64,000 bases of DNA from an uncultured Tateyamaria sp. (lineage in GTDB: Bacteria; Pseudomonadota; Alphaproteobacteria; Rhodobacterales; Rhodobacteraceae): the NCBI RefSeq assembly GCF_947503465.1, contig NZ_CANNDN010000004.1:1-64000 (forward strand), given 5' to 3'. Positions within the stretch are counted from its first letter, which is position 1. Each line of letters begins with the position of its first letter. Shown in pieces: positions 1-64,000 of the stretch. The position numbers and the translations under genes were made by a program. The notes beneath the pieces are model-generated. The model did no database searches and had not been told where the DNA came from. It saw nothing but the letters and a program-made list of their open reading frames with translations.

Positions 1-686
<686 letters not shown>

Positions 687-744
687 CTTGTCAGACGCCC
701 TTTGTTCAATTGTGGGGACGTGCCCCGTGGTTCACTCCGCGCGG

Positions 745-773
745 CATGTATTGCGATTGAACAGGAAAATCAA
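745..773 (-). promoter_or_regulatory. Candidate sigma70 promoter for tuf
   Basis: On the minus strand TTGATT (768-773) and TACATG (745-750) are separated by exactly 17 bases, about 60 bases ahead of the tuf start codon. The spacing is ideal and the hexamers are moderate matches. It lies in the gap after the upstream lipoprotein gene, so tuf could be transcribed independently. Confidence 0.4.
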
Positions 774-779
774 GCGGCC

Positions 780-1313
780 TCAGACCTCGGGGGCGGGTCT
801 GCGGATGGCAAGGGTCACGGCGGCGGCAAAGCCCTGTACCGTCTGGTCGTAATCGCGTTCGGGCGAGGGGCTGGTTGCCACGCCGATGACGCCGGGCAGA
901 CGCAGGAATTCAGATGTGCCGCGCACCTGTTCGGGTCCGAACAGGACCGCGCCGGTGCTGGCGTCCGTCACGACCACTTCGGCTTCGATCGCGCTGGGGC
1001 CACCAAAGGCGAAGGCCGAGGCCGGAGAGGTCAACCGGACCGTGCCGAGGCGCACATCGATATTGGCGTTGGACGGCCCGCCGCTGCCCATTCGGCGTCC
1101 CAGGGCGCGCCCGATGTCACTGGCGATCTGAGCGGCCGAGATGTCGAGGTTCCGCCCTTCGATCCCGGTGAAGGCGGACGTGTCCACACGAACGACATTG
1201 GCCACGATGTCGGCGGGGCTGACGCGCGACTGGCTTTGCGGGGTGCCGTCCATGCAGGCGGCAAGCGCCGCGCAGCAGATCAGCCAGAGCGCGATGCGAA
1301 GGGTCTGTGTCAT
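780..1313 (-). CDS. Predicted lipoprotein of unknown function
   Basis: A 177-residue protein with an N-terminal signal sequence (MTQTLRIALWLICCAALAAC) ending in a lipobox, LAAC, so probably a lipid-anchored periplasmic or outer-membrane protein. The start at 1313 is chosen because the lipoprotein signal begins there and a strong GGGAGGAG ribosome-binding site lies about 7 bases upstream; the reading frame is open further upstream but without a signal. The remainder has no motif I recognise. It follows another lipoprotein gene by 31 bases on the same strand, so the two are probably co-transcribed and may act together in the cell envelope. Confidence 0.85.
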   Translation of the reverse strand: MTQTLRIALWLICCAALAACMDGTPQSQSRVSPADIVANVVRVDTSAFTGIEGRNLDISAAQIASDIGRALGRRMGSGGPSNANIDVRLGTVRLTSPASAFAFGGPSAIEAEVVVTDASTGAVLFGPEQVRGTSEFLRLPGVIGVATSPSPERDYDQTVQGFAAAVTLAIRRPAPEV

Positions 1314-1344
1314 TGCTGCGCTCCTCCCAGTGCCACCTGACCTG

Positions 1345-1974
1345 TTACCCTTGTGTCGGGCTGTCCGTATTCTCGATTTGTGCGCTTTGCCCGGGCACGG
1401 GCGCGGTGTCGGGGTCCGCCGGGGCCGCCGTGCTGTCGGGGGTGAACCAGCCCTGTTCGGATTGCTGCCGCACAAGGTAGCGTTCGACCGCCTTGGCCGC
1501 GTTCTGGCTGAGTTCCTTGAGCTGCTCTTCGGCTGTCATGGTGTAGCCGGTGCCGATGATCGGCGCGGTGCCAAAGGTTTCGAGCACGGTGATCTGTTCG
1601 GGTTCGTCATTGAGCTTGCCGCCCGCCGCATCATCCCAGACGGTGACATTCAGGATCAGCGCCGATTTGGGCGCCAGCACCAGGGGAATACCCGGCTGCG
1701 CCAGGACATAGCCTTCGACCGAGATGCCGAAATGGTAGCGGCTGTCGCCCGTGTAGCGCCCGAACCGTTCTGCCATGGCCGCCTTGACGGCATTGGACAG
1801 CTGTTCCTCGCTTGCGGGACGGCTGAGCGGTCCGCGCTGCGCCTTGTCGGCGATCACGATGTTATGTTCGAGCCGAAAGTCGCCCAGGGGCACAGGTGCC
1901 TCATCCAGGTCCCGGCTGGCGGCACAGGCCGACAGCCCAACCAGCATCAAAAGGCCAAACACCCAACGCATCAT
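1345..1974 (-). CDS. Predicted lipoprotein of unknown function
   Basis: A 209-residue protein starting MMRWVFGLLMLVGLSACAAS: a short hydrophobic signal followed by the lipobox LSAC, indicating lipid anchoring. Two consecutive ATG codons are possible starts. The C-terminal 35 residues are Pro/Ala/Asp-rich and probably disordered. No catalytic motif is evident and I do not recognise the family. It is the first gene of a likely two-gene unit with the lipoprotein downstream, and it diverges from the P450 gene across a 112-base gap that must hold both promoters. Confidence 0.85.
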   Translation of the reverse strand: MMRWVFGLLMLVGLSACAASRDLDEAPVPLGDFRLEHNIVIADKAQRGPLSRPASEEQLSNAVKAAMAERFGRYTGDSRYHFGISVEGYVLAQPGIPLVLAPKSALILNVTVWDDAAGGKLNDEPEQITVLETFGTAPIIGTGYTMTAEEQLKELSQNAAKAVERYLVRQQSEQGWFTPDSTAAPADPDTAPVPGQSAQIENTDSPTQG

Positions 1975-2086
1975 GCCCGCAGTCTCCCCGTTTATTGTGG
2001 GCTATCCGATAGCGCAGGTGCGACGATGGCGCAATTGCCCGCGACCACTGCCGCCATATAACGTTACGGTGTGATGGAGGGGAGAC

Positions 2087-3451
2087 ATGCCTGACACCGC
2101 ACGACCTGCGCCCACACCTGTCCGCGTTCCGCTTGTGACCGAGACCATCGGCATGTGGCAGAGCCTGCGCACCATGCGGCGCAATGTGCTGGCCGTGATC
2201 CCGGAGGCGGCGACGCGCCTGCCCATCGTGTCCGGCAAGACGGGCAAGCGCTGGCACATGGTGATGGACCCCGGCGCCCTGCGGCAGATGCTGCTGGATC
2301 GGTTGGACGACTATCCCAAGTCGGTTGTGACCAAGGCGCTGTTGCGCCCTGCCGTGGGCGAGTCGATCTTTATTGCCGAAGGGGCGGACTGGCGCTGGCA
2401 GCGCCGCACCGCAGCCCCGGTGTTCACCCATCGCAACATGATGAACCTGTCCCCGATCATGACCCGGGCGGCGGAACGGTGCGCGGATCGGATCGGGGCG
2501 GCGGGGCCGCGGGCCGTGAACCTGCTGGACGAGATGGTGACCACCACATTCGACGTGATCACAGATGTCACCTTTTCCAGCGGCGATGCCTTTGACCGCA
2601 GCGCCGTGCACCGCGCCATTGACGACTATATCGCGGAAGCGGGCAAGATATCGCTGTTCGACATTCTTGGCGCCCCGGATTGGGTGCCGCGCCCCGGCCG
2701 GATGGTGTCGGGCAAGGCCATGCGCGACACCAAGGCGCTGGCCGACCGCGCGATCGAGGCCCGCGCCGCGCAGCCGCAGACAGACATGCCCGACCTGCTG
2801 GACCTTTTGATGGCGGGCGCAGACCCCGAATCCGGGCGCAAGATGACCACCGCCGAGCTGCGCGACAACCTGTTGACCTTTATCGTGGCGGGCCATGAAA
2901 CCACCGCCCTTACCCTTGCCTGGTCCATGTATCTGGTGGCCTTTGATGCGGATGTGCAGGACCGCGCCCGGGCCGAGGCGCAATCCGTGCTGCAAGGGCG
3001 GGCCGCGACGGGTGATGACGTGGAACATCTGCCCTTTATCCGCCAGATCATTGACGAGGCCCTGCGCCTGTACCCCCCGGCGGGCATCGTGTCGCGCACG
3101 GCGATGGCCCACGACACGCTCTGCGGCACTGCCATCAGACCGGGCGACACCTGCATGATCCCGATCTATGCGCTGCACCGGTCCAAGCTGTTGTGGGACG
3201 ATCCGGACAGCTTTGTTCCGGATCGGTTTGCGGACCGCAAATCCATTGACCGCTATGCCTATCTGCCCTTTGGCGACGGGCCGCGCATCTGCATCGGCGC
3301 GTCCTTTGCCCTGCAAGAGGCCGTCATCATCCTTGCCACTGTGCTGAGCCGCTTCCGGTTCGCGCCGGTGCCCGGGAAGGTGCCCGATCCGGTGATGATC
3401 CTGACCTTGCGGCCCGAAGGGGGCGTATGGCTGAACGCGACGCCCGCCTAG
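2087..3451 (+). CDS. Cytochrome P450
   Basis: Haem-thiolate monooxygenase, 454 residues, soluble bacterial type without a membrane anchor. The oxygen-binding I-helix motif AGHETT is at residues 268-273, the ExxR K-helix motif (EALR) at 324-327, and the haem loop FGDGPRICIG places the axial cysteine at residue 402. A strong GGAGGGGAG ribosome-binding site precedes the ATG. No ferredoxin or ferredoxin reductase gene is adjacent, so redox partners must come from elsewhere, and the substrate cannot be told from the sequence. Its stop codon overlaps that of the convergent M48 peptidase gene: the palindrome CTAG at 3448-3451 supplies TAG on both strands. Confidence 0.96.
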   Translation: MPDTARPAPTPVRVPLVTETIGMWQSLRTMRRNVLAVIPEAATRLPIVSGKTGKRWHMVMDPGALRQMLLDRLDDYPKSVVTKALLRPAVGESIFIAEGADWRWQRRTAAPVFTHRNMMNLSPIMTRAAERCADRIGAAGPRAVNLLDEMVTTTFDVITDVTFSSGDAFDRSAVHRAIDDYIAEAGKISLFDILGAPDWVPRPGRMVSGKAMRDTKALADRAIEARAAQPQTDMPDLLDLLMAGADPESGRKMTTAELRDNLLTFIVAGHETTALTLAWSMYLVAFDADVQDRARAEAQSVLQGRAATGDDVEHLPFIRQIIDEALRLYPPAGIVSRTAMAHDTLCGTAIRPGDTCMIPIYALHRSKLLWDDPDSFVPDRFADRKSIDRYAYLPFGDGPRICIGASFALQEAVIILATVLSRFRFAPVPGKVPDPVMILTLRPEGGVWLNATPA

Positions 3452-4581
3452 CCTGCGCAGATGGCCCGCAGATCGGCCCATTGATCCGCTGACAGGCTGG
3501 GCGTCGTCGGGCCCTGGCCCCTGGCAAAGTCGCGCGCCGCGTCCGCGCGCGCCTCGGTCTCGGGGTGACTGGACAGGTACACGGGCAGGTCGGGCATCCG
3601 GCGCTCGATCTCTTCGAGACTGTCAAAGAAGGTGCCCAACGCCCCGGCATCCACGCCCGCGCGGTCCAGCATCCGAAGCGCATACTGGTCGGCCTCGCCC
3701 TCGGCCTCGCGCGTGTAGGCGGCGTTCAGCGTGTATTCGGCCATGACGACCACCGCAGCCCCGCCTGCGAAATCCCCCAGCACAAGGGACAACAGACCGG
3801 CAGAGCCCGCGGCCCGCAGCGCGCCCCGCGTGGGATCGCGCGATTCGACATGCCCGATTTCATGGGCCAGCACGGCGGCCACCTCGTCCGGCGACTGCGC
3901 CTGGTCGATCAACCCGCGCATCAGCACGATCTGGCCGCCCATCGTGGCAAAGGCATTGACCATCTTGTGGTTGAAGACCGTCACCGTCAGATCGTATTCG
4001 ACAGCCGTATGTGCCGTAAGTTGTGCCGTCATGGCGTCAAGCGCCGCCTGCCCTGCGGGTGCGTCACAGACCAGATCGCCGGACGCGTCGGCCCCCAGGA
4101 ACCGTTCAATCTGGGCCACCATCCGCTCGCCCGCCGCGATTTCGCGGTCGATGGGGATCAATGCCGCCATGACATTGGCCAGCGCCGGCAGGATGACAAA
4201 CACCATGAGGCCCACGGCAGCGACCGCGCCGCCCACCCACGTCATCACCTTGCGCCCGGTGCCCGCGGCCATGTCCCTGCGCCCGAGGTTCGGGCAGGCC
4301 ACGCGCAGCGCGGCCACCATGTCCGGATCGTTGATGACAAGGCGTGCCGTCCGGATCAGGCGCCCGTCCAGCGACGCCTCTGCCGCCAGGCCCAGCGACA
4401 TTTGCCCCCGGCGCGCGTGATCGTCCTGTGCCCGGATCGCGTCCAGCGGCCAATACTGGGCCCCCATCGGCAGGTCGGGATGCGTCAGGCGCAGCGTTTG
4501 CGCGGCCTTGTCCAATGACAGATCCACATACAGCCGCTGGCCCGTCTCTCCGTCAAAGAAGCGGCCGCGCGGTCCTGTCAC
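3448..4581 (-). CDS. M48-family zinc metallopeptidase, membrane-anchored
   Basis: A 377-residue predicted zinc protease. The HExxH motif is HEIGH at residues 240-244, in the typical M48 context AHEIGHVESRDP. A single strong hydrophobic segment lies around residues 115-135, after an N-terminal roughly 110-residue domain of unknown role, so the catalytic domain should sit on the far side of the membrane anchor. The start codon overlaps the stop of the DUF898 membrane-protein gene by four bases (ATGA), indicating translational coupling. By family analogy it may process or degrade membrane or periplasmic proteins; the substrate is unknown. Confidence 0.92.
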   Translation of the reverse strand: MTGPRGRFFDGETGQRLYVDLSLDKAAQTLRLTHPDLPMGAQYWPLDAIRAQDDHARRGQMSLGLAAEASLDGRLIRTARLVINDPDMVAALRVACPNLGRRDMAAGTGRKVMTWVGGAVAAVGLMVFVILPALANVMAALIPIDREIAAGERMVAQIERFLGADASGDLVCDAPAGQAALDAMTAQLTAHTAVEYDLTVTVFNHKMVNAFATMGGQIVLMRGLIDQAQSPDEVAAVLAHEIGHVESRDPTRGALRAAGSAGLLSLVLGDFAGGAAVVVMAEYTLNAAYTREAEGEADQYALRMLDRAGVDAGALGTFFDSLEEIERRMPDLPVYLSSHPETEARADAARDFARGQGPTTPSLSADQWADLRAICAG

Positions 4582-5777
4582 AGCGCACCACCCACGTCGA
4601 GCGCATCGGCAAAGCCTTCGGCATCTGCCCCGGTATCTGCGGCGCGTTGACGGATGGCATCCAGGTGTTCGGCTTCGAAGACCGTGACATTCTCGACCGC
4701 GTGTTCAATGACGGGCTGGGTGATCAGGATCATGCTCAGCGCCCCGGCGACCAGGAATGCGCCGCCATACAGCAGCGCAATCGCGACAAACAGAAGCGGG
4801 CTGGCCGTGCCGGTCATAATCGCTTCGCCCGAGGCCGCAAAGAGGCCACCAATCACGCCAAAGACGGCCCCCATCACCAGACCGATGACGACGGACCCGA
4901 TCAGAAAGATGCCGACGAGCGTCGGTGTGCGCAGCTGTGCGCGGAACCTGATCTGCCCATCCAGCACCTTCTGACCCGTCAGGTAGTTGAAGGCGAACAC
5001 CCGGTAGGACAGCAAACCCACAAGGAACCAGATGTACCCCACGACGGCGAGGATGCCGCCCAGCACGGCAAAACCCGCCTGGTCCGTTGACGCCCCGAAT
5101 ACGAAGGCACCGATGGCAACGACAAAAAGTCCAAGCGATATGAAGACATGTTTCATCCCGGCATAGAGCGCCTGCCAGCGGCCATGCTGTTCGAACGGCG
5201 CGTCACCGAACCATGTGCGATCCGCCATGTACTTTTCGAGCCGGTATGTCCCGAGCGGCGCAAGCATGCCCACCGTGATGATGGTCAGCAGGTAGTAGCC
5301 CATGGCCCGGAACGCATAGCCCCAGGCCCCTTTATCCATCCCGAACCGGATGCCCCGCCAGCGGGTGCGCGCCAGCTTGTAACGCCGCGCGCGATACTGC
5401 GCGAACAGCATCAGGGGCACGATGGACAGCACGGACAGGTTGATGGCCACGCTTTGTGCCGCGAATGCAGCGGGCGAGTCGCTGTCCGGAACGATGCTGA
5501 GCCCCACGAAGGTCAGCAGGATCTGAACCAGGCCCAGATAGAGGGCAAGGATGACGATGGCGACAAGGAAGCCCAGGAACTTCTCCAGCCCGGTGCCGGT
5601 GTATTCAAAGCTGTCGTCATCCGCGCTGGCCGCCGACCACACATAGGTGCGCAACCGGGTCTTGGCCCAGAACCGGTAAATGCCCAGCGTCACCAATGTC
5701 AGAAGGGCCGTGACCATGTAGAGGCGGAAAAGCGGCCCGCCGGTGCCAAAATACTTGCCCTGGATCTGCTTACTCAT
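4578..5777 (-). CDS. YjgN family (DUF898) multi-spanning membrane protein
   Basis: A 399-residue inner-membrane protein with many hydrophobic segments. The start MSKQIQGKYFGTGGPLFRLY and the LGIYRFWAKTRLRTYVW motif shortly after are typical of DUF898/YjgN proteins. Function of the family is not established. It forms an operon with the overlapping M48 peptidase gene; this pairing suggests the two proteins cooperate in membrane quality control, which is inference. Confidence 0.88.
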   Translation of the reverse strand: MSKQIQGKYFGTGGPLFRLYMVTALLTLVTLGIYRFWAKTRLRTYVWSAASADDDSFEYTGTGLEKFLGFLVAIVILALYLGLVQILLTFVGLSIVPDSDSPAAFAAQSVAINLSVLSIVPLMLFAQYRARRYKLARTRWRGIRFGMDKGAWGYAFRAMGYYLLTIITVGMLAPLGTYRLEKYMADRTWFGDAPFEQHGRWQALYAGMKHVFISLGLFVVAIGAFVFGASTDQAGFAVLGGILAVVGYIWFLVGLLSYRVFAFNYLTGQKVLDGQIRFRAQLRTPTLVGIFLIGSVVIGLVMGAVFGVIGGLFAASGEAIMTGTASPLLFVAIALLYGGAFLVAGALSMILITQPVIEHAVENVTVFEAEHLDAIRQRAADTGADAEGFADALDVGGAL

Positions 5778-5843
5778 TGCCGCACCGCCATGTCTTGTTC
5801 AGGCAGGATCACGCTGCCCACAGGTTGAAACCAATTCATACCG

Positions 5844-8138
<2,295 letters not shown>

Positions 8139-8231
8139 AGATGATGTGTAGCCGCCCCCATTGCCGGGAACAAGCGGTCAGGTGCCCGTTCTTCCGTTCG
8201 GGAACCCACAGCCCGGTCACCGCGTTGCTGT

Positions 8232-8316
8232 CACACCACAATCGAACGCCGTGGGGAAAACTGACCGGTTTTTACCAGTGCCGGGAATCGCTCGGTTTGT
8301 TAAGGATTGTGGTGTG
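8232..8316. repeat. Long-loop inverted repeat in the parC/SH3-protein intergenic region
   Basis: The 12-base arms CACACCACAATC (8232-8243) and GATTGTGGTGTG (8305-8316) are perfect reverse complements separated by 61 bases. They lie in the 230-base divergent region between parC and the SH3-domain protein gene. They could form a large stem or be paired protein-binding sites; nothing further supports either. Confidence 0.5.
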
Positions 8317-8368
8317 TCATCAAGCTGCTGTTGTGACACGGGAATGTATGTTGGGGGGAACGCACGGT

Positions 8369-8983
8369 ATGGCGCGGTTCATTATCGTCACTTTTGGTTT
8401 TTTGGCATTCGCATTTTACGAGATGAGCGGAGGCGCTGATTTCGATGCGGAAGCGACACGCCTGTCGCGCATAGATGCGCCTGCCGTGGTCGAGGAAGAC
8501 ACACTTGCGCCGGTGGCCGTGGCCGAGGTGGCGCCTGCGCTGCCCGAAAATGTCACCCGCGTGTCCCTGAACCTGAACAGTGTCAACGACGTGCTGCGTC
8601 CGCAGCGCAACGTACCGACGACAGCCGCCCGGTCCCGCCCGACACCCCCCGAGGCCACCGAGACGGCGCTGGCCGAAGAAGAGCCAACCGTGATCCTGCC
8701 CAGCCTGATTCTGGACGCGGCCGTGATCACACCGGTTGATTTCAACGCACCAGACACGCAAGACGCCGTGGCTGGCGAAACCGGGCGCGATGTGCGTGCC
8801 GTGTCTGCGCGCAGCGTGAACGTGCGGGGCGGTCCCGGCACAGACTATTCCGTGGTGAACCGCCTGACCCGTGGCGCCGAGGTCGAGGTGCTGCAAGACC
8901 CCGGCAACGGCTGGGTGAAGCTGCGGCCGCTGGACGGTGGCAGCATTGGCTGGATGGCCGATTACCTGCTGAGCGAAGGCTGA
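8369..8983 (+). CDS. SH3-domain protein, exported or membrane-anchored
   Basis: A 204-residue protein with an N-terminal hydrophobic segment (MARFIIVTFGFLAFAFYEMS) serving as signal anchor or signal peptide, a Pro/Ala/Glu-rich linker of about 100 residues, and a C-terminal bacterial SH3 (SH3b) domain from about residue 140 (VSARSVNVRGGPGTDYSVV to GWMADYLLSEG). SH3b domains typically bind cell-wall or peptide ligands. The start at 8369 is preferred because GGGGGA lies 9 bases ahead; an in-frame ATG at 8348 is possible. No clear operon partner. Confidence 0.82.
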   Translation: MARFIIVTFGFLAFAFYEMSGGADFDAEATRLSRIDAPAVVEEDTLAPVAVAEVAPALPENVTRVSLNLNSVNDVLRPQRNVPTTAARSRPTPPEATETALAEEEPTVILPSLILDAAVITPVDFNAPDTQDAVAGETGRDVRAVSARSVNVRGGPGTDYSVVNRLTRGAEVEVLQDPGNGWVKLRPLDGGSIGWMADYLLSEG

Positions 8984-9038
8984 TTGCGCGCACGCCTGAA
9001 CCGGCTATTGTCCTGCGCACACACGGGCAGGACACGAA

Positions 9039-9869
9039 ATGGCGCAAAAATCCGTACTGATTACAGGCTGTTCTTCGGGCATCGGCTATGCGGCGGCGCA
9101 TGGATTGCGTGATGTGGGCTGGCGCGTCTTTGCGTCATGCCGCAGGGCCGACGATTGCGCGCGCCTGCGGGCCGAGGGGTTTGAAAGCCCACGCATCGAC
9201 TATGCCGACAGCGCGACCATCAATGCCGGATTGACCGAGGTGCTTGACGCGACAGGCGGCACGTTGGACGCGCTTTTCAACAACGGGGCGTTCGGCACGC
9301 CCGGCGCGGTCGAAGACCTGCCGACTGACGCGTTGCGGGCCATTTTCGAAACCAACTTCTTTGGCTGGCACGAGCTGACACGCGCCGTCATCCCCGTGAT
9401 GCGGGCCCAAGGGCATGGCCGGATCGTGCAGTGTTCGTCTGTCCTGGGTTTTGTCACCATGCCGTGGCGCGGCGCGTATAATTCGACCAAATACGCGCTT
9501 GAGGGGCTGACGCAGACCCTGCGGGTCGAGATGCGGGACACGCCCATCGACGTCATCCTGATCCAGCCCGGACCGATCACCAGCAAGATCCGCCAAAACT
9601 CGATCCCGCATTTCGAAAAGTGGATCGATTGGGAAGGGTCGGTTCGCGTCGAACAGTATCGCAGGAAACTGCGCAAACGGCTGTACGAGGATCGCGGACC
9701 GGACGCGTTTGAATTGCCGGCGGATGCGGTTGTGAAGAAACTGCGCCATGCGTTGGAAGCGCGCAAACCGCGCCTCACCTACATGGTGACGACCCCCACC
9801 TTCCTGATGGCGACCTTCCGTCGTCTGCTGCCCGTGCGCGCGCTGGACTGGGTATTGTCGCGCGGGTGA
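9039..9869 (+). CDS. Short-chain dehydrogenase/reductase
   Basis: Classical SDR of 276 residues, NAD(P)-dependent oxidoreductase. The nucleotide-binding motif TGCSSGIG is at residues 9-16 and the catalytic YxxxK at Tyr147-Lys151 (AYNSTKYALEG). An NNGAFG sequence corresponds to the usual NNAG structural motif. The C-terminal extension, rich in Arg/Lys and ending near an RRLLPVRALDWVLSRG stretch, resembles SDRs of the lipid or retinol-dehydrogenase-like type, but substrate is undetermined. It is followed after 72 bases by a small membrane protein gene on the same strand. Confidence 0.93.
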   Translation: MAQKSVLITGCSSGIGYAAAHGLRDVGWRVFASCRRADDCARLRAEGFESPRIDYADSATINAGLTEVLDATGGTLDALFNNGAFGTPGAVEDLPTDALRAIFETNFFGWHELTRAVIPVMRAQGHGRIVQCSSVLGFVTMPWRGAYNSTKYALEGLTQTLRVEMRDTPIDVILIQPGPITSKIRQNSIPHFEKWIDWEGSVRVEQYRRKLRKRLYEDRGPDAFELPADAVVKKLRHALEARKPRLTYMVTTPTFLMATFRRLLPVRALDWVLSRG

Positions 9870-9941
9870 CCGAAAGACGCGTTCGCTTTTCCCGGCAACC
9901 CCCCTACATCGTCGGAACGGAAGAAAAAGGGACGCAGAACC

Positions 9942-10148
9942 ATGGGCTTTGACCCGCTATTCATCTTGATCGCGTTGGCCTGCCTGGCGGTCGTCGTCGT
10001 GCTGATGCTGGGCCTTGGCGGATTTGCCAAAGGGTCCGGTTGGGCCAAAAGCAATTCCAACCGCCTGATGCGGTACCGAATCGCCGCGCAATTCGTGGCT
10101 GTCCTTTTGATCCTTGCCTATGTGGCGCTGCGTGGAACGGGGAACTGA
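9942..10148 (+). CDS. Small HIG1-like twin transmembrane protein
   Basis: A 68-residue protein with two hydrophobic helices (about residues 6-26 and 47-63) separated by a basic loop containing WAKSNSNRLMRYRIAAQ, the conserved pattern of the hypoxia-induced-gene (HIG_1_N) family. Related proteins associate with respiratory supercomplexes in mitochondria; a role with cytochrome oxidase here is inference. It ends two bases before the adenosyltransferase start, so the two genes are likely co-transcribed. Confidence 0.82.
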   Translation: MGFDPLFILIALACLAVVVVLMLGLGGFAKGSGWAKSNSNRLMRYRIAAQFVAVLLILAYVALRGTGN

Positions 10149-10150
10149 GC

Positions 10151-10726
10151 ATGGTTGTTCTGAACAAGATTTACACAAAGACGGGTGACGCGGGTGAAAC
10201 CGCCCTTGGCAACGGCGCACGCGTCGCCAAGCACGCGATGCGGGTGACAGCCTATGGCACCGCCGATGAATTGAATGCCTTTTTGGGCGTGGCCCGGCTG
10301 GAAGCAACGGGTGAGGTCGATGTGGCCCTGAGCCGTATTCAGAACGACCTGTTCGATCTGGGCGCCGACCTGTGCCGCCCCGACATGGAGCAGGACGCAG
10401 AGGCCGAATACCCGCCCCTGCGCATGGCCGATGCGCAGGTGTCGCGGCTTGAGGCGGAAATCGACGCGATGAATGCCGATCTTGAACCGCTGCGCAGCTT
10501 TATTCTGCCGGGTGGATCCACGTTGTCCGCCCACCTGCATGTGTGCCGCACCGTGGCGCGACGGGCCGAGCGTCTGGCGGTTGAGTTGGCAACCATGGAG
10601 GCGGTGAACCCGGCGGCGGTGAAATACCTGAACCGTCTGAGCGATTGGTTCTTTGTGGCGGCGCGCATTGCCAACAACGGCGGCAAGGATGATGTGCTGT
10701 GGGTTCCGGGGGCGAACCGCGACTAG
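10151..10726 (+). CDS. Cob(I)alamin adenosyltransferase, PduO type
   Basis: 191-residue enzyme that transfers the 5'-deoxyadenosyl group of ATP to cob(I)alamin, yielding adenosylcobalamin. N-terminal ATP-binding signature YTKTGDAGETALGNG at about residues 8-22, the RVTAYGTADELNAFLG helix, and the conserved C-terminal region with CRTVARRAERL and FVAARIANN are all present. Starting at 10151 gives the normal N-terminus. Adenosylcobalamin would be needed by the mutases of the ethylmalonyl-CoA pathway, of which the dehydrogenase is encoded about 14 kb away. Confidence 0.93.
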   Translation: MVVLNKIYTKTGDAGETALGNGARVAKHAMRVTAYGTADELNAFLGVARLEATGEVDVALSRIQNDLFDLGADLCRPDMEQDAEAEYPPLRMADAQVSRLEAEIDAMNADLEPLRSFILPGGSTLSAHLHVCRTVARRAERLAVELATMEAVNPAAVKYLNRLSDWFFVAARIANNGGKDDVLWVPGANRD

Positions 10727-10733
10727 CGGCAAG

Positions 10734-10779
10734 CGCTCCGGCGGAGCGATTGGCCCCCGGAAGGGCGGAGCCCTTGGGG
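10734..10779. terminator. Probable bidirectional terminator hairpins
   Basis: Between the convergent adenosyltransferase and VOC-protein genes are two hairpins: CGCTCC/GGAGCG (10734-10748) and AAGGGC-GGA-GCCCTT (10761-10775), the latter extendable by a CCCC/GGGG pair. Neither is followed by a long U tract, so efficiency is uncertain. Confidence 0.4.
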
Positions 10780-10781
10780 TG

Positions 10782-11159
10782 TCATTCCTGGGGCTGGGGC
10801 GCGGCAGGCTCCCACAGCTCGATCGGGGTGCCTTCGGGATCGGTCAGATGCGCAAAACGCCCGATCCCGGGCATGTCCCCCACCATCTTGACCGCGACGC
10901 CCGCGTCTTCAAGCTGGGCCGCCATCGCATCCAGATTGGACACGCGAAAGTTCAGCATGAACGCCTTGTCCTGCGCGAAATAGTCGGTGTCGGCCGCAAA
11001 GGGCGCAAAGACCGTTGCACCACCTTCGGCCATCCACGGCACCTGGTCCACCGCCGTCGGCACCAGGTTGATGCCCAGCATGTCCCGGTACCACGCGGCA
11101 AGACCTTCGGGATCGCTGGATCGAAAGAAAAATCCGCCAAAGCCTTGGACGCGTTCCAT
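10782..11159 (-). CDS. VOC (glyoxalase/bleomycin-resistance) superfamily protein
   Basis: A 125-residue single-module vicinal-oxygen-chelate protein. It begins MERVQGFGGFFFRSSDPEGL with the characteristic first beta-alpha unit and ends with FAHLTDPEGTPIELWEP, the conserved C-terminal metal-ligand region with glutamate before LW. The start at 11159 follows an AGGAG ribosome-binding site. VOC proteins act as dioxygenases, isomerases, lyases or resistance proteins; no substrate can be assigned. Monocistronic, convergent with the adenosyltransferase gene. Confidence 0.88.
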   Translation of the reverse strand: MERVQGFGGFFFRSSDPEGLAAWYRDMLGINLVPTAVDQVPWMAEGGATVFAPFAADTDYFAQDKAFMLNFRVSNLDAMAAQLEDAGVAVKMVGDMPGIGRFAHLTDPEGTPIELWEPAAPQPQE

Positions 11160-11346
11160 GGGCAAATCTCCTTTCCCACAGTGTACCAAAGTTTCCGTTG
11201 CGCCGCATCACCTTGAAAACGCGGCGTTCAAACGATGTGACGTGACGATTTTGTCCTGTTTCCGTAACGGGGACTTGGGTAAACCAACCGGGACCTACTA
11301 TCTCAGTTGCCAAAGCTGAGTCGTTATTTTGAGGAGAGGAACGCTC

Positions 11347-12105
11347 ATGAAGGTGCTTGTGCCTGTCAAACGCGTGATCGACTACAACGTGAAGGTGCGC
11401 GTGAAAGCGGACGGATCGGGTGTGGATCTCGCCAATGTGAAAATGTCGATGAACCCGTTTGACGAGATTGCCGTCGAACAGGCCATCCGCCTGAAAGAAG
11501 CGGGCCAAGCCGAGGAAGTCATCGCTGTCTCCATCGGCGTCAAGCAAGCCCAGGAAACCCTGCGCACGGCGCTTGCCATGGGTGCGGATCGCGCGATCCT
11601 GGTGATTGCCGCGGATGACGTGCACACCGATATCGAACCGCTGACCGTGGCCAAGATCCTGGCCAAGGTGGTCGAGGAAGAACAGCCTGGTCTGGTTCTG
11701 TGCGGCAAGCAAGCCATCGACAATGACATGAACGCCACCGGCCAGATGCTGTCCGCCCTGATGGGGTGGAGCCAGGCCACGTTCGCCTCCGATGTCGAGA
11801 TTGCGGGCGACAAGGCCAAGGTCACGCGCGAAGTGGACGGTGGTCTGCAAACCATCGAGGTGACCATGCCGACCGTGATCTCGGTCGACCTGCGCCTGAA
11901 CGAGCCGCGCTATGCGTCGCTGCCCAACATCATGAAAGCCAAGAAAAAGCCGCTGGATGAAAAGACAGCTGCCGATTACGGCATCGATGCGGCACCACGT
12001 CTTGAGATCGTGAAGACGGCAGAGCCGGAAGCCCGTGCGGCTGGCATCAAGGTCGGCTCGGTCGATGAGCTTGTGACGAAACTCAAAGAAGCGGGGGCTG
12101 TGTAA
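11347..12105 (+). CDS. etfB: Electron transfer flavoprotein beta subunit
   Basis: 252-residue beta subunit of ETF, which takes electrons from acyl-CoA dehydrogenases and passes them to ETF-ubiquinone oxidoreductase. The N-terminus [20 protein letters not shown], the signature [17 protein letters not shown], and the stretch [11 protein letters not shown] are standard. A GAGGAGAGG site lies 8 bases ahead of the ATG. The stop codon shares one base with the etfA start (TAATG), so the subunits are translationally coupled. Confidence 0.97.
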
Positions 12106-13031
12106 TGGCTGTTCTTCTTCTCGCAGAGATCAATGACGGTGAACTGGCGATGGACGCCACGGCCAAGGCCGTGACAGCCGCGCAGGCACTGGGTGAGGTG
12201 ACTGTACTGGCGACCGGTGCAACCTGCGCCGATGCGGCCGCGACCGCCGCCACCATCGACGGTGTGGCACGCGTGCTGTGCGCCGAGGATGCGCTGTATG
12301 GCAAGCGTCTGGCTGAACCGGTCGCCGACCTGATCGTGTCGCTGGCCGGTGATTACGAACATATCGTGGCGCCCGCCACCACCGACGCCAAGAACATCAT
12401 GCCCCGGGTCGCGGCCCTGCTGGATGCCATGGTGATCTCGGACGCGACGGCTGTGGTCGATGCCAACACGTTCGAACGCCCCATCTATGCGGGCAACGCG
12501 ATCCAGACGGTCAAATCCGGCGACGGCAAGAAGGTCATCACCTTCCGCACGTCCACCTTTGACGCGGCTGGCACGGGCGGTTCTGCATCCGTCGAAAACA
12601 TCGGTGCGGCGGCTGATCCTGCCCTGTCGTCCTGGGTCGAGGACAAGGTGGCCGCATCCGACCGCCCCGAACTGACATCCGCAGGTGTGGTTGTGTCCGG
12701 CGGTCGTGGCGTGGGGTCGGAAGACGACTTTGCCCTGATCGAAAAACTGGCTGACAAGCTGGGCGCCGCTGTTGGCGCATCCCGTGCTGCGGTCGATTCG
12801 GGCTATGCGCCAAACGACTGGCAGGTGGGCCAGACCGGCAAGGTGGTTGCGCCCGACCTTTACGTCGCGGTGGGCATCTCTGGCGCGATCCAGCACCTTG
12901 CGGGCATGAAGGACTCAAAGGTCATCGTCGCCATCAACAAGGACGAAGAGGCACCGATCTTCCAGGTTGCGGATTACGGTCTGGTGGCAGACCTGTTCGA
13001 CGCCGTACCCGAGATGATCGAAAAGCTCTGA
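12105..13031 (+). CDS. etfA: Electron transfer flavoprotein alpha subunit
   Basis: 308-residue FAD-binding alpha subunit. The C-terminal FAD domain carries [36 protein letters not shown] and [15 protein letters not shown], all highly conserved in EtfA. It is the second gene of etfBA and ends 24 bases before a strong intrinsic terminator. The acyl-CoA dehydrogenase encoded at 24.8 kb is a likely electron donor to this ETF. Confidence 0.97.
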
Positions 13032-13054
13032 GCGCGATCAAATGCCAACGACAA

Positions 13055-13084
13055 GGCCCGCCGTGTGCAACGGCGGGCTTTTTC
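13055..13084 (+). terminator. Intrinsic terminator of etfBA
   Basis: Perfect 8-bp stem GCCCGCCG / CGGCGGGC (13056-13063 and 13071-13078) with a 7-base loop, followed by TTTTT. The opposite-strand gene for the DUF6473 protein ends just beyond, so the hairpin may serve both directions. Confidence 0.9.
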
Positions 13085-13087
13085 ATG

Positions 13088-13900
13088 TCAGGTCAGAACA
13101 GGCACCAGCGCCTCCGCGATTTCGCGATGCGCAAAGGGCCCCAGCATGGTGCGCGCGGCGGGGGCGTCCATGTCGTTGAACACCATCCCTTCGGTTCCGG
13201 CCTGGACCGCATCGGGCGAAATGACCGCTTCGACATATTGCGTGGCCAGCTCGGACACCTTGTTGATCATGTCGCGTGACACGAGGCCCAGGTCGGCCTC
13301 CAGATCCTGCGCCGAGTCCTCGGGCGTCTCTCGTCCCGCCCACAACAAGACCGTGCGGCCCCTGATCTGGCTGAGGACAAGGCGCATCCGGGCGACCCAG
13401 GCGGTTTGCAATTCCTCAACCACAGTTTCGAACCGTTCCGGTGACACCAGTTGCAGGCGGCTGAGCATGTGGTTGGTAAAGTTGAACTCGGCAAAGTCGA
13501 CTTCGCGGTAGATCGCGCGCAGCAGCGAGGACGCTTCGACAAACCGGTCGTTGCGGCGCGGATGCACGCGGTAGAACCGGTTGGACATGTTGCGCGGACT
13601 GGTGATCTGGATCACCGTGGTCTGTGCCATCCCCGACACGTCGCGCAGATAGGGATCGGTGGCGAACACGTCGACGCCGCCATTCAACGATCCGAAATTT
13701 ACACATGTCGTGCCTATGGCCTGCTCAACCAGATCGGGAAACGGCGTTTGCACGAATTTCCCATATGTGATCGTGCCGCCGAAAAACGCGACAAACGGGC
13801 CGTCCAGGGACCGGCGCGGCCCGCGAAACAGCACTTTGGAATTGCCGTATCTGCACGGCAAATAGTCGAGTCCCCCCGGACCCAGTGATTCAATACTCAT
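13088..13900 (-). CDS. DUF6473 family protein
   Basis: About 270 residues, beginning [20 protein letters not shown]; the N-terminal [17 protein letters not shown] pattern followed by [14 protein letters not shown] is what I associate with DUF6473, a family common in Rhodobacterales. The GGT/GKF segment and later [13 protein letters not shown] stretch suggest an SGNH-hydrolase-like or sulfotransferase-like alpha/beta fold, but no catalytic residues can be assigned. An in-frame start at 13915 is possible and adds five residues. Monocistronic, converging with etfA. Confidence 0.8.
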
Positions 13901-14049
13901 GAGACCCACTCTCATTGCTTACCCGTGCACACAGTCGCAGGTGCAGGTTGACGATCCCCTAACAAAGATGGGCGTTAATGTGGCATTTCACGCCCTTGCC
14001 CCCGGCAGGTGGCAGACCCTATGGTGCAGCGACGGGTAAGAGGGCGAAG

Positions 14050-14925
14050 ATGGACATCAAAACGGTCGGGATTGTCGGTGCAGGCCAGATGGGCAACGGC
14101 ATCGCGCATGTCATGTCACTTGCGGGCTACGACGTGATGCTCAACGACATCTCGGGCGACGTGCTGTCCGCCGCTGTGTCCACCATTGACCGCAACCTTG
14201 AACGGCAGGTCAGTCGCGACAAGATCAGCGCCGAGGACAAGGCCGCGGCCCTGGCCCGGATCAAGACAACACAGACCCTGACAGACCTGGGACAGACCGA
14301 CCTGGTCATCGAGGCGGCCACCGAACGCGAGACCGTCAAACAGGCCATTTTCGAAGACCTTGTGCCGCATCTGCAGCCGCATACGATCCTGACGTCGAAC
14401 ACATCCTCCATCTCGATCACCCGGCTGGCCAGCCGCACGGACCGCCCGGAAAAGTTCATGGGCTTCCACTTCATGAACCCGGTGCCCGTCATGCAACTGG
14501 TCGAACTGATCCGGGGGATCGCAACAGACGCAGAGACGTTCGACGCCTGCAAGACGGTTGTCGACAATCTGGGCAAGACGGCCGCAACGGCCGAGGATTT
14601 TCCGGCCTTTATCGTCAACCGCATCCTGATGCCGATGATCAACGAGGCCGTCTATACCCTCTACGAAGGCGTGGGATCGGTGCAGTCGATCGATTCTTCG
14701 ATGAAACTTGGGGCCAATCACCCGATGGGGCCGCTGGAGCTTGCCGACTTTATCGGGTTGGACACCTGCCTGGCCATCATGAACGTGCTGCATGACGGTC
14801 TGGCGGATACCAAGTATCGGCCCTGCCCTTTGCTGACCAAATATGTCGAGGCCGGTTGGCTGGGCCGCAAGTCAGAACGCGGGTTCTATGACTATCGTGG
14901 CGACACGCCCGTTCCCACGCGTTAA
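14050..14925 (+). CDS. 3-hydroxybutyryl-CoA dehydrogenase
   Basis: 291-residue NAD(P)-dependent 3-hydroxyacyl-CoA dehydrogenase, single-domain form. The Rossmann motif GIVGAGQMGNGIAHV is at residues 6-20; the catalytic-histidine region GFHFMNPVPVMQLVE and the C-terminal helical domain signature DFPAFIVNRILMPMINEA and NHPMGPLELADFIGLD are intact. It can act in fatty-acid or polyhydroxybutyrate metabolism and in the early steps of acetyl-CoA assimilation. The start is set at the ATG before the Rossmann fold with GAGGGCGAAG upstream. Followed by a hairpin at the end of the gene. Confidence 0.93.
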   Translation: MDIKTVGIVGAGQMGNGIAHVMSLAGYDVMLNDISGDVLSAAVSTIDRNLERQVSRDKISAEDKAAALARIKTTQTLTDLGQTDLVIEAATERETVKQAIFEDLVPHLQPHTILTSNTSSISITRLASRTDRPEKFMGFHFMNPVPVMQLVELIRGIATDAETFDACKTVVDNLGKTAATAEDFPAFIVNRILMPMINEAVYTLYEGVGSVQSIDSSMKLGANHPMGPLELADFIGLDTCLAIMNVLHDGLADTKYRPCPLLTKYVEAGWLGRKSERGFYDYRGDTPVPTR

Positions 14926-14947
14926 GGTTTTCCTTCAAAGGAAAACC
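14926..14947. terminator. Hairpin after 3-hydroxybutyryl-CoA dehydrogenase gene
   Basis: Perfect 10-bp stem GGTTTTCCTT / AAGGAAAACC with a two-base loop directly after the TAA stop codon, followed by CGGCCGAATTTTT. It separates two convergent genes. The U-run is offset by seven bases, so it may be a terminator or a transcript-stabilising 3' hairpin. Confidence 0.55.
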
Positions 14948-14977
14948 CGGCCGAATTTTTAACAAATTCGCGCCCGC

Positions 14978-15865
14978 TCAGTCCTTGAGCGCCATGGTCC
15001 GCTCGCGCAGCCATGTCATGAAGCCACGGGGGTCATCCTTGAAACCCGCCACAACCTCCGGATCCAGGGGGTGCCCCACGATCGGGCCTTGCGGCTTGTT
15101 GCAGGACCGCACGATCTCGTGCAGTAGCAAGCCCTGGCGCAGCATGGGCGAAACCTTGTCCGCGATATGATAGGCGCGGCTGTTGGACCCCGGGAAGCGC
15201 ATCGGCACAACGGTTGCACCGGACCGGCGGATCAACTGGGCGGTAAAGACGTTCCACTCCGCCTCTACGGCGGGCCCCCACCATGTTTCAGAGGTGGCAA
15301 CGACGCCCGAGGGAAACAGGGCCACGACGCCCCCCTCTTTCAGATGGGCCAGGGCCTTGGCCCGCATCTCGACCCCTTTGCGCTGCGCATCCGGGTCATG
15401 CGGAAACGGCACCGGGATCATGAAACTGCCGGCCACCTCGTCGATGGCAGTCAGCAGCGACCGGGTCAGAATGCGGTAATCCGGGCGCACCCGGCCGATC
15501 AGGTCGGCAAAGATCATGCCATCCACCATCCCGTGCGGGTGGTTGGCCACGACGATCACCGGACCGTCCCTGGGGATGCGGTTCAGCTGTTCTTGCGGCG
15601 TGGTCAGGTCAATGCCCATCACATCCAGACAGGCCCGCCAGAACGCCTGGCCCGACGGCGCGCCCTGCTTTTCGAACTTGCGGATCAGGCGCAGGATGGT
15701 CAGCTTGCCGGTGAACGCCTCCATCACGCGGATAAAGGTCGCCTTCCACGGGTCATCGAATGTCGATGCGTAGGACAGGCTGCGGCGGTCATATGTGTTG
15801 AAGTTGACCTGTTCCGGCTCTGCCGGTTTTGCAACCTTCGTCATGTTATGCGTGCTATCGACCAA
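14978..15865 (-). CDS. Lysophospholipid acyltransferase family protein (PlsC-like)
   Basis: 295-residue glycerolipid acyltransferase-type protein. A variant of the HxxxxD motif appears as NHPHGMVDG (His followed by Asp four residues later), then FPSGVVATSE, matching block III of the PlsC family, and VPMRFPGSNSR as block IV. It lacks an evident multi-pass membrane region, only a long N-terminal region. The family acylates lysophospholipids or lyso-ornithine lipids; which one here is not determinable. It lies 45 bases downstream of ptsH on the same strand, so it may be read through from the PTS genes. Confidence 0.85.
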   Translation of the reverse strand: MVDSTHNMTKVAKPAEPEQVNFNTYDRRSLSYASTFDDPWKATFIRVMEAFTGKLTILRLIRKFEKQGAPSGQAFWRACLDVMGIDLTTPQEQLNRIPRDGPVIVVANHPHGMVDGMIFADLIGRVRPDYRILTRSLLTAIDEVAGSFMIPVPFPHDPDAQRKGVEMRAKALAHLKEGGVVALFPSGVVATSETWWGPAVEAEWNVFTAQLIRRSGATVVPMRFPGSNSRAYHIADKVSPMLRQGLLLHEIVRSCNKPQGPIVGHPLDPEVVAGFKDDPRGFMTWLRERTMALKD

Positions 15866-15910
15866 AGATCGTCACCTATCATTGACGTGGACCGTGGCAG
15901 TCCGGTTGGC

Positions 15911-16180
15911 TCAGGCCTCTTCCCCAAACTTGTCTGCCACCAAGGCGCTGAGCGCGTCCGCCAGCGGCTCGGCGTCCGGGCCCGAAGTTTCAACGTCAAT
16001 AAAACTTCCATTTGACGCTGCCAACATCAAAAGACCCATAATGCTGTCGCCTGATGCAGACATGCCATCCTGACTGACGATGGCGCGGGCGTCAAATGCC
16101 TCGACCACCTCGACCAGTTTGGCGGATGCACGGGCATGCAATCCCTTGATATTCACAATTTCCAGTCTGCGGTGGGTCAT
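15911..16180 (-). CDS. ptsH: Phosphocarrier protein HPr
   Basis: 89-residue HPr. The phosphorylatable histidine is His15 in KGLHARASAK and the regulatory serine is Ser46 in GDSIMGLL, so both the enzyme I site and the HPr-kinase site are conserved. It starts two bases after the EIIA stop codon. No sugar-specific EIIB/EIIC genes are nearby, which fits the regulatory PTS of alphaproteobacteria that controls carbon and nitrogen metabolism through phosphorylation state. The EI gene is not in this window. Confidence 0.95.
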   Translation of the reverse strand: MTHRRLEIVNIKGLHARASAKLVEVVEAFDARAIVSQDGMSASGDSIMGLLMLAASNGSFIDVETSGPDAEPLADALSALVADKFGEEA

Positions 16181-16182
16181 CT

Positions 16183-16578
16183 TCAGGTATCTGCGCCTAT
16201 ATTCTGGCTATCGATATACTTCTTACCTGCACTCAGCGCGGCTTGCACGGCGTCCGTTACGTCCAGTGACCTGCTTTTGGCCAGCTTGATCAGCATCGGC
16301 AGGTTGGCGCCATACAGGATACGGCGGTTCTGGGGCTTGCAGGCCAACAGGCTCAGGTTCGAGGGTGATCCACCAAAAAGGTCCGTCACAACCACCACCC
16401 CGTCGCCGGCATCCACCTCGTCTGCGGCCACGCAGATCTCGGTTTCCTTTGCGGTGCGGTCATGGTCGGCCTCGATCGCGATGGCGCGCACACCCGACTG
16501 TTGCCCGACGACATGTTCGATTGCCCGCAGATACTCAGCAGCGAGCCCGCCATGTGCGACAATCACGATCCCGATCAA
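16183..16578 (-). CDS. PTS EIIA protein, mannose-family type
   Basis: 131-residue EIIA-Man domain. The phosphorylatable histidine is His9 in IGIVIVAHGGLA, and VVVVTDLFGGSPSNLSLLA matches the conserved mannose EIIA core. The start is a TTG codon that overlaps the rapZ stop (TTGA) with AAGAGG about 7 bases upstream; starting at an ATG further upstream would place over 40 residues inside rapZ. Without EIIB/EIIC it presumably acts as a phosphate-accepting regulator. Homologues in other alphaproteobacteria connect the PTS to transport and storage-polymer control; that link is from family knowledge. Confidence 0.93.
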   Translation of the reverse strand: MIGIVIVAHGGLAAEYLRAIEHVVGQQSGVRAIAIEADHDRTAKETEICVAADEVDAGDGVVVVTDLFGGSPSNLSLLACKPQNRRILYGANLPMLIKLAKSRSLDVTDAVQAALSAGKKYIDSQNIGADT

Positions 16579-17471
16579 GCTGATGCCTCTTCGCGTTTGC
16601 GGCGATCCAGTTCCCGATGCCGAATAGACACCTGCCAGCCAGCCTCTGCAAGGGCTGCGGCCACGGTTTCCGCAATGGCAACCGACCGGTGTTGCCCGCC
16701 TGTGCATCCAAATGCAACCGAGAGGTGAGATTTCCCCTCGTCCAGCACCGCTGGCAACTGCCAGAGCAGCAAATCGCGCAAGCGGGTTTCAAAGGCCGCC
16801 GCACGCGGATCCGACCAGATATGCGCCTTGACGGCCGGGTCCATCCCCGTCCGGGTGCGCAGGTTCGGATCCCAATACGGGTTTTTCAGAAACCGGCAGT
16901 CAAACACCATGTCCACGGACCGGGGCAGCCCACGTTTATAGCTGAAGCTTTGCACCGAAACGGACAACTGGCTTTGTTCGCCGGGCGAGAACCAGTGTTC
17001 GACCTCGGCCCGCAATTGATGGACATTCAGGTCGGTCGTATCAATCAATATGTCGGCCCGTGCACGCACGGGGACCAACAGGTCCTTTTCACGCAGGATA
17101 CCCGCCTCGACCCGGTCGGCTTCGGCCAGCGGGTGCCGCCGGCGGGTTTCGGAAAAGCGGTTGAGCAGGACGTCGGTGCTGCAATCCAGGTACAGAAGCT
17201 CGGGCATCACACCGGGCACAGCCGCGATCTGGCCCAAGGCATCCGTGATCGCCGTCACGGTGAAATCCCGGTTGCGCGGGTCGATGCCCAAGGCCACGGG
17301 CGCATCGGCCGCAGGATCATCCAAAAGGGCACGGATCAGGCGCACCGGCATGTTGTCTATGGCCTCATAGCCCAGATCCTCAAGCACGCGGATCGCGCTG
17401 GAGCGCCCGGCACCAGACGGTCCGGTCACAAGTACAAGGCGGCGAGCAGCGGCTGGCATGGCGACGGTCAT
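16575..17471 (-). CDS. rapZ: RapZ/YvcJ-family nucleotide-binding protein
   Basis: 298-residue RNase-adapter-type protein that binds nucleotides and, in enterobacteria, controls amino-sugar sRNA decay. The P-loop is TGPSGAGRSSAI at about residues 16-27, with arginine in place of the usual lysine. C-terminal signatures FSYKRGLPRSVDMVFDCRFL and FGCTGGQHRSVAIAE are intact. The start at 17471 overlaps the hprK stop by four bases (ATGA); a longer version starting at 17522 would overlap hprK more. Its fixed location between hprK and EIIA suggests a role in PTS-linked regulation in this lineage. Confidence 0.93.
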   Translation of the reverse strand: MTVAMPAAARRLVLVTGPSGAGRSSAIRVLEDLGYEAIDNMPVRLIRALLDDPAADAPVALGIDPRNRDFTVTAITDALGQIAAVPGVMPELLYLDCSTDVLLNRFSETRRRHPLAEADRVEAGILREKDLLVPVRARADILIDTTDLNVHQLRAEVEHWFSPGEQSQLSVSVQSFSYKRGLPRSVDMVFDCRFLKNPYWDPNLRTRTGMDPAVKAHIWSDPRAAAFETRLRDLLLWQLPAVLDEGKSHLSVAFGCTGGQHRSVAIAETVAAALAEAGWQVSIRHRELDRRKREEASA

Positions 17472-17893
17472 TCCGGATCTTTGCGTCCGCCTTTCAGATA
17501 TAGCAAGATTGCGGCGGGCCAAGCCGCATTATCCACTTTGTGAAGGCAGGGAAAGTGCCGGTCCAGCAAGGTCATTGAATGCGCCAGAGGCAGCCGCTGT
17601 GTCTCGGCCCGGTCCAGATCAATGACCAGCGCAAGCGGCGCCTGGTCAACGGGCACGCGCAGCAGGCCAACGCCTCGCGCCTCGATCAGCCCGGCGATGG
17701 TCTCGGGTGCGCTCAGGTGCACCGCACCGGATCGCACTGTCAGAACCGTCTGATCATCCGCGACAAGGGCTGCGCCCAGGGCGATCAGTTGCAAGGCAAG
17801 GCTGGATTTGCCGCTGCCCGACGCACCAAGGATCAAGACCCCCTGCCCGTCCACGGCAACTGCGCTGGCATGCAGGCGCAGGGGCCCGGGCAT
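17468..17893 (-). CDS. hprK: HPr kinase/phosphorylase, short alphaproteobacterial form
   Basis: 141 residues corresponding only to the C-terminal catalytic domain of HprK. The Walker A motif GASGSGKS is at residues 23-30 and LVADDQTVLTV follows, with the family's IEARGVGLLRVP signature. The N-terminal domain of Firmicute HprK is absent, as is normal in alphaproteobacteria. It would phosphorylate Ser46 of HPr. It begins five bases after the chvG stop, so kinase, RapZ, EIIA and HPr are probably co-transcribed with chvIG. Confidence 0.94.
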   Translation of the reverse strand: MPGPLRLHASAVAVDGQGVLILGASGSGKSSLALQLIALGAALVADDQTVLTVRSGAVHLSAPETIAGLIEARGVGLLRVPVDQAPLALVIDLDRAETQRLPLAHSMTLLDRHFPCLHKVDNAAWPAAILLYLKGGRKDPE

Positions 17894-17898
17894 TCAGG

Positions 17899-19638
17899 TC
17901 AGACCGGCAGGCCGACGACGAAACGCGCACCCAAGGGTTCGGAGGTGATGTCGGCATCGGTGGGGCGGATGTTCTCGGCCCAGATCACGCCGCCATGCGC
18001 TTCGACAATCTGCTTTGAAATCGCAAGGCCCAGGCCGGAATTGTTGCCAAAGTGCTCTTCGGGACGCTGCGAATAGAAGCGTTTGAAAATCTTGGTCAGG
18101 GCCTGATCCGGAATGCCGGGTCCCGTATCCTCGACCACGACAAGCACGCGATTTTCGCGCTTGCGGGCCCAGACGCGGATCGCGTCGCCATCTTCGCAGA
18201 AGGAAATCGCATTGGTGATCAGGTTGACAAACACCTGGGCCAGGCGTGCCTCCAGACCCTGCACCTCGATCGGATGTGCGGGCAGATCGGTGATGAACTC
18301 GATGCCCTTGCCGCGTGCATCCTCACCCAGATACTGTCCCAGGTTTCCGATCATTTTCAGCAGGTCAAAGGGTTCTTCCTCTTCCTTGACCAGTTCACTG
18401 TCCAGACGCGAGGCATTGGAAATGTCGCTGACCAGACGGTCCAGGCGGCGCACGTCATGGTCGATGACATCCAGCAGCTTTTCGCGCTGATCATCGCGCT
18501 TGATCATCCGAAGCGTGCCGACCGCAGACCGCAGCGACGCCAGCGGATTCTTGATCTCGTGCGCCACGTCCGCGGCGAATTGTTCGTTGCCATCGATCCG
18601 GTTGTACAGCGCCGCAATCATGCCGCGCAACGCGCCGGACAGGCGCCCGATCTCGTCCGGGCGCGCGGTCAGGTCCGGGATGCGGATGCGGCCCGGATTG
18701 ACCTTGCGCGCATTCTTGTCCCGGCCCAGTTCGGCGGCTGCGGCCAGATCGGCCAGCGGGTTCGCGATGGTCGAGGCTAGAACGAGGCTGAGGCCAATCG
18801 ACACCAGGGTCGCAATGACGAACATCTGCAACACGCGTTCGCGTTCGCCCCGCACCAGCGCATCGATTTCGCCGGACTTGCTGGTCAGCGCGATCACGCC
18901 AACGGCCGATCCGTCATGCTCGATGGGTGTCACGACGCTGAACATCGCGCCGCCCGCAATCGTCAGGTTCTCGCTGATCTGCGTATCACCGGCGAGGCTG
19001 CGCGCCACCAATGGGCGCAACTGATCCTCGATCGCCGCGGGGGGGGTAGCGTCACCGCCGGAAAAGGGGCGTGAAATCTGGTGCCACACCCAGCTGAGCC
19101 CATCGGTCAGCACGGCCACGTTTTCGGTTTCCGTTGTCTGATTGGCCAGCGGGGCCAGGGTGCCTTCGCTTTGTGCGATCAGCACTTCGGCCGCGTCAAA
19201 CACATAGACCTGGTGCCCGACCCGCAGATCCAGCGACTGAAGGGTGTCGGGCACGTTCGCCCCGTCGCCGGTGGCCAGGCTGACAGGCGCACCCACGGGC
19301 AGTTGCGCCTCAAGCACATCCGCCACCAGTTCGGCTTGCGCCACCAGCGCGGACAGGCGCTGGACAGCCAGGCTTTCCCGCGTCGAATTGAGATAGAGGA
19401 TGCCCGCCACCAGGACATTCAACGCAATCAGGTTGAACGTGATGATCTTGCGGGCCAGCGGTGAGGCCCGCAGCGACATCAGGCCGCGCCGCGCACGCCC
19501 GTCCCGCAACTCGGTCGCCGCGGATGTCTCCGGTGCAACCCAGTCTTCCCCAAGGACGACATCGCCGTCACGGGGCTGAGGTGTGCTTGTGTCTCGCACT
19601 GCTGTCCTCTCGGGCGGCGCCCGTTCTGGGCGCGCCAT
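17899..19638 (-). CDS. chvG: Sensor histidine kinase ChvG
   Basis: 579-residue membrane sensor kinase. After a roughly 60-residue cytoplasmic N-terminus come a first membrane helix (IITFNLIALNVLVAGILYLN), a periplasmic sensor domain of about 190 residues, a second helix (MFVIATLVSIGLSLVLASTI), HAMP, the dimerisation domain with His360 in FAADVAHEIKNPLASLRSAV, and an ATPase domain with VEDTGPGIP and NNSGLGLAISKQIVEAHGG. ChvG/ExoS/BvrS kinases respond to acidity or envelope stress and phosphorylate ChvI. It lies five bases downstream of chvI. Confidence 0.95.
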   Translation of the reverse strand: MARPERAPPERTAVRDTSTPQPRDGDVVLGEDWVAPETSAATELRDGRARRGLMSLRASPLARKIITFNLIALNVLVAGILYLNSTRESLAVQRLSALVAQAELVADVLEAQLPVGAPVSLATGDGANVPDTLQSLDLRVGHQVYVFDAAEVLIAQSEGTLAPLANQTTETENVAVLTDGLSWVWHQISRPFSGGDATPPAAIEDQLRPLVARSLAGDTQISENLTIAGGAMFSVVTPIEHDGSAVGVIALTSKSGEIDALVRGERERVLQMFVIATLVSIGLSLVLASTIANPLADLAAAAELGRDKNARKVNPGRIRIPDLTARPDEIGRLSGALRGMIAALYNRIDGNEQFAADVAHEIKNPLASLRSAVGTLRMIKRDDQREKLLDVIDHDVRRLDRLVSDISNASRLDSELVKEEEEPFDLLKMIGNLGQYLGEDARGKGIEFITDLPAHPIEVQGLEARLAQVFVNLITNAISFCEDGDAIRVWARKRENRVLVVVEDTGPGIPDQALTKIFKRFYSQRPEEHFGNNSGLGLAISKQIVEAHGGVIWAENIRPTDADITSEPLGARFVVGLPV

Positions 19639-19643
19639 GGTTC

Positions 19644-20345
19644 TTATTCTTCGTTGTAACGATACCCGATGCCGTACAGCGTCTCAATCGCCGAGAATTC
19701 ATCGTCCGCCGTGCGCATCTTCTTGCGCAGGCGCTTGATGTGGCTGTCGATCGTCCGGTCGTCGACATAGACCTGATCGTCATATGCGACATCCATCAGC
19801 TGATCGCGCGATTTCACGAAACCGGGGCGTTGGGCCAGCGCCTGAAGCAGCAGGAATTCGGTCACGGTCAGCGACACGTCCTTGCCTTTCCAGCTGACCG
19901 CGTGGCGCAGCGGGTCCATCCGCAGCTCGCCCCGTTCCATCACCTTGGTCTCTTCGGTGTCGCCCACAACGTCGCCGGCCACGGCGTCCTGACGGCGCAG
20001 CAGGGCGCGGATACGCTCGACCAGAAGGCGCTGGGAAAACGGCTTCTTGACGTAGTCATCGGCCCCCATGCGCAGGCCGAGCACCTCGTCGATCTCGTCA
20101 TCCTTCGAGGTCAGGAAGATCACCGGCATCGTGGTTTTCTGGCGCAGGCGTTGCAACAGATCCATGCCATCCATGCGCGGCATCTTGATGTCGAGCACAG
20201 CCATATCCGGAAGACGCTTGTTAAAGGCGTCCAGCGCCGCCTGACCATCATTATACGTTTCTACCTCGAACCCTTCGGCTTCGAGCGTCATTGAGACGGA
20301 CGTCAGGATATTCCTGTCGTCGTCCACCAATGCAATCTTGGACAT
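19644..20345 (-). CDS. chvI: Response regulator ChvI
   Basis: 233-residue OmpR-type regulator. The receiver domain has the acidic pair in [11 protein letters not shown], the phospho-acceptor Asp in [17 protein letters not shown] and the conserved Lys in [10 protein letters not shown]; the C-terminal winged helix ends [14 protein letters not shown] and [13 protein letters not shown]. The start at [10 protein letters not shown] matches the family. Paired with chvG. In rhizobia ChvGI controls envelope and carbon genes, and pckA lies next to chvI in several alphaproteobacteria as it does here. Confidence 0.95.
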
Positions 20346-20692
20346 TGCCTGTTTCCTTATACTGCGCGTACTTATTATTTTTTCGGGCATACTCTCGGTT
20401 TTGGCCTTTCGAATCAATCCATAAGTGCGAATCAGGTGGCGAATTCAGACCCACAGTGGTCAGAAAGTGGTTAGCAATGGCTAAATTGCCGCACATTCCC
20501 GCCCGGCGTGCACATCCTTGAAAGACTGTTTGCGCAACCGGTCGCCATGGTGGCGCTAACCTTGGCTGCAAGCCTATTCACCTCGTGAATCCGCATGTTA
20601 AGACGCCAAAACAGGGTGGCATGACGCCGCCTCGCGGCCACTTGGCCACCCTCTGACCACCAAAGCCGCATGTCGGCATCAGGAGAGTTCAC
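20346..20692. other. Divergent intergenic region chvI / pckA
   Basis: 347 bases with no convincing gene; it must hold the promoters of the chvI operon and of pckA. The chvI-proximal half is AT-rich (TTATTATTTTTTCGGGCATACTC segment around 20370-20395). No clean -35/-10 pair stands out. The pckA-proximal part contains a nested hairpin described separately. Confidence 0.6.
20613..20652 (+). promoter_or_regulatory. pckA: Nested stem-loop in the pckA leader
   Basis: Outer arms AGGGTGGC (20613-20620) and GCCACCCT (20645-20652) are perfectly complementary and enclose a second perfect stem GCCGC-CTC-GCGGC (20626-20638). The structure ends about 40 bases before the pckA ATG, just ahead of the AGGAG ribosome-binding site. 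It could influence mRNA stability or be an attenuator-like element; no U tract follows. Confidence 0.45.
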
Positions 20693-22291
20693 ATGACATT
20701 TGGACGGGTAAACCCGCAGTTCCGCCTCGAAGATCAAGGGATCACAGGGCTGGGCAATGTCTATTACAACCTCATCGAACCGGCCCTGATCGAATATGCG
20801 CTTGCCCGCAACGAAGGCACGCTGGGCAAGGGGGGCACCTTTCTGGTCACGACCGGCAAGTTCACGGGCCGCTCGCCCAAGGACAAGCACGTGGTCAAGA
20901 CCGACAGCGTCGCCGACAGCATCTGGTGGGACAACAACGCCGCCATGTCGACCGACGGCTTCGACGCGCTCTATGACGACATGCTTGAGCACATGAAAGG
21001 GCGCGAATACTTCGTGCAGGACCTGACGGGCGGGGCCGATCCCAGCTACTCGATCAACGTGCGCATGGTGACGGAACTGGCCTGGCATGGCCTGTTCATC
21101 CGCCACATGCTGCGGCGCCCCGATGCCGAGGACCTGAACGACTTCATCGCCGATTTCACCGTCATCAACTGCCCGACCTTCCAGGCCAACCCGGAACGGC
21201 ACAACTGCCGGTCCGAAACGGTCATCGCGATGAATTTCGACCGCAAGCTGATCCTGATCGGCGGCACCGAATATGCTGGCGAGAACAAGAAATCGGTGTT
21301 CACCCTGCTCAACTATCTGCTGCCTGAAAAGGGCGTGATGCCGATGCACTGCTCGGCCAACCACGCGCAAGGCAATCCGGTCGACACGGCCATCTTCTTC
21401 GGCCTTTCGGGCACGGGCAAGACGACGTTGTCGGCGGACCCGCAGCGCGTCCTGATCGGGGACGACGAACATGGCTGGTCCGATCGCGGCACCTTCAACT
21501 TCGAAGGGGGCTGCTATGCCAAGACGATCAACCTGAGCGAAGAAGCCGAGCCCGAAATCTACGCCACGACCGAGAAATTCGGCACGGTGATCGAGAACAT
21601 GGTGTTCGATCCGGACACCAAGGATCTGGATTTCGAGGATGACAGCCTGACGGCGAACATGCGCTGCGCCTACCCGCTGCATTACATCTCGAACGCGTCG
21701 GCGTCGGCGCTGGGTGGGCATCCCAAGAACATCATCATGCTGACCTGCGATGCGTTCGGCGTCCTGCCCCCCATCGCGCGGTTGACCCCGGCACAGGCGA
21801 TGTACCACTTCCTGTCGGGCTTCACGTCCAAGGTGGCGGGCACCGAACGGGGTGTGACGGAACCCGAGCCGACATTCTCGACCTGCTTCGGCGCGCCCTT
21901 CATGCCACGGCGGCCCGAAACCTACGGCAAGCTGCTGCAGGAAAAGATCGCCAAGCACGGGGCGGCCTGCTGGCTGGTAAATACAGGGTGGACCGGTGGC
22001 GCCTATGGCACCGGCAGCCGGATGCCGATCCGCGCAACCCGCGCATTGCTGACCGCGGCGCTGGACGGCACGCTGGCGCGCGGCGAATTCCGCAAGGACC
22101 CGAACTTTGGCTTTGATGTGCCGGTGTCCGTGCCGGGAGTGGCCGACATCCTTCTGGACCCGCGCCGCACATGGGATGACGGCGCGGCCTATGACACGCA
22201 GGCGACCAAGCTGGTCGACATGTTCTCGACCAACTTCGAACAGTACCTGCCCTACATTGATGACGACGTAAAAGCCGCCGCCATCAGCTAG
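20693..22291 (+). CDS. pckA: Phosphoenolpyruvate carboxykinase (ATP)
   Basis: 532-residue gluconeogenic enzyme converting oxaloacetate and ATP to phosphoenolpyruvate, CO2 and ADP. The kinase 1a P-loop GLSGTGKT is at residues 237-244, followed by the metal-binding [21 protein letters not shown] region, and the arginine-rich substrate loop near [15 protein letters not shown] at the N-terminus. AGGAG precedes the ATG by about 8 bases. It diverges from chvI, the regulator reported to control pckA in related alphaproteobacteria. Confidence 0.98.
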
Positions 22292-22301
22292 GCCAACGCG
22301 A

Positions 22302-23039
22302 TCAAGCGGCCCGCGCGGTCTTGCGTGCGGGCGCAAGGTCGGGAATCTGAAGCGGCAGACGCATCAGGTACTCGACATCTTCGCTGTGCAGATAGGCCAT
22401 GACGGTTTCGATCGGGGGCCGCCCATCCTGTGGATACCATTGCAGCGCGGCGGGATCCGTATGCATCCAACCCGTTCTGGCCGCCAACCCCTTGTGGTGC
22501 ACATGGTTGAGGATGAAGGCAAAGATGTGGTCGGGGTCCCAGTGCTGGGTCGCCATCCAGAAGCCATAGCGCGCAAGCATCGTCGACAGGCCACTGCCCC
22601 GAAACTGGCCCTCTTGCCCGCCGATCCAGAATTCGCCGTGATACGCGACGCGGCCGCACATCCGCCGGGCCCCGGGACCGGCCTGGTAATTCGAGCGTTC
22701 CAGGTCCAGCGGCATCGACGGCGGCGGGAAATCCGTGAAGTTGCCCGTCAGGTGGTTGGCCAGATTGTCCTCGCCCAATTCAAGAAGGCGGAGTGCCTGC
22801 GAGTGCACGGTTGTTCCGTCGGGTTCGGTCGCGATGATCCAGAAACCGGGTGTTACATCGAAATCATGTAGATCAGGATCAAACGGCACGCCAATCGTGT
22901 GGTCGGGCCGCGCTGTGGCCATCAGTCTTTGATACTGGTGAAAGTCATAGCCGACACGCAGCGTCAATTCATGTTGCGCCAGGATTCTCAGGCAGGACGC
23001 TACGAAACGCTCCCCACTGTGCATACTGTAAAATGTCAC
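22302..23039 (-). CDS. Uncharacterised protein, possibly acyltransferase-like
   Basis: About 245 residues, not confidently assigned. The central stretch RGSGLSTMLARYGFWMATQHW, with nearby GWMHTDPAALQWYP, is reminiscent of the acyl-CoA-binding region of GNAT acyltransferases, but the fold cannot be established by eye. The GTG at 23039 is chosen because GAAGGAG lies 8 bases upstream; longer forms from ATG 23060 or TTG 23099 lack such a site. It is encoded just downstream of a LysR-like regulator on the same strand, and the pair probably forms an operon. It converges on pckA with a 10-base gap. Confidence 0.75.
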   Translation of the reverse strand: MTFYSMHSGERFVASCLRILAQHELTLRVGYDFHQYQRLMATARPDHTIGVPFDPDLHDFDVTPGFWIIATEPDGTTVHSQALRLLELGEDNLANHLTGNFTDFPPPSMPLDLERSNYQAGPGARRMCGRVAYHGEFWIGGQEGQFRGSGLSTMLARYGFWMATQHWDPDHIFAFILNHVHHKGLAARTGWMHTDPAALQWYPQDGRPPIETVMAYLHSEDVEYLMRLPLQIPDLAPARKTARAA

Positions 23040-23106
23040 CCGATTCACTCCTTCTCGCATAGGGTGTGGCGAGTTTAGCGGATCAGGACCGGACTCCAAA
23101 GTACGG

Positions 23107-24024
23107 TTAATTATCTGAAAAATTTACCCGTGCATCCTCCGGCATGGTTTCCAGGACGGACGCGTCGACACTGGCCATGCGGATCGCGTCTGGCCGGTCC
23201 ACCAGAACCAGCAAGGCAAAGCTGTCGTCCGGCATGTGACAACCCAGCAAAAGTCGTTCAAAAACAAGGCTTTCCATAGGCCCATCCGGGCTGCGGCGGT
23301 TGCGTGTCACGACCTGGTCCAACCGCATGCCACGGGTCTTTTCAACCTCGCGCAGGGGGACGTCCATGACCCGTGCCAAATCGGGTCCAAAAGGGAACGT
23401 ATCCAGCGACCGGCCAACGCTGCTGCGGGCGGCGGCCCACCCATACCATGTCGAATAAAACGACGACTCACCCACTTCGGTGCAGATCCAACCGGCGATT
23501 GTGTCGCGGTAAACCAGGGCATGGGCGCGGATATTCTGCATCTCTTCGCATTCAAGCGCACCTTGCGCCAACGACCATTGGCGGATCGCTGTCCGAAACA
23601 GGGCCGAGGACGACTTCCACGCCACGCTGATGGGCTGTTGCTGCTGATGATAATGCCACCCGGCCCCATCATCATAGGACATGCCCATCAGGCCTTCGAC
23701 ATCCGCAATCTGGCCCTGCAACCACAACTGGCCCTGTCCCAGCAGGTTCTGGGCCGTCGGCAAGGCGGCCTCGCCCTCGGGCGTCAGTTCATAGCGCCGG
23801 TTCACCACCGTGAACAATGGCGCACCGCGCATGTCTTCCAATTGCGAGATATGGCGGCGCACCGTCTGCCGGGTGCTGTTCAGTTCGACCACCGCGTGCG
23901 ACAGGTTCAGCGTTTTGGCAAGCGTCGTAAACGACCGCATCATTTCAAACAGAAGCGGCTGGTTCATCTCGGCAAGACTTTTGACTGGTGCGTTCACACG
24001 CGTACTCACTGTATGATCAAACAT
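23107..24024 (-). CDS. LysR-type HTH protein with unusual C-terminal domain
   Basis: About 305 residues. The N-terminal winged helix-turn-helix is LysR-like (LNLSHAVVELNSTRQTVRRH with ISQLEDMRGAPLFTVVNRRY and ELTPEGEAALPTAQ at roughly residues 35-90). The C-terminal part does not resemble the usual LysR periplasmic-binding-protein fold: it is Trp/His-rich (GWHYHQQQQPISVAWK) and ends with an acidic tail. It may be a LysR-derived regulator with a replaced sensor domain. A GTG start five codons upstream (24039) is also possible. It diverges from the XRE regulator gene; target genes are unknown, the neighbour downstream being the obvious candidate. Confidence 0.8.
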   Translation of the reverse strand: MFDHTVSTRVNAPVKSLAEMNQPLLFEMMRSFTTLAKTLNLSHAVVELNSTRQTVRRHISQLEDMRGAPLFTVVNRRYELTPEGEAALPTAQNLLGQGQLWLQGQIADVEGLMGMSYDDGAGWHYHQQQQPISVAWKSSSALFRTAIRQWSLAQGALECEEMQNIRAHALVYRDTIAGWICTEVGESSFYSTWYGWAAARSSVGRSLDTFPFGPDLARVMDVPLREVEKTRGMRLDQVVTRNRRSPDGPMESLVFERLLLGCHMPDDSFALLVLVDRPDAIRMASVDASVLETMPEDARVNFSDN

Positions 24025-24151
24025 ACTATAAGGGTACACAAATCATCCATCAATGCAACATTTACGTGTAGAATTGGTGCACATGTAGGCAATTGAACCC
24101 TAGCGTGTGCTGCGCGATCACTTTTGGAGGAAAAACCGGAGGTAATCAGTC

Positions 24152-24511
24152 ATGTCGCATCCTGTCGACGTTCATGTTGGTAAGCGCCTGAAACAAATCC
24201 GCACCCTGCGTCGGATGTCACAAACAGATGTGGCAAAACGTCTGGACCTGTCGTTCCAGCAAATTCAGAAATACGAAATCGGGTCGAATCGCATCGCAGC
24301 CAGCCGGCTGTTTGAACTGTCCCGCATCCTTGATGTGCCAACGTCCTACTTTTTCGAAGGTCTGGCCGATGCGGAACCCGCACATCGCAGCGATCGCGGC
24401 CTTGATATCGTGAACGCGCTTGCGGCCATCGAAGACGAAAAGATCAAGTCGCGAATCGTGACCTTTATCGAAGATGTGTCCGGCCTGACCGTGGCTCGCC
24501 GCGCCTCCTGA
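24152..24511 (+). CDS. XRE-family transcriptional regulator
   Basis: 119-residue protein with an N-terminal Cro/CI-type helix-turn-helix: VGKRLKQIRTLRRMSQTDVA, then RLDLSFQQIQKYEIGSNRI and LFELSRILDVPTSYFFEGL at residues 9-70. The C-terminal 50 residues lack a recognised sensor domain. A GGAGG site (GGAGGTAATC) lies upstream of the ATG. Very similar HTH proteins are abundant in Rhodobacterales chromosomes. A strong terminator lies 90 bases downstream, so it is monocistronic. Confidence 0.92.
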   Translation: MSHPVDVHVGKRLKQIRTLRRMSQTDVAKRLDLSFQQIQKYEIGSNRIAASRLFELSRILDVPTSYFFEGLADAEPAHRSDRGLDIVNALAAIEDEKIKSRIVTFIEDVSGLTVARRAS

Positions 24512-24599
24512 TGCCTTGATGGATCATACGGAACAAGGGCGCGCGCCACGCCGTCTTCGGCCCACCTGATCCACCACGCCGCTTTATGGTACGAGTATG

Positions 24600-24630
24600 A
24601 CCGCGCCCGTCTTGGGCGCGGTTTTGTTTT
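24600..24630 (+). terminator. Intrinsic terminator after XRE regulator
   Basis: Stem CCGCGCCC (24601-24608) and GGGCGCGG (24614-24621) with a 5-base loop and an extra A-T pair, followed by TTTTGTTTTG. It ends transcription from the XRE gene before the methylsuccinyl-CoA dehydrogenase promoter region. Confidence 0.9.
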
Positions 24631-24769
24631 GTGCGATACTCGGCAACGCTGCACTGCAAAATAGTGCCACGCAAGAAATGAACAAATAGCCGCAGTGAAA
24701 TGAATATTTGTTGCGCTGCACCTGCGAACTAGATAAGCCGTGACGGAGCTGAAAATGAGGAGCCAAGCC

Positions 24770-26458
24770 ATGGCACATGACGGTCAGGATATGGGTGCGG
24801 TTGCACCCGTTTTGTTGGATGATCTGCTGGCATTGACCCGCGCTGCCATTGCCCCGGTCGAGGCGATTACCGAGCTTGCGCGCGCGCGCCTGCGCGCGGC
24901 GCTCAGCGTCGATGGCCGCGTTTCCGGCGCCTTGGTCGAACAGAATCAGACCGCCGCCCACGGCCTCGCCTGGTTGGCGACCTACACGGAATCACTCCGG
25001 CAGATGCAGAAATGGGCCGAAGCACTGGATGGCGATTCGAAATTCGGAGAGGTCGAGGCGCTGATTCACCAGATCGCGTTCGGCGAATACCTCTGGCAGA
25101 TCTACGGCGGCATCCAGATGAACCAGGTCGAAGTGCTGCGTTTGCAGGACCTTGGCCTGTCCCAGGACGACATGCGCGGCATGATGGACCCCGCCGTCAT
25201 GACGCTGACCCAATCCGGCAACACCCAGGCCGCCCGCGTGCGCCTTGTCGAATTGATGCAGGAACGCAGCGCCGAGATCACGGTAGGTGCCTCCGGCCTT
25301 GATGAAGAACTGGAAATGATCCGCGAACAGTTCCGCCGCTACGCCGTGGAAAAGGTAGAACCCTTTGCCCATGACTGGCACCTGAACGACGAACTGATCC
25401 CGATGGACGTGATCGAGGAACTGGCCGAAATGGGCGTCTTCGGCCTGACCATCCCCGAGGAATACGGCGGCTTTGGCCTGTCCAAGGCGTCGATGTGCGT
25501 GGTGTCCGAAGAACTCAGCCGCGGCTATATCGGCGTCGGTTCCCTCGGGACCCGCTCGGAAATCGCCGCCGAACTGATCATCGCAGGCGGGACCGAGGAC
25601 CAGAAGAAGAAATGGCTGCCGCAACTGGCCAGCGCCGAAACCCTGCCGACAGCCGTGTTTACAGAACCCAATACCGGTTCGGACCTGGGCAGCCTGCGCA
25701 CCCGCGCGGTCAAGGACGAAAACGGCGATTACAGGATCACGGGTAACAAGACCTGGATCACCCACGCCGCCCGCACCCACGTGATGACACTGCTGGCCCG
25801 CACCGATCCCGACACGACCGATTACAAGGGCCTGTCGATGTTCCTGGCCGAAAAGACACCCGGAACGGACGAAAACCCGTTCCCGACAGACGGCATGACC
25901 GGCGGCGAGATCGAGGTCCTGGGCTACCGCGGCATGAAGGAATACGAACTGGGTTTCGACAACTTCCACGTCAAAGGCGAGAACCTTCTGGGCGGGGAAG
26001 AGGGCAAAGGCTTCAAACAGCTGATGGAGACCTTCGAATCCGCCCGTATCCAGACGGCGGCCCGCGCCATCGGCGTCGCGCAATCGGCGCTCGATATCTC
26101 CATGCAATACGCGCAGGATCGCAAGCAGTTCGGCAAGGCGCTCATCAACTTCCCCCGCGTCGCCAACAAGCTGGCGATGATGGCGGTCGAAATCATGGTG
26201 GCGCGCCAACTCACCTACTTTTCGGCCTTCGAAAAGGACGAAGGCCGCCGCTGCGATGTAGAGGCCGGGATGGCCAAGCTGCTGGGGGCCCGCGTGGCCT
26301 GGGCGGCAGCCGACAACGGGCTTCAGATTCACGGCGGCAACGGCTTTGCGCTGGAATACAAGATTTCCCGCGTCCTCTGCGACGCGCGCATCCTGAACAT
26401 CTTCGAAGGGGCTGCCGAAATCCAGGCACAGGTCATCGCCCGCCGCCTGCTCGGTTGA
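24770..26458 (+). CDS. mcd: (2S)-methylsuccinyl-CoA dehydrogenase
   Basis: 562-residue acyl-CoA dehydrogenase family flavoprotein. About 170 N-terminal residues precede the ACAD core, an extension typical of the methylsuccinyl-CoA dehydrogenase of the ethylmalonyl-CoA pathway, which oxidises (2S)-methylsuccinyl-CoA to mesaconyl-CoA. Core signatures: IPEEYGGFGLSKASM, TEPNTGSDLGSLRTRA, ITGNKTWITHA, the arginine-bearing QDRKQFGKALINFP, and IHGGNGFALEYKISRV whose glutamate (about residue 529) is the expected base. Alternative in-frame starts exist at 24755 (ATG) and 24740 (GTG); AGGAG seven bases ahead favours 24770. Electrons would go to the ETF encoded at 11-13 kb. A generic long-form acyl-CoA dehydrogenase is the alternative. 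Confidence 0.85.
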   Translation: MAHDGQDMGAVAPVLLDDLLALTRAAIAPVEAITELARARLRAALSVDGRVSGALVEQNQTAAHGLAWLATYTESLRQMQKWAEALDGDSKFGEVEALIHQIAFGEYLWQIYGGIQMNQVEVLRLQDLGLSQDDMRGMMDPAVMTLTQSGNTQAARVRLVELMQERSAEITVGASGLDEELEMIREQFRRYAVEKVEPFAHDWHLNDELIPMDVIEELAEMGVFGLTIPEEYGGFGLSKASMCVVSEELSRGYIGVGSLGTRSEIAAELIIAGGTEDQKKKWLPQLASAETLPTAVFTEPNTGSDLGSLRTRAVKDENGDYRITGNKTWITHAARTHVMTLLARTDPDTTDYKGLSMFLAEKTPGTDENPFPTDGMTGGEIEVLGYRGMKEYELGFDNFHVKGENLLGGEEGKGFKQLMETFESARIQTAARAIGVAQSALDISMQYAQDRKQFGKALINFPRVANKLAMMAVEIMVARQLTYFSAFEKDEGRRCDVEAGMAKLLGARVAWAAADNGLQIHGGNGFALEYKISRVLCDARILNIFEGAAEIQAQVIARRLLG

Positions 26459-26773
26459 CACGACCCAACACCTGTCCCCGCACCCACCGACGCAAGCAGG
26501 CCGGGCTTCCGCCCGGCCCCCCTGCCCTATTCACCAACCATTGACATTTCGCACCGCACGCATCGTTAACCTGTCGATCTTGCCCCTCCGGTGCACATAT
26601 CGGTGTACGGGTTGTGCACAGGTCGTGTACGGGTTGTGCATCCCGCATTTCCCAACAAAATAAAGGGTTAACGCGCCTCTGGCGACAGTGCGTCCCGCGG
26701 CACGCGTTCACTGTTGCGCGCACGGTGCCCGGTCCCGCATTGACGCGGCCGCGCGCTTCGCCATTCTGCCCCC
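26459..26773. other. Intergenic region between mcd and LysE-type exporter
   Basis: 315 bases without a supportable gene. It contains two 16-base direct repeats (annotated separately) and an AT-richer stretch (AACAAAATAAAGGGTTAACG near 26655). No Shine-Dalgarno sequence is evident ahead of the exporter ATG. Confidence 0.6.
26603..26640. repeat. Pair of 16-base direct repeats, operator-like
   Basis: GTGTACGGGTTGTGCA occurs at 26603-26618 and again at 26625-26640, start-to-start distance 22 bases, about two DNA helical turns. A related GTGCACATATCG segment sits just before the first copy. The spacing suits cooperative binding of a regulator upstream of the LysE-type exporter gene about 135 bases away. 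Confidence 0.6.
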
Positions 26774-27364
26774 ATGCTGACATTCGCCGCCGCCGTCTTT
26801 TTCCTGATCATAACCCCCGGCCCCGGCGTCCTTTCGGCGGCGGGGGTGGGCGCGGCCTTCGGGATGCGCTCCGGTCTGCGCTACGTGCTGGGCCTTTTCA
26901 TCGGCAACAACCTTGTCATCCTCGCCGTGATCAGCGGCCTCGCGGCCCTCATCCTCGCCAGCCCGGTGGTCCGTACGATTCTCTTCGCACTCTCAACGGC
27001 TTACCTGCTCTACCTGGCCGCCCGCATTGCCTTCGCCGGATCAAAACTCGCCTTCGCGCCCGCCCAAACCGAACCCGGCGTGATCAATGGCATCCTGCTG
27101 CAACCGATCAACCCCAAGGCCTATGCGGTCAACACCGCGCTTTTCTCCGGGTTCGCCATACTGCCCGATGCGCTGGTGGCCGAGGCGATATGGAAACTGC
27201 TGATCGTCAACGCGATCTGGGTGCCGATCCATATCATCTGGGTCTGGTTCGGCGTCCGGCTCAAGCAGCTTGACCTCGCCCCGCACCTGCAACGACGGAT
27301 CAACCACGCCATGGCCGCGTCCATGCTGCTGGTCGTCGGACTGGCTGTCGCGGCCGAACTCTAG
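26774..27364 (+). CDS. LysE/RhtB-family amino-acid exporter
   Basis: 196-residue inner-membrane translocator with about six hydrophobic helices. The N-terminal signature FFLIITPGPGVLSAAGVGAAFG with the conserved PGP, followed by G.RSGLRYVLGLFIGN, and the mid-protein LLQPINPKAYAVNTALFSGF (NPK motif) identify the LysE/RhtB family. Substrate is probably an amino acid or derivative but cannot be predicted. A second LysE-type protein is encoded at 53.4 kb. Confidence 0.9.
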   Translation: MLTFAAAVFFLIITPGPGVLSAAGVGAAFGMRSGLRYVLGLFIGNNLVILAVISGLAALILASPVVRTILFALSTAYLLYLAARIAFAGSKLAFAPAQTEPGVINGILLQPINPKAYAVNTALFSGFAILPDALVAEAIWKLLIVNAIWVPIHIIWVWFGVRLKQLDLAPHLQRRINHAMAASMLLVVGLAVAAEL

Positions 27365-27483
27365 GCCCATATCTGCCCGACAGATAAGCAGAATTTCACG
27401 CACCATGTGCGGCAAAACGCTCATACCGGAAGTTGTGGTCGCTTTCCCTTGCACCCCTGCATACCCCGGCGTATCGCAAGGTC

Positions 27484-28008
27484 ATGGCCAAAGCACCTCT
27501 TTCCCCCGCAGCCTGGATTGACGCCGGGCTGGATCAACTCACAGCCCAGGGCCCGCTGGCCCTTCGCGCCGAACCCCTCTCGCGTCACCTGAAGACGTCC
27601 AAGGGATCATTTTACTGGCATTTCAAGGACGTACCGGCATTCCAAAAGGCATTGCTGGCCGAATGGAAGGCCCGGGCCCTCGCCACCCTGGCCGAAGACA
27701 GCGCCGCAGACGGCACCGCCACGGACAAGATGATCCGCTTCGGCCAAAGCGTACAGGAAGACACCGCTGGCCCCGCATTGCGCGCCTGGGCCCAGCAGGA
27801 CAAGGCCGTCGCCAAGGCCTTGGCTGAGGTGGACGCGGCCCGCCTGGCGCGGGTCACGGACCTGATGACCAGCATCGGCGTCACCAATGATGAATTCGCC
27901 AAGGCGGCGTATGGCGCGCTGGTAGGGCTGAAGCAGATGCACACTGATGACGGGGATGCGCTGGTGGCCTTTGCCGCATTGGTCGATCTGGTGATGGCCC
28001 TGAAATGA
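27484..28008 (+). CDS. TetR-family transcriptional regulator
   Basis: 174-residue regulator. The N-terminal helix-turn-helix is seen in AWIDAGLDQLTAQGPLALRA and LSRHLKTSKGSFYWHFKDVP (residues 10-50), the latter a classic TetR recognition helix. The C-terminal ligand domain is unremarkable. The start ATG at 27484 gives the standard N-terminus. Its stop overlaps the META-domain gene start by four bases (ATGA), and the LysE exporter gene lies 119 bases upstream on the same strand; it may control either. Confidence 0.92.
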   Translation: MAKAPLSPAAWIDAGLDQLTAQGPLALRAEPLSRHLKTSKGSFYWHFKDVPAFQKALLAEWKARALATLAEDSAADGTATDKMIRFGQSVQEDTAGPALRAWAQQDKAVAKALAEVDAARLARVTDLMTSIGVTNDEFAKAAYGALVGLKQMHTDDGDALVAFAALVDLVMALK

Positions 28009-28397
28009 TCCGGGCTGCCGTGCTGACGCTGATGGCGTCGATCCCGGCCTGCCAGGCGGACGAAACGGTTGCGCGCTACGGCGCCGCGGATCGCCTGTGG
28101 ACGCTGCAAACCCTGAACGGCACCGCATTCACGGCCACGGCGACACTGGAATTCGAAGCCGGCGGGCCGGTCTCGGGCCAGGCCCCGTGCAACAGGTTCA
28201 GCACCACCAACACGGTCCCGTATCCCTGGTTTGAACTTACACCGATCCTGTCGACCCGGGCGGCATGTCCCGACCTTGATGCCGAAACCGCCTATTTCGC
28301 GGCGCTCGGCAAAATGACGCAGTCCGAAGTGCGGCAAGGCACCCTGTTCCTGCGCAACGATGACGGCGACGAAATGGTGTTCACAACGTCCGACTGA
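28005..28397 (+). CDS. META-domain protein, predicted lipoprotein
   Basis: 130 residues. N-terminal signal [20 protein letters not shown] with a possible lipobox ending in Cys16, then a META (HslJ-like) domain: [37 protein letters not shown] with the conserved G..CN pattern, and [24 protein letters not shown] proteins are linked to envelope stress or heat-induced novobiocin resistance in E. coli. Translationally coupled to the TetR gene. Its 3' end overlaps recO, on the opposite strand, by 17 bases. Confidence 0.88.
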
Positions 28398-29106
28398 ATG
28401 CATCCACAAAGCGGGCGCGCGCCTCGGGCAGCGGTCTTGACCCCAGGTCAGGCGCCAGATGATGGGTCAGAAAATACCCGGTCGTCTCCAACCCTTGCGC
28501 AATCTCCGCGTCCGACGCATCGCCCTCGCGCCGCAGCACCGGCGGCAACGGCAACAGCCTGTCGGCCCAATCACCTGCCCCGGCCCGCGATACGGCCCGG
28601 CCCGTCTTGGGCGACACATAGCACAAGCCCTCGGTCGCGCCGGTCACGGCACAGGCGGTCAGGTCCAGGCCAAAGCCCATCTCCTCCAGCAGCGCCAATT
28701 CCCATTGCAGGTAGGCCAAGGGCCAAAGATCGTCCTGTCCCAGCAGGTCCAGAAGCGCCTCGGTCCGCCGGTACAGCGGACCATGCGCCTCGCGCTCGGG
28801 CAGGCAAAAGACCAAAAGGCCGGTGACCGCGTTCAACCCCGCCAGCGCGAGCCGGTTGCCCATCACCACTGCCGCACGGCTGCGCACTGGTTCCACGGCA
28901 AAGGTCCCGATGTGATCCTCAAGCCGGGCACGCCACGCCACGTCCAACTGCGCCCCGGGCTGCAGAATGGGTGCGATCTTGCGACTGGTCCCACCGCGCA
29001 CCACGCCCGCATGCCGCCCCATGTTTTCGGTAAAGACATCGATGATGGCGCTGCTTTCCCCGTGGCGGCGCACGCTCAGCAATATGCCCGTGCCGCGCCA
29101 TTCCAT
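28381..29106 (-). CDS. recO: DNA repair protein RecO
   Basis: 241-residue recombination mediator that with RecR loads RecA on SSB-coated DNA. The N-terminal OB fold starts [21 protein letters not shown] with [18 protein letters not shown], and the C-terminal helical region includes [20 protein letters not shown] and the [10 protein letters not shown] zinc-region equivalent in which the cysteines are only partly conserved, as in many alphaproteobacteria. Last gene of the lepB-rnc-era-recO group, one base after the DUF1491 stop. Confidence 0.94.
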
Positions 29107-29107
29107 C

Positions 29108-29440
29108 TCAGGTCAGCCCCTCCTGATCAAGCATGTGACGACCCGCCCGATCCTCGACTTCAATCACCCAAAGGTCCGGATCAAAGCCGCGCTGCCGGGC
29201 GACTGCCGCATCCACATCCGCCTCTGGCCCAGACGCCAACTCCGCCCAAACCCGGGTATCCGACATCAGGTCAAAAGACCGCTGATACAGCGCCGCCTGC
29301 CCATCCAGCGTGTTCAGCTTCACCAGAACCGCACCACCCGTGTCATCCCCGTGTGCCACCACAAATCCCGGAATATCCGCAAACCGCAAACGCGCCAGAT
29401 ACGCATCCACCCAGAACCGGGATGTCAAACGAGGCGACAC
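29108..29440 (-). CDS. DUF1491 family protein
   Basis: 110 residues, small cytoplasmic protein of the DUF1491 family: [37 protein letters not shown] and [20 protein letters not shown] are characteristic. Function unknown; the family sits beside recO or peptidoglycan genes in alphaproteobacteria. It overlaps neither neighbour but ends one base before recO starts, so both are probably on one mRNA. Confidence 0.88.
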
Positions 29441-29530
29441 ACACGCTCCTTCACTTTGCCGGATAAACTCCGCCCCATTGCCCGGTAGGCGGCTCTGCCG
29501 CGGTAAGAGGAGGGCCGGTCAGCCAAAAGC

Positions 29531-30439
29531 TCACACATTGCCATCTTTGAAGTTCAGGCCCATCTGATCATAGCGCTCCGCTTCATCCAGCCATTTCTCG
29601 CGCACCTTCACCTGCAAGAACAGATGCACCTTGCGTCCCAGAAACTCGGTCAACTCCTCACGTGCGGCGCGGCTCACCGCCTTGATGGTCTCACCCTTGT
29701 GTCCCAGCACGATCCCCTTGTGCCCATCGCGGCTGACATAGATGATCTGATCCACCTTGGCCGACCCGTCCTTGCGCTCTTCCCAATTCTCGGTCTCGAC
29801 AGTCAACTGGTAGGGCAATTCCTGGTGCAGACGCAGCGTAAGCTTCTCGCGCGTCATCTCGGCCGCAATCATGCGCATGGGCAGATCCGCAATCTGGTCC
29901 TCGGGGTACAGCCACGGCCCTTCCGGTACCTGTTCGGCAAGCCAGGCGCGCAGCGTGTCCACGCCATGCCCCTTCTCGGCAGAAATCATGAATGTCTCGG
30001 CAAACGCGAACCGTTCGTTCAGATCCCTGGTCAGGCCCAGCAGAACAGGTGCCTCCACCCGGTCGATCTTGTTGATCGCCAGGGCCACAGTGCGGCCCTG
30101 CCCGATCTCGGCCATGCCCTCCAGAATGCGCTCCACGCCGGCGGTTACACCGCGATGCGCCTCGACCATCAATACAACAACATCGGCATCCGCCGCCCCG
30201 CCCCAGGCGGCGGCCACCATGGCACGGTCCAACCGGCGACGCGGCTGGAACAGGCCCGGCGTGTCGACAAAAACGATCTGGCTTTCACCCTGCATCGCCA
30301 CGCCGCGAATCCGGGCGCGGGTGGTCTGCACCTTGTGGGTCACGATGCTGACCTTGGCCCCGACCATGGTGTTCAGCAACGTGGACTTGCCCGCGTTGGG
30401 CTCTCCGATCAGGGCGACAAAACCCGCACGCGTGGTCAT
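29531..30439 (-). CDS. era: GTPase Era
   Basis: 302-residue ribosome-assembly GTPase that binds the 3' end of 16S rRNA. G1 is GEPNAGKST at residues 12-20, G3 DTPGL, G4 NKID; the C-terminal KH domain carries [20 protein letters not shown]. Its ATG overlaps the rnc stop by four bases. Part of the conserved lepB-rnc-era-recO operon. Confidence 0.97.
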
Positions 30440-31122
30440 CTTTGCGCCTCCAATTCCTGTAACAGCGCTTGCGCCGCGGCCTGCTGCGCTTCGCGTTTCG
30501 ATCCGGCGGTGGCCGTGGCCTCAGCCCCTGTCGACAGGCGGGCCGCAATGGTGAAGACCGGTTGGTGATCCGGCCCGGACCGGTCCGTCTCGACATATTG
30601 CGGCGGGGTCAGCCCCCGCGCCTGCGCCCATTCCTGCAGGGCGGTCTTGGCATCGCGCGCATCGGCATCCACGCGGGCGATCCGGTCCCCCCACAGGCGC
30701 AGGATCATCGCCTTGGCCGCGTCAAACCCGGCATCCAGATACACGGCGGCAATCACCGCCTCGACCGCATCGCCCAGCAGCGCCTGCTTGCGTCGCCCGC
30801 CCGACAACATCTCTGACCGGCCCAACCGCAACACGTCACCCAGACCGATATCCCGCGCCACATCGGCACAGGCCTCCTTGCGCACCAGGGCGTTAAAGCG
30901 CGGGGCCAACGTCCCCTCGGCGGCACCGGGGTCCGCTTCCAGCAGCGCCTGCGCCATCACCAGCCCCAACACGCGGTCGCCCAGGAACTCCAGCCGCTGG
31001 TTGTCCGACCGCGTGGGCGACGACATCGACGCATGGGTGACCGCTTCGACCAGCAATTCAGGCGCGGCAAAACGGTGCCCGATCCGGCCCTCGAGGGCCG
31101 CCAGATCCGCGCCCAGCTTCAC
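30436..31122 (-). CDS. rnc: Ribonuclease III
   Basis: 228-residue double-strand RNA endonuclease for rRNA and mRNA processing. The signature [15 protein letters not shown] is at residues 41-55, with the second acidic cluster in [19 protein letters not shown]; the C-terminal dsRNA-binding domain ends [18 protein letters not shown]. The GTG start at 31122 overlaps the lepB stop (GTGA) and follows AGGGG; a longer ATG form would lie within lepB. Coupled on both sides, to lepB and era. Confidence 0.96.
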
Positions 31123-31943
31123 TCGATCCCCTTGAAGTAGCGATCGCTGCGCCACGTCCAGAAAAACAGCATCGACCGCCCCGCGGACGAGAACATGATG
31201 CGGTCCGCACGCCCAATCAGGTTCTCGTAGGGCACATATCCGACGCCCCCCGCCACCTGCGCCATGCGGCTGTCCGAGGAGTTGTCGCGGTTGTCACCCA
31301 TGAAGAAGTAATGCCCCTCCGGCACCCGGTAGATGGGCGTGTTGTCGGATTGTTGCACCGCGACGTTCAGCACCGTGTGGGTTTCACCATTGGGAAAAGT
31401 CTCGGTAAAGCGGGATTTGGTGCAATCGGCACCCTGCCCGACGGCCCCGCTTTCACAACGCGGCAACAGACCCTGCGGCCCCTGACGGTCAAACACCTCT
31501 GTAAAGGTGCCCGCAGGCTCCTGCGGCACCGGCGTGCCGTTCAGGATGATCTGGCCGTTGGTCACCTGAACGGTGTCACCGGGCAGGCCAATCACGCGCT
31601 TGATGAAATCCGCCCCCGACACCGGATGACGGAACACCACAACATCGCCACGCTCGGGTTCGCCCCCCCAGATGCGGGTGTTGTCGCCGTCAATGAAACC
31701 ACACAGCGCCTGCGCATCCAGACCCACGGCCGGGATGGACGGGCAGGACGCATAGGAATAGCCATAGGCCATCTTGTTCACGAACAGGAAGTCCCCGATC
31801 AACAGCGTCTCTTTCATCGACCCGGACGGAATCCAGAACGGCTGGAAGAACAGGGTCCGGAACACACCCGCAATCAGCAGCGCATAGACGACGGTCTTGA
31901 TCGTTTCGATCACGCCGTTCTGGGACTTTTCCTTGGCGGCCAT
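31119..31943 (-). CDS. lepB: Signal peptidase I
   Basis: 274-residue membrane serine protease that removes signal peptides from secreted proteins. N-terminal membrane helix [20 protein letters not shown], catalytic Ser42 in [10 protein letters not shown] and catalytic Lys116 in [14 protein letters not shown]; the box [17 protein letters not shown] is intact. An insertion containing two cysteines ([17 protein letters not shown]) lies between the Ser and Lys boxes. First gene of the lepB-rnc-era segment, 57 bases after acpS. Confidence 0.97.
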
Positions 31944-32000
31944 TGCGCGCTCCTTGCGGGGGTCAGGTTCAGGGCTACATGCGGGCGACGTGGCAGGGTG

Positions 32001-32417
32001 TCAAGCCACCGGAGCCGATTGAATCGGGCGCGCCTCGATCACGACAAAGGCCTGCGCCCAGGGGTGATCGTCGGTCAGGGTGACATGGATTATGGCCTCG
32101 TGCCCCGTGGGCGTCATCTGGGCCAACCGCTCCGCCGCCCAGCCTGTGACTTTCATCACGGGCTGGCCTGTCGACAGGTTCGACACCGCCATGTCCTTCC
32201 ACGAAATTCCCATGCGCAGGCCGGTGCCCAACGCCTTGGAACACGCCTCTTTCGCGGCCCAGCGCTTGGCATAGGTGCCCGCGGTGTCGGCGCGCCGTTC
32301 GGCCTTGGTCTGTTCGATGTCAGTGAACACGCGGTTGCGGAACCGGTCGCCAAAGCGGTCCAGCGTGCCCTGGATACGCTTGATATTCGCCAGATCGGTG
32401 CCAACACCCAGGATCAT
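32001..32417 (-). CDS. acpS: Holo-[acyl-carrier-protein] synthase
   Basis: 138-residue phosphopantetheinyl transferase that activates ACP with coenzyme [21 protein letters not shown] carries the Mg-binding Asp8, and [16 protein letters not shown] carries the second metal-binding Glu of the family. Follows the alpha/beta hydrolase gene by eight bases and precedes lepB, in the usual alphaproteobacterial pdxJ-acpS-lepB order. Confidence 0.96.
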
Positions 32418-32425
32418 CTACAGCC

Positions 32426-33889
32426 TCACGCGGAAAAGAGCGGAAAGGATACGCCCAAGGCCCAGGCAAGAACAAGGCCCAGCGCCAGGCCGGACGTCGT
32501 TGGCCCCGTGCGCTTGGCAAAGGCGCGGCCCATGACGCCGAAGGTCAGGAAAAACAACACGATGACGGGGGCAATCATGATCAGGAAAAACAGCCCCTCG
32601 AAATCCAGGGCGACGGCAAGGCCCAGCGACACCAGCACCGCAAGCCGCAAGGTGATGCGCTGCCATACCGGTGCACCAAATGCCGCGCGCGCGTCCGCCA
32701 GCATGAAGGGCAACGCCCCAATCAGCAGCGCCGCGATGATCGGCAACCGGCCGGTGGATGGAAAGAAATTGGCCCCATAGCGGTCCAATGCCACGCCAAA
32801 CGCACCCAGGGCCCACAGGGCCAGCAGCGCTGCGGCCACCAGCGACGGGCGCTGCAGGCGGCGCCCCATCCAATACAGCAGCGCCAGTTGCACGGCACCA
32901 TAGATGGCCAGATGCAACGCAAGGTAATCCGCCACCAGAACCGGCAGGACCCGCGTGTCCACCGGGGCCGCCAACAGCGGCGCCAGCACGGCTGGCACCC
33001 CGGCCACCAGCACGCATTGGCGCGGCGTCAGCGGTCCATTGGTGTGCGGCGCGCGCGGCACAGCATGTGCCAAGGGCCGCGCCAGCACCGTGATCGCAAA
33101 AAGCAGTGCAACCAGTGCCCAACCGGTCTGCGGGACAGCCGCAGCGGCACCGCGCCCATAGACAGCGTTCAGCCATGCCAGCGCCTCGGCCCGGCCAAGC
33201 CGGGATTGCAGGATCGCCACATGTTCCACAAACGGGGCCAAAACGGCCCGGCGCGTCACATCGCCATTACGCACGGTCACCGCGTCTTGGGCGGCCGGGT
33301 CGACCATCTGCGCCGCGTCCAGCGCGAAATCGGTCAGCCCCGGTTCCCACACACCGGTGATCAACAACAGGTCTTGCGGATGATCGGCATCAATGGCCCG
33401 CGAAAAGGCAGACAGCAGAACAAGCGGTCCAATGCGGCTGTCGTCCTGCGCCACACGTACCAGAATGTCCGTCGCCATCGAATGGCCCAGCAAGGCAACG
33501 GGCATGTCCCCGGCGACCTGATCCACAACTCCGCGCGTCTGGTCCACCAACCGCCGCGTGGTACCGTCCAGCGCATTCACATCGCCACCCATGGGCGTCG
33601 GGTGCATCCCGTGCCCTTCGAAATCAAAGGCATGAACGGTGTATCCCGCCTGCGCCAGCACAAGGGCGTATCCCTGCATCATCTGCCGCGACCCGGCAAA
33701 GCCATGGGCCACAACCACATCCGGGCCGCCCGATCCATCGGTGTAGACGGTGACAGGGGTGTCGCCATAGCGGCGGTCCTCGATGCTCAGCCCGGCGCGC
33801 GCGCCTTCCAGCACGATCAACGCCCAGACCGCCAGGCCCAGGGCAAGGCCGGTCAATATCCACAGCCGCAATCGCGGCTCAGACCGCAT
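32426..33889 (-). CDS. Alpha/beta hydrolase with C-terminal membrane domain
   Basis: 487 residues. After one N-terminal membrane helix (LWILTGLALGLAVWALIVL) comes an alpha/beta-hydrolase domain: VVVAHGFAGSRQMMQGYALV oxyanion region, FDFEGHGMHP, and nucleophile elbow LLGHSMATDI with GHSMA. The C-terminal ~200 residues are hydrophobic with about six membrane segments and lack recognised motifs. The start at 33889 lies within the end of the Dabb gene (11-base overlap). Substrate is unknown. This two-part architecture is less common and its insertion between pdxJ and acpS looks lineage specific. Confidence 0.8.
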   Translation of the reverse strand: MRSEPRLRLWILTGLALGLAVWALIVLEGARAGLSIEDRRYGDTPVTVYTDGSGGPDVVVAHGFAGSRQMMQGYALVLAQAGYTVHAFDFEGHGMHPTPMGGDVNALDGTTRRLVDQTRGVVDQVAGDMPVALLGHSMATDILVRVAQDDSRIGPLVLLSAFSRAIDADHPQDLLLITGVWEPGLTDFALDAAQMVDPAAQDAVTVRNGDVTRRAVLAPFVEHVAILQSRLGRAEALAWLNAVYGRGAAAAVPQTGWALVALLFAITVLARPLAHAVPRAPHTNGPLTPRQCVLVAGVPAVLAPLLAAPVDTRVLPVLVADYLALHLAIYGAVQLALLYWMGRRLQRPSLVAAALLALWALGAFGVALDRYGANFFPSTGRLPIIAALLIGALPFMLADARAAFGAPVWQRITLRLAVLVSLGLAVALDFEGLFFLIMIAPVIVLFFLTFGVMGRAFAKRTGPTTSGLALGLVLAWALGVSFPLFSA

Positions 33890-34196
33890 CGATATCAAAG
33901 ACCAGGATACCCTCGGCCCCACCTTCACACAGCGCGGCAAGGCGCGCGCCCAGCGCCTGATGCTCGGTGTCCACGGCATAGGCCGCCAGGGCCTCGGCGT
34001 TGTCGGCATCGAGTGTAAAGCCATAAGTGTAATCCGGCGTCTTGCCCTCGTAATCCCGGTTGGGACCCGCGCGGAAATCTGAACAGCCGTCAAGGCGGTG
34101 TACCACATCTTCAAGGCCCAGCATGACCTTGTCCAACACAGCGGCATCCGCCTTGGGCGCAAGACGCAAAAAGACACAATGACGGATCACGGGCAC
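33879..34196 (-). CDS. Dabb family stress-responsive alpha/beta-barrel protein
   Basis: 105-residue ferredoxin-like dimeric barrel protein: MPVIRHCVFLRLAPKADAAV, the GPNRDYEGKTPDYTYGFTLD segment and YAVDTEHQALGARLAALCEG match the stress-responsive A/B barrel (Dabb) family. Function in bacteria is unclear; relatives act as small monooxygenase- or cyclase-like folds. It overlaps the start of the hydrolase gene, suggesting coupling. Confidence 0.85.
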   Translation of the reverse strand: MPVIRHCVFLRLAPKADAAVLDKVMLGLEDVVHRLDGCSDFRAGPNRDYEGKTPDYTYGFTLDADNAEALAAYAVDTEHQALGARLAALCEGGAEGILVFDIDAV

Positions 34197-34220
34197 GGTC
34201 CTTTCGTTGCGGCAGTAGGC

Positions 34221-34667
34221 TCAGTTCAAACGCTGCGCCACACGGGTGGCAAGGTCAATCCGCCATCGCACCTGCAGCGTGGGGCAGCAGCGCGGCTCGT
34301 TCGGGCCAAGCATCAAGGTTGTCACGTCCATATGCGTTGGTGCAAACGCCGGATCGCTTGGCGTGTTGCCGAACAATCCCTCAACCGGACCCACGAACTG
34401 CCAACCTTCTGCAATCCGTTGATACAGACCCACGGCGATGCTGACAGAGCCTGCCGACCCCGGGATATGTTCATAGACAACGCCCAACGCGCGGGTGGCG
34501 GCTGCCGGATCATTCTGGTCCGGCAGCCAGAAGGACGCCTCGGCCCGGCCCGAGGCAGTCAGGGTGGAAAACAGAAGCTGATCCAGGTTGGGCCACCCCG
34601 CCTGCTGCGCGGAGGCGGGTAGCGCCCACAAGGCCAACGCCACACACAGGGCCGCCCGGCGCCTCAC
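34221..34667 (-). CDS. Secreted protein of unknown function
   Basis: 148 residues with a typical Sec signal peptide ([20 protein letters not shown], cleavage after ASA). The mature part contains a CC pair ([17 protein letters not shown]) and no family I recognise. It starts with GTG overlapping the pdxJ stop by four bases (GTGA), so it is co-translated with pdxJ, although a functional relation to pyridoxal synthesis is not suggested by the sequence. Confidence 0.8.
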
Positions 34668-35416
34668 GCCCGCGCCTCATCCATTAGGCGGCGCATTTCG
34701 CGGATGGCCGGGTCCAGGCCCAGGAAAATCGCCTCGCCAATCAGGAAATGCCCGATGTTCAGCTCCATCACCTCGGGGAAGGCGGCGACGGGCGACACGG
34801 TTTCATAGGTCAGCCCGTGGCCCACATGCACCTCCAACCCCAACGCATGAGCAAAGGCGGACATCTCGCGCAATGCCTCCAACTCGCGGTCGCGGTCGTC
34901 CAGGCGACCCTCGTGATGGGCGTCGCAATAGGCCCCGGAATGCAGTTCGATCACCTGCGCGCCGATGCGGTGCGCGGCCTCGATCTGGCGCTTGTCGGCG
35001 GCAATGAAGATGGACACGCGGCACCCCGCGTCCCGCAAGGGCGCAATGAAATGCGCCAGCCGGTTCTCTTCGCGGGCCACTTCCAGACCGCCCTCGGTCG
35101 TGCGCTCCTCGCGTTTTTCGGGCACGATGCACACGGCATGCGGCTTGTGGCGCAAGGCGATGGCCTGCATCTCGTCCGTGGCCGCCATCTCGAAGTTCAG
35201 GGGCACCGACAGCACATCCATCAGCCCCTCGATATCGGCATCCGAGATGTGGCGGCGGTCCTCGCGCAAATGCGCGGTGATGCCGTCGGCCCCCGCCGCC
35301 TCGGCCAGCTTGGCGGCGCGCAACGGATCGGGCGTGTCGCCGCCACGCGCATTGCGCACGGTCGCCACGTGATCGATATTCACACCCAGGCGGAGTTGTC
35401 CCAACACATCTGTCAT
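34664..35416 (-). CDS. pdxJ: Pyridoxine 5'-phosphate synthase
   Basis: 250-residue TIM-barrel enzyme condensing 3-amino-2-oxopropyl phosphate and deoxyxylulose 5-phosphate to pyridoxine 5'-phosphate. [38 protein letters not shown] and the phosphate-binding [12 protein letters not shown] segment are hallmarks. The start at [11 protein letters not shown] is preferred; AAGGGTGA lies upstream. Confidence 0.97.
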
Positions 35417-35513
35417 ACGCGTCACCCTTCTTGTCGATGTCCCTGGCGCGACCCTAAAGGGCAAGCAAATGCCTGGAAATCCAGACAAAGGGGTAAAATT
35501 GTACCAACCGGCG

Positions 35514-36170
35514 TCACTCGGCTTTCTGCTTGGCCGCTGCCTTGGCGGCGGCCTTGGCCTTCAGCGCCTCGAACTTGGCCTTGATCGCGCCCTTGCGGCG
35601 CTTCTGATAGGCGCGGATGACCGGCACGGACAGGTAGTAACAGATGGTGGCCGCCACGATGCCGGGAATGATGCCGCCGATCAGGTAGGGATAGAAGATC
35701 TCGTCATAAAACCGGCTCAGGTTTGTCCAGTCGCGCGGCTCTCCCAGCAAGAGATGCTTGAGGTTCAGCCACAGATCGGCCCCCGCATCCAGGAACTTGC
35801 CGCCAAAGGACCGTTCGGTGCCCTCCTTCATCTCGGACCCCAGCAGCCAGTGCCCGGTCTGCAACGACACCAGGCCAATGGGCACATAGGTCAGCGGATT
35901 GCCAAAGAAGGTCGCCATCAGCGAGGCAAGGATGTTGCCGCGCATCGCAGTGGCAATGACCCCGGCCACCAGAAAATGCATTCCGTAAAACGGGGTGAAG
36001 GTGGTGAACACACCAGCCCAGATGCCGCGGGCAATGCGCTCGGGCCGGTCCGGCAGACGGCGCACCCGGTGCTTGACGTATTGAAACGCACGGCTCCACC
36101 CGCCACGCGGCCATACGAATTCGAACGCGGCGCGCAGAAAGGGTCTGGTATCGCGGCGCTTGAACACCAA
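35514..36170 (-). CDS. DUF2062 family membrane protein
   Basis: 218-residue membrane protein of the DUF2062 family. [20 protein letters not shown] and [20 protein letters not shown] correspond to the family's conserved hydrophobic segments; a further helix lies near [20 protein letters not shown], and the C-terminal tail is Ala/Lys-rich coiled-coil-like. Function unknown. Encoded 23 bases downstream of the rsh stop in the same orientation. Confidence 0.88.
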
Positions 36171-36193
36171 AGTCGTTTCGCCCTTCGTTTGCC

Positions 36194-38335
36194 CTATCCG
36201 GCAATCACCGCCTGCCCGGCAGACGGGGCGGGGCGGCGAAAGCGGACGATGGCGGCCACATCGCTCTCTGCTTCCAGTGCCCCCATCAGCGTATGCAGAT
36301 GCTGGGCGTCTCGAAGCTCTACGTAGATCAACAACCTGAAAAAGTCAGGCTTGCGATCCATGAATTCGAGGTTTGAGATATTGGCCTTGCTCTCGCCGAT
36401 CAATGTGCAAATGCGCCCAAGGACACCGGCATCGTTGCCAATGGTCAGATCAAGGGTCACGCCATACACGGCCGGGTGGCTGCCATCGTGCCAATGCAGG
36501 TCCAGCCAGCGGTCGGGCTGGTTCTCGTATTCGACCAGCCGGGCACAATCGATGGCATGCACAACCACGCCCTCTCCGCGAAAGGTGATGCCGACAATAC
36601 GCTCGCCCGGCAGGGGCTCGCAGCAGGTCGCGCGCTGAAAGGACTGGCCGGGCAGCAGGCCAATCACGGCGCGGCGGGCATCGACCTGTTTGCCGGGCTT
36701 CGGCGTCAGATCGGGATAGATGGCCTGCACAACGTCCCGGCCCGTCAATTCGGCAGACCCCAGCCGGGCCAACACCTCGTCCGCGTCCTTCAGGCGCAGA
36801 TGCTTGGCGGCGGCGTCCAGCGCCTTGTCCGTCGCCTTCTTGCGCACATGGGCAAAGGCCGACCGGGCCAGTTCCCGCCCCAAGGTGATAAACCGATCCC
36901 GGTCCGCCTCGCGCAGGGACCGGCGAATGGCGGTCTTGGCCTTACCGGTGGTGGCAATCTCCAGCCAGGTCGCCTGCGGGGTCTGACCTTCGGCTGTGAT
37001 GATCTCGACGGATTGGCCGTTCTTGACGCGGGTCCACAACGGAACGCGCATGCCGTCGACCTTGGCACCGACACAGGCATTCCCGATGCGGGTATGGATG
37101 GCATAGGCAAAATCGATAGGGGTTGCCCCGCGGGGCAATTTCACCACCTCGCCCTTCGGCGTGAAACAGAACACCTGGTCCGAATACATCTCCAGCTTGA
37201 CGGCTTCCAGGAAATCCTCGTGATCGTCCTCGCCGTCGAACTGTTCGGTCAGCTGGCTGATCCACTTGGCGGGGTCCACGGCAAACGGGTTTTGCGACCG
37301 CACACCATCGCGGTAGGACCAGTGGGCGGCCACACCGGTTTCGGCCACGTCATGCATTTGGCGGGTGCGAATCTGCACCTCGACACGCTTGCCGTCGCGG
37401 CCCGACACGGTGGTGTGGATGGACCGGTATCCGTTGGTCTTGGGCTGGCTGATATAGTCCTTGAACCGTCCCGGCACCGCGCGCCAGCGCTGGTGAATGG
37501 CGCCCAGCGCGCGATAGCAGTCTTCCTCGCTGTCGGTGATGACGCGAAACCCGTAGATATCCGACAAGCGGCTAAAGGACTGGTCCTTTTCCTGCATCTT
37601 GCGCCAGATGGAATAGGGTTTCTTGGCGCGGCCAAACACCTCAGCCTCGATCGTGACCTTTTCCAACTCGTGGCGCATGTCGCCGGTGATGCGCTGGATC
37701 ACGTCACCCGTTTCGCGCTGCATGGTGATGAACCGGCGAATGATGGAGGACCGGCCTTCAGGGTTCAGGGTCTTGAAGGCCAGATCCTCCAATTCCTCGC
37801 GCATCCACTGCATCCCCATGCGCCCTGCAAGCGGGGCAAAGATGTCCATTGTCTCGCGCGCCTTCTGGACCTGCTTTTCCGCTCGCATGGATTTGATGGT
37901 GCGCATGTTGTGCAAACGGTCGCTCAACTTGACCAGGATTACGCGCATGTCTTTTGACATAGCCATAAACAGCTTGCGAAAGTTCTCGGCTTGCTTGGTC
38001 TCGACGCTCGACAGTTGCAGATTGGTCAGCTTGGTCACGCCGTCGACCAGCTTGGCAACCTCATCGCCAAACTGCTCGGCCACCATGGCATAGCTGGCCT
38101 TGGTGTCTTCGATGGTGTCGTGCAGCAGGGCGGTGACGATGGTGGCGTCATCCAGCTGTTGTTCCGTCAGGATGGCGGCAACGGCAACGGGATGCGTGAA
38201 ATAGGGCTCGCCCGAATGGCGGAACTGGCCCTCGTGCATCTGGCCGCCGAACACATAGGCACGGCGGATCAGGTCATCATTTGTTTTGGGATTGTAGTTG
38301 CGGACCAGCGCGATCAGGTCGTCGGCAGATATCAT
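36194..38335 (-). CDS. rsh: Bifunctional (p)ppGpp synthetase/hydrolase (RelA/SpoT homologue)
   Basis: 713-residue stringent-response enzyme. N-terminal HD hydrolase domain: YFTHPVAVAAI with His48 and HDTIEDT at residues 72-78, complete. The synthetase domain has SDIYGFRVITDSEEDCYRAL, and the RFKD motif in PGRFKDYISQPKTNGYRSIH, which is typical of bifunctional enzymes rather than RelA-only. TGS (ATPIDFAYAIHTRIGNACVG) and C-terminal ACT domains follow. As the only RSH visible and with both active sites intact, it should control both synthesis and breakdown of (p)ppGpp. Lies 22 bases downstream of rpoZ. Confidence 0.97.
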   Translation of the reverse strand: MISADDLIALVRNYNPKTNDDLIRRAYVFGGQMHEGQFRHSGEPYFTHPVAVAAILTEQQLDDATIVTALLHDTIEDTKASYAMVAEQFGDEVAKLVDGVTKLTNLQLSSVETKQAENFRKLFMAMSKDMRVILVKLSDRLHNMRTIKSMRAEKQVQKARETMDIFAPLAGRMGMQWMREELEDLAFKTLNPEGRSSIIRRFITMQRETGDVIQRITGDMRHELEKVTIEAEVFGRAKKPYSIWRKMQEKDQSFSRLSDIYGFRVITDSEEDCYRALGAIHQRWRAVPGRFKDYISQPKTNGYRSIHTTVSGRDGKRVEVQIRTRQMHDVAETGVAAHWSYRDGVRSQNPFAVDPAKWISQLTEQFDGEDDHEDFLEAVKLEMYSDQVFCFTPKGEVVKLPRGATPIDFAYAIHTRIGNACVGAKVDGMRVPLWTRVKNGQSVEIITAEGQTPQATWLEIATTGKAKTAIRRSLREADRDRFITLGRELARSAFAHVRKKATDKALDAAAKHLRLKDADEVLARLGSAELTGRDVVQAIYPDLTPKPGKQVDARRAVIGLLPGQSFQRATCCEPLPGERIVGITFRGEGVVVHAIDCARLVEYENQPDRWLDLHWHDGSHPAVYGVTLDLTIGNDAGVLGRICTLIGESKANISNLEFMDRKPDFFRLLIYVELRDAQHLHTLMGALEAESDVAAIVRFRRPAPSAGQAVIAG

Positions 38336-38357
38336 GCGGTCCGCACCCCGGGTGGTG

Positions 38358-38711
38358 TCAGCCCTGGCCTTGGGCGGCCATCAGCTGACGCAGAAGCATC
38401 TCTTCGGACATGCTGTCTTCTTCGGGCTTGTCCTGTTCGGCCCCCATCAGAAGCGCCATGGCGTCCTCTTCGGCCTCGTCCACTTCGATCTGGCTCTGGT
38501 TCGATTCGATCAGGCGCTCGCGCAGCTCTTCCGAACTTTGCGTCTCTTCGGCGATCTCGCGCAGGGACACGACGGGGTTCTTGTCGTTGTCGCGGTCCAC
38601 GGTGATGGGCGCACCGCTGGAAATCTCGCGCGCACGGTGTGCGGCAAGCATCACCAGTTCGAAACGGTTCGGAACCTTGTCAACGCAGTCTTCGACGGTC
38701 ACGCGGGCCAT
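38358..38711 (-). CDS. rpoZ: RNA polymerase omega subunit
   Basis: 117-residue omega subunit: [33 protein letters not shown] and [10 protein letters not shown] identify it. The C-terminus is extended and acidic ([16 protein letters not shown]), as usual in alphaproteobacteria. Upstream is a well-formed sigma70-type promoter. It heads the rpoZ-rsh unit; omega is a known (p)ppGpp contact in proteobacteria. Confidence 0.97.
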
Positions 38712-38751
38712 GGGTGTGCTCCAGATCAGACAGGAATAAGTAGAAGGCCGT

Positions 38752-38780
38752 TATCTAGGCCCGATTGTGGCGAATGACAA
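38752..38780 (-). promoter_or_regulatory. Sigma70-type promoter of rpoZ-rsh
   Basis: Minus strand TTGTCA (38775-38780), 17-base spacer, TAGATA (38752-38757), predicted transcription start about 35 bases before the rpoZ ATG. It lies just beyond the folK stop codon, giving the rpoZ operon its own promoter. Confidence 0.65.
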
Positions 38781-38784
38781 GCGG

Positions 38785-39396
38785 CTATTCCATAGGTGTG
38801 ATCGCCGCCACCTCCTCGGGTGACAGGGCCGCACACATCTCGTCCACCGAACGGCGGGTGATGGGGTGCACCCAGTCGGGGGCGACATCGGCCAATGGCA
38901 CCAGGACAAAGGCGCGCTCGTGCATCCGGGGGTGAGGCAGCAGAAGCTGGCCGGGCGCGGCCTCTTGCTGCTGGTCCTGCGGCAGGTCCATCCAGGTGCG
39001 CACCGTGGCCACGTTGGGGCGGATCGTGTCGCCATGGGCCAGCAGATCCAGATCGATGACACGCTGCTCCCACCGGGCGGTGCGGCGGCGGCCCAGACCG
39101 GCCTCGACCTCGTGCAGACGGCTGATGGTTTCGGGTGCCGACCACGGCGCACCGATCGCAATGGCGGCGTTCACGAAATCGGGACCACTGCCCGCAGGCA
39201 CCGCAGGCGTGCGAAAAAACCGGCTCCGGGCGCGAATCACCGCCCCCGCATTTTCCAGCTCTGAAATGGCCTTTTGAAGGATTTCCGAGGGTGACCCTAC
39301 GTCAGATGACATGTTTGACCCGAGGGCAACCAGCATGTTTGACCGGTTTTGAGGCAGAGTTCCGCCTGCTTTGACCCCATCCGTGACTTGCGACAT
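38785..39396 (-). CDS. folK: 2-amino-4-hydroxy-6-hydroxymethyldihydropteridine diphosphokinase
   Basis: 203-residue folate-pathway pyrophosphokinase. LVALGSNMSSDVGSPSEIL near the N-terminus, GSGPDFVNAAIAIG and RWEQRVIDLDLLAHGD with the metal-binding DLDLL, and LLLPHPRMHERAFVLVPLAD are characteristic. About 20 residues precede the usual HPPK start; an alternative ATG at 39336 exists. Diverges from the NYN-domain gene. Confidence 0.95.
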   Translation of the reverse strand: MSQVTDGVKAGGTLPQNRSNMLVALGSNMSSDVGSPSEILQKAISELENAGAVIRARSRFFRTPAVPAGSGPDFVNAAIAIGAPWSAPETISRLHEVEAGLGRRRTARWEQRVIDLDLLAHGDTIRPNVATVRTWMDLPQDQQQEAAPGQLLLPHPRMHERAFVLVPLADVAPDWVHPITRRSVDEMCAALSPEEVAAITPME

Positions 39397-39495
39397 AATT
39401 TAAATCACCTATTTTCGACCAATCGTCGCCGCGCGTTTTAACGCATTCACTCACGGAAATCACAGGCGGCATCCGAATTATCGGAAGGACATTTT

Positions 39496-40068
39496 ATGTT
39501 TTACAAGGACGAACGGCTGGCGCTGTTCATCGATGGATCGAACCTTTACGCCGCAGCCAAAGCGCTTGGGTTCGACATCGACTATAAACTTTTGCGGCAG
39601 GAATTCATGCGCCGTGGCAAGTTGCTCCGCGCCTTTTACTACACAGCCCTGCTGGAAAATGACGAATACTCGCCCATCCGTCCTCTCGTGGACTGGCTGA
39701 ACTACAACGGCTTCACCATGGTGACCAAACCGGCCAAGGAATACACCGACTCGATGGGCCGGCGGAAGGTCAAGGGCAACATGGACATCGAACTGGCCGT
39801 GGATGCGATGGAACTGGCCCCCCGGGTCGATCACATCGTGCTGTTTTCCGGCGACGGCGACTTCCGGCCACTGGTCGAAAGCCTGCAACGCCAGGGCGTG
39901 CGCGTGTCGGTGGTCTCGACTATCCGCAGCCAACCGCCCATGATCTCGGACGACCTGCGCCGCCAGGCCGACAACTTCATCGAACTGGATGAGTTGAAAG
40001 ACGTGATCGGCCGCCCCCCGCGCGAACCCATGCCCGAACGCGAAGAACGGTTGCAAGCGCAGGGCTGA
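39496..40068 (+). CDS. NYN-domain protein (LabA/DUF88-like)
   Basis: 190-residue PIN-like ribonuclease-fold protein. LALFIDGSNLYAAAKALGFD with the first catalytic Asp, GNMDIELAVDAMELAPRVDH with the second, and VLFSGDGDFRPLVESLQRQG with a DGD triad make a complete NYN active site, so it may be an RNase. GGAAGGA six bases upstream of the ATG. Homologues are regularly encoded between folK and ispH in Rhodobacterales. Target RNA unknown. Confidence 0.9.
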   Translation: MFYKDERLALFIDGSNLYAAAKALGFDIDYKLLRQEFMRRGKLLRAFYYTALLENDEYSPIRPLVDWLNYNGFTMVTKPAKEYTDSMGRRKVKGNMDIELAVDAMELAPRVDHIVLFSGDGDFRPLVESLQRQGVRVSVVSTIRSQPPMISDDLRRQADNFIELDELKDVIGRPPREPMPEREERLQAQG

Positions 40069-40143
40069 GACACCCCGCGCACTGGACCCGGTCCGCGATA
40101 ACGCTTACCTCTGGGGCACAAGATGCCCCGGAGCCGCTGTCCC

Positions 40144-41094
40144 ATGACCAAACCGCCCCTCACCCTCTATCTCGCCGCCCCGCGCGGCTTTTGCGCGGGC
40201 GTGGACCGCGCGATCAAGATCGTGGAAATGGCGCTCGACAAATGGGGGGCACCCGTCTTTGTCCGACACGAGATCGTGCACAACAAATTCGTGGTGGACG
40301 GCCTGCGTGACAAAGGCGCCGTCTTTGTCGAGGAACTCGAGGACTGCCCCGACGACAGGCCCGTCATCTTCTCGGCCCACGGCGTGCCCAAATCCGTGCC
40401 CAACGCGGCCCAGGCCCGGCAGATGATCTATGTGGACGCCACCTGCCCGCTGGTCTCCAAGGTGCATATCGAGGCACAGCGCCACGCCGACAACGGCTTG
40501 CAAATGATCATGATCGGGCATGAAGGGCACCCCGAAACCGTGGGTACCATGGGGCAACTGCCCGAGGGCGAAGTGCTGCTGGTCGAAACCGTCGAAGACG
40601 TGGCGACCGTGCAGGTCCGCGACCCGGACAAACTGGCCTTCGTCACGCAAACCACGCTGTCGGTGGACGACACGGCGGATATCGTGGCCGCCCTGAACGC
40701 CCGCTTCCCCAGGATCGTCGGCCCCCACAAGGAAGACATCTGCTACGCCACCACCAACCGGCAGGAAGCGGTCAAGGCGATGGCGCCCAAATGCGACGCG
40801 ATGCTGGTGGTGGGCGCACCCAACTCCTCCAATTCCAGACGGCTGGTCGAGGTGGGCGCCCGTGCCGGCTGCACCTATGCCCAACTGGTGCAGCGGGCGA
40901 CGGATATCGACTGGCGCGCGCTTGACGGGATCACCTCCATGGGGATCACCGCCGGGGCCTCCGCCCCCGAAGTGCTGATCAACGAGGTGATCGACGCCTT
41001 CCGCGCCCGTTATGACGTGACGGTCGAGATGGTGGAGACGGCGGTCGAGAACGTGGAATTCAAGGTGCCACGGGTGCTGCGCGAACCGGCGTAG
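40144..41094 (+). CDS. ispH: 4-hydroxy-3-methylbut-2-enyl diphosphate reductase
   Basis: 316-residue [4Fe-4S] enzyme of the final step of the MEP isoprenoid pathway, forming IPP and DMAPP. Cluster cysteines: Cys17 in [13 protein letters not shown], one in [11 protein letters not shown], and one in [21 protein letters not shown] is conserved. The start at 40144 ([10 protein letters not shown]) follows GGAG; an ATG seven codons earlier is possible. Confidence 0.97.
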
Positions 41095-41181
41095 CGCGCG
41101 CGTTGGACGGGCCGCTTTTTCGGCGGCGCGGCCTTGTGGTCAATCTTGCAAAGGCAAACCACCGCTGGACGCATGGCAGTC

Positions 41182-41202
41182 GGCAGCCCGAAGCGGGCGT
41201 TG
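41182..41202. repeat. Dispersed 21-base motif, copy 1
   Basis: A 21-base stretch (GGCAGcCCGAAGCGGgCGTTG) matching 50957-50977 at 19 of 21 positions. It lies in the 210-base gap between ispH and the convergent lower-GC methyltransferase gene, in which no gene is supportable. See the matching entry near the OLD-nuclease gene. Confidence 0.45.
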
Positions 41203-41304
41203 GGGCGGCGGTGCGCGTGGTTCCTTTGCGGGACACACCTGCCGCTCGTTGCAAGACAGTTCACGTCTGCTTTGAACACATTTTGCGACGTTAATCAGCG
41301 GTGC

Positions 41305-42138
41305 CTAAACCGCTTCCGCTACGGTTACCACAGCAGGTATCGGCACATCCCATTTGGGTCCCGAACCATGTCTTTCCAATACTTGGGATACAACCGCTTT
41401 CCTAATCGCCGCCGCGTTTTCCGGGGGTTGAGGGCGTAATAATGCACCGCCCCGCGCCGTGCCCTCCAAAAAGAAATCATATGGTGCCCCGGGGTCGTCA
41501 ACCACCCACTCTGAAGCAACGATAGATTGCTGAAACTTGGCGAACCCCACTTTCAAAAGCACTGGAAAGGCGTGTTCAGGATCAGCATAGTCATTCGCCC
41601 CGGGACCTGGCGGCAACACAATGTCAGAGGCACCGTATTTGCCGATTGCACCAAAGACATATCCAAGCGCCGTATCCACTTCTGGACCACACCAAACCGA
41701 AAACGCGAGGCGTCCGCCCGGACGAAGCACGCGACGGGCTTCGGCAAATACCCTTGGCGGATCAGGGATGTGCGGTATCCCAAACCCAATTGTCACGGCG
41801 TCGAACGTGCCATCGTCGAAGTCCAACGCCATCGCGTCTCCTTCAACGAACGTGGCCTCGGGAACGGCCGACCGCGCCATCTCCAGCATACTGGGTGAGA
41901 AATCCAGTCCCGTCACACGCGCACCAGATTTGATGAGACCGGCAGCGACATTCCCGTGACCACAGCACAGGTCAAGCGCTTCGGTACCAGAACCAGCTTC
42001 AACCGCCTTTACCAAGGTTGGCACCACCATATCTGCAGCTTTTGCAAATACGTGCGCATAGGACTTCGCCACATTTGCTTTGGCCCACTCACGCTTTTCC
42101 AATGCAGCGAAGGTGTCGGGTTGTTCAGATTCTCGCAT
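41305..42138 (-). CDS. Class I SAM-dependent methyltransferase
   Basis: 277-residue methyltransferase. SAM-binding motif I is EALDLCCGHGNVAAGLIKSG, followed by VTGLDFSPSMLEMARSAVPE and post-motif FDAVTIGFGIPHIPDPPRVF with RRVLRPGGRLAFSVWCGPE, the UbiE/Methyltransf_11 pattern. ATG at 42138 with AGAGG upstream is preferred to an earlier TTG. GC content is visibly lower than its neighbours', consistent with horizontal acquisition. Substrate unknown. Convergent with ispH and tail to head with the SBP gene, which ends in a terminator. Confidence 0.88.
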   Translation of the reverse strand: MRESEQPDTFAALEKREWAKANVAKSYAHVFAKAADMVVPTLVKAVEAGSGTEALDLCCGHGNVAAGLIKSGARVTGLDFSPSMLEMARSAVPEATFVEGDAMALDFDDGTFDAVTIGFGIPHIPDPPRVFAEARRVLRPGGRLAFSVWCGPEVDTALGYVFGAIGKYGASDIVLPPGPGANDYADPEHAFPVLLKVGFAKFQQSIVASEWVVDDPGAPYDFFLEGTARGGALLRPQPPENAAAIRKAVVSQVLERHGSGPKWDVPIPAVVTVAEAV

Positions 42139-42271
42139 TCCACGCCTCTGCAAGTCTTGGGCGTAGTGAACACCCCGGCTCAACTGATCGTCAACGATTT
42201 ATCCTTGAAGGCGGCATTCCCCTCGATGCAGCATCTGCCGCTATGGGCTGATTGCGGACCTTCACCGCAAT

Positions 42272-42301
42272 CGAAAACGCCCCCCGGAAACCGGGAGGCG
42301 T
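42272..42301 (-). terminator. Intrinsic terminator of SBP gene
   Basis: An 11-bp stem ACGCCCCCCGG (42277-42287) with CCGGGAGGCGT (42291-42301), one G-U pair, triple-A loop; on the minus strand the stem is followed by TTTTC. It lies 26 bases after the substrate-binding-protein stop codon. Confidence 0.85.
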
Positions 42302-42326
42302 CGTGATCTGTGGCCTCGCGTCAGGC

Positions 42327-44369
42327 TCAGTTGTCTTCCGCCAGGAACCACTGCGTCGCCCGGTAGGGGTAGGTGCGGTAGTATTCATAGCTGGAGGTCT
42401 GGAACTCCGGCACGTTCTTCAGCCCGGTGCGCACAACAATGGGCGACGGCGCGATCACGGTGCCGATAAACAGCATGTTGTCCGTAAACGCCTTGGCGAT
42501 GGCCTCGCCCGCGGCAGAAGCCTCGGCAGACCCCGGTGCGGCGGATTGCAAGGTGGCCACATCCTCGACCAGCGCATCGACCCAAGCCGGAGGTGCCACG
42601 CCCGCAGAGCCGTTCGAGTCGATGTATTCGGCCCATTTCATGCCGGTGCGATGACCGAAATACGATCCGAACGGCGGCACCAGACCTTCGTTCGTGCCCA
42701 GGGCGATGGCCAGTGGCTCGCCCTTCCACCACGCCAGAACGTCAAGCTCATTTGCCGACTGAGCCGCGCGGTATTCGTCTGGCGTGACTTCCTTGACGGT
42801 GGTTTCAACACCCACGTCCGTCCAGTGCTGCGCGATCAACTCCAGCAGATCGCCCGACATGCCCTGGGTCGCGAATTGGATGTTGAGCACGATGTCGTCA
42901 CCGTTGGGCAGCTCGCGCGCGCCATCGCCGTCGGCATCCACCATGCCAAGCGCATCAAGTGCGGCTTTCGCGCCGTCCGCGTCAAACTCCGTGCCGACCT
43001 TGCCGTAGGTGGCCGCGAAATCCGGCAGCGGAGAGAAGCCGGTATAGGCCATCGGTTCCCCCTGACCGAAGAAGACGACTTCGTTCAGCTCTTCGCGGTT
43101 GATCGCGGCGGACATGGCCTTGCGGAACTCGGGGTTGGCGAACAGCTCCCGCTTGGCGTCGTCGTCGGATGTGACGTTGAAAGACAGCGTCGGGATCGCA
43201 ACCGTTGGCTTCAGCTGAACGGAGTAGCCACCGCCTTCCTGGTTTTCCAGCAGGAGCGGCGCATTTGGCAACTGCAGGGACTGGGCCTTGTAGTCCACTT
43301 CGCCGTTGATCAGCGAAAGGATCCGCACTTCGGCATCGTTCTTGTAAAGCTCGTCCTGGCGGCTGATGTACGGCAGCTGCTGACCTGTCGTGTCCACCTG
43401 GTGGAAATACGGGTTGGCCACCAGCTTGCGCCCCTCGGTGGTGTCGGCCACATAGATGTGGCTCTCCAGCGTGGGCTGGGTGGCATAGGGCAGCGTGGCC
43501 GCGCGTGCCGGGTCGCGCAGCATGGGCGAGGGCGTGTCGGTCCAGTCCGAGGCCCCGAAATAGTAGTTGATCGCCTCGTACCCGCTCTCGAAACCGAACT
43601 CCGCCGCCTTGGCGTCGGCGTCGTCATTCAGGGCCGGGTGGAACTGGCCCAGGAAATGCGCGGGCTGGAAGGGTTGGGCATACGAGGTGGCGAAATGCAC
43701 CAGCAGGCCCGGCTTGGGTGCGGCGAGGACGAATTTGAACTCCGTCGGGCTGATCACTTCGATCTGGATCGGCTCACCGCCCGCCAGCACGTAATCGGCG
43801 GCCTTTTCGCGGATATTTGTGTCCAGGCTCAGGTTTTCGAGCCAGAAGCGCACGTCCTCGGAGGTGAAGGGCGCCCCGTCCGACCATTTATGCCCGTCGC
43901 GCAGGGTCATGGTCAGTTCCGTGAAATCGTCGTTCCATGCCCAGGATTTGGCGACATTGGGCACGATGGTCGTCAGGTCGTCCGCGTAGCGCACAAGGTT
44001 CACATGGCGGATCGACAGGAAGTCCGACGTGCCCGCTTCGGTGTTGTTGGACAGCGCATCGAAGGTGCCGCCATAGGTCCCGATCATGTCATAGGGTGCC
44101 ACGACCAGCGGCTCGGCAGGCAAGCGCTCGGCCAAAGGCGGCAGATCCGGGTTGCCCTGAATCTCGGCGTTCAGGGCTTCGATGTCCGGGTTGGTGCTGA
44201 ATTCCATGGTGCAGCCAGCCGCGGCTTCAAACTCGACCAGTTCATACTGCTGCGGGAAGGCGCCGGTGGCGACGCCCATCGGATCTGCGACTGTCACGGC
44301 CGGACAGGCTGCGAACGCACTGTTTCCAAGCACGGCCAATGCCGTGCCACACAACAAACGATATTTCAT
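42327..44369 (-). CDS. Peptide-type ABC transporter substrate-binding protein (SBP family 5)
   Basis: 680-residue periplasmic solute receptor with signal peptide MKYRLLCGTALAVLGNSAFA. VVAPYDMIGTYGGTFDALSN, then NDDFTELTMTLRDGHKWSDG (the SBP_bac_5 signature), RKAMSAAINREELNEVVFFG and a long C-terminal lobe. It is larger than most OppA/DppA proteins. AGGGGG lies before the ATG at 44369. Encoded divergently from the two permease and two ATPase genes, across a 431-base region. The ligand is presumably an oligopeptide-like or complex small molecule; it cannot be read from the sequence. Confidence 0.93.
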   Translation of the reverse strand: MKYRLLCGTALAVLGNSAFAACPAVTVADPMGVATGAFPQQYELVEFEAAAGCTMEFSTNPDIEALNAEIQGNPDLPPLAERLPAEPLVVAPYDMIGTYGGTFDALSNNTEAGTSDFLSIRHVNLVRYADDLTTIVPNVAKSWAWNDDFTELTMTLRDGHKWSDGAPFTSEDVRFWLENLSLDTNIREKAADYVLAGGEPIQIEVISPTEFKFVLAAPKPGLLVHFATSYAQPFQPAHFLGQFHPALNDDADAKAAEFGFESGYEAINYYFGASDWTDTPSPMLRDPARAATLPYATQPTLESHIYVADTTEGRKLVANPYFHQVDTTGQQLPYISRQDELYKNDAEVRILSLINGEVDYKAQSLQLPNAPLLLENQEGGGYSVQLKPTVAIPTLSFNVTSDDDAKRELFANPEFRKAMSAAINREELNEVVFFGQGEPMAYTGFSPLPDFAATYGKVGTEFDADGAKAALDALGMVDADGDGARELPNGDDIVLNIQFATQGMSGDLLELIAQHWTDVGVETTVKEVTPDEYRAAQSANELDVLAWWKGEPLAIALGTNEGLVPPFGSYFGHRTGMKWAEYIDSNGSAGVAPPAWVDALVEDVATLQSAAPGSAEASAAGEAIAKAFTDNMLFIGTVIAPSPIVVRTGLKNVPEFQTSSYEYYRTYPYRATQWFLAEDN

Positions 44370-44800
44370 GATGCCCCCTAGGCGTTTTAAGTTCGTTGGC
44401 AACCGAACATCAAATATGAAAAAAATTTGTGACAATTGGACACGAACGGGTCCTGTGCTGTCTCACCACCCGGTGTCCGCGCCCGCGCCGAACGCACCAT
44501 TTGTCTTCAAATCAACTGGCTGCGCGCAAAGACGTCCCTTTCGGGCGGCACAGTCCCATGGCGCCCAATCCTGACCGCTTCTCCACAGGGTGGTCCGGTC
44601 AAAGCTGTCGAAAGGCGGAACACCGTGGAGTTCGGAAGAAATTATCTGACCAGCAGCCAAGTCGCGCACGACAGACGTTCCGCGTCAACGTCTGCCCCGC
44701 AAACAGGCGATCACCGTCTTCGCACGCCCACACCCCATCCCCTTTCACAAAACTGTTGCATCCTTGACGGTAACTGCCCCCACGGCTGGGGGATGTGGCG
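44370..44800. other. Divergent control region of the peptide-type ABC transporter
   Basis: 431 bases with no supportable gene. The SBP-proximal end has an imperfect palindrome GTTCGTTGGCAACCGAAC (44391-44408, 14 of 18 symmetric) and an AT-rich CAAAT...ATTTG inverted repeat (44411-44429), with a TTGTCA (minus) that could be a -35. The permease-proximal end has TTGACG near 44764 but no convincing -10. Confidence 0.5.
44777..44792 (+). promoter_or_regulatory. Hairpin occluding permease ribosome-binding site
   Basis: CCCCCA (44777-44782) and TGGGGG (44787-44792) form a perfect stem with a CGGC loop. The GGGGG arm is the likely Shine-Dalgarno sequence for the permease ATG at 44801, so folding would hide the ribosome-binding site. 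Confidence 0.45.
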
Positions 44801-45814
44801 ATGGGCGACTTTGCGAGGTTCGTGGCGACACGGGCGGCGTTGGCGGTGGTCACGCTGTTGATCGTGTCCTTCATCGTCTTTTCCCTGATGGAGTTTGTGC
44901 CCGGCGACTGCGCCGAGCGCTACCTGGCCTACAAGAACACCCAAGGTCAGAACCTCACGCTCGAAGACATCGATGCAGAGCGGGCGCGGCTGGGGCTGGA
45001 TCAGCCCTTCCTCTTTCGCTGGGCGACATGGGTCACGGGCGCCTTTGTCGGCGACTTCGGATCAAGCTGCATCCTGCGGGTCGAGATCAGCCAGCTTCTG
45101 GGGTCGAAATTCCTGATCTCGGCCGGGATCTGTTTCGCGGCCCTGTTTGTCGCCTACCTCATCGCGATCCCCGTCGGCATCTATGCGGCCAATTCCCACA
45201 ATCCGGTGGTCAACAACATCCTGCGCTTTGTCAGCTATCTTGGCCTTGCGCTGCCGAATTTCCTGCTGGCGCTGATCATCATGCTGATCTCGACCGTCTA
45301 TTTCGGGGACAGTCTGTCGGGGCTTTTCTCAAAGGAATTTCGCGACGCACCGTGGTCGATGGCCAAGTTCTGGGACTTCATGAGCCGGGCCTGGCTGCCG
45401 ATTTTCATCCTGGGCTGGTCGGCCACGGCCTTTGCCCTGCAAACGGTGCGGGCGCTGATGCTGGACGAGCAGAGCAAGCTTTATGTCACGGCTGCGCGCG
45501 CACGGGGCCTCTATGGGCGGCGGCTGCTCTGGCGTTACCCGGCGCGCCATGCGTTGGGGCCGATTGTGAATTCACTGGGCTTCGATCTGAACCGGATCTT
45601 CAACGAACTGCCCATCGTGGCGATCATCCTGACGCTGACCGAAGCCGGCGCACTTCTGCTCGAAGCCCTCGCGCGGTCCAACGACCAGCAACTTGCCGGT
45701 GCCATCATCTTCCTTCTGACCGCCACGATTGTGGGGCTGAACTTCATCACCGATGTGGCATTGGCCGCCCTTGATCCGCGGATGCGCAATTCCGTCATGG
45801 GAAGCCGGTCATGA
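44801..45814 (+). CDS. ABC transporter permease, DppB/OppB type
   Basis: 337-residue inner-membrane permease with about six helices. MGDFARFVATRAALAVVTLL begins the protein, VSFIVFSLMEFVPGDCAERY is the typical first-helix segment, and the EAA-loop equivalent is YVTAARARGLYGRRLLWRYP. A GTG at 44795 is an alternative start. Stop and the next start overlap by four bases (ATGA). Confidence 0.93.
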   Translation: MGDFARFVATRAALAVVTLLIVSFIVFSLMEFVPGDCAERYLAYKNTQGQNLTLEDIDAERARLGLDQPFLFRWATWVTGAFVGDFGSSCILRVEISQLLGSKFLISAGICFAALFVAYLIAIPVGIYAANSHNPVVNNILRFVSYLGLALPNFLLALIIMLISTVYFGDSLSGLFSKEFRDAPWSMAKFWDFMSRAWLPIFILGWSATAFALQTVRALMLDEQSKLYVTAARARGLYGRRLLWRYPARHALGPIVNSLGFDLNRIFNELPIVAIILTLTEAGALLLEALARSNDQQLAGAIIFLLTATIVGLNFITDVALAALDPRMRNSVMGSRS

Positions 45815-46932
45815 CCGAGGTCAGCCAAAGCGCGAAAGAGGCCTATTTCACCGCCTCGCAAGGCCAATTGATCTGGGCGCGTTTCAAGAAACAGCGCGCG
45901 GCGATGGTGGCGGCCTGGGTGCTGGGTCTCATGATCCTGCTGGGGCTCTTTGCGGATTTTGTCGGTCCCTACAATCCCACGATTGCGGGCGCGAACAAGG
46001 AATACACCAACGGCGCGCCACAGATCCCGCGCTTTTGCGACGACACAGGATGCTCCGCCCGGCCCTTCATCTATGGCGTCAAACGCGAGCGGTCGATCGA
46101 GACGAACTTTCGCTGGGTCAGCACCATCGACACCGATGACCGCCGCTATGTGCAATGGTTCGTAAAGGGGGACGAATACCGCTGGTTCGGCGTGACGCTG
46201 GACCGGCACCTCTTCGGCGTGGACGACGGTACGATCCACCTGTTCGGCACCGATGACACGGGCAAGGACATCTTCAGCCGCACGCTGCACGCGATCAAGA
46301 CCTCGCTCGCCGTGGGCACTCTTGGCGTGCTGATCTCGTTCGTGCTGGCCTTGGCGATTGGCGGGATCGCGGGGTATTACGGCGGGGTCGTGGACGGCGT
46401 CCTTCAGATGATCACCGATGCGATCCGCACGATCCCGGCCATTCCGCTGTTCATGGCGCTTGCCGCCTTCGTGCCCGACACTTGGAGCGCGGAGACGCGG
46501 TTCTTTTTCATCTCCATCATCCTCGGGCTGATCGGCTGGCCGACGCTTGCGCGGCGCGTGCGCACCCATTTGCTGGTCGAGCGGAACCAGGATTACGTGC
46601 TGGCCGCGCAACTGTCCGGCGCAGGCTCGGGGCACATCATCCGCCGCCACCTGCTGCCCTCGTTCACCAGCTACATCATTGTCGATCTGGTGATTTCCTT
46701 TCCCTACATGGTCCTGTCGGAAACCGCGCTGTCCTTTATCGGGCTGGGGCTCAAGGATCCGGTGACGTCGCTTGGCGTGCTGCTGCAGAACACGACCAAC
46801 GCGGACGTGCTGCTGAACTACCAATGGTACTTCATCCCCGTCCTGTTCTTCGTGGCGCTTGTCATGGCCTTTGTCTTTGTGGGTGACGGGCTGCGCGACG
46901 CGGCGGACCCGTACAGCGAGGCCAAGAAATGA
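45811..46932 (+). CDS. ABC transporter permease, DppC/OppC type
   Basis: 373-residue permease. After the first helix (VAAWVLGLMILLGLFADFVG) is a periplasmic insertion of about 100 residues with two cysteines (FCDDTGCSARP), then GTDDTGKDIFSRTLHAIKTS typical of OppC. EAA region: YVLAAQLSGAGSGHIIRRHL. The large periplasmic loop resembles the YejE-like subgroup. Forms the transmembrane pore with the preceding DppB-type protein. Confidence 0.93.
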   Translation: MTEVSQSAKEAYFTASQGQLIWARFKKQRAAMVAAWVLGLMILLGLFADFVGPYNPTIAGANKEYTNGAPQIPRFCDDTGCSARPFIYGVKRERSIETNFRWVSTIDTDDRRYVQWFVKGDEYRWFGVTLDRHLFGVDDGTIHLFGTDDTGKDIFSRTLHAIKTSLAVGTLGVLISFVLALAIGGIAGYYGGVVDGVLQMITDAIRTIPAIPLFMALAAFVPDTWSAETRFFFISIILGLIGWPTLARRVRTHLLVERNQDYVLAAQLSGAGSGHIIRRHLLPSFTSYIIVDLVISFPYMVLSETALSFIGLGLKDPVTSLGVLLQNTTNADVLLNYQWYFIPVLFFVALVMAFVFVGDGLRDAADPYSEAKK

Positions 46933-47915
46933 GCCTGCTGACCGTCCAGGACCTGACCATACGCTTCAGGACCGACGAGGGGCTGATCACGGCTGTCGAA
47001 AACGTCTCCTTCGATATTCAACACGGCGAAGTTCTGGGCCTCGTGGGCGAAAGCGGGTCCGGCAAATCCGTGACCGCCAAGGCGCTGATGCAACTCAATG
47101 GGCGCAACACGGTCTATGATCCAGCGTCGAAAATCACCCTGCATGGGGACCCTGACATCGACGTGCTCAGCCTGAGGCGCGAGCGCGACATGCTGCCCAT
47201 CCGGGGTGGTCAGATCTCGATGATCTTTCAGGAACCGATGGCCAGCTTTGCCCCGGCGCTAACCGTCGGCAAGCAGATGGTCGAACAGCTGCAAATCCAC
47301 ACCGACATGTCCAAACCGCAGGCCAAAGAGCTATCTATCGAAATGCTCGACCGCGTCGGCATCACCGAACCTGCGCGGCGGTTCGATCAATATGTGTTCG
47401 AATATTCGGGCGGCATGCGTCAGCGCGCGATGATCGCGATGGCGCTGACCACCAAGCCCCGCCTTTTGATCGCGGATGAGCCGACAACCGCGCTTGACGT
47501 CACGATCCAGCGGCAGGTCATCGACCTGATGAAAGAGTTGATAAGCGATTTCGGCATGTCGATCCTGTTCATCACCCATGACCTTGGCGTCATTGCCCAG
47601 ACCGCTGACCGCGTGGCGGTGATGTATCTGGGGCGGATCCTGGAAAAAGGGGCCGTGCGTGACGTGCTGCGCACCCCCGCGCATGCCTATACGCGCGGCC
47701 TGTTGAACGCCCTGCCCGACCTCGACAATCTCGATGCGCCGCTGACGCCGATCCCCGGCGACATCCCATCGCCACTGGAACGCCCCTCGGGCTGCGTGTT
47801 TCACACCCGCAACGCGGAACTGGCCCCCGGCTCGCGTTATGAGACCGAGGTGCCGCCCATGACCGAAATACGCCCCGGCCATTTCGCCGCCCTCTTCCCG
47901 GAGGATGTGCGATGA
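46929..47915 (+). CDS. ABC transporter ATPase, DppD/OppD type
   Basis: 328 residues. Walker A GESGSGKSVTAKAL near residue 40, Q-loop MIFQEPMASF, signature YSGGMRQR, Walker B LLIADEPTTALDVT, H-loop ITHDLGV, and the C-terminal oligopeptide-transporter extension with FHTRNA. In oligopeptide ATPases this extension usually has a cysteine cluster for an iron-sulfur cluster; only one Cys (SGCVFH) is evident here. Overlaps both neighbours by four bases. Confidence 0.95.
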   Translation: MSLLTVQDLTIRFRTDEGLITAVENVSFDIQHGEVLGLVGESGSGKSVTAKALMQLNGRNTVYDPASKITLHGDPDIDVLSLRRERDMLPIRGGQISMIFQEPMASFAPALTVGKQMVEQLQIHTDMSKPQAKELSIEMLDRVGITEPARRFDQYVFEYSGGMRQRAMIAMALTTKPRLLIADEPTTALDVTIQRQVIDLMKELISDFGMSILFITHDLGVIAQTADRVAVMYLGRILEKGAVRDVLRTPAHAYTRGLLNALPDLDNLDAPLTPIPGDIPSPLERPSGCVFHTRNAELAPGSRYETEVPPMTEIRPGHFAALFPEDVR

Positions 47916-48766
47916 CCCCGCTTGTCCAGATCGACACCCTCACGGTGTCCTTCCCCATCGGGCGGCGCCTCATTGGCCCGCCCCCGATGATCAAGGCCGT
48001 GAAAGGCGTGAGCCTGACGATCCCCAAGGGCAGTTTCGTGGGGCTGGTGGGCGAAAGCGGGTCCGGCAAGACGACGCTGGGGCGCGCGATCCTCAAGGCC
48101 GCGCCGATCAGCGCAGGGACCATCACATATGACGACGGCACCCGGCGCTTTGACATTGGCACCATGTCCAAAACGGAAGAGCGTGACTTTCGCACCCAGG
48201 CCCAGCTGATTTTCCAGGACCCCTACGCGGCGCTCAGCCCGCGCATGACCGTGCGCGACATCATCGCCGAACCGTTGGAACTGCTGGGCCTCACCAAAAC
48301 CCGCGAAGACACCGACGCCCGCGTGCGCGAGATTGCAGGCAAATGCCGGATCAACCTCGAACACCTGCGCCGCTACCCCCATGCCTTTTCCGGCGGGCAG
48401 AGGCAGCGCATTTCCATCGCGCGGACCTTGGCAGCAGGGCCGAAATTCGTCGTGGCGGATGAATGTGTCGCCGCGCTCGATGTCTCCATTCAGGCCGACA
48501 TCCTCAACCTGCTCAAGCAGTTGCAGCGCGATCTGGACCTGACCTATCTGTTCATTTCCCACGACCTCAGCGTCGTCGCCCATGTCTGCGATTACGTTGC
48601 GGTGATGTATCTGGGCGAGATCGTCGAGGAAGGCCCCACGCGCGAGATTTTCGCGAACCCGCAGCATGATTACACCAAAAGCCTGCTGGCCGCGATCCCG
48701 TCGCTCGACCCAGATCAGCGCAGCCGGGTTGTCCAATTTGAACGCGGCAGCGTAGAGGTGAGCTGA
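47912..48766 (+). CDS. ABC transporter ATPase, DppF/OppF type
   Basis: 284 residues. VGESGSGKTTLGRAIL Walker A, LIFQDPYAALSPRMTV Q-loop, FSGGQRQRISIARTLA signature, Walker B FVVADECVAALDVS in which the catalytic Glu is present, and FISHDLSVVAHVCD H-loop. The Asp-Glu-Cys-Val variation after Walker B replaces the common DEPTS/DEPV. Second nucleotide-binding subunit; shorter than typical DppF because the C-terminal extension is reduced. Confidence 0.94.
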   Translation: MTPLVQIDTLTVSFPIGRRLIGPPPMIKAVKGVSLTIPKGSFVGLVGESGSGKTTLGRAILKAAPISAGTITYDDGTRRFDIGTMSKTEERDFRTQAQLIFQDPYAALSPRMTVRDIIAEPLELLGLTKTREDTDARVREIAGKCRINLEHLRRYPHAFSGGQRQRISIARTLAAGPKFVVADECVAALDVSIQADILNLLKQLQRDLDLTYLFISHDLSVVAHVCDYVAVMYLGEIVEEGPTREIFANPQHDYTKSLLAAIPSLDPDQRSRVVQFERGSVEVS

Positions 48767-49387
48767 ATGCCCGATTACGATCTTGATAACGCCTATACCA
48801 TCGACGGCCCCGACAGCGCCAAAGACCTCTATGGAAAATGGGCCGCCACCTATGACAGCAGTTTCGGTCAGGGATGGGGCTATATCGCCCCGCGCGAGAT
48901 TGCGGCGGTGTTCAAGGACCTGAATGACGGCAATGAACCGATCCTCGACATTGGCGCGGGAACGGGCCTTGTGGCCGAACATCTGGGCGGGCTTGCGGTG
49001 GACGGCATCGACATCACCCAACAGATGTTGGATGTGGCGGGCGAAAAGGGTCTCTATCGGAACCGGATTGTGGGCGATCTGCTTGAACCGCTCGACATAG
49101 CGGATGGCGCCTATGGCGGTGTGATCTCCTCGGGCACGTTCACCCATGGCCATGTGGGCCCCGCATGCCTGCCCGAACTGCTCCGCGTATGCCGCCCCGG
49201 CGCGCTGTTCGTGTGTGGCTGCATCCCGCCGGTCTTTGACGGCATGGGCTTTGGATCGACCCTTGCCATCCTGAATGCGCAAGGCGTGATCGGCCCGCTC
49301 AGTTTCCGCGACATCCCGATCTACGACGGCGCGGACCACCCCCACGCCAAGGATCGCGGCCTTGTCATGGTGTTCCGCAAATGCTGA
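48767..49387 (+). CDS. Class I SAM-dependent methyltransferase
   Basis: 206-residue methyltransferase. Motif I is EPILDIGAGTGLVAEHLGGL and the next segments are VDGIDITQQMLDVAGEKGLY and GGVISSGTFTHGHVGPACLP. Starts immediately after the ATPase stop codon, with GAGGTGAGC as ribosome-binding site inside that gene's end. Its place inside a peptide-transporter operon suggests modification of the imported compound or a related metabolite; this is inference. Confidence 0.88.
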   Translation: MPDYDLDNAYTIDGPDSAKDLYGKWAATYDSSFGQGWGYIAPREIAAVFKDLNDGNEPILDIGAGTGLVAEHLGGLAVDGIDITQQMLDVAGEKGLYRNRIVGDLLEPLDIADGAYGGVISSGTFTHGHVGPACLPELLRVCRPGALFVCGCIPPVFDGMGFGSTLAILNAQGVIGPLSFRDIPIYDGADHPHAKDRGLVMVFRKC

Positions 49388-49827
49388 CGCAGGCCAAGCC
49401 CGAGGATGAAGCCGCACTTGAGCGGCTGATCGAGACCGCCTTTGTCGCGTATGTCCGCGCACTTGGCCGCGATTGGCCGGGACCATACCCGTGGTTGCCC
49501 GAGGCCATAGCACAGGGCCGCGTGCTTTGGATCGATGGGGCCAAGGGCTGCGCCGTCATCGACCGCGACGGCGATGCGCTTAAACTCGACCAGATCGCCA
49601 TCGATCCCGCGTACCAAGGCCGCGGAACGGGACGTCGCGCGATGGAAGCGCTCGAAGGTCTGGGGCGCAGGGCAGGCTTTGCCCAGATCACGCTTTATAC
49701 CGCGCAGGTGCACACGGACCTTGTCGCCTTCTATTCCTCGCTTGGCTACCGCGTCACCGATCTGCGGCCCCCGGCAAGTGGCAAGGACGACATCCCCCGC
49801 ATCCACATGACCAAACCCTTGAACTGA
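49381..49827 (+). CDS. GNAT-family N-acetyltransferase
   Basis: 148 residues. LDQIAIDPAYQGRGTGRRAM contains the acetyl-CoA-binding Q/RxxGxG/A motif (QGRGTG), followed by ALEGLGRRAGFAQITLYTAQ and FYSSLGYRVTDLR, standard for GNAT. Overlaps the methyltransferase gene by seven bases. Substrate unknown; in the transporter operon it may acetylate the imported molecule or a toxic intermediate. Confidence 0.9.
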   Translation: MLTQAKPEDEAALERLIETAFVAYVRALGRDWPGPYPWLPEAIAQGRVLWIDGAKGCAVIDRDGDALKLDQIAIDPAYQGRGTGRRAMEALEGLGRRAGFAQITLYTAQVHTDLVAFYSSLGYRVTDLRPPASGKDDIPRIHMTKPLN

Positions 49828-49835
49828 GGCTCCCC

Positions 49836-50762
49836 ATGCAAGATCCCGCCTTCACCGCCCCCGGCCGCTTTTGGCGCGGCAACCTGCACACCCATTCGAA
49901 CCGGTCCGATGGCGTGCTGACGCCGGAAGAGGTCTGCCGCCGCTACCGCGACGAAGGCTATGACTTCATCGCCCTGACGGATCATTTCATTGGCGTTTAC
50001 GACTATCCCATCGTGGATACGGTGCCGTTTCGAACAGAGAACTTCACAACCATCCTGGGCGCCGAGGTGCATTCCGGCGCGATGGAAAACGGGGAACTCT
50101 GGCATATCCTTGCCGTGGGCCTTCCGCCGGATTTCGCCCCGCCAAACGCGCCCCACTTTTCGCCCGTGGACGGCATGGAAACCGGGCCTGACCTGGCCAG
50201 GCGCTGTCGGGACGCGGCCGCATTTGTGGCCATTGCGCACCCCGAATGGGGCGGTTTGTCCCTCGCGGATGCGCGCAGCCTTGACGCGGCGCATGCGGTC
50301 GAAATCTACAACCACGGCTGTCAGGTTGGCGCGGACCGGGCCGAAGGGTTCTGGCATCTGGACCGGCTGCTCGAAGAGGGTCGCACGCTGACGCTCTGCG
50401 CCACGGACGACGCGCATTTCTCCGAACCGGACCATTTCGGCGGCTGGACGATGGTCAAGGCCGAGGCCAACACGCCCGAGGCGCTGCTGGCCGCGCTCAA
50501 GGCGGGGCACATGTATGCCTCCACCGGGCCGCTGATCCATGATGTCGTGTGGGGCGCGCGCTCGGTCACGGTGCGGTGTTCGCCCGCGGCAAGCGTCATC
50601 GTTCAAGGGCGCGGTTCTGCGACATCGGCGGTTCATGGCCACGCGATGGCACAGGTCGAGCTGCCCCTTGGCCGGGTGTCGGAGAGCGATTGGATGCGAC
50701 TGACCGTCATGGATGCGGCCGGCAAACGCGCCTGGACGAACCCGGTTTGGAAAGACACCTGA
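49836..50762 (+). CDS. PHP-domain metallohydrolase (CehA/McbA-like)
   Basis: 308 residues. GNLHTHSNRSDGVLTPEEV at residues 16-34 gives the HxH...D metal cluster (His18, His20, Asp25), FIALTDHF the second site, AEVHSG the third, AIAHPEWGG and CATDDAHFSEPDHFGGW the last. This is a full set for a PHP-type phosphoesterase/hydrolase of the CehA/McbA group, whose studied members cleave carbamate esters. No export signal. Last gene of the ABC-methyltransferase-GNAT run, starting eight bases after the acetyltransferase. Confidence 0.88.
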   Translation: MQDPAFTAPGRFWRGNLHTHSNRSDGVLTPEEVCRRYRDEGYDFIALTDHFIGVYDYPIVDTVPFRTENFTTILGAEVHSGAMENGELWHILAVGLPPDFAPPNAPHFSPVDGMETGPDLARRCRDAAAFVAIAHPEWGGLSLADARSLDAAHAVEIYNHGCQVGADRAEGFWHLDRLLEEGRTLTLCATDDAHFSEPDHFGGWTMVKAEANTPEALLAALKAGHMYASTGPLIHDVVWGARSVTVRCSPAASVIVQGRGSATSAVHGHAMAQVELPLGRVSESDWMRLTVMDAAGKRAWTNPVWKDT

Positions 50763-51102
50763 GGTCAGTGCGGACCGGTTGAGAAAGCGCCCCGGGGGCA
50801 CACACGGAAACGACGCACGGCGGGCCACAGGAGACAAGGCTCCAGAGACGCCAATGCTTTCTGCGGTCCGGTGTGCGATGCGCTGACCAGACCGGACTCA
50901 AGCCGAAGGCGCCGGTCCAACACGAGCAGGGAAAGTTTCTCCACATTGCGTGCGCTGGCAGTCCGAAGCGGACGTTGCAGAGGCGCTGGAAGCGACACAT
51001 ACAAGGGCTCATGCAATTTCGCGAACTTGCTAAGGTAGAAGACTCGCAACACGCAGTTTTTTAGCATATATTGTGCTCAACTTAAGGATTTGAGGCATAT
51101 TT
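50763..51102. other. Gene-poor region upstream of OLD-family nuclease
   Basis: 340 bases without a gene. The first 250 are GC-rich; the last 90 are AT-rich, with GCATATATTG about 30 bases before the ribosome-binding sequence AAGGATTTGAGG of the nuclease, a plausible -10 region. The composition change marks the boundary of a likely acquired segment. Confidence 0.5.
50957..50977. repeat. Dispersed 21-base motif, copy 2
   Basis: GGCAGtCCGAAGCGGaCGTTG, differing from 41182-41202 at two positions. It lies 126 bases upstream of the OLD nuclease start. Both copies sit in intergenic DNA next to a lower-GC gene, so they may mark junctions of acquired DNA or be unrelated decayed repeats. Confidence 0.45.
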
Positions 51103-52932
51103 ATGCGAATTTCAGAATTTCGGATCACGAATTATCGTAATGTACTCGACTCTGGCTGGATCATGACAACCGATGTGACCGCCATCGTTGGGCAAAACGA
51201 AGCGGGTAAAAGCAACCTCTTTGAGGCGCTGTATTGTCTGCATTCCTACGTTGAAACCCGGTACAACCCAGATGAGGATTGGCCAGTTGACGACTGGAAG
51301 GGCAGAAAAAATGCGAAGGGTCAGACAGTTGCACAAGCGTATTTTGAGTTTGACGAAGGCGAGGCCGAAGCGCTGTTTGAATTCGCGACAGAAGTGCCGA
51401 CGGACGATGACGGCTATGAGCTTGAGGTAGCGGCCGCTGCGCCACCAGCTGGGCTTCGCCTTTTCGCCTATCGCAACTATGGTTACCTCACTGGCTTTGG
51501 CCTGCACGATCGGGATGGCAACGCGGTCACACCTGGAGACTTTGGTCTGTCCGAAGACAAGGTATCAGAATGGGCCGGTGAGCATGTACCACGCTTTGTG
51601 CTGATTCAGGATTACGAGTTCTCCGGAGCAAAGGTTGAACTTAACGAGTTGAAACAACGTCTCGAAGCTGAAGGCGGAGAACGTCACAAGCTATCCGTTG
51701 AAGATCAAACAATCCTGATTGTCCTCGATCTTGCGGACCTCGATCTCGACGAGATCGTCAAAAAGGGCGGAGATAGTGAAGGTCGGACACTTCGCCAGTT
51801 CGACACAGTCGCAGCATCCGCATATTTGACAGCTCAATTTCAGAGGCTCTGGAAGCAGAAACGCGTAGACTTCGATATTCGCATTGACGGTGAAACGCTC
51901 AACATCTTCGCAAAAGATCAAGCAATCGGCTTTCCTGTTCGCTTGAACCGCCGTTCAACTGGGTTCCGCTGGTATGTTTCGTTTGCTTGGAAGTTCACCC
52001 ATGCGTCTGAGGGTGAATTCGAAAACTGTACACTTCTTTTGGAAGAACCGGGAATCCATTTGCATTACAGCGGTCAGCGCGACCTTCTGGGCGTCTTTGA
52101 CGATCTTTCTGCGACGAACACAATAATTTACACTACTCACCTGTCGTCAATGGTCGATCAAACTAACCCTGAAAGGGTGCGTATCGTCGAAACCGATAAC
52201 AAGCACCATCTGAAAGTAACGCATGGCGTCGTCAGTAGCCAAGCCGCGCCAATGGCCGTCATTGAAAGTTCGTTGGGGCTGACGGGCGATCTCTCGGGGA
52301 TGCTAGGCAATCGAAAAGTTCTAATCGTCGAAGGCGGCACCGATGCACTTATTCTAAGCAAGCTCTCTAGTCTGTTGACTAAGGGCGGCAAAGAGGGGCT
52401 TTCGGACGAGATTTACATGTGGCCTGCCGAGACTTCTTCAAAGTCTCCAATGTATGCAGCTTTCGCAATAGGTCAGCGTTGGGATGCGGGCGTTCTACTT
52501 GATACAGACGAAGCAGGAAACAAGGCACATGAAAAGATCAAGGCGATGGACCTAAAGGAGTACGCAGATGAAACAGGTCATAATTTTCGTGTCCTTATGA
52601 TTGGAAAGGCGTCTGGCGTGTCGAAGACCGATGTCGCAATCGAGGACTTGTTCCCAGATGAATGGTATCTTGGCTGCGTCAACAGGACCTACAAAATCGC
52701 TATGACACCCGGAGATTTGACACAAGACGGAACCACACTGATCTCTAAGCGGGTTGAAGAAACTCTCAAATCACAGCACAACCGCGAACTGAAAAAGAAG
52801 GATGTCCTCAAGGAGATGCTCCGCGAATTCGACAGTTGGAAAAACGTTGGCGATCTACCTGCTGGCACGGAGACCAATGCCGTGAAGCTGTTCAATAAGA
52901 TCAATGAAGCGTTCGATGTGAAGGCATACTAG
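51103..52932 (+). CDS. OLD-family ATP-dependent endonuclease (ATPase plus TOPRIM)
   Basis: 609 residues. The N-terminal ABC/SMC-like ATPase has Walker A GQNEAGKSN at residues 30-38, Walker B TLLLEEPG with Glu314/Glu315, and an H-loop YTTHLSSMVD. The C-terminal TOPRIM nuclease has VLIVEGGTDALIL with Glu410 and LLDTDEAGNKAHE with Asp467/Asp469, so both catalytic halves look complete. OLD nucleases act in phage exclusion and, with a UvrD-like helicase, in Gabija; no helicase or second gene accompanies this one. GC content and codon use are clearly lower than neighbours. A solitary defence nuclease is the likeliest role. Confidence 0.9.
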   Translation: MRISEFRITNYRNVLDSGWIMTTDVTAIVGQNEAGKSNLFEALYCLHSYVETRYNPDEDWPVDDWKGRKNAKGQTVAQAYFEFDEGEAEALFEFATEVPTDDDGYELEVAAAAPPAGLRLFAYRNYGYLTGFGLHDRDGNAVTPGDFGLSEDKVSEWAGEHVPRFVLIQDYEFSGAKVELNELKQRLEAEGGERHKLSVEDQTILIVLDLADLDLDEIVKKGGDSEGRTLRQFDTVAASAYLTAQFQRLWKQKRVDFDIRIDGETLNIFAKDQAIGFPVRLNRRSTGFRWYVSFAWKFTHASEGEFENCTLLLEEPGIHLHYSGQRDLLGVFDDLSATNTIIYTTHLSSMVDQTNPERVRIVETDNKHHLKVTHGVVSSQAAPMAVIESSLGLTGDLSGMLGNRKVLIVEGGTDALILSKLSSLLTKGGKEGLSDEIYMWPAETSSKSPMYAAFAIGQRWDAGVLLDTDEAGNKAHEKIKAMDLKEYADETGHNFRVLMIGKASGVSKTDVAIEDLFPDEWYLGCVNRTYKIAMTPGDLTQDGTTLISKRVEETLKSQHNRELKKKDVLKEMLREFDSWKNVGDLPAGTETNAVKLFNKINEAFDVKAY

Positions 52933-53317
52933 GGTGCGGGAAGCAACCTTTGGTGAATGAGCTATGGCTTATGCACTAGTGGCCAAACCCTCGCAAAATC
53001 AGATTATGGAAGTGGCGCACAACTCAGGTGCATTTCCTGGCCCACCGTGAACCTTGTCGCCAGACTTTGCAAAACCCGCCTCCTGCGCATTGCTGGCGTC
53101 GCTCCACCCGGGCCACGTATCCAAATGCGATCACCCAACACCCGCAGCCTTCAAACCCAACCGGGTTTCTCCCGCTTTCCCGAACTCCGCCCGCCTTCGG
53201 CAAGCAGCATCGCTTGCCCGTGGTTAAAGTTTGGTATCCGCACAGAACGGCAACCAACCCTCTGTATCCACGCATAAATCACAAAGCGCTGAACATCCCG
53301 TAACCCCACCGAACAGG

Positions 53318-53335
53318 CTGTCCCCGCGGGGACAG
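53318..53335. promoter_or_regulatory. Perfect 18-base palindrome, possible operator
   Basis: CTGTCCCCGCGGGGACAG is exactly self-complementary, 57 bases ahead of the LysE-type exporter ATG. With no loop it is a better protein-binding site than an RNA hairpin; the protein is unknown. Confidence 0.5.
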
Positions 53336-53360
53336 ATTGCCAAACCGGCCCCGTGACCCT

Positions 53361-53388
53361 AGCCTTCGGCTGTTCAAACCCGAAGGTT
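53361..53388 (+). promoter_or_regulatory. Hairpin covering exporter ribosome-binding site
   Basis: AGCCTTCGG (53361-53369) pairs with CCGAAGGTT (53380-53388) around a 10-base loop, and the right arm contains the GAAGG ribosome-binding sequence five bases before the ATG at 53392. Folding would block translation start. Confidence 0.45.
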
Positions 53389-53391
53389 GCC

Positions 53392-54006
53392 ATGCTCTCT
53401 GTCCAGTTTTTCCTGACCGCCCTCGTCGTTGTCATCGCCCCCGGTACGGGCGTCATCTACACCCTCGCGCTGGGCCTTGGCCAAGGCCGCCGCGCAGCAC
53501 TTTGGGCAGCCCTCGGATGTACCTTCGGGATTGTTCCGCACCTCGCGGCCGCGACCCTCGGGCTGGCGGCGATCCTTCATACCTCGGCCCTGCTTTTCAA
53601 CATCGTGAAATTCGCGGGCGTCGCCTATCTCCTGTGGCTCGCGTGGGGCAGCCTGCGGTCTGGCGGGGCGCTCAACATCTCGTCCGAGCGCAGTACTGAT
53701 GCGGGCTGGCGCATCGCGCGGCGGGGTGCGCTGATCAACATTCTGAACCCGAAACTGTCGATCTTTTTCCTGGCCCTCCTGCCCCCGTTCCTGTCGGGCA
53801 ATGCCGCGACCGCCACGCTTGAGATGGCAACCCTTGGTCTTGTCTTCATGGCGATGACCTTTGCGGTCTTTGTTCTCTACGGCATTTTCGCCGCTGCCGC
53901 GCGGCACTGGATCCTTGGGTCAGAGATCGTGATGCGCTGGGTGTCGCGCAGCTTTGCTGCCATCTTCGCCGCCCTTGCCGGGCGCCTCGCGCTCGAGCGC
54001 GCATGA
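53392..54006 (+). CDS. LysE/RhtB-family exporter
   Basis: 204-residue membrane exporter with about six helices. VVVIAPGTGVIYTLALGLGQ is the N-terminal signature, here with PGTG replacing the usual PGP, and RRGALINILNPKLSIFFLAL carries the NPK motif. The start at 53392 is favoured by GAAGG upstream. Overlaps the DUF1905 gene by four bases. Substrate unknown. Confidence 0.9.
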   Translation: MLSVQFFLTALVVVIAPGTGVIYTLALGLGQGRRAALWAALGCTFGIVPHLAAATLGLAAILHTSALLFNIVKFAGVAYLLWLAWGSLRSGGALNISSERSTDAGWRIARRGALINILNPKLSIFFLALLPPFLSGNAATATLEMATLGLVFMAMTFAVFVLYGIFAAAARHWILGSEIVMRWVSRSFAAIFAALAGRLALERA

Positions 54007-54455
54007 GCGACGACTGGCTCTGGTTCGAGGGTGTGATCGAACCGATGGAATGGGGCAAGGCCACCTACACGATCCTGCGCGTCCCCGAACATGTCGTGTC
54101 CGCCCTGCCCCCCAACACCGAGCGGATCGAGGGCGAGTTCGGGGACTTTCCCGTCAACCTGGCCCTCACCAAAGCGCCCGTCATCACAGGCACGTTTGTC
54201 TACACGGGCAAGACTTTTCTGCGCGACAGCGGGCTTGGGGTGGGCCTGCCGTTCGAGGCGCGTGTCCGGGCCGTCGATCCCGATCTGGTCGAGGTGCCCG
54301 ACGATGTGACCGCCGCCATCCGCGCCGCGGGATGCAACGACATATGGGCGGCCTTGTCCCTGGGGGGACAACGTTCCAGATTGCATCTTGTCAACACAGC
54401 CAAAAGGGTCGACACCCGCGCCAAACGCATCGCAAGACTGATCGCCGAGCTATGA
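54003..54455 (+). CDS. DUF1905 / YdeI-like protein
   Basis: 150 residues. The N-terminal part (WFEGVIEPMEWGKATYTILR, then INLALTK-like VNLALTKAPVITGTFVYTGK) matches DUF1905, and the C-terminal part (FEARVRAVDPDLVEVPDDVT, AAIRAAG, TAKRVDTRAKRIARLIAEL) matches the YdeI/OmdA-like segment that often accompanies it. OmdA-related proteins protect against peptide bacteriocins in Salmonella; here the role is unknown. Overlaps both neighbours by four bases. Confidence 0.85.
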   Translation: MSDDWLWFEGVIEPMEWGKATYTILRVPEHVVSALPPNTERIEGEFGDFPVNLALTKAPVITGTFVYTGKTFLRDSGLGVGLPFEARVRAVDPDLVEVPDDVTAAIRAAGCNDIWAALSLGGQRSRLHLVNTAKRVDTRAKRIARLIAEL

Positions 54456-54904
54456 ACACACTCCCCCGCGCGCCGCTGCTTCTGGGCCTTGCAGGTCTGC
54501 TCCCCTTCGTCTGGGGTGCGGCCACCGTGCTCAGTCCGGAGCTGGCCGCGATCGGCCAGCGCTATCTCGGGCCAAGGTTCATCGGGCCTTATGTACAATT
54601 GTTTTATGGGTCAGTCATTCTGTCCTTTATGTCCGGCGTCCTTTGGGGCTTTGCCACCAGGGCCGACGGCGCGCGGGCGGCCACGGGCTATGCCCTGTCG
54701 GTGATCCCGGCGCTGTGGGCGTTCTTCATGACGGGGGGCGGCCCCACCAGTGCCGCGATGAACCTGATTGTGGGCTTTGCGGGCCTGCTGATGCTCGACT
54801 TTGCCTTTTCGCGCTGGGGCCTGACACCGCAATGGTGGATGCAGCTGCGCATCTTGCTGACGGCCATCGTGGTCGCATGTCTGGGGGTCACTGCCTTTCT
54901 ATGA
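54452..54904 (+). CDS. DUF3429-type membrane protein
   Basis: 150-residue inner-membrane protein with four to five hydrophobic helices: LLLGLAGLLPFVWGAATVLS, YVQLFYGSVILSFMSGVLWG and TGYALSVIPALWAFFMTGGG. The pattern agrees with DUF3429. Function unknown. Start ATG overlaps the preceding stop (ATGA) and its own stop overlaps the methyltransferase start, so four genes are translationally coupled. Confidence 0.82.
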   Translation: MNTLPRAPLLLGLAGLLPFVWGAATVLSPELAAIGQRYLGPRFIGPYVQLFYGSVILSFMSGVLWGFATRADGARAATGYALSVIPALWAFFMTGGGPTSAAMNLIVGFAGLLMLDFAFSRWGLTPQWWMQLRILLTAIVVACLGVTAFL

Positions 54905-55494
54905 CCGACCGTGAAACTTTGGATGTCTATGCCGCCAAGGCCGGTGAATATGCCGATCTGGTCAAGGACGCGGGCGACGACCCGATGGTGCAACGCTTTG
55001 TCGCCCATGTGCCCGCGGGCGCACCGGTGCTGGATATCGGCTGCGGGCCGGGCTTTGCCGCCGCCGCGATGGCGCAGGCCGGGCTGGAGGCACATGCGTG
55101 GGACCCGGTGCCGGAGATGCTGGATCTGGTGCGCGCGCATCCTGGTGTCACGGCCCGGCAGGCGGGCTATGATGACCTGACGGGCAAGGCCATCTATGCG
55201 GGCGTCTGGTCCAACTTCTCGATGCTGCATACGCCGCTTGCCAAATGGCCGGATTACTTTGCGGCCATCCACACGGCCCTGATACCCCGGGGAATTCTGC
55301 ATTTCGGCGTCAAACTGGGATCGGGCGAACATCGCGACAGCATTGGGCGTCTCTATTCCTACATGACGGAGGATGACCTGACCGATCTGCTGACCCGGAC
55401 GGGTTTTATCATCGACGTCAGCCGCACGGGCGAAGAGGCGGGCCTGTCGGGGGAGGTGGCCCCCTTTATCGTGTTGCAGGCCACCCGTGCCTAG
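54901..55494 (+). CDS. Class I SAM-dependent methyltransferase
   Basis: 197 residues. Motif I is [20 protein letters not shown], then [20 protein letters not shown], and the late beta strands include [20 protein letters not shown] and [18 protein letters not shown]. Starts at ATG 54901 overlapping the DUF3429 stop; ends eight bases into rnhA. Substrate unknown. Confidence 0.9.
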
Positions 55495-55942
55495 ACTGTT
55501 TGCCTATACCGACGGCGCCTGTTCGGGCAATCCCGGCCCCGGTGGCTGGGGCGCGCTGCTGCGTGCCATGGACGGCGATACGGTGATCAAGGAACGCACA
55601 CTGCAAGGCGGAGAGGCGCAAACCACCAACAACAAGATGGAGCTGATGGCGGCCATTTCGGCGCTGGAGGCGCTGGAACGGGCAAGCACCATCACGGTTG
55701 TGACCGACAGCAACTACGTCAAGAACGGGATCACCAGCTGGATTCACGGCTGGAAACGCAACGGGTGGAAGAACGCATCGAAAAAGCCGGTCGCGAATGC
55801 CGACCTGTGGCAACGGCTGGATGCGGCGCAGGCGCGGCATGACGTGACCTGGGAATGGGTGAAGGGCCACGCCGGGCACCCGGAAAATGAACGCGCGGAT
55901 GAACTGGCCCGTGCGGGCATGGCCCCGTTCAAGTCCAAGTGA
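55487..55942 (+). CDS. rnhA: Ribonuclease HI
   Basis: 151-residue RNA-DNA hybrid nuclease. Catalytic Asp9 in [18 protein letters not shown], the Glu in [15 protein letters not shown], the Asp in [15 protein letters not shown], and the last Asp in [15 protein letters not shown] with the preceding WVKGHAGH histidine. GTG start overlapping the methyltransferase stop by eight bases. Often linked to ispH in related genomes, here separated from it by about 14 kb. Confidence 0.96.
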
Positions 55943-56085
55943 CGCAGGGGCATTTCGCGAAAACACAGGCAATTGCCGCTGTTTTCGCCCCCCCTGTCAC
56001 GACAAGTGTTACAGAATTGGCATCCCCTATCCTTTTGTTTTCAAGGCGTTTTCAGGGTCCACACGTCGCGCATCCTCACATCGCG

Positions 56086-56133
56086 CTGCCATTTCCATGA
56101 CAGTTTGTGACTGTTCGGTCCCTTATTGTTACA
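56086..56133 (+). promoter_or_regulatory. Leader element of first small basic protein gene
   Basis: CTGCCATTTCCATGACAG (56086-56103, one mismatch from a perfect inverted repeat), followed by TTTGTGAC and TGTTACA (56127-56133). The same elements recur at the same distance (757 bases later) ahead of the second copy. Likely a regulator-binding region. Confidence 0.55.
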
Positions 56134-56200
56134 GAGCTTTTCCGCTATCTCTTTCCCAAGACGAACGGCCCTACCGGCCCACACGCTAAGGAGAAGAGAC

Positions 56201-56458
56201 ATGAAACTGACAGCTACAAAGACACCGCTTCTGATCGCCGCCATCGCAACCGCCGTGACCCTGACCAGCCTGAGCCCCGCCGCCGCTGGCACCGTCTGGC
56301 AAGGCGCCGCGACAGCGGATGTGGAACAGGCCCAGGTGATCGACGCGAATTTCAAAGCCAAGTTCAAGAAGCACAAGTTTCACGGCGTGAAGAAAAAGAA
56401 ATTCGTGTCGCCGAAGAAAAAGTTCATCACCAAGAAGAAATTCAAGAAGTTCTTCTAA
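56201..56458 (+). CDS. Small secreted Lys/Phe-rich basic protein, copy A
   Basis: 85 residues with a Sec signal peptide (MKLTATKTPLLIAAIATAVT then LTSLSPAAA, cleavage after AAA). The mature ~55 residues contain about 17 lysines and only three acidic residues, ending FVSPKKKFITKKKFKKFF in a repeated KKKF pattern. The ATG follows AAGGAGAAG. It is nearly identical at its C-terminus and leader to the next gene, with which it forms a tandem duplication. No family recognised; a DNA-, polyphosphate-, LPS- or membrane-binding periplasmic polycation is possible but unproven. A terminator follows. Confidence 0.88.
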   Translation: MKLTATKTPLLIAAIATAVTLTSLSPAAAGTVWQGAATADVEQAQVIDANFKAKFKKHKFHGVKKKKFVSPKKKFITKKKFKKFF

Positions 56459-56513
56459 GGTACGGGATCCGTCACACCTCCCTCCCCCCCCCCCCAAGAC
56501 CCCGAGACCTTGA

Positions 56514-56548
56514 AGCGGCCCGCCTGTCCCCCAAGCGGGTCGTTTTCG
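56514..56548 (+). terminator. Terminator of small basic protein gene A
   Basis: Stem around CCCGC (56519-56523) and GCGGG (56535-56539), extended outward by four more pairs with two G-U, followed by TTTTCG. Ahead of it is a run of 12 C (56484-56495). The same design recurs after copy B. Confidence 0.65.
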
Positions 56549-56842
56549 TCTGGGTGGCGTTGTGCGGGGTAGGTTGGGATCGGTCGATGGTCCGGGCGTG
56601 GGCCGCGCGCCGACGCTGTTTTCCGGCCCATCCGCACCACGGCCGGTCGCGCCGGTGGATCACGCGGGCGGTCCAAATCTGTTGCACAGGTCAGGTGTGA
56701 CGTAGGGGCACAACAGCCAAAACCGCCGAAACAGCCCGGAATTCCGGCCCGCCCCACATCGTTTGTTACAAGGAATTTATCAAACAAGATACTGTTTTAC
56801 ATGAATTTTATCCCCGGAAACGCCTGCCCGCATGACGCGACG
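56549..56842. other. Spacer between duplicated small-protein genes
   Basis: 294 bases, no supportable gene. The last 90 bases are AT-rich with a TGTTACA copy (56764-56770) and the hexamers TTGTTA and GATACT that could be promoter-like. The first 190 bases are GC-rich and featureless. Confidence 0.45.
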
Positions 56843-56890
56843 CTGTCATTTCCATGACAGTTTGTGACCGGTTGGTCCCTTATTGTTACA
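56843..56890 (+). promoter_or_regulatory. Leader element of second small basic protein gene
   Basis: CTGTCATTTCCATGACAG (56843-56860) is a perfect 7-bp inverted repeat around TTCC, followed by TTTGTGAC and TGTTACA (56884-56890). It is about 88% identical by eye over 115 bases to the leader of copy A, without indels up to the ATG. Confidence 0.6.
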
Positions 56891-56957
56891 GGCCTTTTCC
56901 GCTATCTTTATTCCAAGACGAACGGCCACCCCGGCCCACACGACAAGGAGAAGAGAC

Positions 56958-57233
56958 ATGAAACTGCAAGCCACCAAAACCCCGCTTTTGATCGCCGCCA
57001 TCGCCACGGCCATCACCGTGACCAGCATCGCCCCTGCCAGCGCCAAGGCGTTCTGGGCCAGCGCGCCCGCCGCCGATGCGGAACAGGCACAGGTGATCGA
57101 CGCCAACTTCAAGCTGAAGCTGAAAAAGCACAGCTTTCACCACGGGTATAAATTCCATGGTGTGGCCAAGAAGAAATACGTGTCGCCGAAGAAAAAGTTC
57201 ATCACCAAGAAGAAGTTCAAGAAGTTCTTCTAA
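56958..57233 (+). CDS. Small secreted Lys/Phe-rich basic protein, copy B
   Basis: 91 residues, paralogue of copy A: signal peptide MKLQATKTPLLIAAIATAIT then VTSIAPASA, mature start near AKAFW. EQAQVIDANFK and the final VSPKKKFITKKKFKKFF are identical to copy A, with a few extra His/Tyr residues (KKHSFHHGYKFHGV) between. The same AAGGAGAAG ribosome-binding site and duplicated promoter leader are present. Terminator downstream. Function unknown. Confidence 0.88.
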   Translation: MKLQATKTPLLIAAIATAITVTSIAPASAKAFWASAPAADAEQAQVIDANFKLKLKKHSFHHGYKFHGVAKKKYVSPKKKFITKKKFKKFF

Positions 57234-57270
57234 ATCCGGGCTTCAGTCACCACTCACGCCCCTCCCCCGA

Positions 57271-57305
57271 ACGGCCCGCCTTTCCCTCAGGCGGGTCGTT
57301 TGCGT
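57271..57305 (+). terminator. Terminator of small basic protein gene B
   Basis: Stem ACGGCCCGCCT / AGGCGGGTCGT (57271-57281 and 57289-57299), 11 bp with one G-U, loop of seven bases, then TTGCGTTT. Homologous in position and sequence to the hairpin after copy A. Confidence 0.8.
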
Positions 57306-57399
57306 TTGGGCACAGGGCAGGCGTGAGGGCGCGTGACCATGCAATATACTGAGCCTGCAGTGATTTTTCGGCACGCGCGGGGCGTTGCCCGCGAGAGAC

Positions 57400-57423
57400 A
57401 CACAGCCCTGTGCAGGGTTGTGT
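57400..57423 (+). promoter_or_regulatory. Inverted repeat upstream of His-rich small protein
   Basis: ACACAGCCCTG (57400-57410) and CAGGGTTGTGT (57413-57423) are complementary at 10 of 11 positions around TG. It lies 90 bases upstream of the ATG and is unrelated to the leader of the other two small proteins. May be a binding site or mRNA hairpin. Confidence 0.45.
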
Positions 57424-57512
57424 CCATGTTGCCCCTTATCGCACCAAACCTGTCGCCCTACCTGGGATGCACGACAAGAGATCACCTCCCGTACACAAGA
57501 CAGGAGACGGAT

Positions 57513-57851
57513 ATGTCTTTGAAAATGACGAAAGCCCCCTTTGCAATTGCAGCCATCGCGGCCGCGATCACCCTGACATCCGCGAGCCTCGCAAAAGCGG
57601 AGGCGTTGGTGATCCAGGCACCTTTGCACGGTGCCGAGGTCGCGCAGGTCGAGCAGGTGGGGTTCAAGATCAAGAAGCACGGTGTGCGCCATCATCACGG
57701 GTTCAAGCACCGCAGTTTTCGCCATCATGGCGTGAAGCGGCACCACCGCTTTCATCACCGCAGTTTCCGCCATCATCGAGGCTTCAAGCATCGCGGATTT
57801 GTGCACCACCCCAAGTCGCGGTCGCGCATCATCATCAAGAAGAAGTTCTGA
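57513..57851 (+). CDS. Small secreted His-rich basic protein, distant paralogue
   Basis: 112 residues. The signal peptide MSLKMTKAPFAIAAIAAAIT then LTSASLAKA is clearly related to those of copies A and B, and the protein ends IIIKKKF like their KKKF tails. The mature part carries about 17 His and many Arg/Lys in near-repeats (GFKHRSFRHH, RFHHRSFRHH, GFKHRGFVHH), suggesting metal or polyanion binding. CAGGAG precedes the ATG by 9 bases. Third gene of the small-protein group. Confidence 0.85.
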   Translation: MSLKMTKAPFAIAAIAAAITLTSASLAKAEALVIQAPLHGAEVAQVEQVGFKIKKHGVRHHHGFKHRSFRHHGVKRHHRFHHRSFRHHRGFKHRGFVHHPKSRSRIIIKKKF

Positions 57852-57856
57852 CAGGC

Positions 57857-58093
57857 TTACTTGCGCCAATGTGTCGGGATGATGATCAGCGCCCCGATGG
57901 ACGATACGATGGCGTTCAGCCCGGGGCTGGAGAATCCGAACCCGAACATCAGCCGCACGAAGTAGAACAGGAATGCCCCGCCGATGCAGATGATGATCGA
58001 TTGCAGGATGCCGTTATGGGTAAAGCGCGTCTTTTCCGACAGGTAGCCGACGATGCCTGCGATGACGACAGTGCCGATGAGGGTGGGAAACAT
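57857..58093 (-). CDS. GlsB/YeaQ/YmgE-type small membrane protein
   Basis: 78 residues with about three hydrophobic segments: MFPTLIGTVVIAGIVGYLSE, then NGILQSIIICIGGAFLFYFV and LNAIVSSIGALIIIPTHWRK. The arrangement and the GILQSIIICIGGAFLFYF-like glycine-rich helix fit the transglycosylase-associated (YeaQ/YmgE) family. GTAGGAG precedes the ATG at 58093. Stress or envelope role by family; function not shown here. Confidence 0.82.
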   Translation of the reverse strand: MFPTLIGTVVIAGIVGYLSEKTRFTHNGILQSIIICIGGAFLFYFVRLMFGFGFSSPGLNAIVSSIGALIIIPTHWRK

Positions 58094-58103
58094 GGTCGTG
58101 CTC

Positions 58104-59009
58104 CTACAGTTTTGTGCCTTTGGGCAGGGGGAGCCCCCGCAGGAACACATCGGCATCCTGCGCGCCTTTGCCTGCCCGTTGCAAGCGGGTGAGCCGGACC
58201 GCGCCCGCCCCGCAGGCAATGGTCAGCGCGTCGTCCAGCGTGGTGCCGGCGGTGCCGCTGCCCGGCGCGAGGTTCGAGCCCAGCACCTTGATCCGGGTGC
58301 CCGCGTGATCGAACCATGCGCCCGGAAAGGGCGACAGGCCACGGATTTGCCGGTCGATCGTGGTGGCGTCCTGCGTCCAGTCGATGGCGGCCTCGGCCTT
58401 GTCGATCTTGTGGGCGTAGGTGACCCCGTTGTCCGGTTGCGGCGTGGCCGTGAGCGTCGGCAGCCTGTCGAGGGTCTGCGTGATCAGGCGGGCCCCCATG
58501 GCGGCGAGCCTGTCATGCAGGTCGGCCGTGGTTTCGGTGTCCCCGATCGGCGCCCGGTCGCGCAGCAGGACGGGGCCGGTATCCAGCCCCGCCTCCATCT
58601 GCATGATGCAGACGCCCGTTTCGCTGTCCCCTGCCATGATCGCGCGGTGGATGGGCGCGGCGCCGCGCCAGCGGGGCAACAGGCTGGCGTGGATGTTGAG
58701 GCAGCCATGGGTGGGCGCATCGAGGATGGGCTGCGGCAGGATGAGGCCATAGGCCACGACGACGGCGATATCGGCGTTCAGCGCCGCAAAGTCGGATTGT
58801 GCGTCGGCGGTGCGCAGGGATGTGGGGTGGCGGACCGGCAGGCCCAGCGCCTCGGCGCGGGTGTGGACGGGGCCGGGCCGGTCCTTCTTGCCGCGCCCGG
58901 CGGGCCGTGGCGGTTGGGTGTAGACGGCCGCGATGTCGTGGCCCGCGCTGTGCAGCGCATCGAGCGCGGGGACGGAAAAGTCGGGTGTTCCCATGAAGAT
59001 CAGGCGCAT
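58104..59009 (-). CDS. fmt: Methionyl-tRNA formyltransferase
   Basis: 301-residue enzyme that formylates initiator Met-tRNA. Catalytic triad Asn105, His107 and Asp143 in [20 protein letters not shown] and [12 protein letters not shown], at positions matching E. coli Asn106/His108/Asp144. [20 protein letters not shown] is the typical start. One base separates its ATG from the (restored) stop of the third deformylase-family gene. Confidence 0.97.
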
Positions 59010-59010
59010 G

Positions 59011-59509
59011 TCACTTGCCCTTTTTCGCGCGGCGCAGCAGCATGTCGCGCTTTACCCGGCCCAGGTTGTCGAAATACATGCGTCCCGCCAGGTGGTCGAT
59101 CTGGTGCTGGACGCTGCGCGCCTCGAGCCCCGAAGTCGCGCCGGTCCCACACGCCCTGATCGTTGAGGAAGCGGATTGTGACGGATTTGGGTCGCGGGAC
59201 CTCGGCGGAGACGCCGGGCAGGTTGGGGCTGGCCTCGGTGCCTTTTACGACCTCGGGGTCCGAGGACAGGATTTCGGGGTTGGCCAACAGCACGCGGCGG
59301 CTGCGGTCGGGGGCGGCATCCACCACCGCGAGACGCAGCATGACGCCGATCTGGGGTGCGGCAAGGCCCACGCCGTGGCCGGGCATGGCGATCATCGTGT
59401 CCACCATGTCGGCCCAGATGGCGCGGATGTCGTCCGTGATCCCGGCCACGTCCGCAGCGGCGGTGCGCAGGCGCTTGTCGGGCCAGGACACGAATGGGCG
59501 GATGGTCAT
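59011..59509 (-). pseudogene. Degenerate, frameshifted peptide deformylase paralogue
   Basis: Third deformylase-family gene in a row. The N-terminal part has motif 1 (GHGVGLAAPQIG, residues 45-56), but motif 2 EGCLS is replaced by EASPN (residues 92-96), so the metal-binding Cys is lost. A one-base shift in the run of four C (59128-59131, GGGG on the coding strand) breaks the frame near residue 127; restoring it gives SVQHQIDHLAGRMYF, where motif 3 HEIDH has become HQIDH (residues 135-139), and a total of 165 residues ending just before fmt. So the catalytic Glu and the metal Cys are both missing. Frame disruption could be true or a sequencing error. A non-catalytic deformylase-like protein is the likely ancestor. 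Confidence 0.85.
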
Positions 59510-60006
59510 GGTTGTCCCTCGTAGGCGGCGAGAATGGCGGCGCGCTGTGCATCGTCCACGCGGTCCAGTGTCACGATACCGTCAAGGTGATCCAGTTCGT
59601 GCTGGACGCAGAGGGCGGCAAAACCCGTCAGCCATGCGTCATGGACAAGACCGTCAAGGTCGGTCCAGACCATGCGGACGGAGCTGGGCCGGACGACCGT
59701 TGCGGTGACACCGGGGATCGACAAACACCCCTCGTCCGCGCTGCCGCGTTCCTCGGAGCGATCAAGGATGTCGGGGTTGATGCAGACAACCGGGCTGCGG
59801 TCCCCGTCTTTCCACGTGGTGTCCATGACGAACATCCGCAGCAATTCACCGATCTGCGGCGCGGCAAGCCCCCGGCCAGGCGCGGCATACATCGTGTCCA
59901 GCATGTCGGCGGCGAGCGTGCGAATGTCGTCTGTCACCGCCTCGACCGGAGTGCACACGGCCTCGAGCCGCGGGTGCGGCCACACCAGGATCTCGCGCAC
60001 ACTCAT
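59506..60006 (-). CDS. def: Peptide deformylase, divergent paralogue
   Basis: 166 residues. Motif 1 is GRGLAAPQIG (residues 44-53), motif 2 DEGCLSIPG with metal-ligand Cys94, motif 3 VQHELDHLDG with His136, Glu137 and His140; the active site is complete. It removes formyl groups from nascent proteins. The C-terminus is shorter than in the next paralogue. Overlaps both flanking deformylase genes by four bases. Confidence 0.93.
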   Translation of the reverse strand: MSVREILVWPHPRLEAVCTPVEAVTDDIRTLAADMLDTMYAAPGRGLAAPQIGELLRMFVMDTTWKDGDRSPVVCINPDILDRSEERGSADEGCLSIPGVTATVVRPSSVRMVWTDLDGLVHDAWLTGFAALCVQHELDHLDGIVTLDRVDDAQRAAILAAYEGQP

Positions 60007-60521
60007 GCGCGGGCGCGTTCCCGTTTCAGCTTTTGCATCTTGCGGGTGATCAACTGGCGCTTGAGCGGTTTGAGATAGTCGATGAACAGCTTGCCGTCGA
60101 GGTGGTCAATCTCGTGCTGGACGCAAGTGGCCCAGAGGCCATCCATGCCTTCGCGCTGTTCATTGCCGTCGCGGTCGATCCAGCGCACGTCGACCTCGGC
60201 CGGGCGGGTCACGTCTGCGAACTGGTCGGGAATGGACAGGCATCCTTCCTCGTAGGTGTTCAGCGTGTCGGAAGCGGCCACGATTTCCGGGTTGAACATG
60301 ATCAGCGGGCGGGGCGGTTCGTCATCCGCCTTCACGCAATCCAGCACGATAAGGCGTGTCAGCACGCCCACCTGCGGCGCCGCAAGGCCAATGCCCGGCG
60401 CGTCATACATGGTGGACAGCATTTCATCTGCAAGATCGCGCAAGTCGTCCGACAGGTCGGTCACGGGGTCGGACGTCTTTTTCAGACGCGGATCGGGGTG
60501 CAGGATGATCGGGCGTTTCAT
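60003..60521 (-). CDS. def: Peptide deformylase
   Basis: 172-residue main deformylase. Motif 1 GIGLAAPQVG (residues 43-52), motif 2 EEGCLSIPDQ with Cys94, motif 3 CVQHEIDHLDG with His136-Glu137-His140. MKRPIILHPDPRLKK is the usual alphaproteobacterial start; an ATG three codons upstream (60530) is also possible. First of the def-def-def*-fmt run. Confidence 0.95.
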   Translation of the reverse strand: MKRPIILHPDPRLKKTSDPVTDLSDDLRDLADEMLSTMYDAPGIGLAAPQVGVLTRLIVLDCVKADDEPPRPLIMFNPEIVAASDTLNTYEEGCLSIPDQFADVTRPAEVDVRWIDRDGNEQREGMDGLWATCVQHEIDHLDGKLFIDYLKPLKRQLITRKMQKLKRERARA

Positions 60522-60618
60522 GGCGTCCATGTAAGACAACCGCCCCGCCATCGCAATGTCCCCTTGCACCCCGCGCAAGGGGCGCTAGCCTGCCGCACAT
60601 AGGAACGGAGACACCCCC

Positions 60619-61788
60619 ATGAGTTTTGACGACATCATCGACCGCCGCGGCAGCCATTGCGTGAAATGGGACATGATGGAGGCCATCTATGGCGTCGATG
60701 GGGACAAGGGGCTGGCCATGTGGGTGGCCGACATGGATTTCCGCCCGCCACAGCAGGTTCTTGACGCCGTGCGCGACCAGCTGGATCACGGGATCATCGG
60801 CTATTTCGGGGACGACACCACGTACCGTGAAGCGATCCAGTGGTGGATGAAGGAACGGCACAACTGGACGGTGCAGGCCGACCACATCTTTACCACCCAT
60901 GGCCTCGTGAACGGCACGGCGATGTGCGTGGACACCTTTACCGAACCGGGCGACGGGGTCGTCTTGTTCACGCCTGTCTACCACGCCTTTGCCAAGGTCA
61001 TCAAAGCCAACAACCGGCGGGTGGTCGAATGCGAAATGTCCATGACCGACGGCCGTTACGAGATGGATTTCGACAGTTGGGATGCGCAGATGGACGGGTC
61101 GGAAACCATGCTGATCCTGTGTTCGCCCCACAATCCCGGCGGACGGGTCTGGACGCGGGACGAACTCTTGGGCGTTGCGGCCTTCGCCAAGCGGCACAAG
61201 CTGATCCTCGTGTCGGACGAGATCCACCATGACCTGGTGATGCCCGGCCACAAACACATTCCCATGTCCCACATTCCGGGGGTCGAAGACCGGCTGGTGA
61301 TGATGACGGCCACGACCAAGACGTTCAACATCGCCGGGTCGCATTCCGGCAACGTGATCATCGCCGATCCGGACCTGCGCGCGAAATTCGCGCAGCGCAT
61401 GATGGGCCTTGGCCTGTCGCCCAACAGCTTCGGCCTGTTCATGGCGACGGCCGCCTATTCGCCCGAGGGCGCCGCATGGACCGACGACCTGGTGGCCTAT
61501 CTGGACGGCAACCGGAAACTGTTTGACGAGGGGGTCAACGCCATTCCGGGTCTGTTTTCGATGCCGCTGGAGGCCACGTACCTGTCATGGGTGGATTTCG
61601 ACGGCACGGGCATGAGCCGCGAGGAGTTCACCAAACGGGTCGAACAGGATGCCTGCATTGCGGTCAACCATGGCCCCACATTCGGCAAGGGCGGCGACAG
61701 TTGGTTGCGGTTCAACATCGCCACGCCCCGCGCCCGGGTGCAAGAGGCGGTCGAGCGGTTGGCAGCGGCGTTCAACGACCTGCAGTAG
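60619..61788 (+). CDS. MalY/PatB-family PLP-dependent enzyme (cystathionine beta-lyase-like)
   Basis: 389-residue fold-type I PLP enzyme. SPHNPGGRVW in the substrate region, VSDEIHHDLVMPGHKHIPMS and the Schiff-base lysine Lys234 in TATTKTFNIAGSHSGN place it in the MalY/PatB group, which usually acts as C-S lyase on cystathionine or related cysteine conjugates. AGGAACGGAG precedes the ATG. Diverges from the deformylase genes. Confidence 0.92.
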   Translation: MSFDDIIDRRGSHCVKWDMMEAIYGVDGDKGLAMWVADMDFRPPQQVLDAVRDQLDHGIIGYFGDDTTYREAIQWWMKERHNWTVQADHIFTTHGLVNGTAMCVDTFTEPGDGVVLFTPVYHAFAKVIKANNRRVVECEMSMTDGRYEMDFDSWDAQMDGSETMLILCSPHNPGGRVWTRDELLGVAAFAKRHKLILVSDEIHHDLVMPGHKHIPMSHIPGVEDRLVMMTATTKTFNIAGSHSGNVIIADPDLRAKFAQRMMGLGLSPNSFGLFMATAAYSPEGAAWTDDLVAYLDGNRKLFDEGVNAIPGLFSMPLEATYLSWVDFDGTGMSREEFTKRVEQDACIAVNHGPTFGKGGDSWLRFNIATPRARVQEAVERLAAAFNDLQ

Positions 61789-61806
61789 CCGGGGCGCGTG
61801 CCCGCC

Positions 61807-62796
61807 CTAGGCCCGCTTGATTGCGCAGAACCGGTGTGACGCACCGATGCCGGTGTAATTGTCCTGCATCACCTCGAGCAGGTCGAACCCCGCATCGCGC
61901 AATGTGCCGAAGACCTTGTGCATGGGCACGGCGTGCATCTCCATCCCCATGAGGTCCTGTTCTAGGTAGCGTTCCGCCACGAACGTGTAGTCCGGCAGAT
62001 AGGTCGGGATCTGGAAATACGCCAGCCCGCCCGGATTGACCTTTGCAAGCAGTGTCCTGAGCATATGCACCTGGATCGGCGGCGGATTGTGCTGGAGCAC
62101 GATCAGTGAAAACAGCACATCGCATTGCGGGACCGTGTCCAGCGCCGCAATGGTGTCCAGCAGGATCGTGTTTATGTTCTTCTTGCCGCTTGTCCTGGCG
62201 TATTCGGCGCAGAGGCCCAGATTGCCGGGCGACACGTCGACGCCGTGCACCTGCGCAAACAGATCCGCCAGCGGCAATGTGATCCGGCCCACGCCACAGC
62301 CGAAGTCGACACAGCTTTGGTACGCGTCGATGTCGATCCCGTTGCGCGATGCGGTTCTGCGCAGATCGGTCACCTGCAACTTGCCGGTGTCAAAGAAGTC
62401 GTCAGCGTGGTCCTGGAACACATCTGCGCGGAATTCATTGGCCGTCAGGACGGACCAATGCGGTTCGCTTTCGCCCAGGCGCGTCCATTCGTCCTGCACG
62501 CGGGCGAACAGCCGGTCGCGCACAGCGTCCGACACATCCACGTCGATGGACAGTTTTTCCTGTCTGAGGTTGTCGTCCAGAATGGAGCGATCGACCTGGT
62601 ATTCCTTGTATTCGGGGCTGTGGATGAAGGAGTCGATGATCTGCCGGGCCGTCAGCGCCTGACGGGCCCGCTGGCGCAGGACGTCATCGCTTTCTGCGGC
62701 GCGTCCAAGCAGGGTCTGGTAGCATGCTTCCACCAGCTCGCGCGACGAAAACCACCGCCCCATACCGATGTTGATCGAGAATTTTCCGATGTTCAT
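61807..62796 (-). CDS. SAM-dependent methyltransferase with N-terminal DUF4214-like domain
   Basis: 329 residues. The N-terminal ~50 residues (ELVEACYQTLLGRAAESDDV, IIDSFIHSPEYKEY) match the DUF4214 pattern usually found in glycosyltransferase and surface-polymer proteins. The C-terminal methyltransferase has SCVDFGCGVGRITLPLADLF, HGVDVSPGNLGLCAEYAR, and CDVLFSLIVLQHNPPPIQVH with a late NPGGLAYFQIPTYLPDYTF. Possibly a methyltransferase acting on surface glycans; this is inference. Monocistronic, minus strand. Confidence 0.87.
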   Translation of the reverse strand: MNIGKFSINIGMGRWFSSRELVEACYQTLLGRAAESDDVLRQRARQALTARQIIDSFIHSPEYKEYQVDRSILDDNLRQEKLSIDVDVSDAVRDRLFARVQDEWTRLGESEPHWSVLTANEFRADVFQDHADDFFDTGKLQVTDLRRTASRNGIDIDAYQSCVDFGCGVGRITLPLADLFAQVHGVDVSPGNLGLCAEYARTSGKKNINTILLDTIAALDTVPQCDVLFSLIVLQHNPPPIQVHMLRTLLAKVNPGGLAYFQIPTYLPDYTFVAERYLEQDLMGMEMHAVPMHKVFGTLRDAGFDLLEVMQDNYTGIGASHRFCAIKRA

Positions 62797-62837
62797 TTAC
62801 AGGTAGATACCATTCTTGCGCCGGACCTGTCGCGTCT

Positions 62838-63200
62838 TCATGTCACGCTGGTGTCCGCCGGCAGCAATGCGACCGGCGCATCCTCTGCCCGGACGAAGTC
62901 GAGCGCGGGTGTTTCGGCCACCGCGGTCAGGCGTTTGAATTCATAGCGCAGTTCGCCTGCCTCTTCATCCGAGGCGACGATCAGGCATTGAAAGAGGTGG
63001 ATGGCCCCGTCGTAGAGGTCCACATATCCGCGCAATTGCGGCGCGGCCTCGGCCTGCATGGAAAATCCGGTCTTCCACATGCGCAGCACGGGGTAGGTCA
63101 CGCCGTCGACCGACAGACGCAGGCGGGACGCTTTCTTCAGCGATTGCAAGCGCGCGCTGTCGAGCCCGGCCTGCACCTCTTTTGGTACGAATGTGGACAT
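62838..63200 (-). CDS. Conserved small protein of unknown function
   Basis: 120 residues, starting MSTFVPKEVQAGLDSARLQS. The LKKASRLRLSVDGVTYPVLR..W..GFSM and RGYVDLYDGAIHLFQCLIVA pattern is what I recall of a small family in Rhodobacterales without assigned function; it has some resemblance to PilZ-like beta-barrels, but the RxxxR/(D/N)xSxxG motif is not evident. Separated from the glutathione transferase gene by a 218-base divergent region. Confidence 0.78.
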   Translation of the reverse strand: MSTFVPKEVQAGLDSARLQSLKKASRLRLSVDGVTYPVLRMWKTGFSMQAEAAPQLRGYVDLYDGAIHLFQCLIVASDEEAGELRYEFKRLTAVAETPALDFVRAEDAPVALLPADTSVT

Positions 63201-63418
63201 GGCAGTGTTTCCTTTCCGTCCCCGCGCCAGAAGATGGGCCGCAGCATGAGTCGTTCCAGTTAAATTCTGATGTCGGCTTGCGAGTCTTTCGGGTTGTGGC
63301 TTTCCTGTGACTCTCGTTGCATGCATGTGCGCAGGCGCAGGGCCAGTGCGCGAGCGCCTTGCTTGGTCCGGGGGGCCCGCCCAACTACATCGGCCCCAAG
63401 GCAGACAGGAGACGCGAC

Positions 63419-64000
63419 ATGGGCCTTTTGGTAGACGGTGTTTGGCACGACCAGTGGTACGATACGAAATCGAGCGGCGGGGCATTCCAGCGCAGCCAGG
63501 CCAAGTTTCGCAACTGGATCACGGCGGACGGTGGTGCGGGCCCGTCGGGAGAGGGCGGGTTTGCTGCGCAAAGCGGGCGCTATCACCTTTATGTCTCCTA
63601 TGCGTGCCCGTGGGCGCACCGGGCGCTGGTCTTTCGCAAGCTGAAGGGGCTGGAAAGTCACATCGGCCTGTCTGCCGTGCACCCCGACATGTTGTCGAAC
63701 GGGTGGACCTTTGACACCGATGACAGGGGGGCCACGGGCGACACGCTGTACGGCCTGCCCTTTGCCCGCGACATCTATACCAAGGCCGATCCGCAGTTTT
63801 CGGGCCGCGTGACCGTGCCGATCCTGTGGGACACAGAGCGCGAGACGATCGTGAGCAACGAAAGCTCGGAAATCATCCGCATGTTCAATTCCGCCTTTGA
63901 CGGGATCACCGGGAACACGGACGATTACTGGCCCGCGGACCTGCGCGCGGCGATGGAGCCTGTGAACGACCGCATCTACGACACCTTCAACAACGGTGTC
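63419..64000 (+). CDS. Glutathionyl-hydroquinone reductase-type GST (partial)
   Basis: 194 N-terminal residues present; the gene continues past the right edge. MGLLVDGVWHDQWYDTKSSG, FQRSQAKFRNWIT and the YACPWAHRALVFRKL motif with catalytic Cys63 are typical of the YqjG/PcpF (Xi-class) glutathione transferases that reduce glutathionyl-hydroquinones. VPILWDTERETIVSNESSEI agrees. CAGGAG lies before the ATG. Confidence 0.92.
   Translation, partial: MGLLVDGVWHDQWYDTKSSGGAFQRSQAKFRNWITADGGAGPSGEGGFAAQSGRYHLYVSYACPWAHRALVFRKLKGLESHIGLSAVHPDMLSNGWTFDTDDRGATGDTLYGLPFARDIYTKADPQFSGRVTVPILWDTERETIVSNESSEIIRMFNSAFDGITGNTDDYWPADLRAAMEPVNDRIYDTFNNGV

Follow-up and report, generated by a model that had tools for sequence, protein, structure and literature searches.

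The window, a stretch of 64,000 nucleotides from an uncultured Tateyamaria sp., carries three consecutive small genes (A, B and C) that encode strongly cationic proteins. This locus raises the question of what these proteins are, how widely they occur and how their genes are controlled.

Results

A, B and C form one protein family at a conserved locus

The sequence-only reading of this DNA had placed A, B and C at coordinates that proved right to the base (Table 1), and it had regarded C as kin to A and B. With B as query, a search of the own genome returned A at E 2.7e-33 and C at E 8.1e-7, with no fourth place at E <= 10, and these values exclude chance for the kinship of the three. C also matched the family profile at 1.4e-20 (as P0061), C itself being among the 32 query rows of that profile. 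Searches of A, B and C against Pfam and NCBIfam models gave nothing above chance level, and no PDB chain matched the family. When 68 family members were searched, the Pfam matches were scattered, with no Pfam family in more than two members (best E 0.0031), and no NCBIfam family occurred in more than four (best E 1.3e-4, HxsA4, in one member). These scattered matches appear to track composition. With no convincing match in Pfam, NCBIfam or PDB, the earlier statement that the proteins belong to no recognised family holds, and A, B and C are, judged by their sequences, one protein family without a recognised relative.

Table 1. Positions of the genes and upstream and downstream elements at the locus, in window coordinates
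Feature	Position	Strand	Description
Gene A	56201-56458	+	85 aa, exported-type polycation, ATG start
Gene B	56958-57233	+	91 aa, exported-type polycation, ATG start; 82% identity with the first G011 gene
Gene C	57513-57851	+	112 aa, ATG start; His/Arg-rich diverged paralogue
rnhA (RNase HI-like)	55487..55942	+	Fixed 5' neighbour; stop codon is the left edge of the duplicated unit
Duplicated unit, copy A	55940..56554	+	rnhA stop, promoter, gene A, terminator-like inverted repeat (aligned with copy B)
Duplicated unit, copy B	56698..57310	+	Alignment with copy A
Promoter core of A, GTGAC-N5-GGTCCCTTATTGTTACA	56107..56133	+	Leader alignment and core searches
Promoter core of B	56864..56890	+	Leader alignment and core searches
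-10-like element GCTATCT of A	56144..56150	+	10 bases 3' of the core; position fixed in 17 leaders; presumed -10 role
-10-like element GCTATCT of B	56901..56907	+	Position fixed in 17 leaders; presumed -10 role
Terminator-like inverted repeat after A	56516..56554	+	Repeat family D5; scanner stem 56522-56540
Terminator-like inverted repeat after B	57272..57310	+	Repeat family D5; without a terminator-scanner call
Decayed promoter core before C	57430..57463	+	21/33 core positions
Small membrane protein gene	57857..58093	-	Convergent neighbour, conserved at the locus; start codon 58093 by eye
fmt (methionyl-tRNA formyltransferase-like)	58104..59009	-	Fixed downstream neighbour

The order methyltransferase, rnhA, family gene, small membrane gene (on the opposite strand) and fmt was kept in 16 congener loci. 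rnhA lay 5' of the family gene in 15 of these 16, and the contig of G017 stops short of rnhA. Among the locus neighbours (rnhA, the small membrane protein and fmt), none gave a hint of an envelope role. The terminator scan called 5 sites in the region, where shuffled sequence gave 2.2, and this is weak when taken alone. Two further genes in the window were noted. The gene at 59000-59509 (-) is one of three adjacent peptide-deformylase-like genes, and its C-terminal part, with HQIDHL, is out of frame with the start, through either a broken gene or a sequencing error. The gene at 51103-52932 (+) encodes an AAA ATPase of 609 aa and of the OLD/AriA/GajA type (in PADLOC, AriA came first at 5.7e-18 and Old reached 7.9e-17) and is possibly a defence or DNA-repair ATPase.

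Sequence plan and composition of the family

The family signal peptide is typically M-x-L-x-A-[TS]-K-T-[PA]-L-L-I-A-A-[IM]-ATAVTLTS..PASA. By inspection it is Sec-type, with Lys in the n-region, a hydrophobic core, an AxA site that is conserved in the family, and no Cys. Next comes a short linker, in which a Trp is near-invariant and a few residues are acidic, followed by the block AxVIxANFKxKxKKH, a Lys/His/Arg-rich middle part of variable length, and a C-terminal block that is typically K-K-K-hydrophobic(3)-K-K-[LF]-F. C follows this plan (FKIKKH, RSRIIIKKKF), with a His/Arg-rich middle and without the Trp, and in the tree it groups with P0067 and the C-type genes of G011 and the MAG AAFQ58, as a small clade with support 0.94.

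We counted the composition of 70 of the 75 proteins downstream of the AxA site, with a simple rule placing the cut at residue 27-31. P0064, P0072, P0074 and P0075 (partial or hybrid) were dropped, as was P0026, which is complete and Phe-ended and has no paired basic residues (KTFF). The predicted mature part had 49-96 residues, with K+R of 14-25 and a net charge (K+R-D-E) of +10 to +21. It contained 2-9 acidic residues (D+E, median 3) and 2-18 His, and both Cys and Met were absent. A C-terminal Phe was found in 63 of 70 proteins (64 of 71 with P0026), and two basic residues stood just before the last one or two in 69 of 70 (69 of 71 with P0026). These counts and the Sec-type features agree with the earlier description of small polycations with a signal peptide. 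Net charge climbed with length (r = 0.65), indicating that the charge is bounded and not constant. Selection may act on the charge of this polycation family.

Uncorrected pN/pS, calculated from 18 sequences (153 pairs, pS 0.5-0.76, C-type genes excluded), was below 1 in every region (0.22-0.51), with its minimum in the ANFK block (0.22) and its maximum in the linker (0.51). By this measure the family gene is under purifying selection. AlphaFold2, given 68 of the 75 sequences (without P0026, P0030, P0057, P0064, P0072, P0074 and P0075), produced no fold (mean pLDDT 64.2, pTM 0.21) and placed helices solely at 7-24 (signal peptide) and 79-90 (C-terminus). The low model confidence is a weak sign that the family proteins may be disordered.

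The family appears restricted to Tateyamaria

With B alone as query, matches were obtained in 16 of 19 congeners and in 0 of 41 genomes of other genera (17 of 61 genomes when the own genome is included). The sequence-only reading had suggested a search of Rhodobacterales; a family profile was run, and it found the family in the genus Tateyamaria, with matches in 18 of 20 genomes and an intact gene in 17 of 20. What matched in G010 (E 0.0057) is a remnant of 48 codons from which the cationic part is missing, and the profile search found no family gene in G012 and G019. Since 3 of the 19 congeners have no intact gene, the function is dispensable. The G010 remnant, at L042 2187-2333, retains a signal-peptide-like start, and both the gene body and the promoter core are gone. 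A weak profile match at G009:C1:328144-328347 (L040, E 0.0036) lies off-locus, within a 237-codon frame.

The profile was also run on 394 genomes that represent the taxonomic family, roughly one for each genus, with scoring of no more than 13 candidate places in each. Apart from the own genome, the sole match was a weak one in G169. This match (E 3.1e-4, profile positions 12-48, in a 717-codon frame) is probably spurious and was taken as chance. A profile search of 5.8 billion proteins gave 75 clusters (90%) at E <= 0.01; every named cluster came from Tateyamaria or from a MAG with the label Pseudomonadota, and unnamed metagenome proteins made up many of the clusters. The contig-level scan returned 10 loci, every one from Tateyamaria, and C alone as query returned 4 proteins, namely C itself, two named Tateyamaria proteins and one unnamed protein. 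Within about 1.5 kb downstream of rnhA at 16 loci of other genera, no family-like small ORF was seen by eye; the filter used there (small ORFs with a hydrophobic start) was crude, and several Arg-containing ORFs that passed it were deemed spurious. As far as searched, the family appears confined to Tateyamaria.

The rnhA tree comprised 19 Tateyamaria genomes (G017 absent) and 6 outgroups, and it is a tree of one short gene with several weak deeper nodes. Its deepest Tateyamaria branch, G014, carries the family gene, and the genomes without an intact gene are nested among carriers: G012 with G019 (0.99; beside G015, 0.98), and G010 with G007 (0.89). This pattern would fit one gain and two losses of the family gene, which is apparently ancestral in Tateyamaria and fixed between rnhA and fmt.

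A promoter-like core so far seen only before the family gene

The main new result concerns a promoter-like core before the family gene, which the searches detected at no other gene. We aligned 17 leaders, consisting of the own A and B and those of 15 congeners; the two C-type genes and G017 (contig end) were excluded. The core was exact in 14 of the 17 leaders, with 1, 1 and 2 mismatches in G009, G014 and G016, respectively. CTATCT (CTACCT in G014) stood at a single fixed position 3' of the core in all 17 leaders, and the distance from the core to the ATG varied between 55 and 90 bases. The fixed spacing of core and CTATCT together with the variable distance to the ATG would fit a promoter better than an RNA element.

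The search for the core allowed up to 3 mismatches in 22 positions. Each of the 16 congeners that carry an intact gene had one site and the window genome had two (A and B), and none was found in G010, G012 and G019, the three congeners without an intact gene. The 15 congener sites with a readable gene lay 55-90 bases 5' of that gene, and the 16th was at a contig end (G017). The backwards control gave 0 matches in the genus. When the 394 family genomes were searched, only the own two sites were found, and 392 genomes of other genera had no site; the backwards control gave one match there (G179).

A decayed core was present before C, and 1 of 2000 mononucleotide shuffles was as good. With its promoter decayed, C is probably active under other conditions. 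In G011 the C-type gene had no recognisable core (16 of 33 positions, with 373 of 2000 shuffles as good). A sigma-70 scan gave 0 sites above threshold, with 0.5 expected in shuffles, so that it carries little weight. The promoter may require an activator. A second TGTTACA was also observed at about -190, upstream of the core, in 11 of 12 readable A/B-type leaders, with CGTTACA in the twelfth (L011).

Candidate regulators of the promoter

TGA pairs in the leader prompted us to examine CenR control. The motif tested was a TGA-N8-TGA direct repeat upstream of -35. With a matrix from 31 published sites, no site conserved in place was found in the leaders, and this candidate was rejected. The conserved TGACAGTTTGTGAC has a spacing of 10, not 11 (-6.2 bits on the CenR matrix), and the best sites of A and B scored 4.5 and 8.6 bits (equalled in 39% and 5% of 150-base stretches). 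Sites in the G009 and G014 leaders scored high, at 11.0 and 10.3 bits (1.0% and 1.7% of stretches), so single family members could be CenR targets. The tolQ control had a CenR site of 10.1 bits. Upstream of tolQ, TGACGCCGAAGTGATAG or a near variant, which resembles the published CenR motif, was observed in 18 of 20 aligned regions (L071-L090; not in L071 and L080). The CenKR regulon of Rhodobacter sphaeroides, according to PMC9275681, has mostly envelope or exported targets with activator sites 5' of -35; unlike that regulon, the family leaders have no place-conserved CenR site, whereas tolQ of the genus has one. CenR was the best named regulator candidate, and its site is not a conserved feature of the leaders.

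For control by Pho and by ChvI, no convincing box was seen in the leaders. The Pho box is CTGTCAT-N4-CTGTCAT, and the 17 leaders had 3-6 mismatches of 14; the phn promoters of the genus yielded no usable local Pho box. The ChvI motifs given in PMC9731502 are TTGC-N3-GCAA (Caulobacter) and GCC-N8-GCC (Sinorhizobium). The former had 2-3 mismatches of 8 in all 17 leaders, and the latter, a motif too short to judge, had 1-2 mismatches of 6. An RNA element in the leader was rejected after two chance-level Rfam matches, which scored 16.3 and 12.5 bits and so stayed below the gathering scores of 40. A link to phototrophy was likewise rejected, as pufM was above the cut-off in 20 of 20 genomes and cannot separate carriers from non-carriers; G005 had two copies above the cut-off.

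The duplication of A and B includes the promoter

The sequence-only reading had proposed that A and B arose by a tandem duplication including the promoter, with 115-base leaders that match at about 101 positions without indels. We counted exactly 101 of 115 equal positions and no indels, and the next-best 115-mer in the window had 51 matches to the A leader. Repeat families D1, D2 and D5 hold A and B in register across the promoter, the gene and the 3' repeat, and the unit alignment begins at the rnhA stop codon and ends past the terminator-like repeat. Moreover, TGACGYAGGGGCA, the sequence at the rnhA stop, is found at 55940 and again at 56698, where it opens the B upstream region, indicating that the duplicated unit (55940 to about 56554) is larger than the leader. 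The proposed duplication was thus confirmed and reaches beyond the leader.

The tails of A and B had been described as identical, which is correct for the last 17 residues and incorrect directly before them, where A has KKKF and B has KKKY. The last 63 bases of A and B had 60 matches, compared with 55 (A) and 54 (B) against G011, and the first 174 bases had 127, compared with 132 (A) and 135 (B) against G011. Between A and B, pS was 0.10 in the tail (1.0 of 9.7 sites) and at least 0.41 in the other regions. A recent homogenisation of the A and B tails would fit these values, which are no more than suggestive in so short a stretch with biased codon choice.

On a single contig of the MAG AAFQ58, consecutive tags mark three members of the family, the B-like P0003, the A-like P0015 and the C-like P0069, which suggests that the A/B duplication may predate the window's species. 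Tree supports are low, at 0.50 for A with P0015 and 0.65 for A with B at a node excluding P0003. By tags, the order in AAFQ58 is B-A-C, compared with A-B-C in the window genome. Among the 17 intact genomes, the locus holds one family gene in 15, two in G011 and three in the window genome. With one gene in most genomes and with A, B and C diverged, dosage amplification, which had been offered as the outcome of the duplication, is doubtful as a general feature.

Discussion

We propose, with a confidence that stays somewhat short of even, that the family, so far seen only in Tateyamaria, consists of disordered envelope polycations and that an activator acts at their private promoter. Cleavage of the signal peptide would take place at the AxA site. 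The mature chain, about 49-96 residues long and mostly disordered, would reside in the periplasm or at the outer membrane. Its positive charge would bind anionic envelope polymers, such as lipid A/core phosphates and acidic polysaccharide, and possibly acidic proteins that have misfolded, and the conserved basic/hydrophobic helix at the C-terminus would contribute membrane contact. The polycation would steady the envelope under a particular stress, which the activator would sense at the private promoter. In the window genome, the gene is duplicated to A and B, with C as an additional divergent paralogue. This envelope chemistry is not specific evidence, because any strongly cationic exported peptide would bind anionic polymers.

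A one-gene circuit private to the genus is a more demanding claim, and we consider it possible and rather unlikely as a whole. A dedicated activator would act on an element present once per gene copy, and an envelope polycation would be its sole product. Lys, Arg and His would be swappable within a charge band while the KKxF helix is kept, and gene and promoter would have arisen together at the base of Tateyamaria and been lost together.

By analogy, the family may work like Asr of Escherichia coli (NF033636, basic and repetitive according to the model name), which PMC10746267 describes as a small, periplasmic, intrinsically disordered chaperone that contributes to outer-membrane integrity. 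The predicted layout of the family, periplasmic and disordered, would correspond to the one described there for Asr; its members are basic by count, have a signal peptide by inspection and gave a low-confidence, unfolded AlphaFold2 model. An anti-aggregation chaperone of this mode, a disordered cation whose net charge prevents aggregation of unfolding envelope proteins under acid or other stress, is nevertheless improbable in our estimate. No convincing Asr-model or Pfam match was found across the members: 1 of 68 reached the NCBIfam Asr model (E 0.039), which reads as composition, A, B and C did not reach it, and Pfam gave none to E 0.1. Membership in Asr is unsupported. Moreover, an acid-response promoter element was not identified, and Asr is not known to carry a C-terminal KKxF. 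The proteins could also be secreted antimicrobial peptide precursors directed against competitors, with the diversity of the middle part reflecting an arms race. This we judge less probable than the chaperone, although the proteins are cationic with aromatic residues and a basic/hydrophobic C-terminus, and the 75 clusters, many of them metagenomic, have a middle of variable length. The weak match of C to lactococcin 972 (TIGR01653; E 0.1) scored 12.9 bits, below the curated cut-off of 32.1, and was seen in C only. However, the single locus is vertically kept, no immunity, export or processing gene was recognised at it, pN/pS is below 1 in all regions, and the C-terminal decapeptide is conserved.

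His-rich repeats of the HHGHK type in several members and in C (17 His past the predicted signal peptide) bring a periplasmic Zn/Ni/Cu buffer into consideration, as do weak composition matches to ZrgA (1 of 68) and to a Ni/Co efflux model (4 of 68, best E 0.02). A core role in metal binding appears weakened, because A, like P0015, has only 2 His while K+R is at least 14 in all 70 counted; in addition, Cys and Met are lacking, and no adjoining metal transporter or regulator was recognised. We rank this role below the antimicrobial one, as an improbable reading. Some members share a His-rich low-complexity middle with HxsA/HxsA4 (NF038313, TIGR03979) and BRANT (NF047414) proteins. Unlike those proteins, the family has no maturase recognised at its locus, and no HxsA-type or BRANT model was matched across the 68 members (HxsA4 in 1, E 1.3e-4; HxsA in 1, 0.029; BRANT in 3, best 0.02). 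Charge and signal peptide would likewise suit an extracellular matrix or nucleic-acid binder, holding eDNA or acidic exopolysaccharide in a biofilm, and Tateyamaria is a surface-living genus. With neither an outer-membrane secretion route nor a biofilm gene at the locus recognised, it is the least probable of the roles weighed here.

The family offers a clean case of a taxonomically restricted signal-peptide protein that is nevertheless kept in place under purifying selection and whose promoter is equally private. It gives a compact and testable model of how a putative envelope protein specific to one lineage arises, and is lost, together with its control element, and of whether bulk charge combined with a brief C-terminal motif can be a target of selection.
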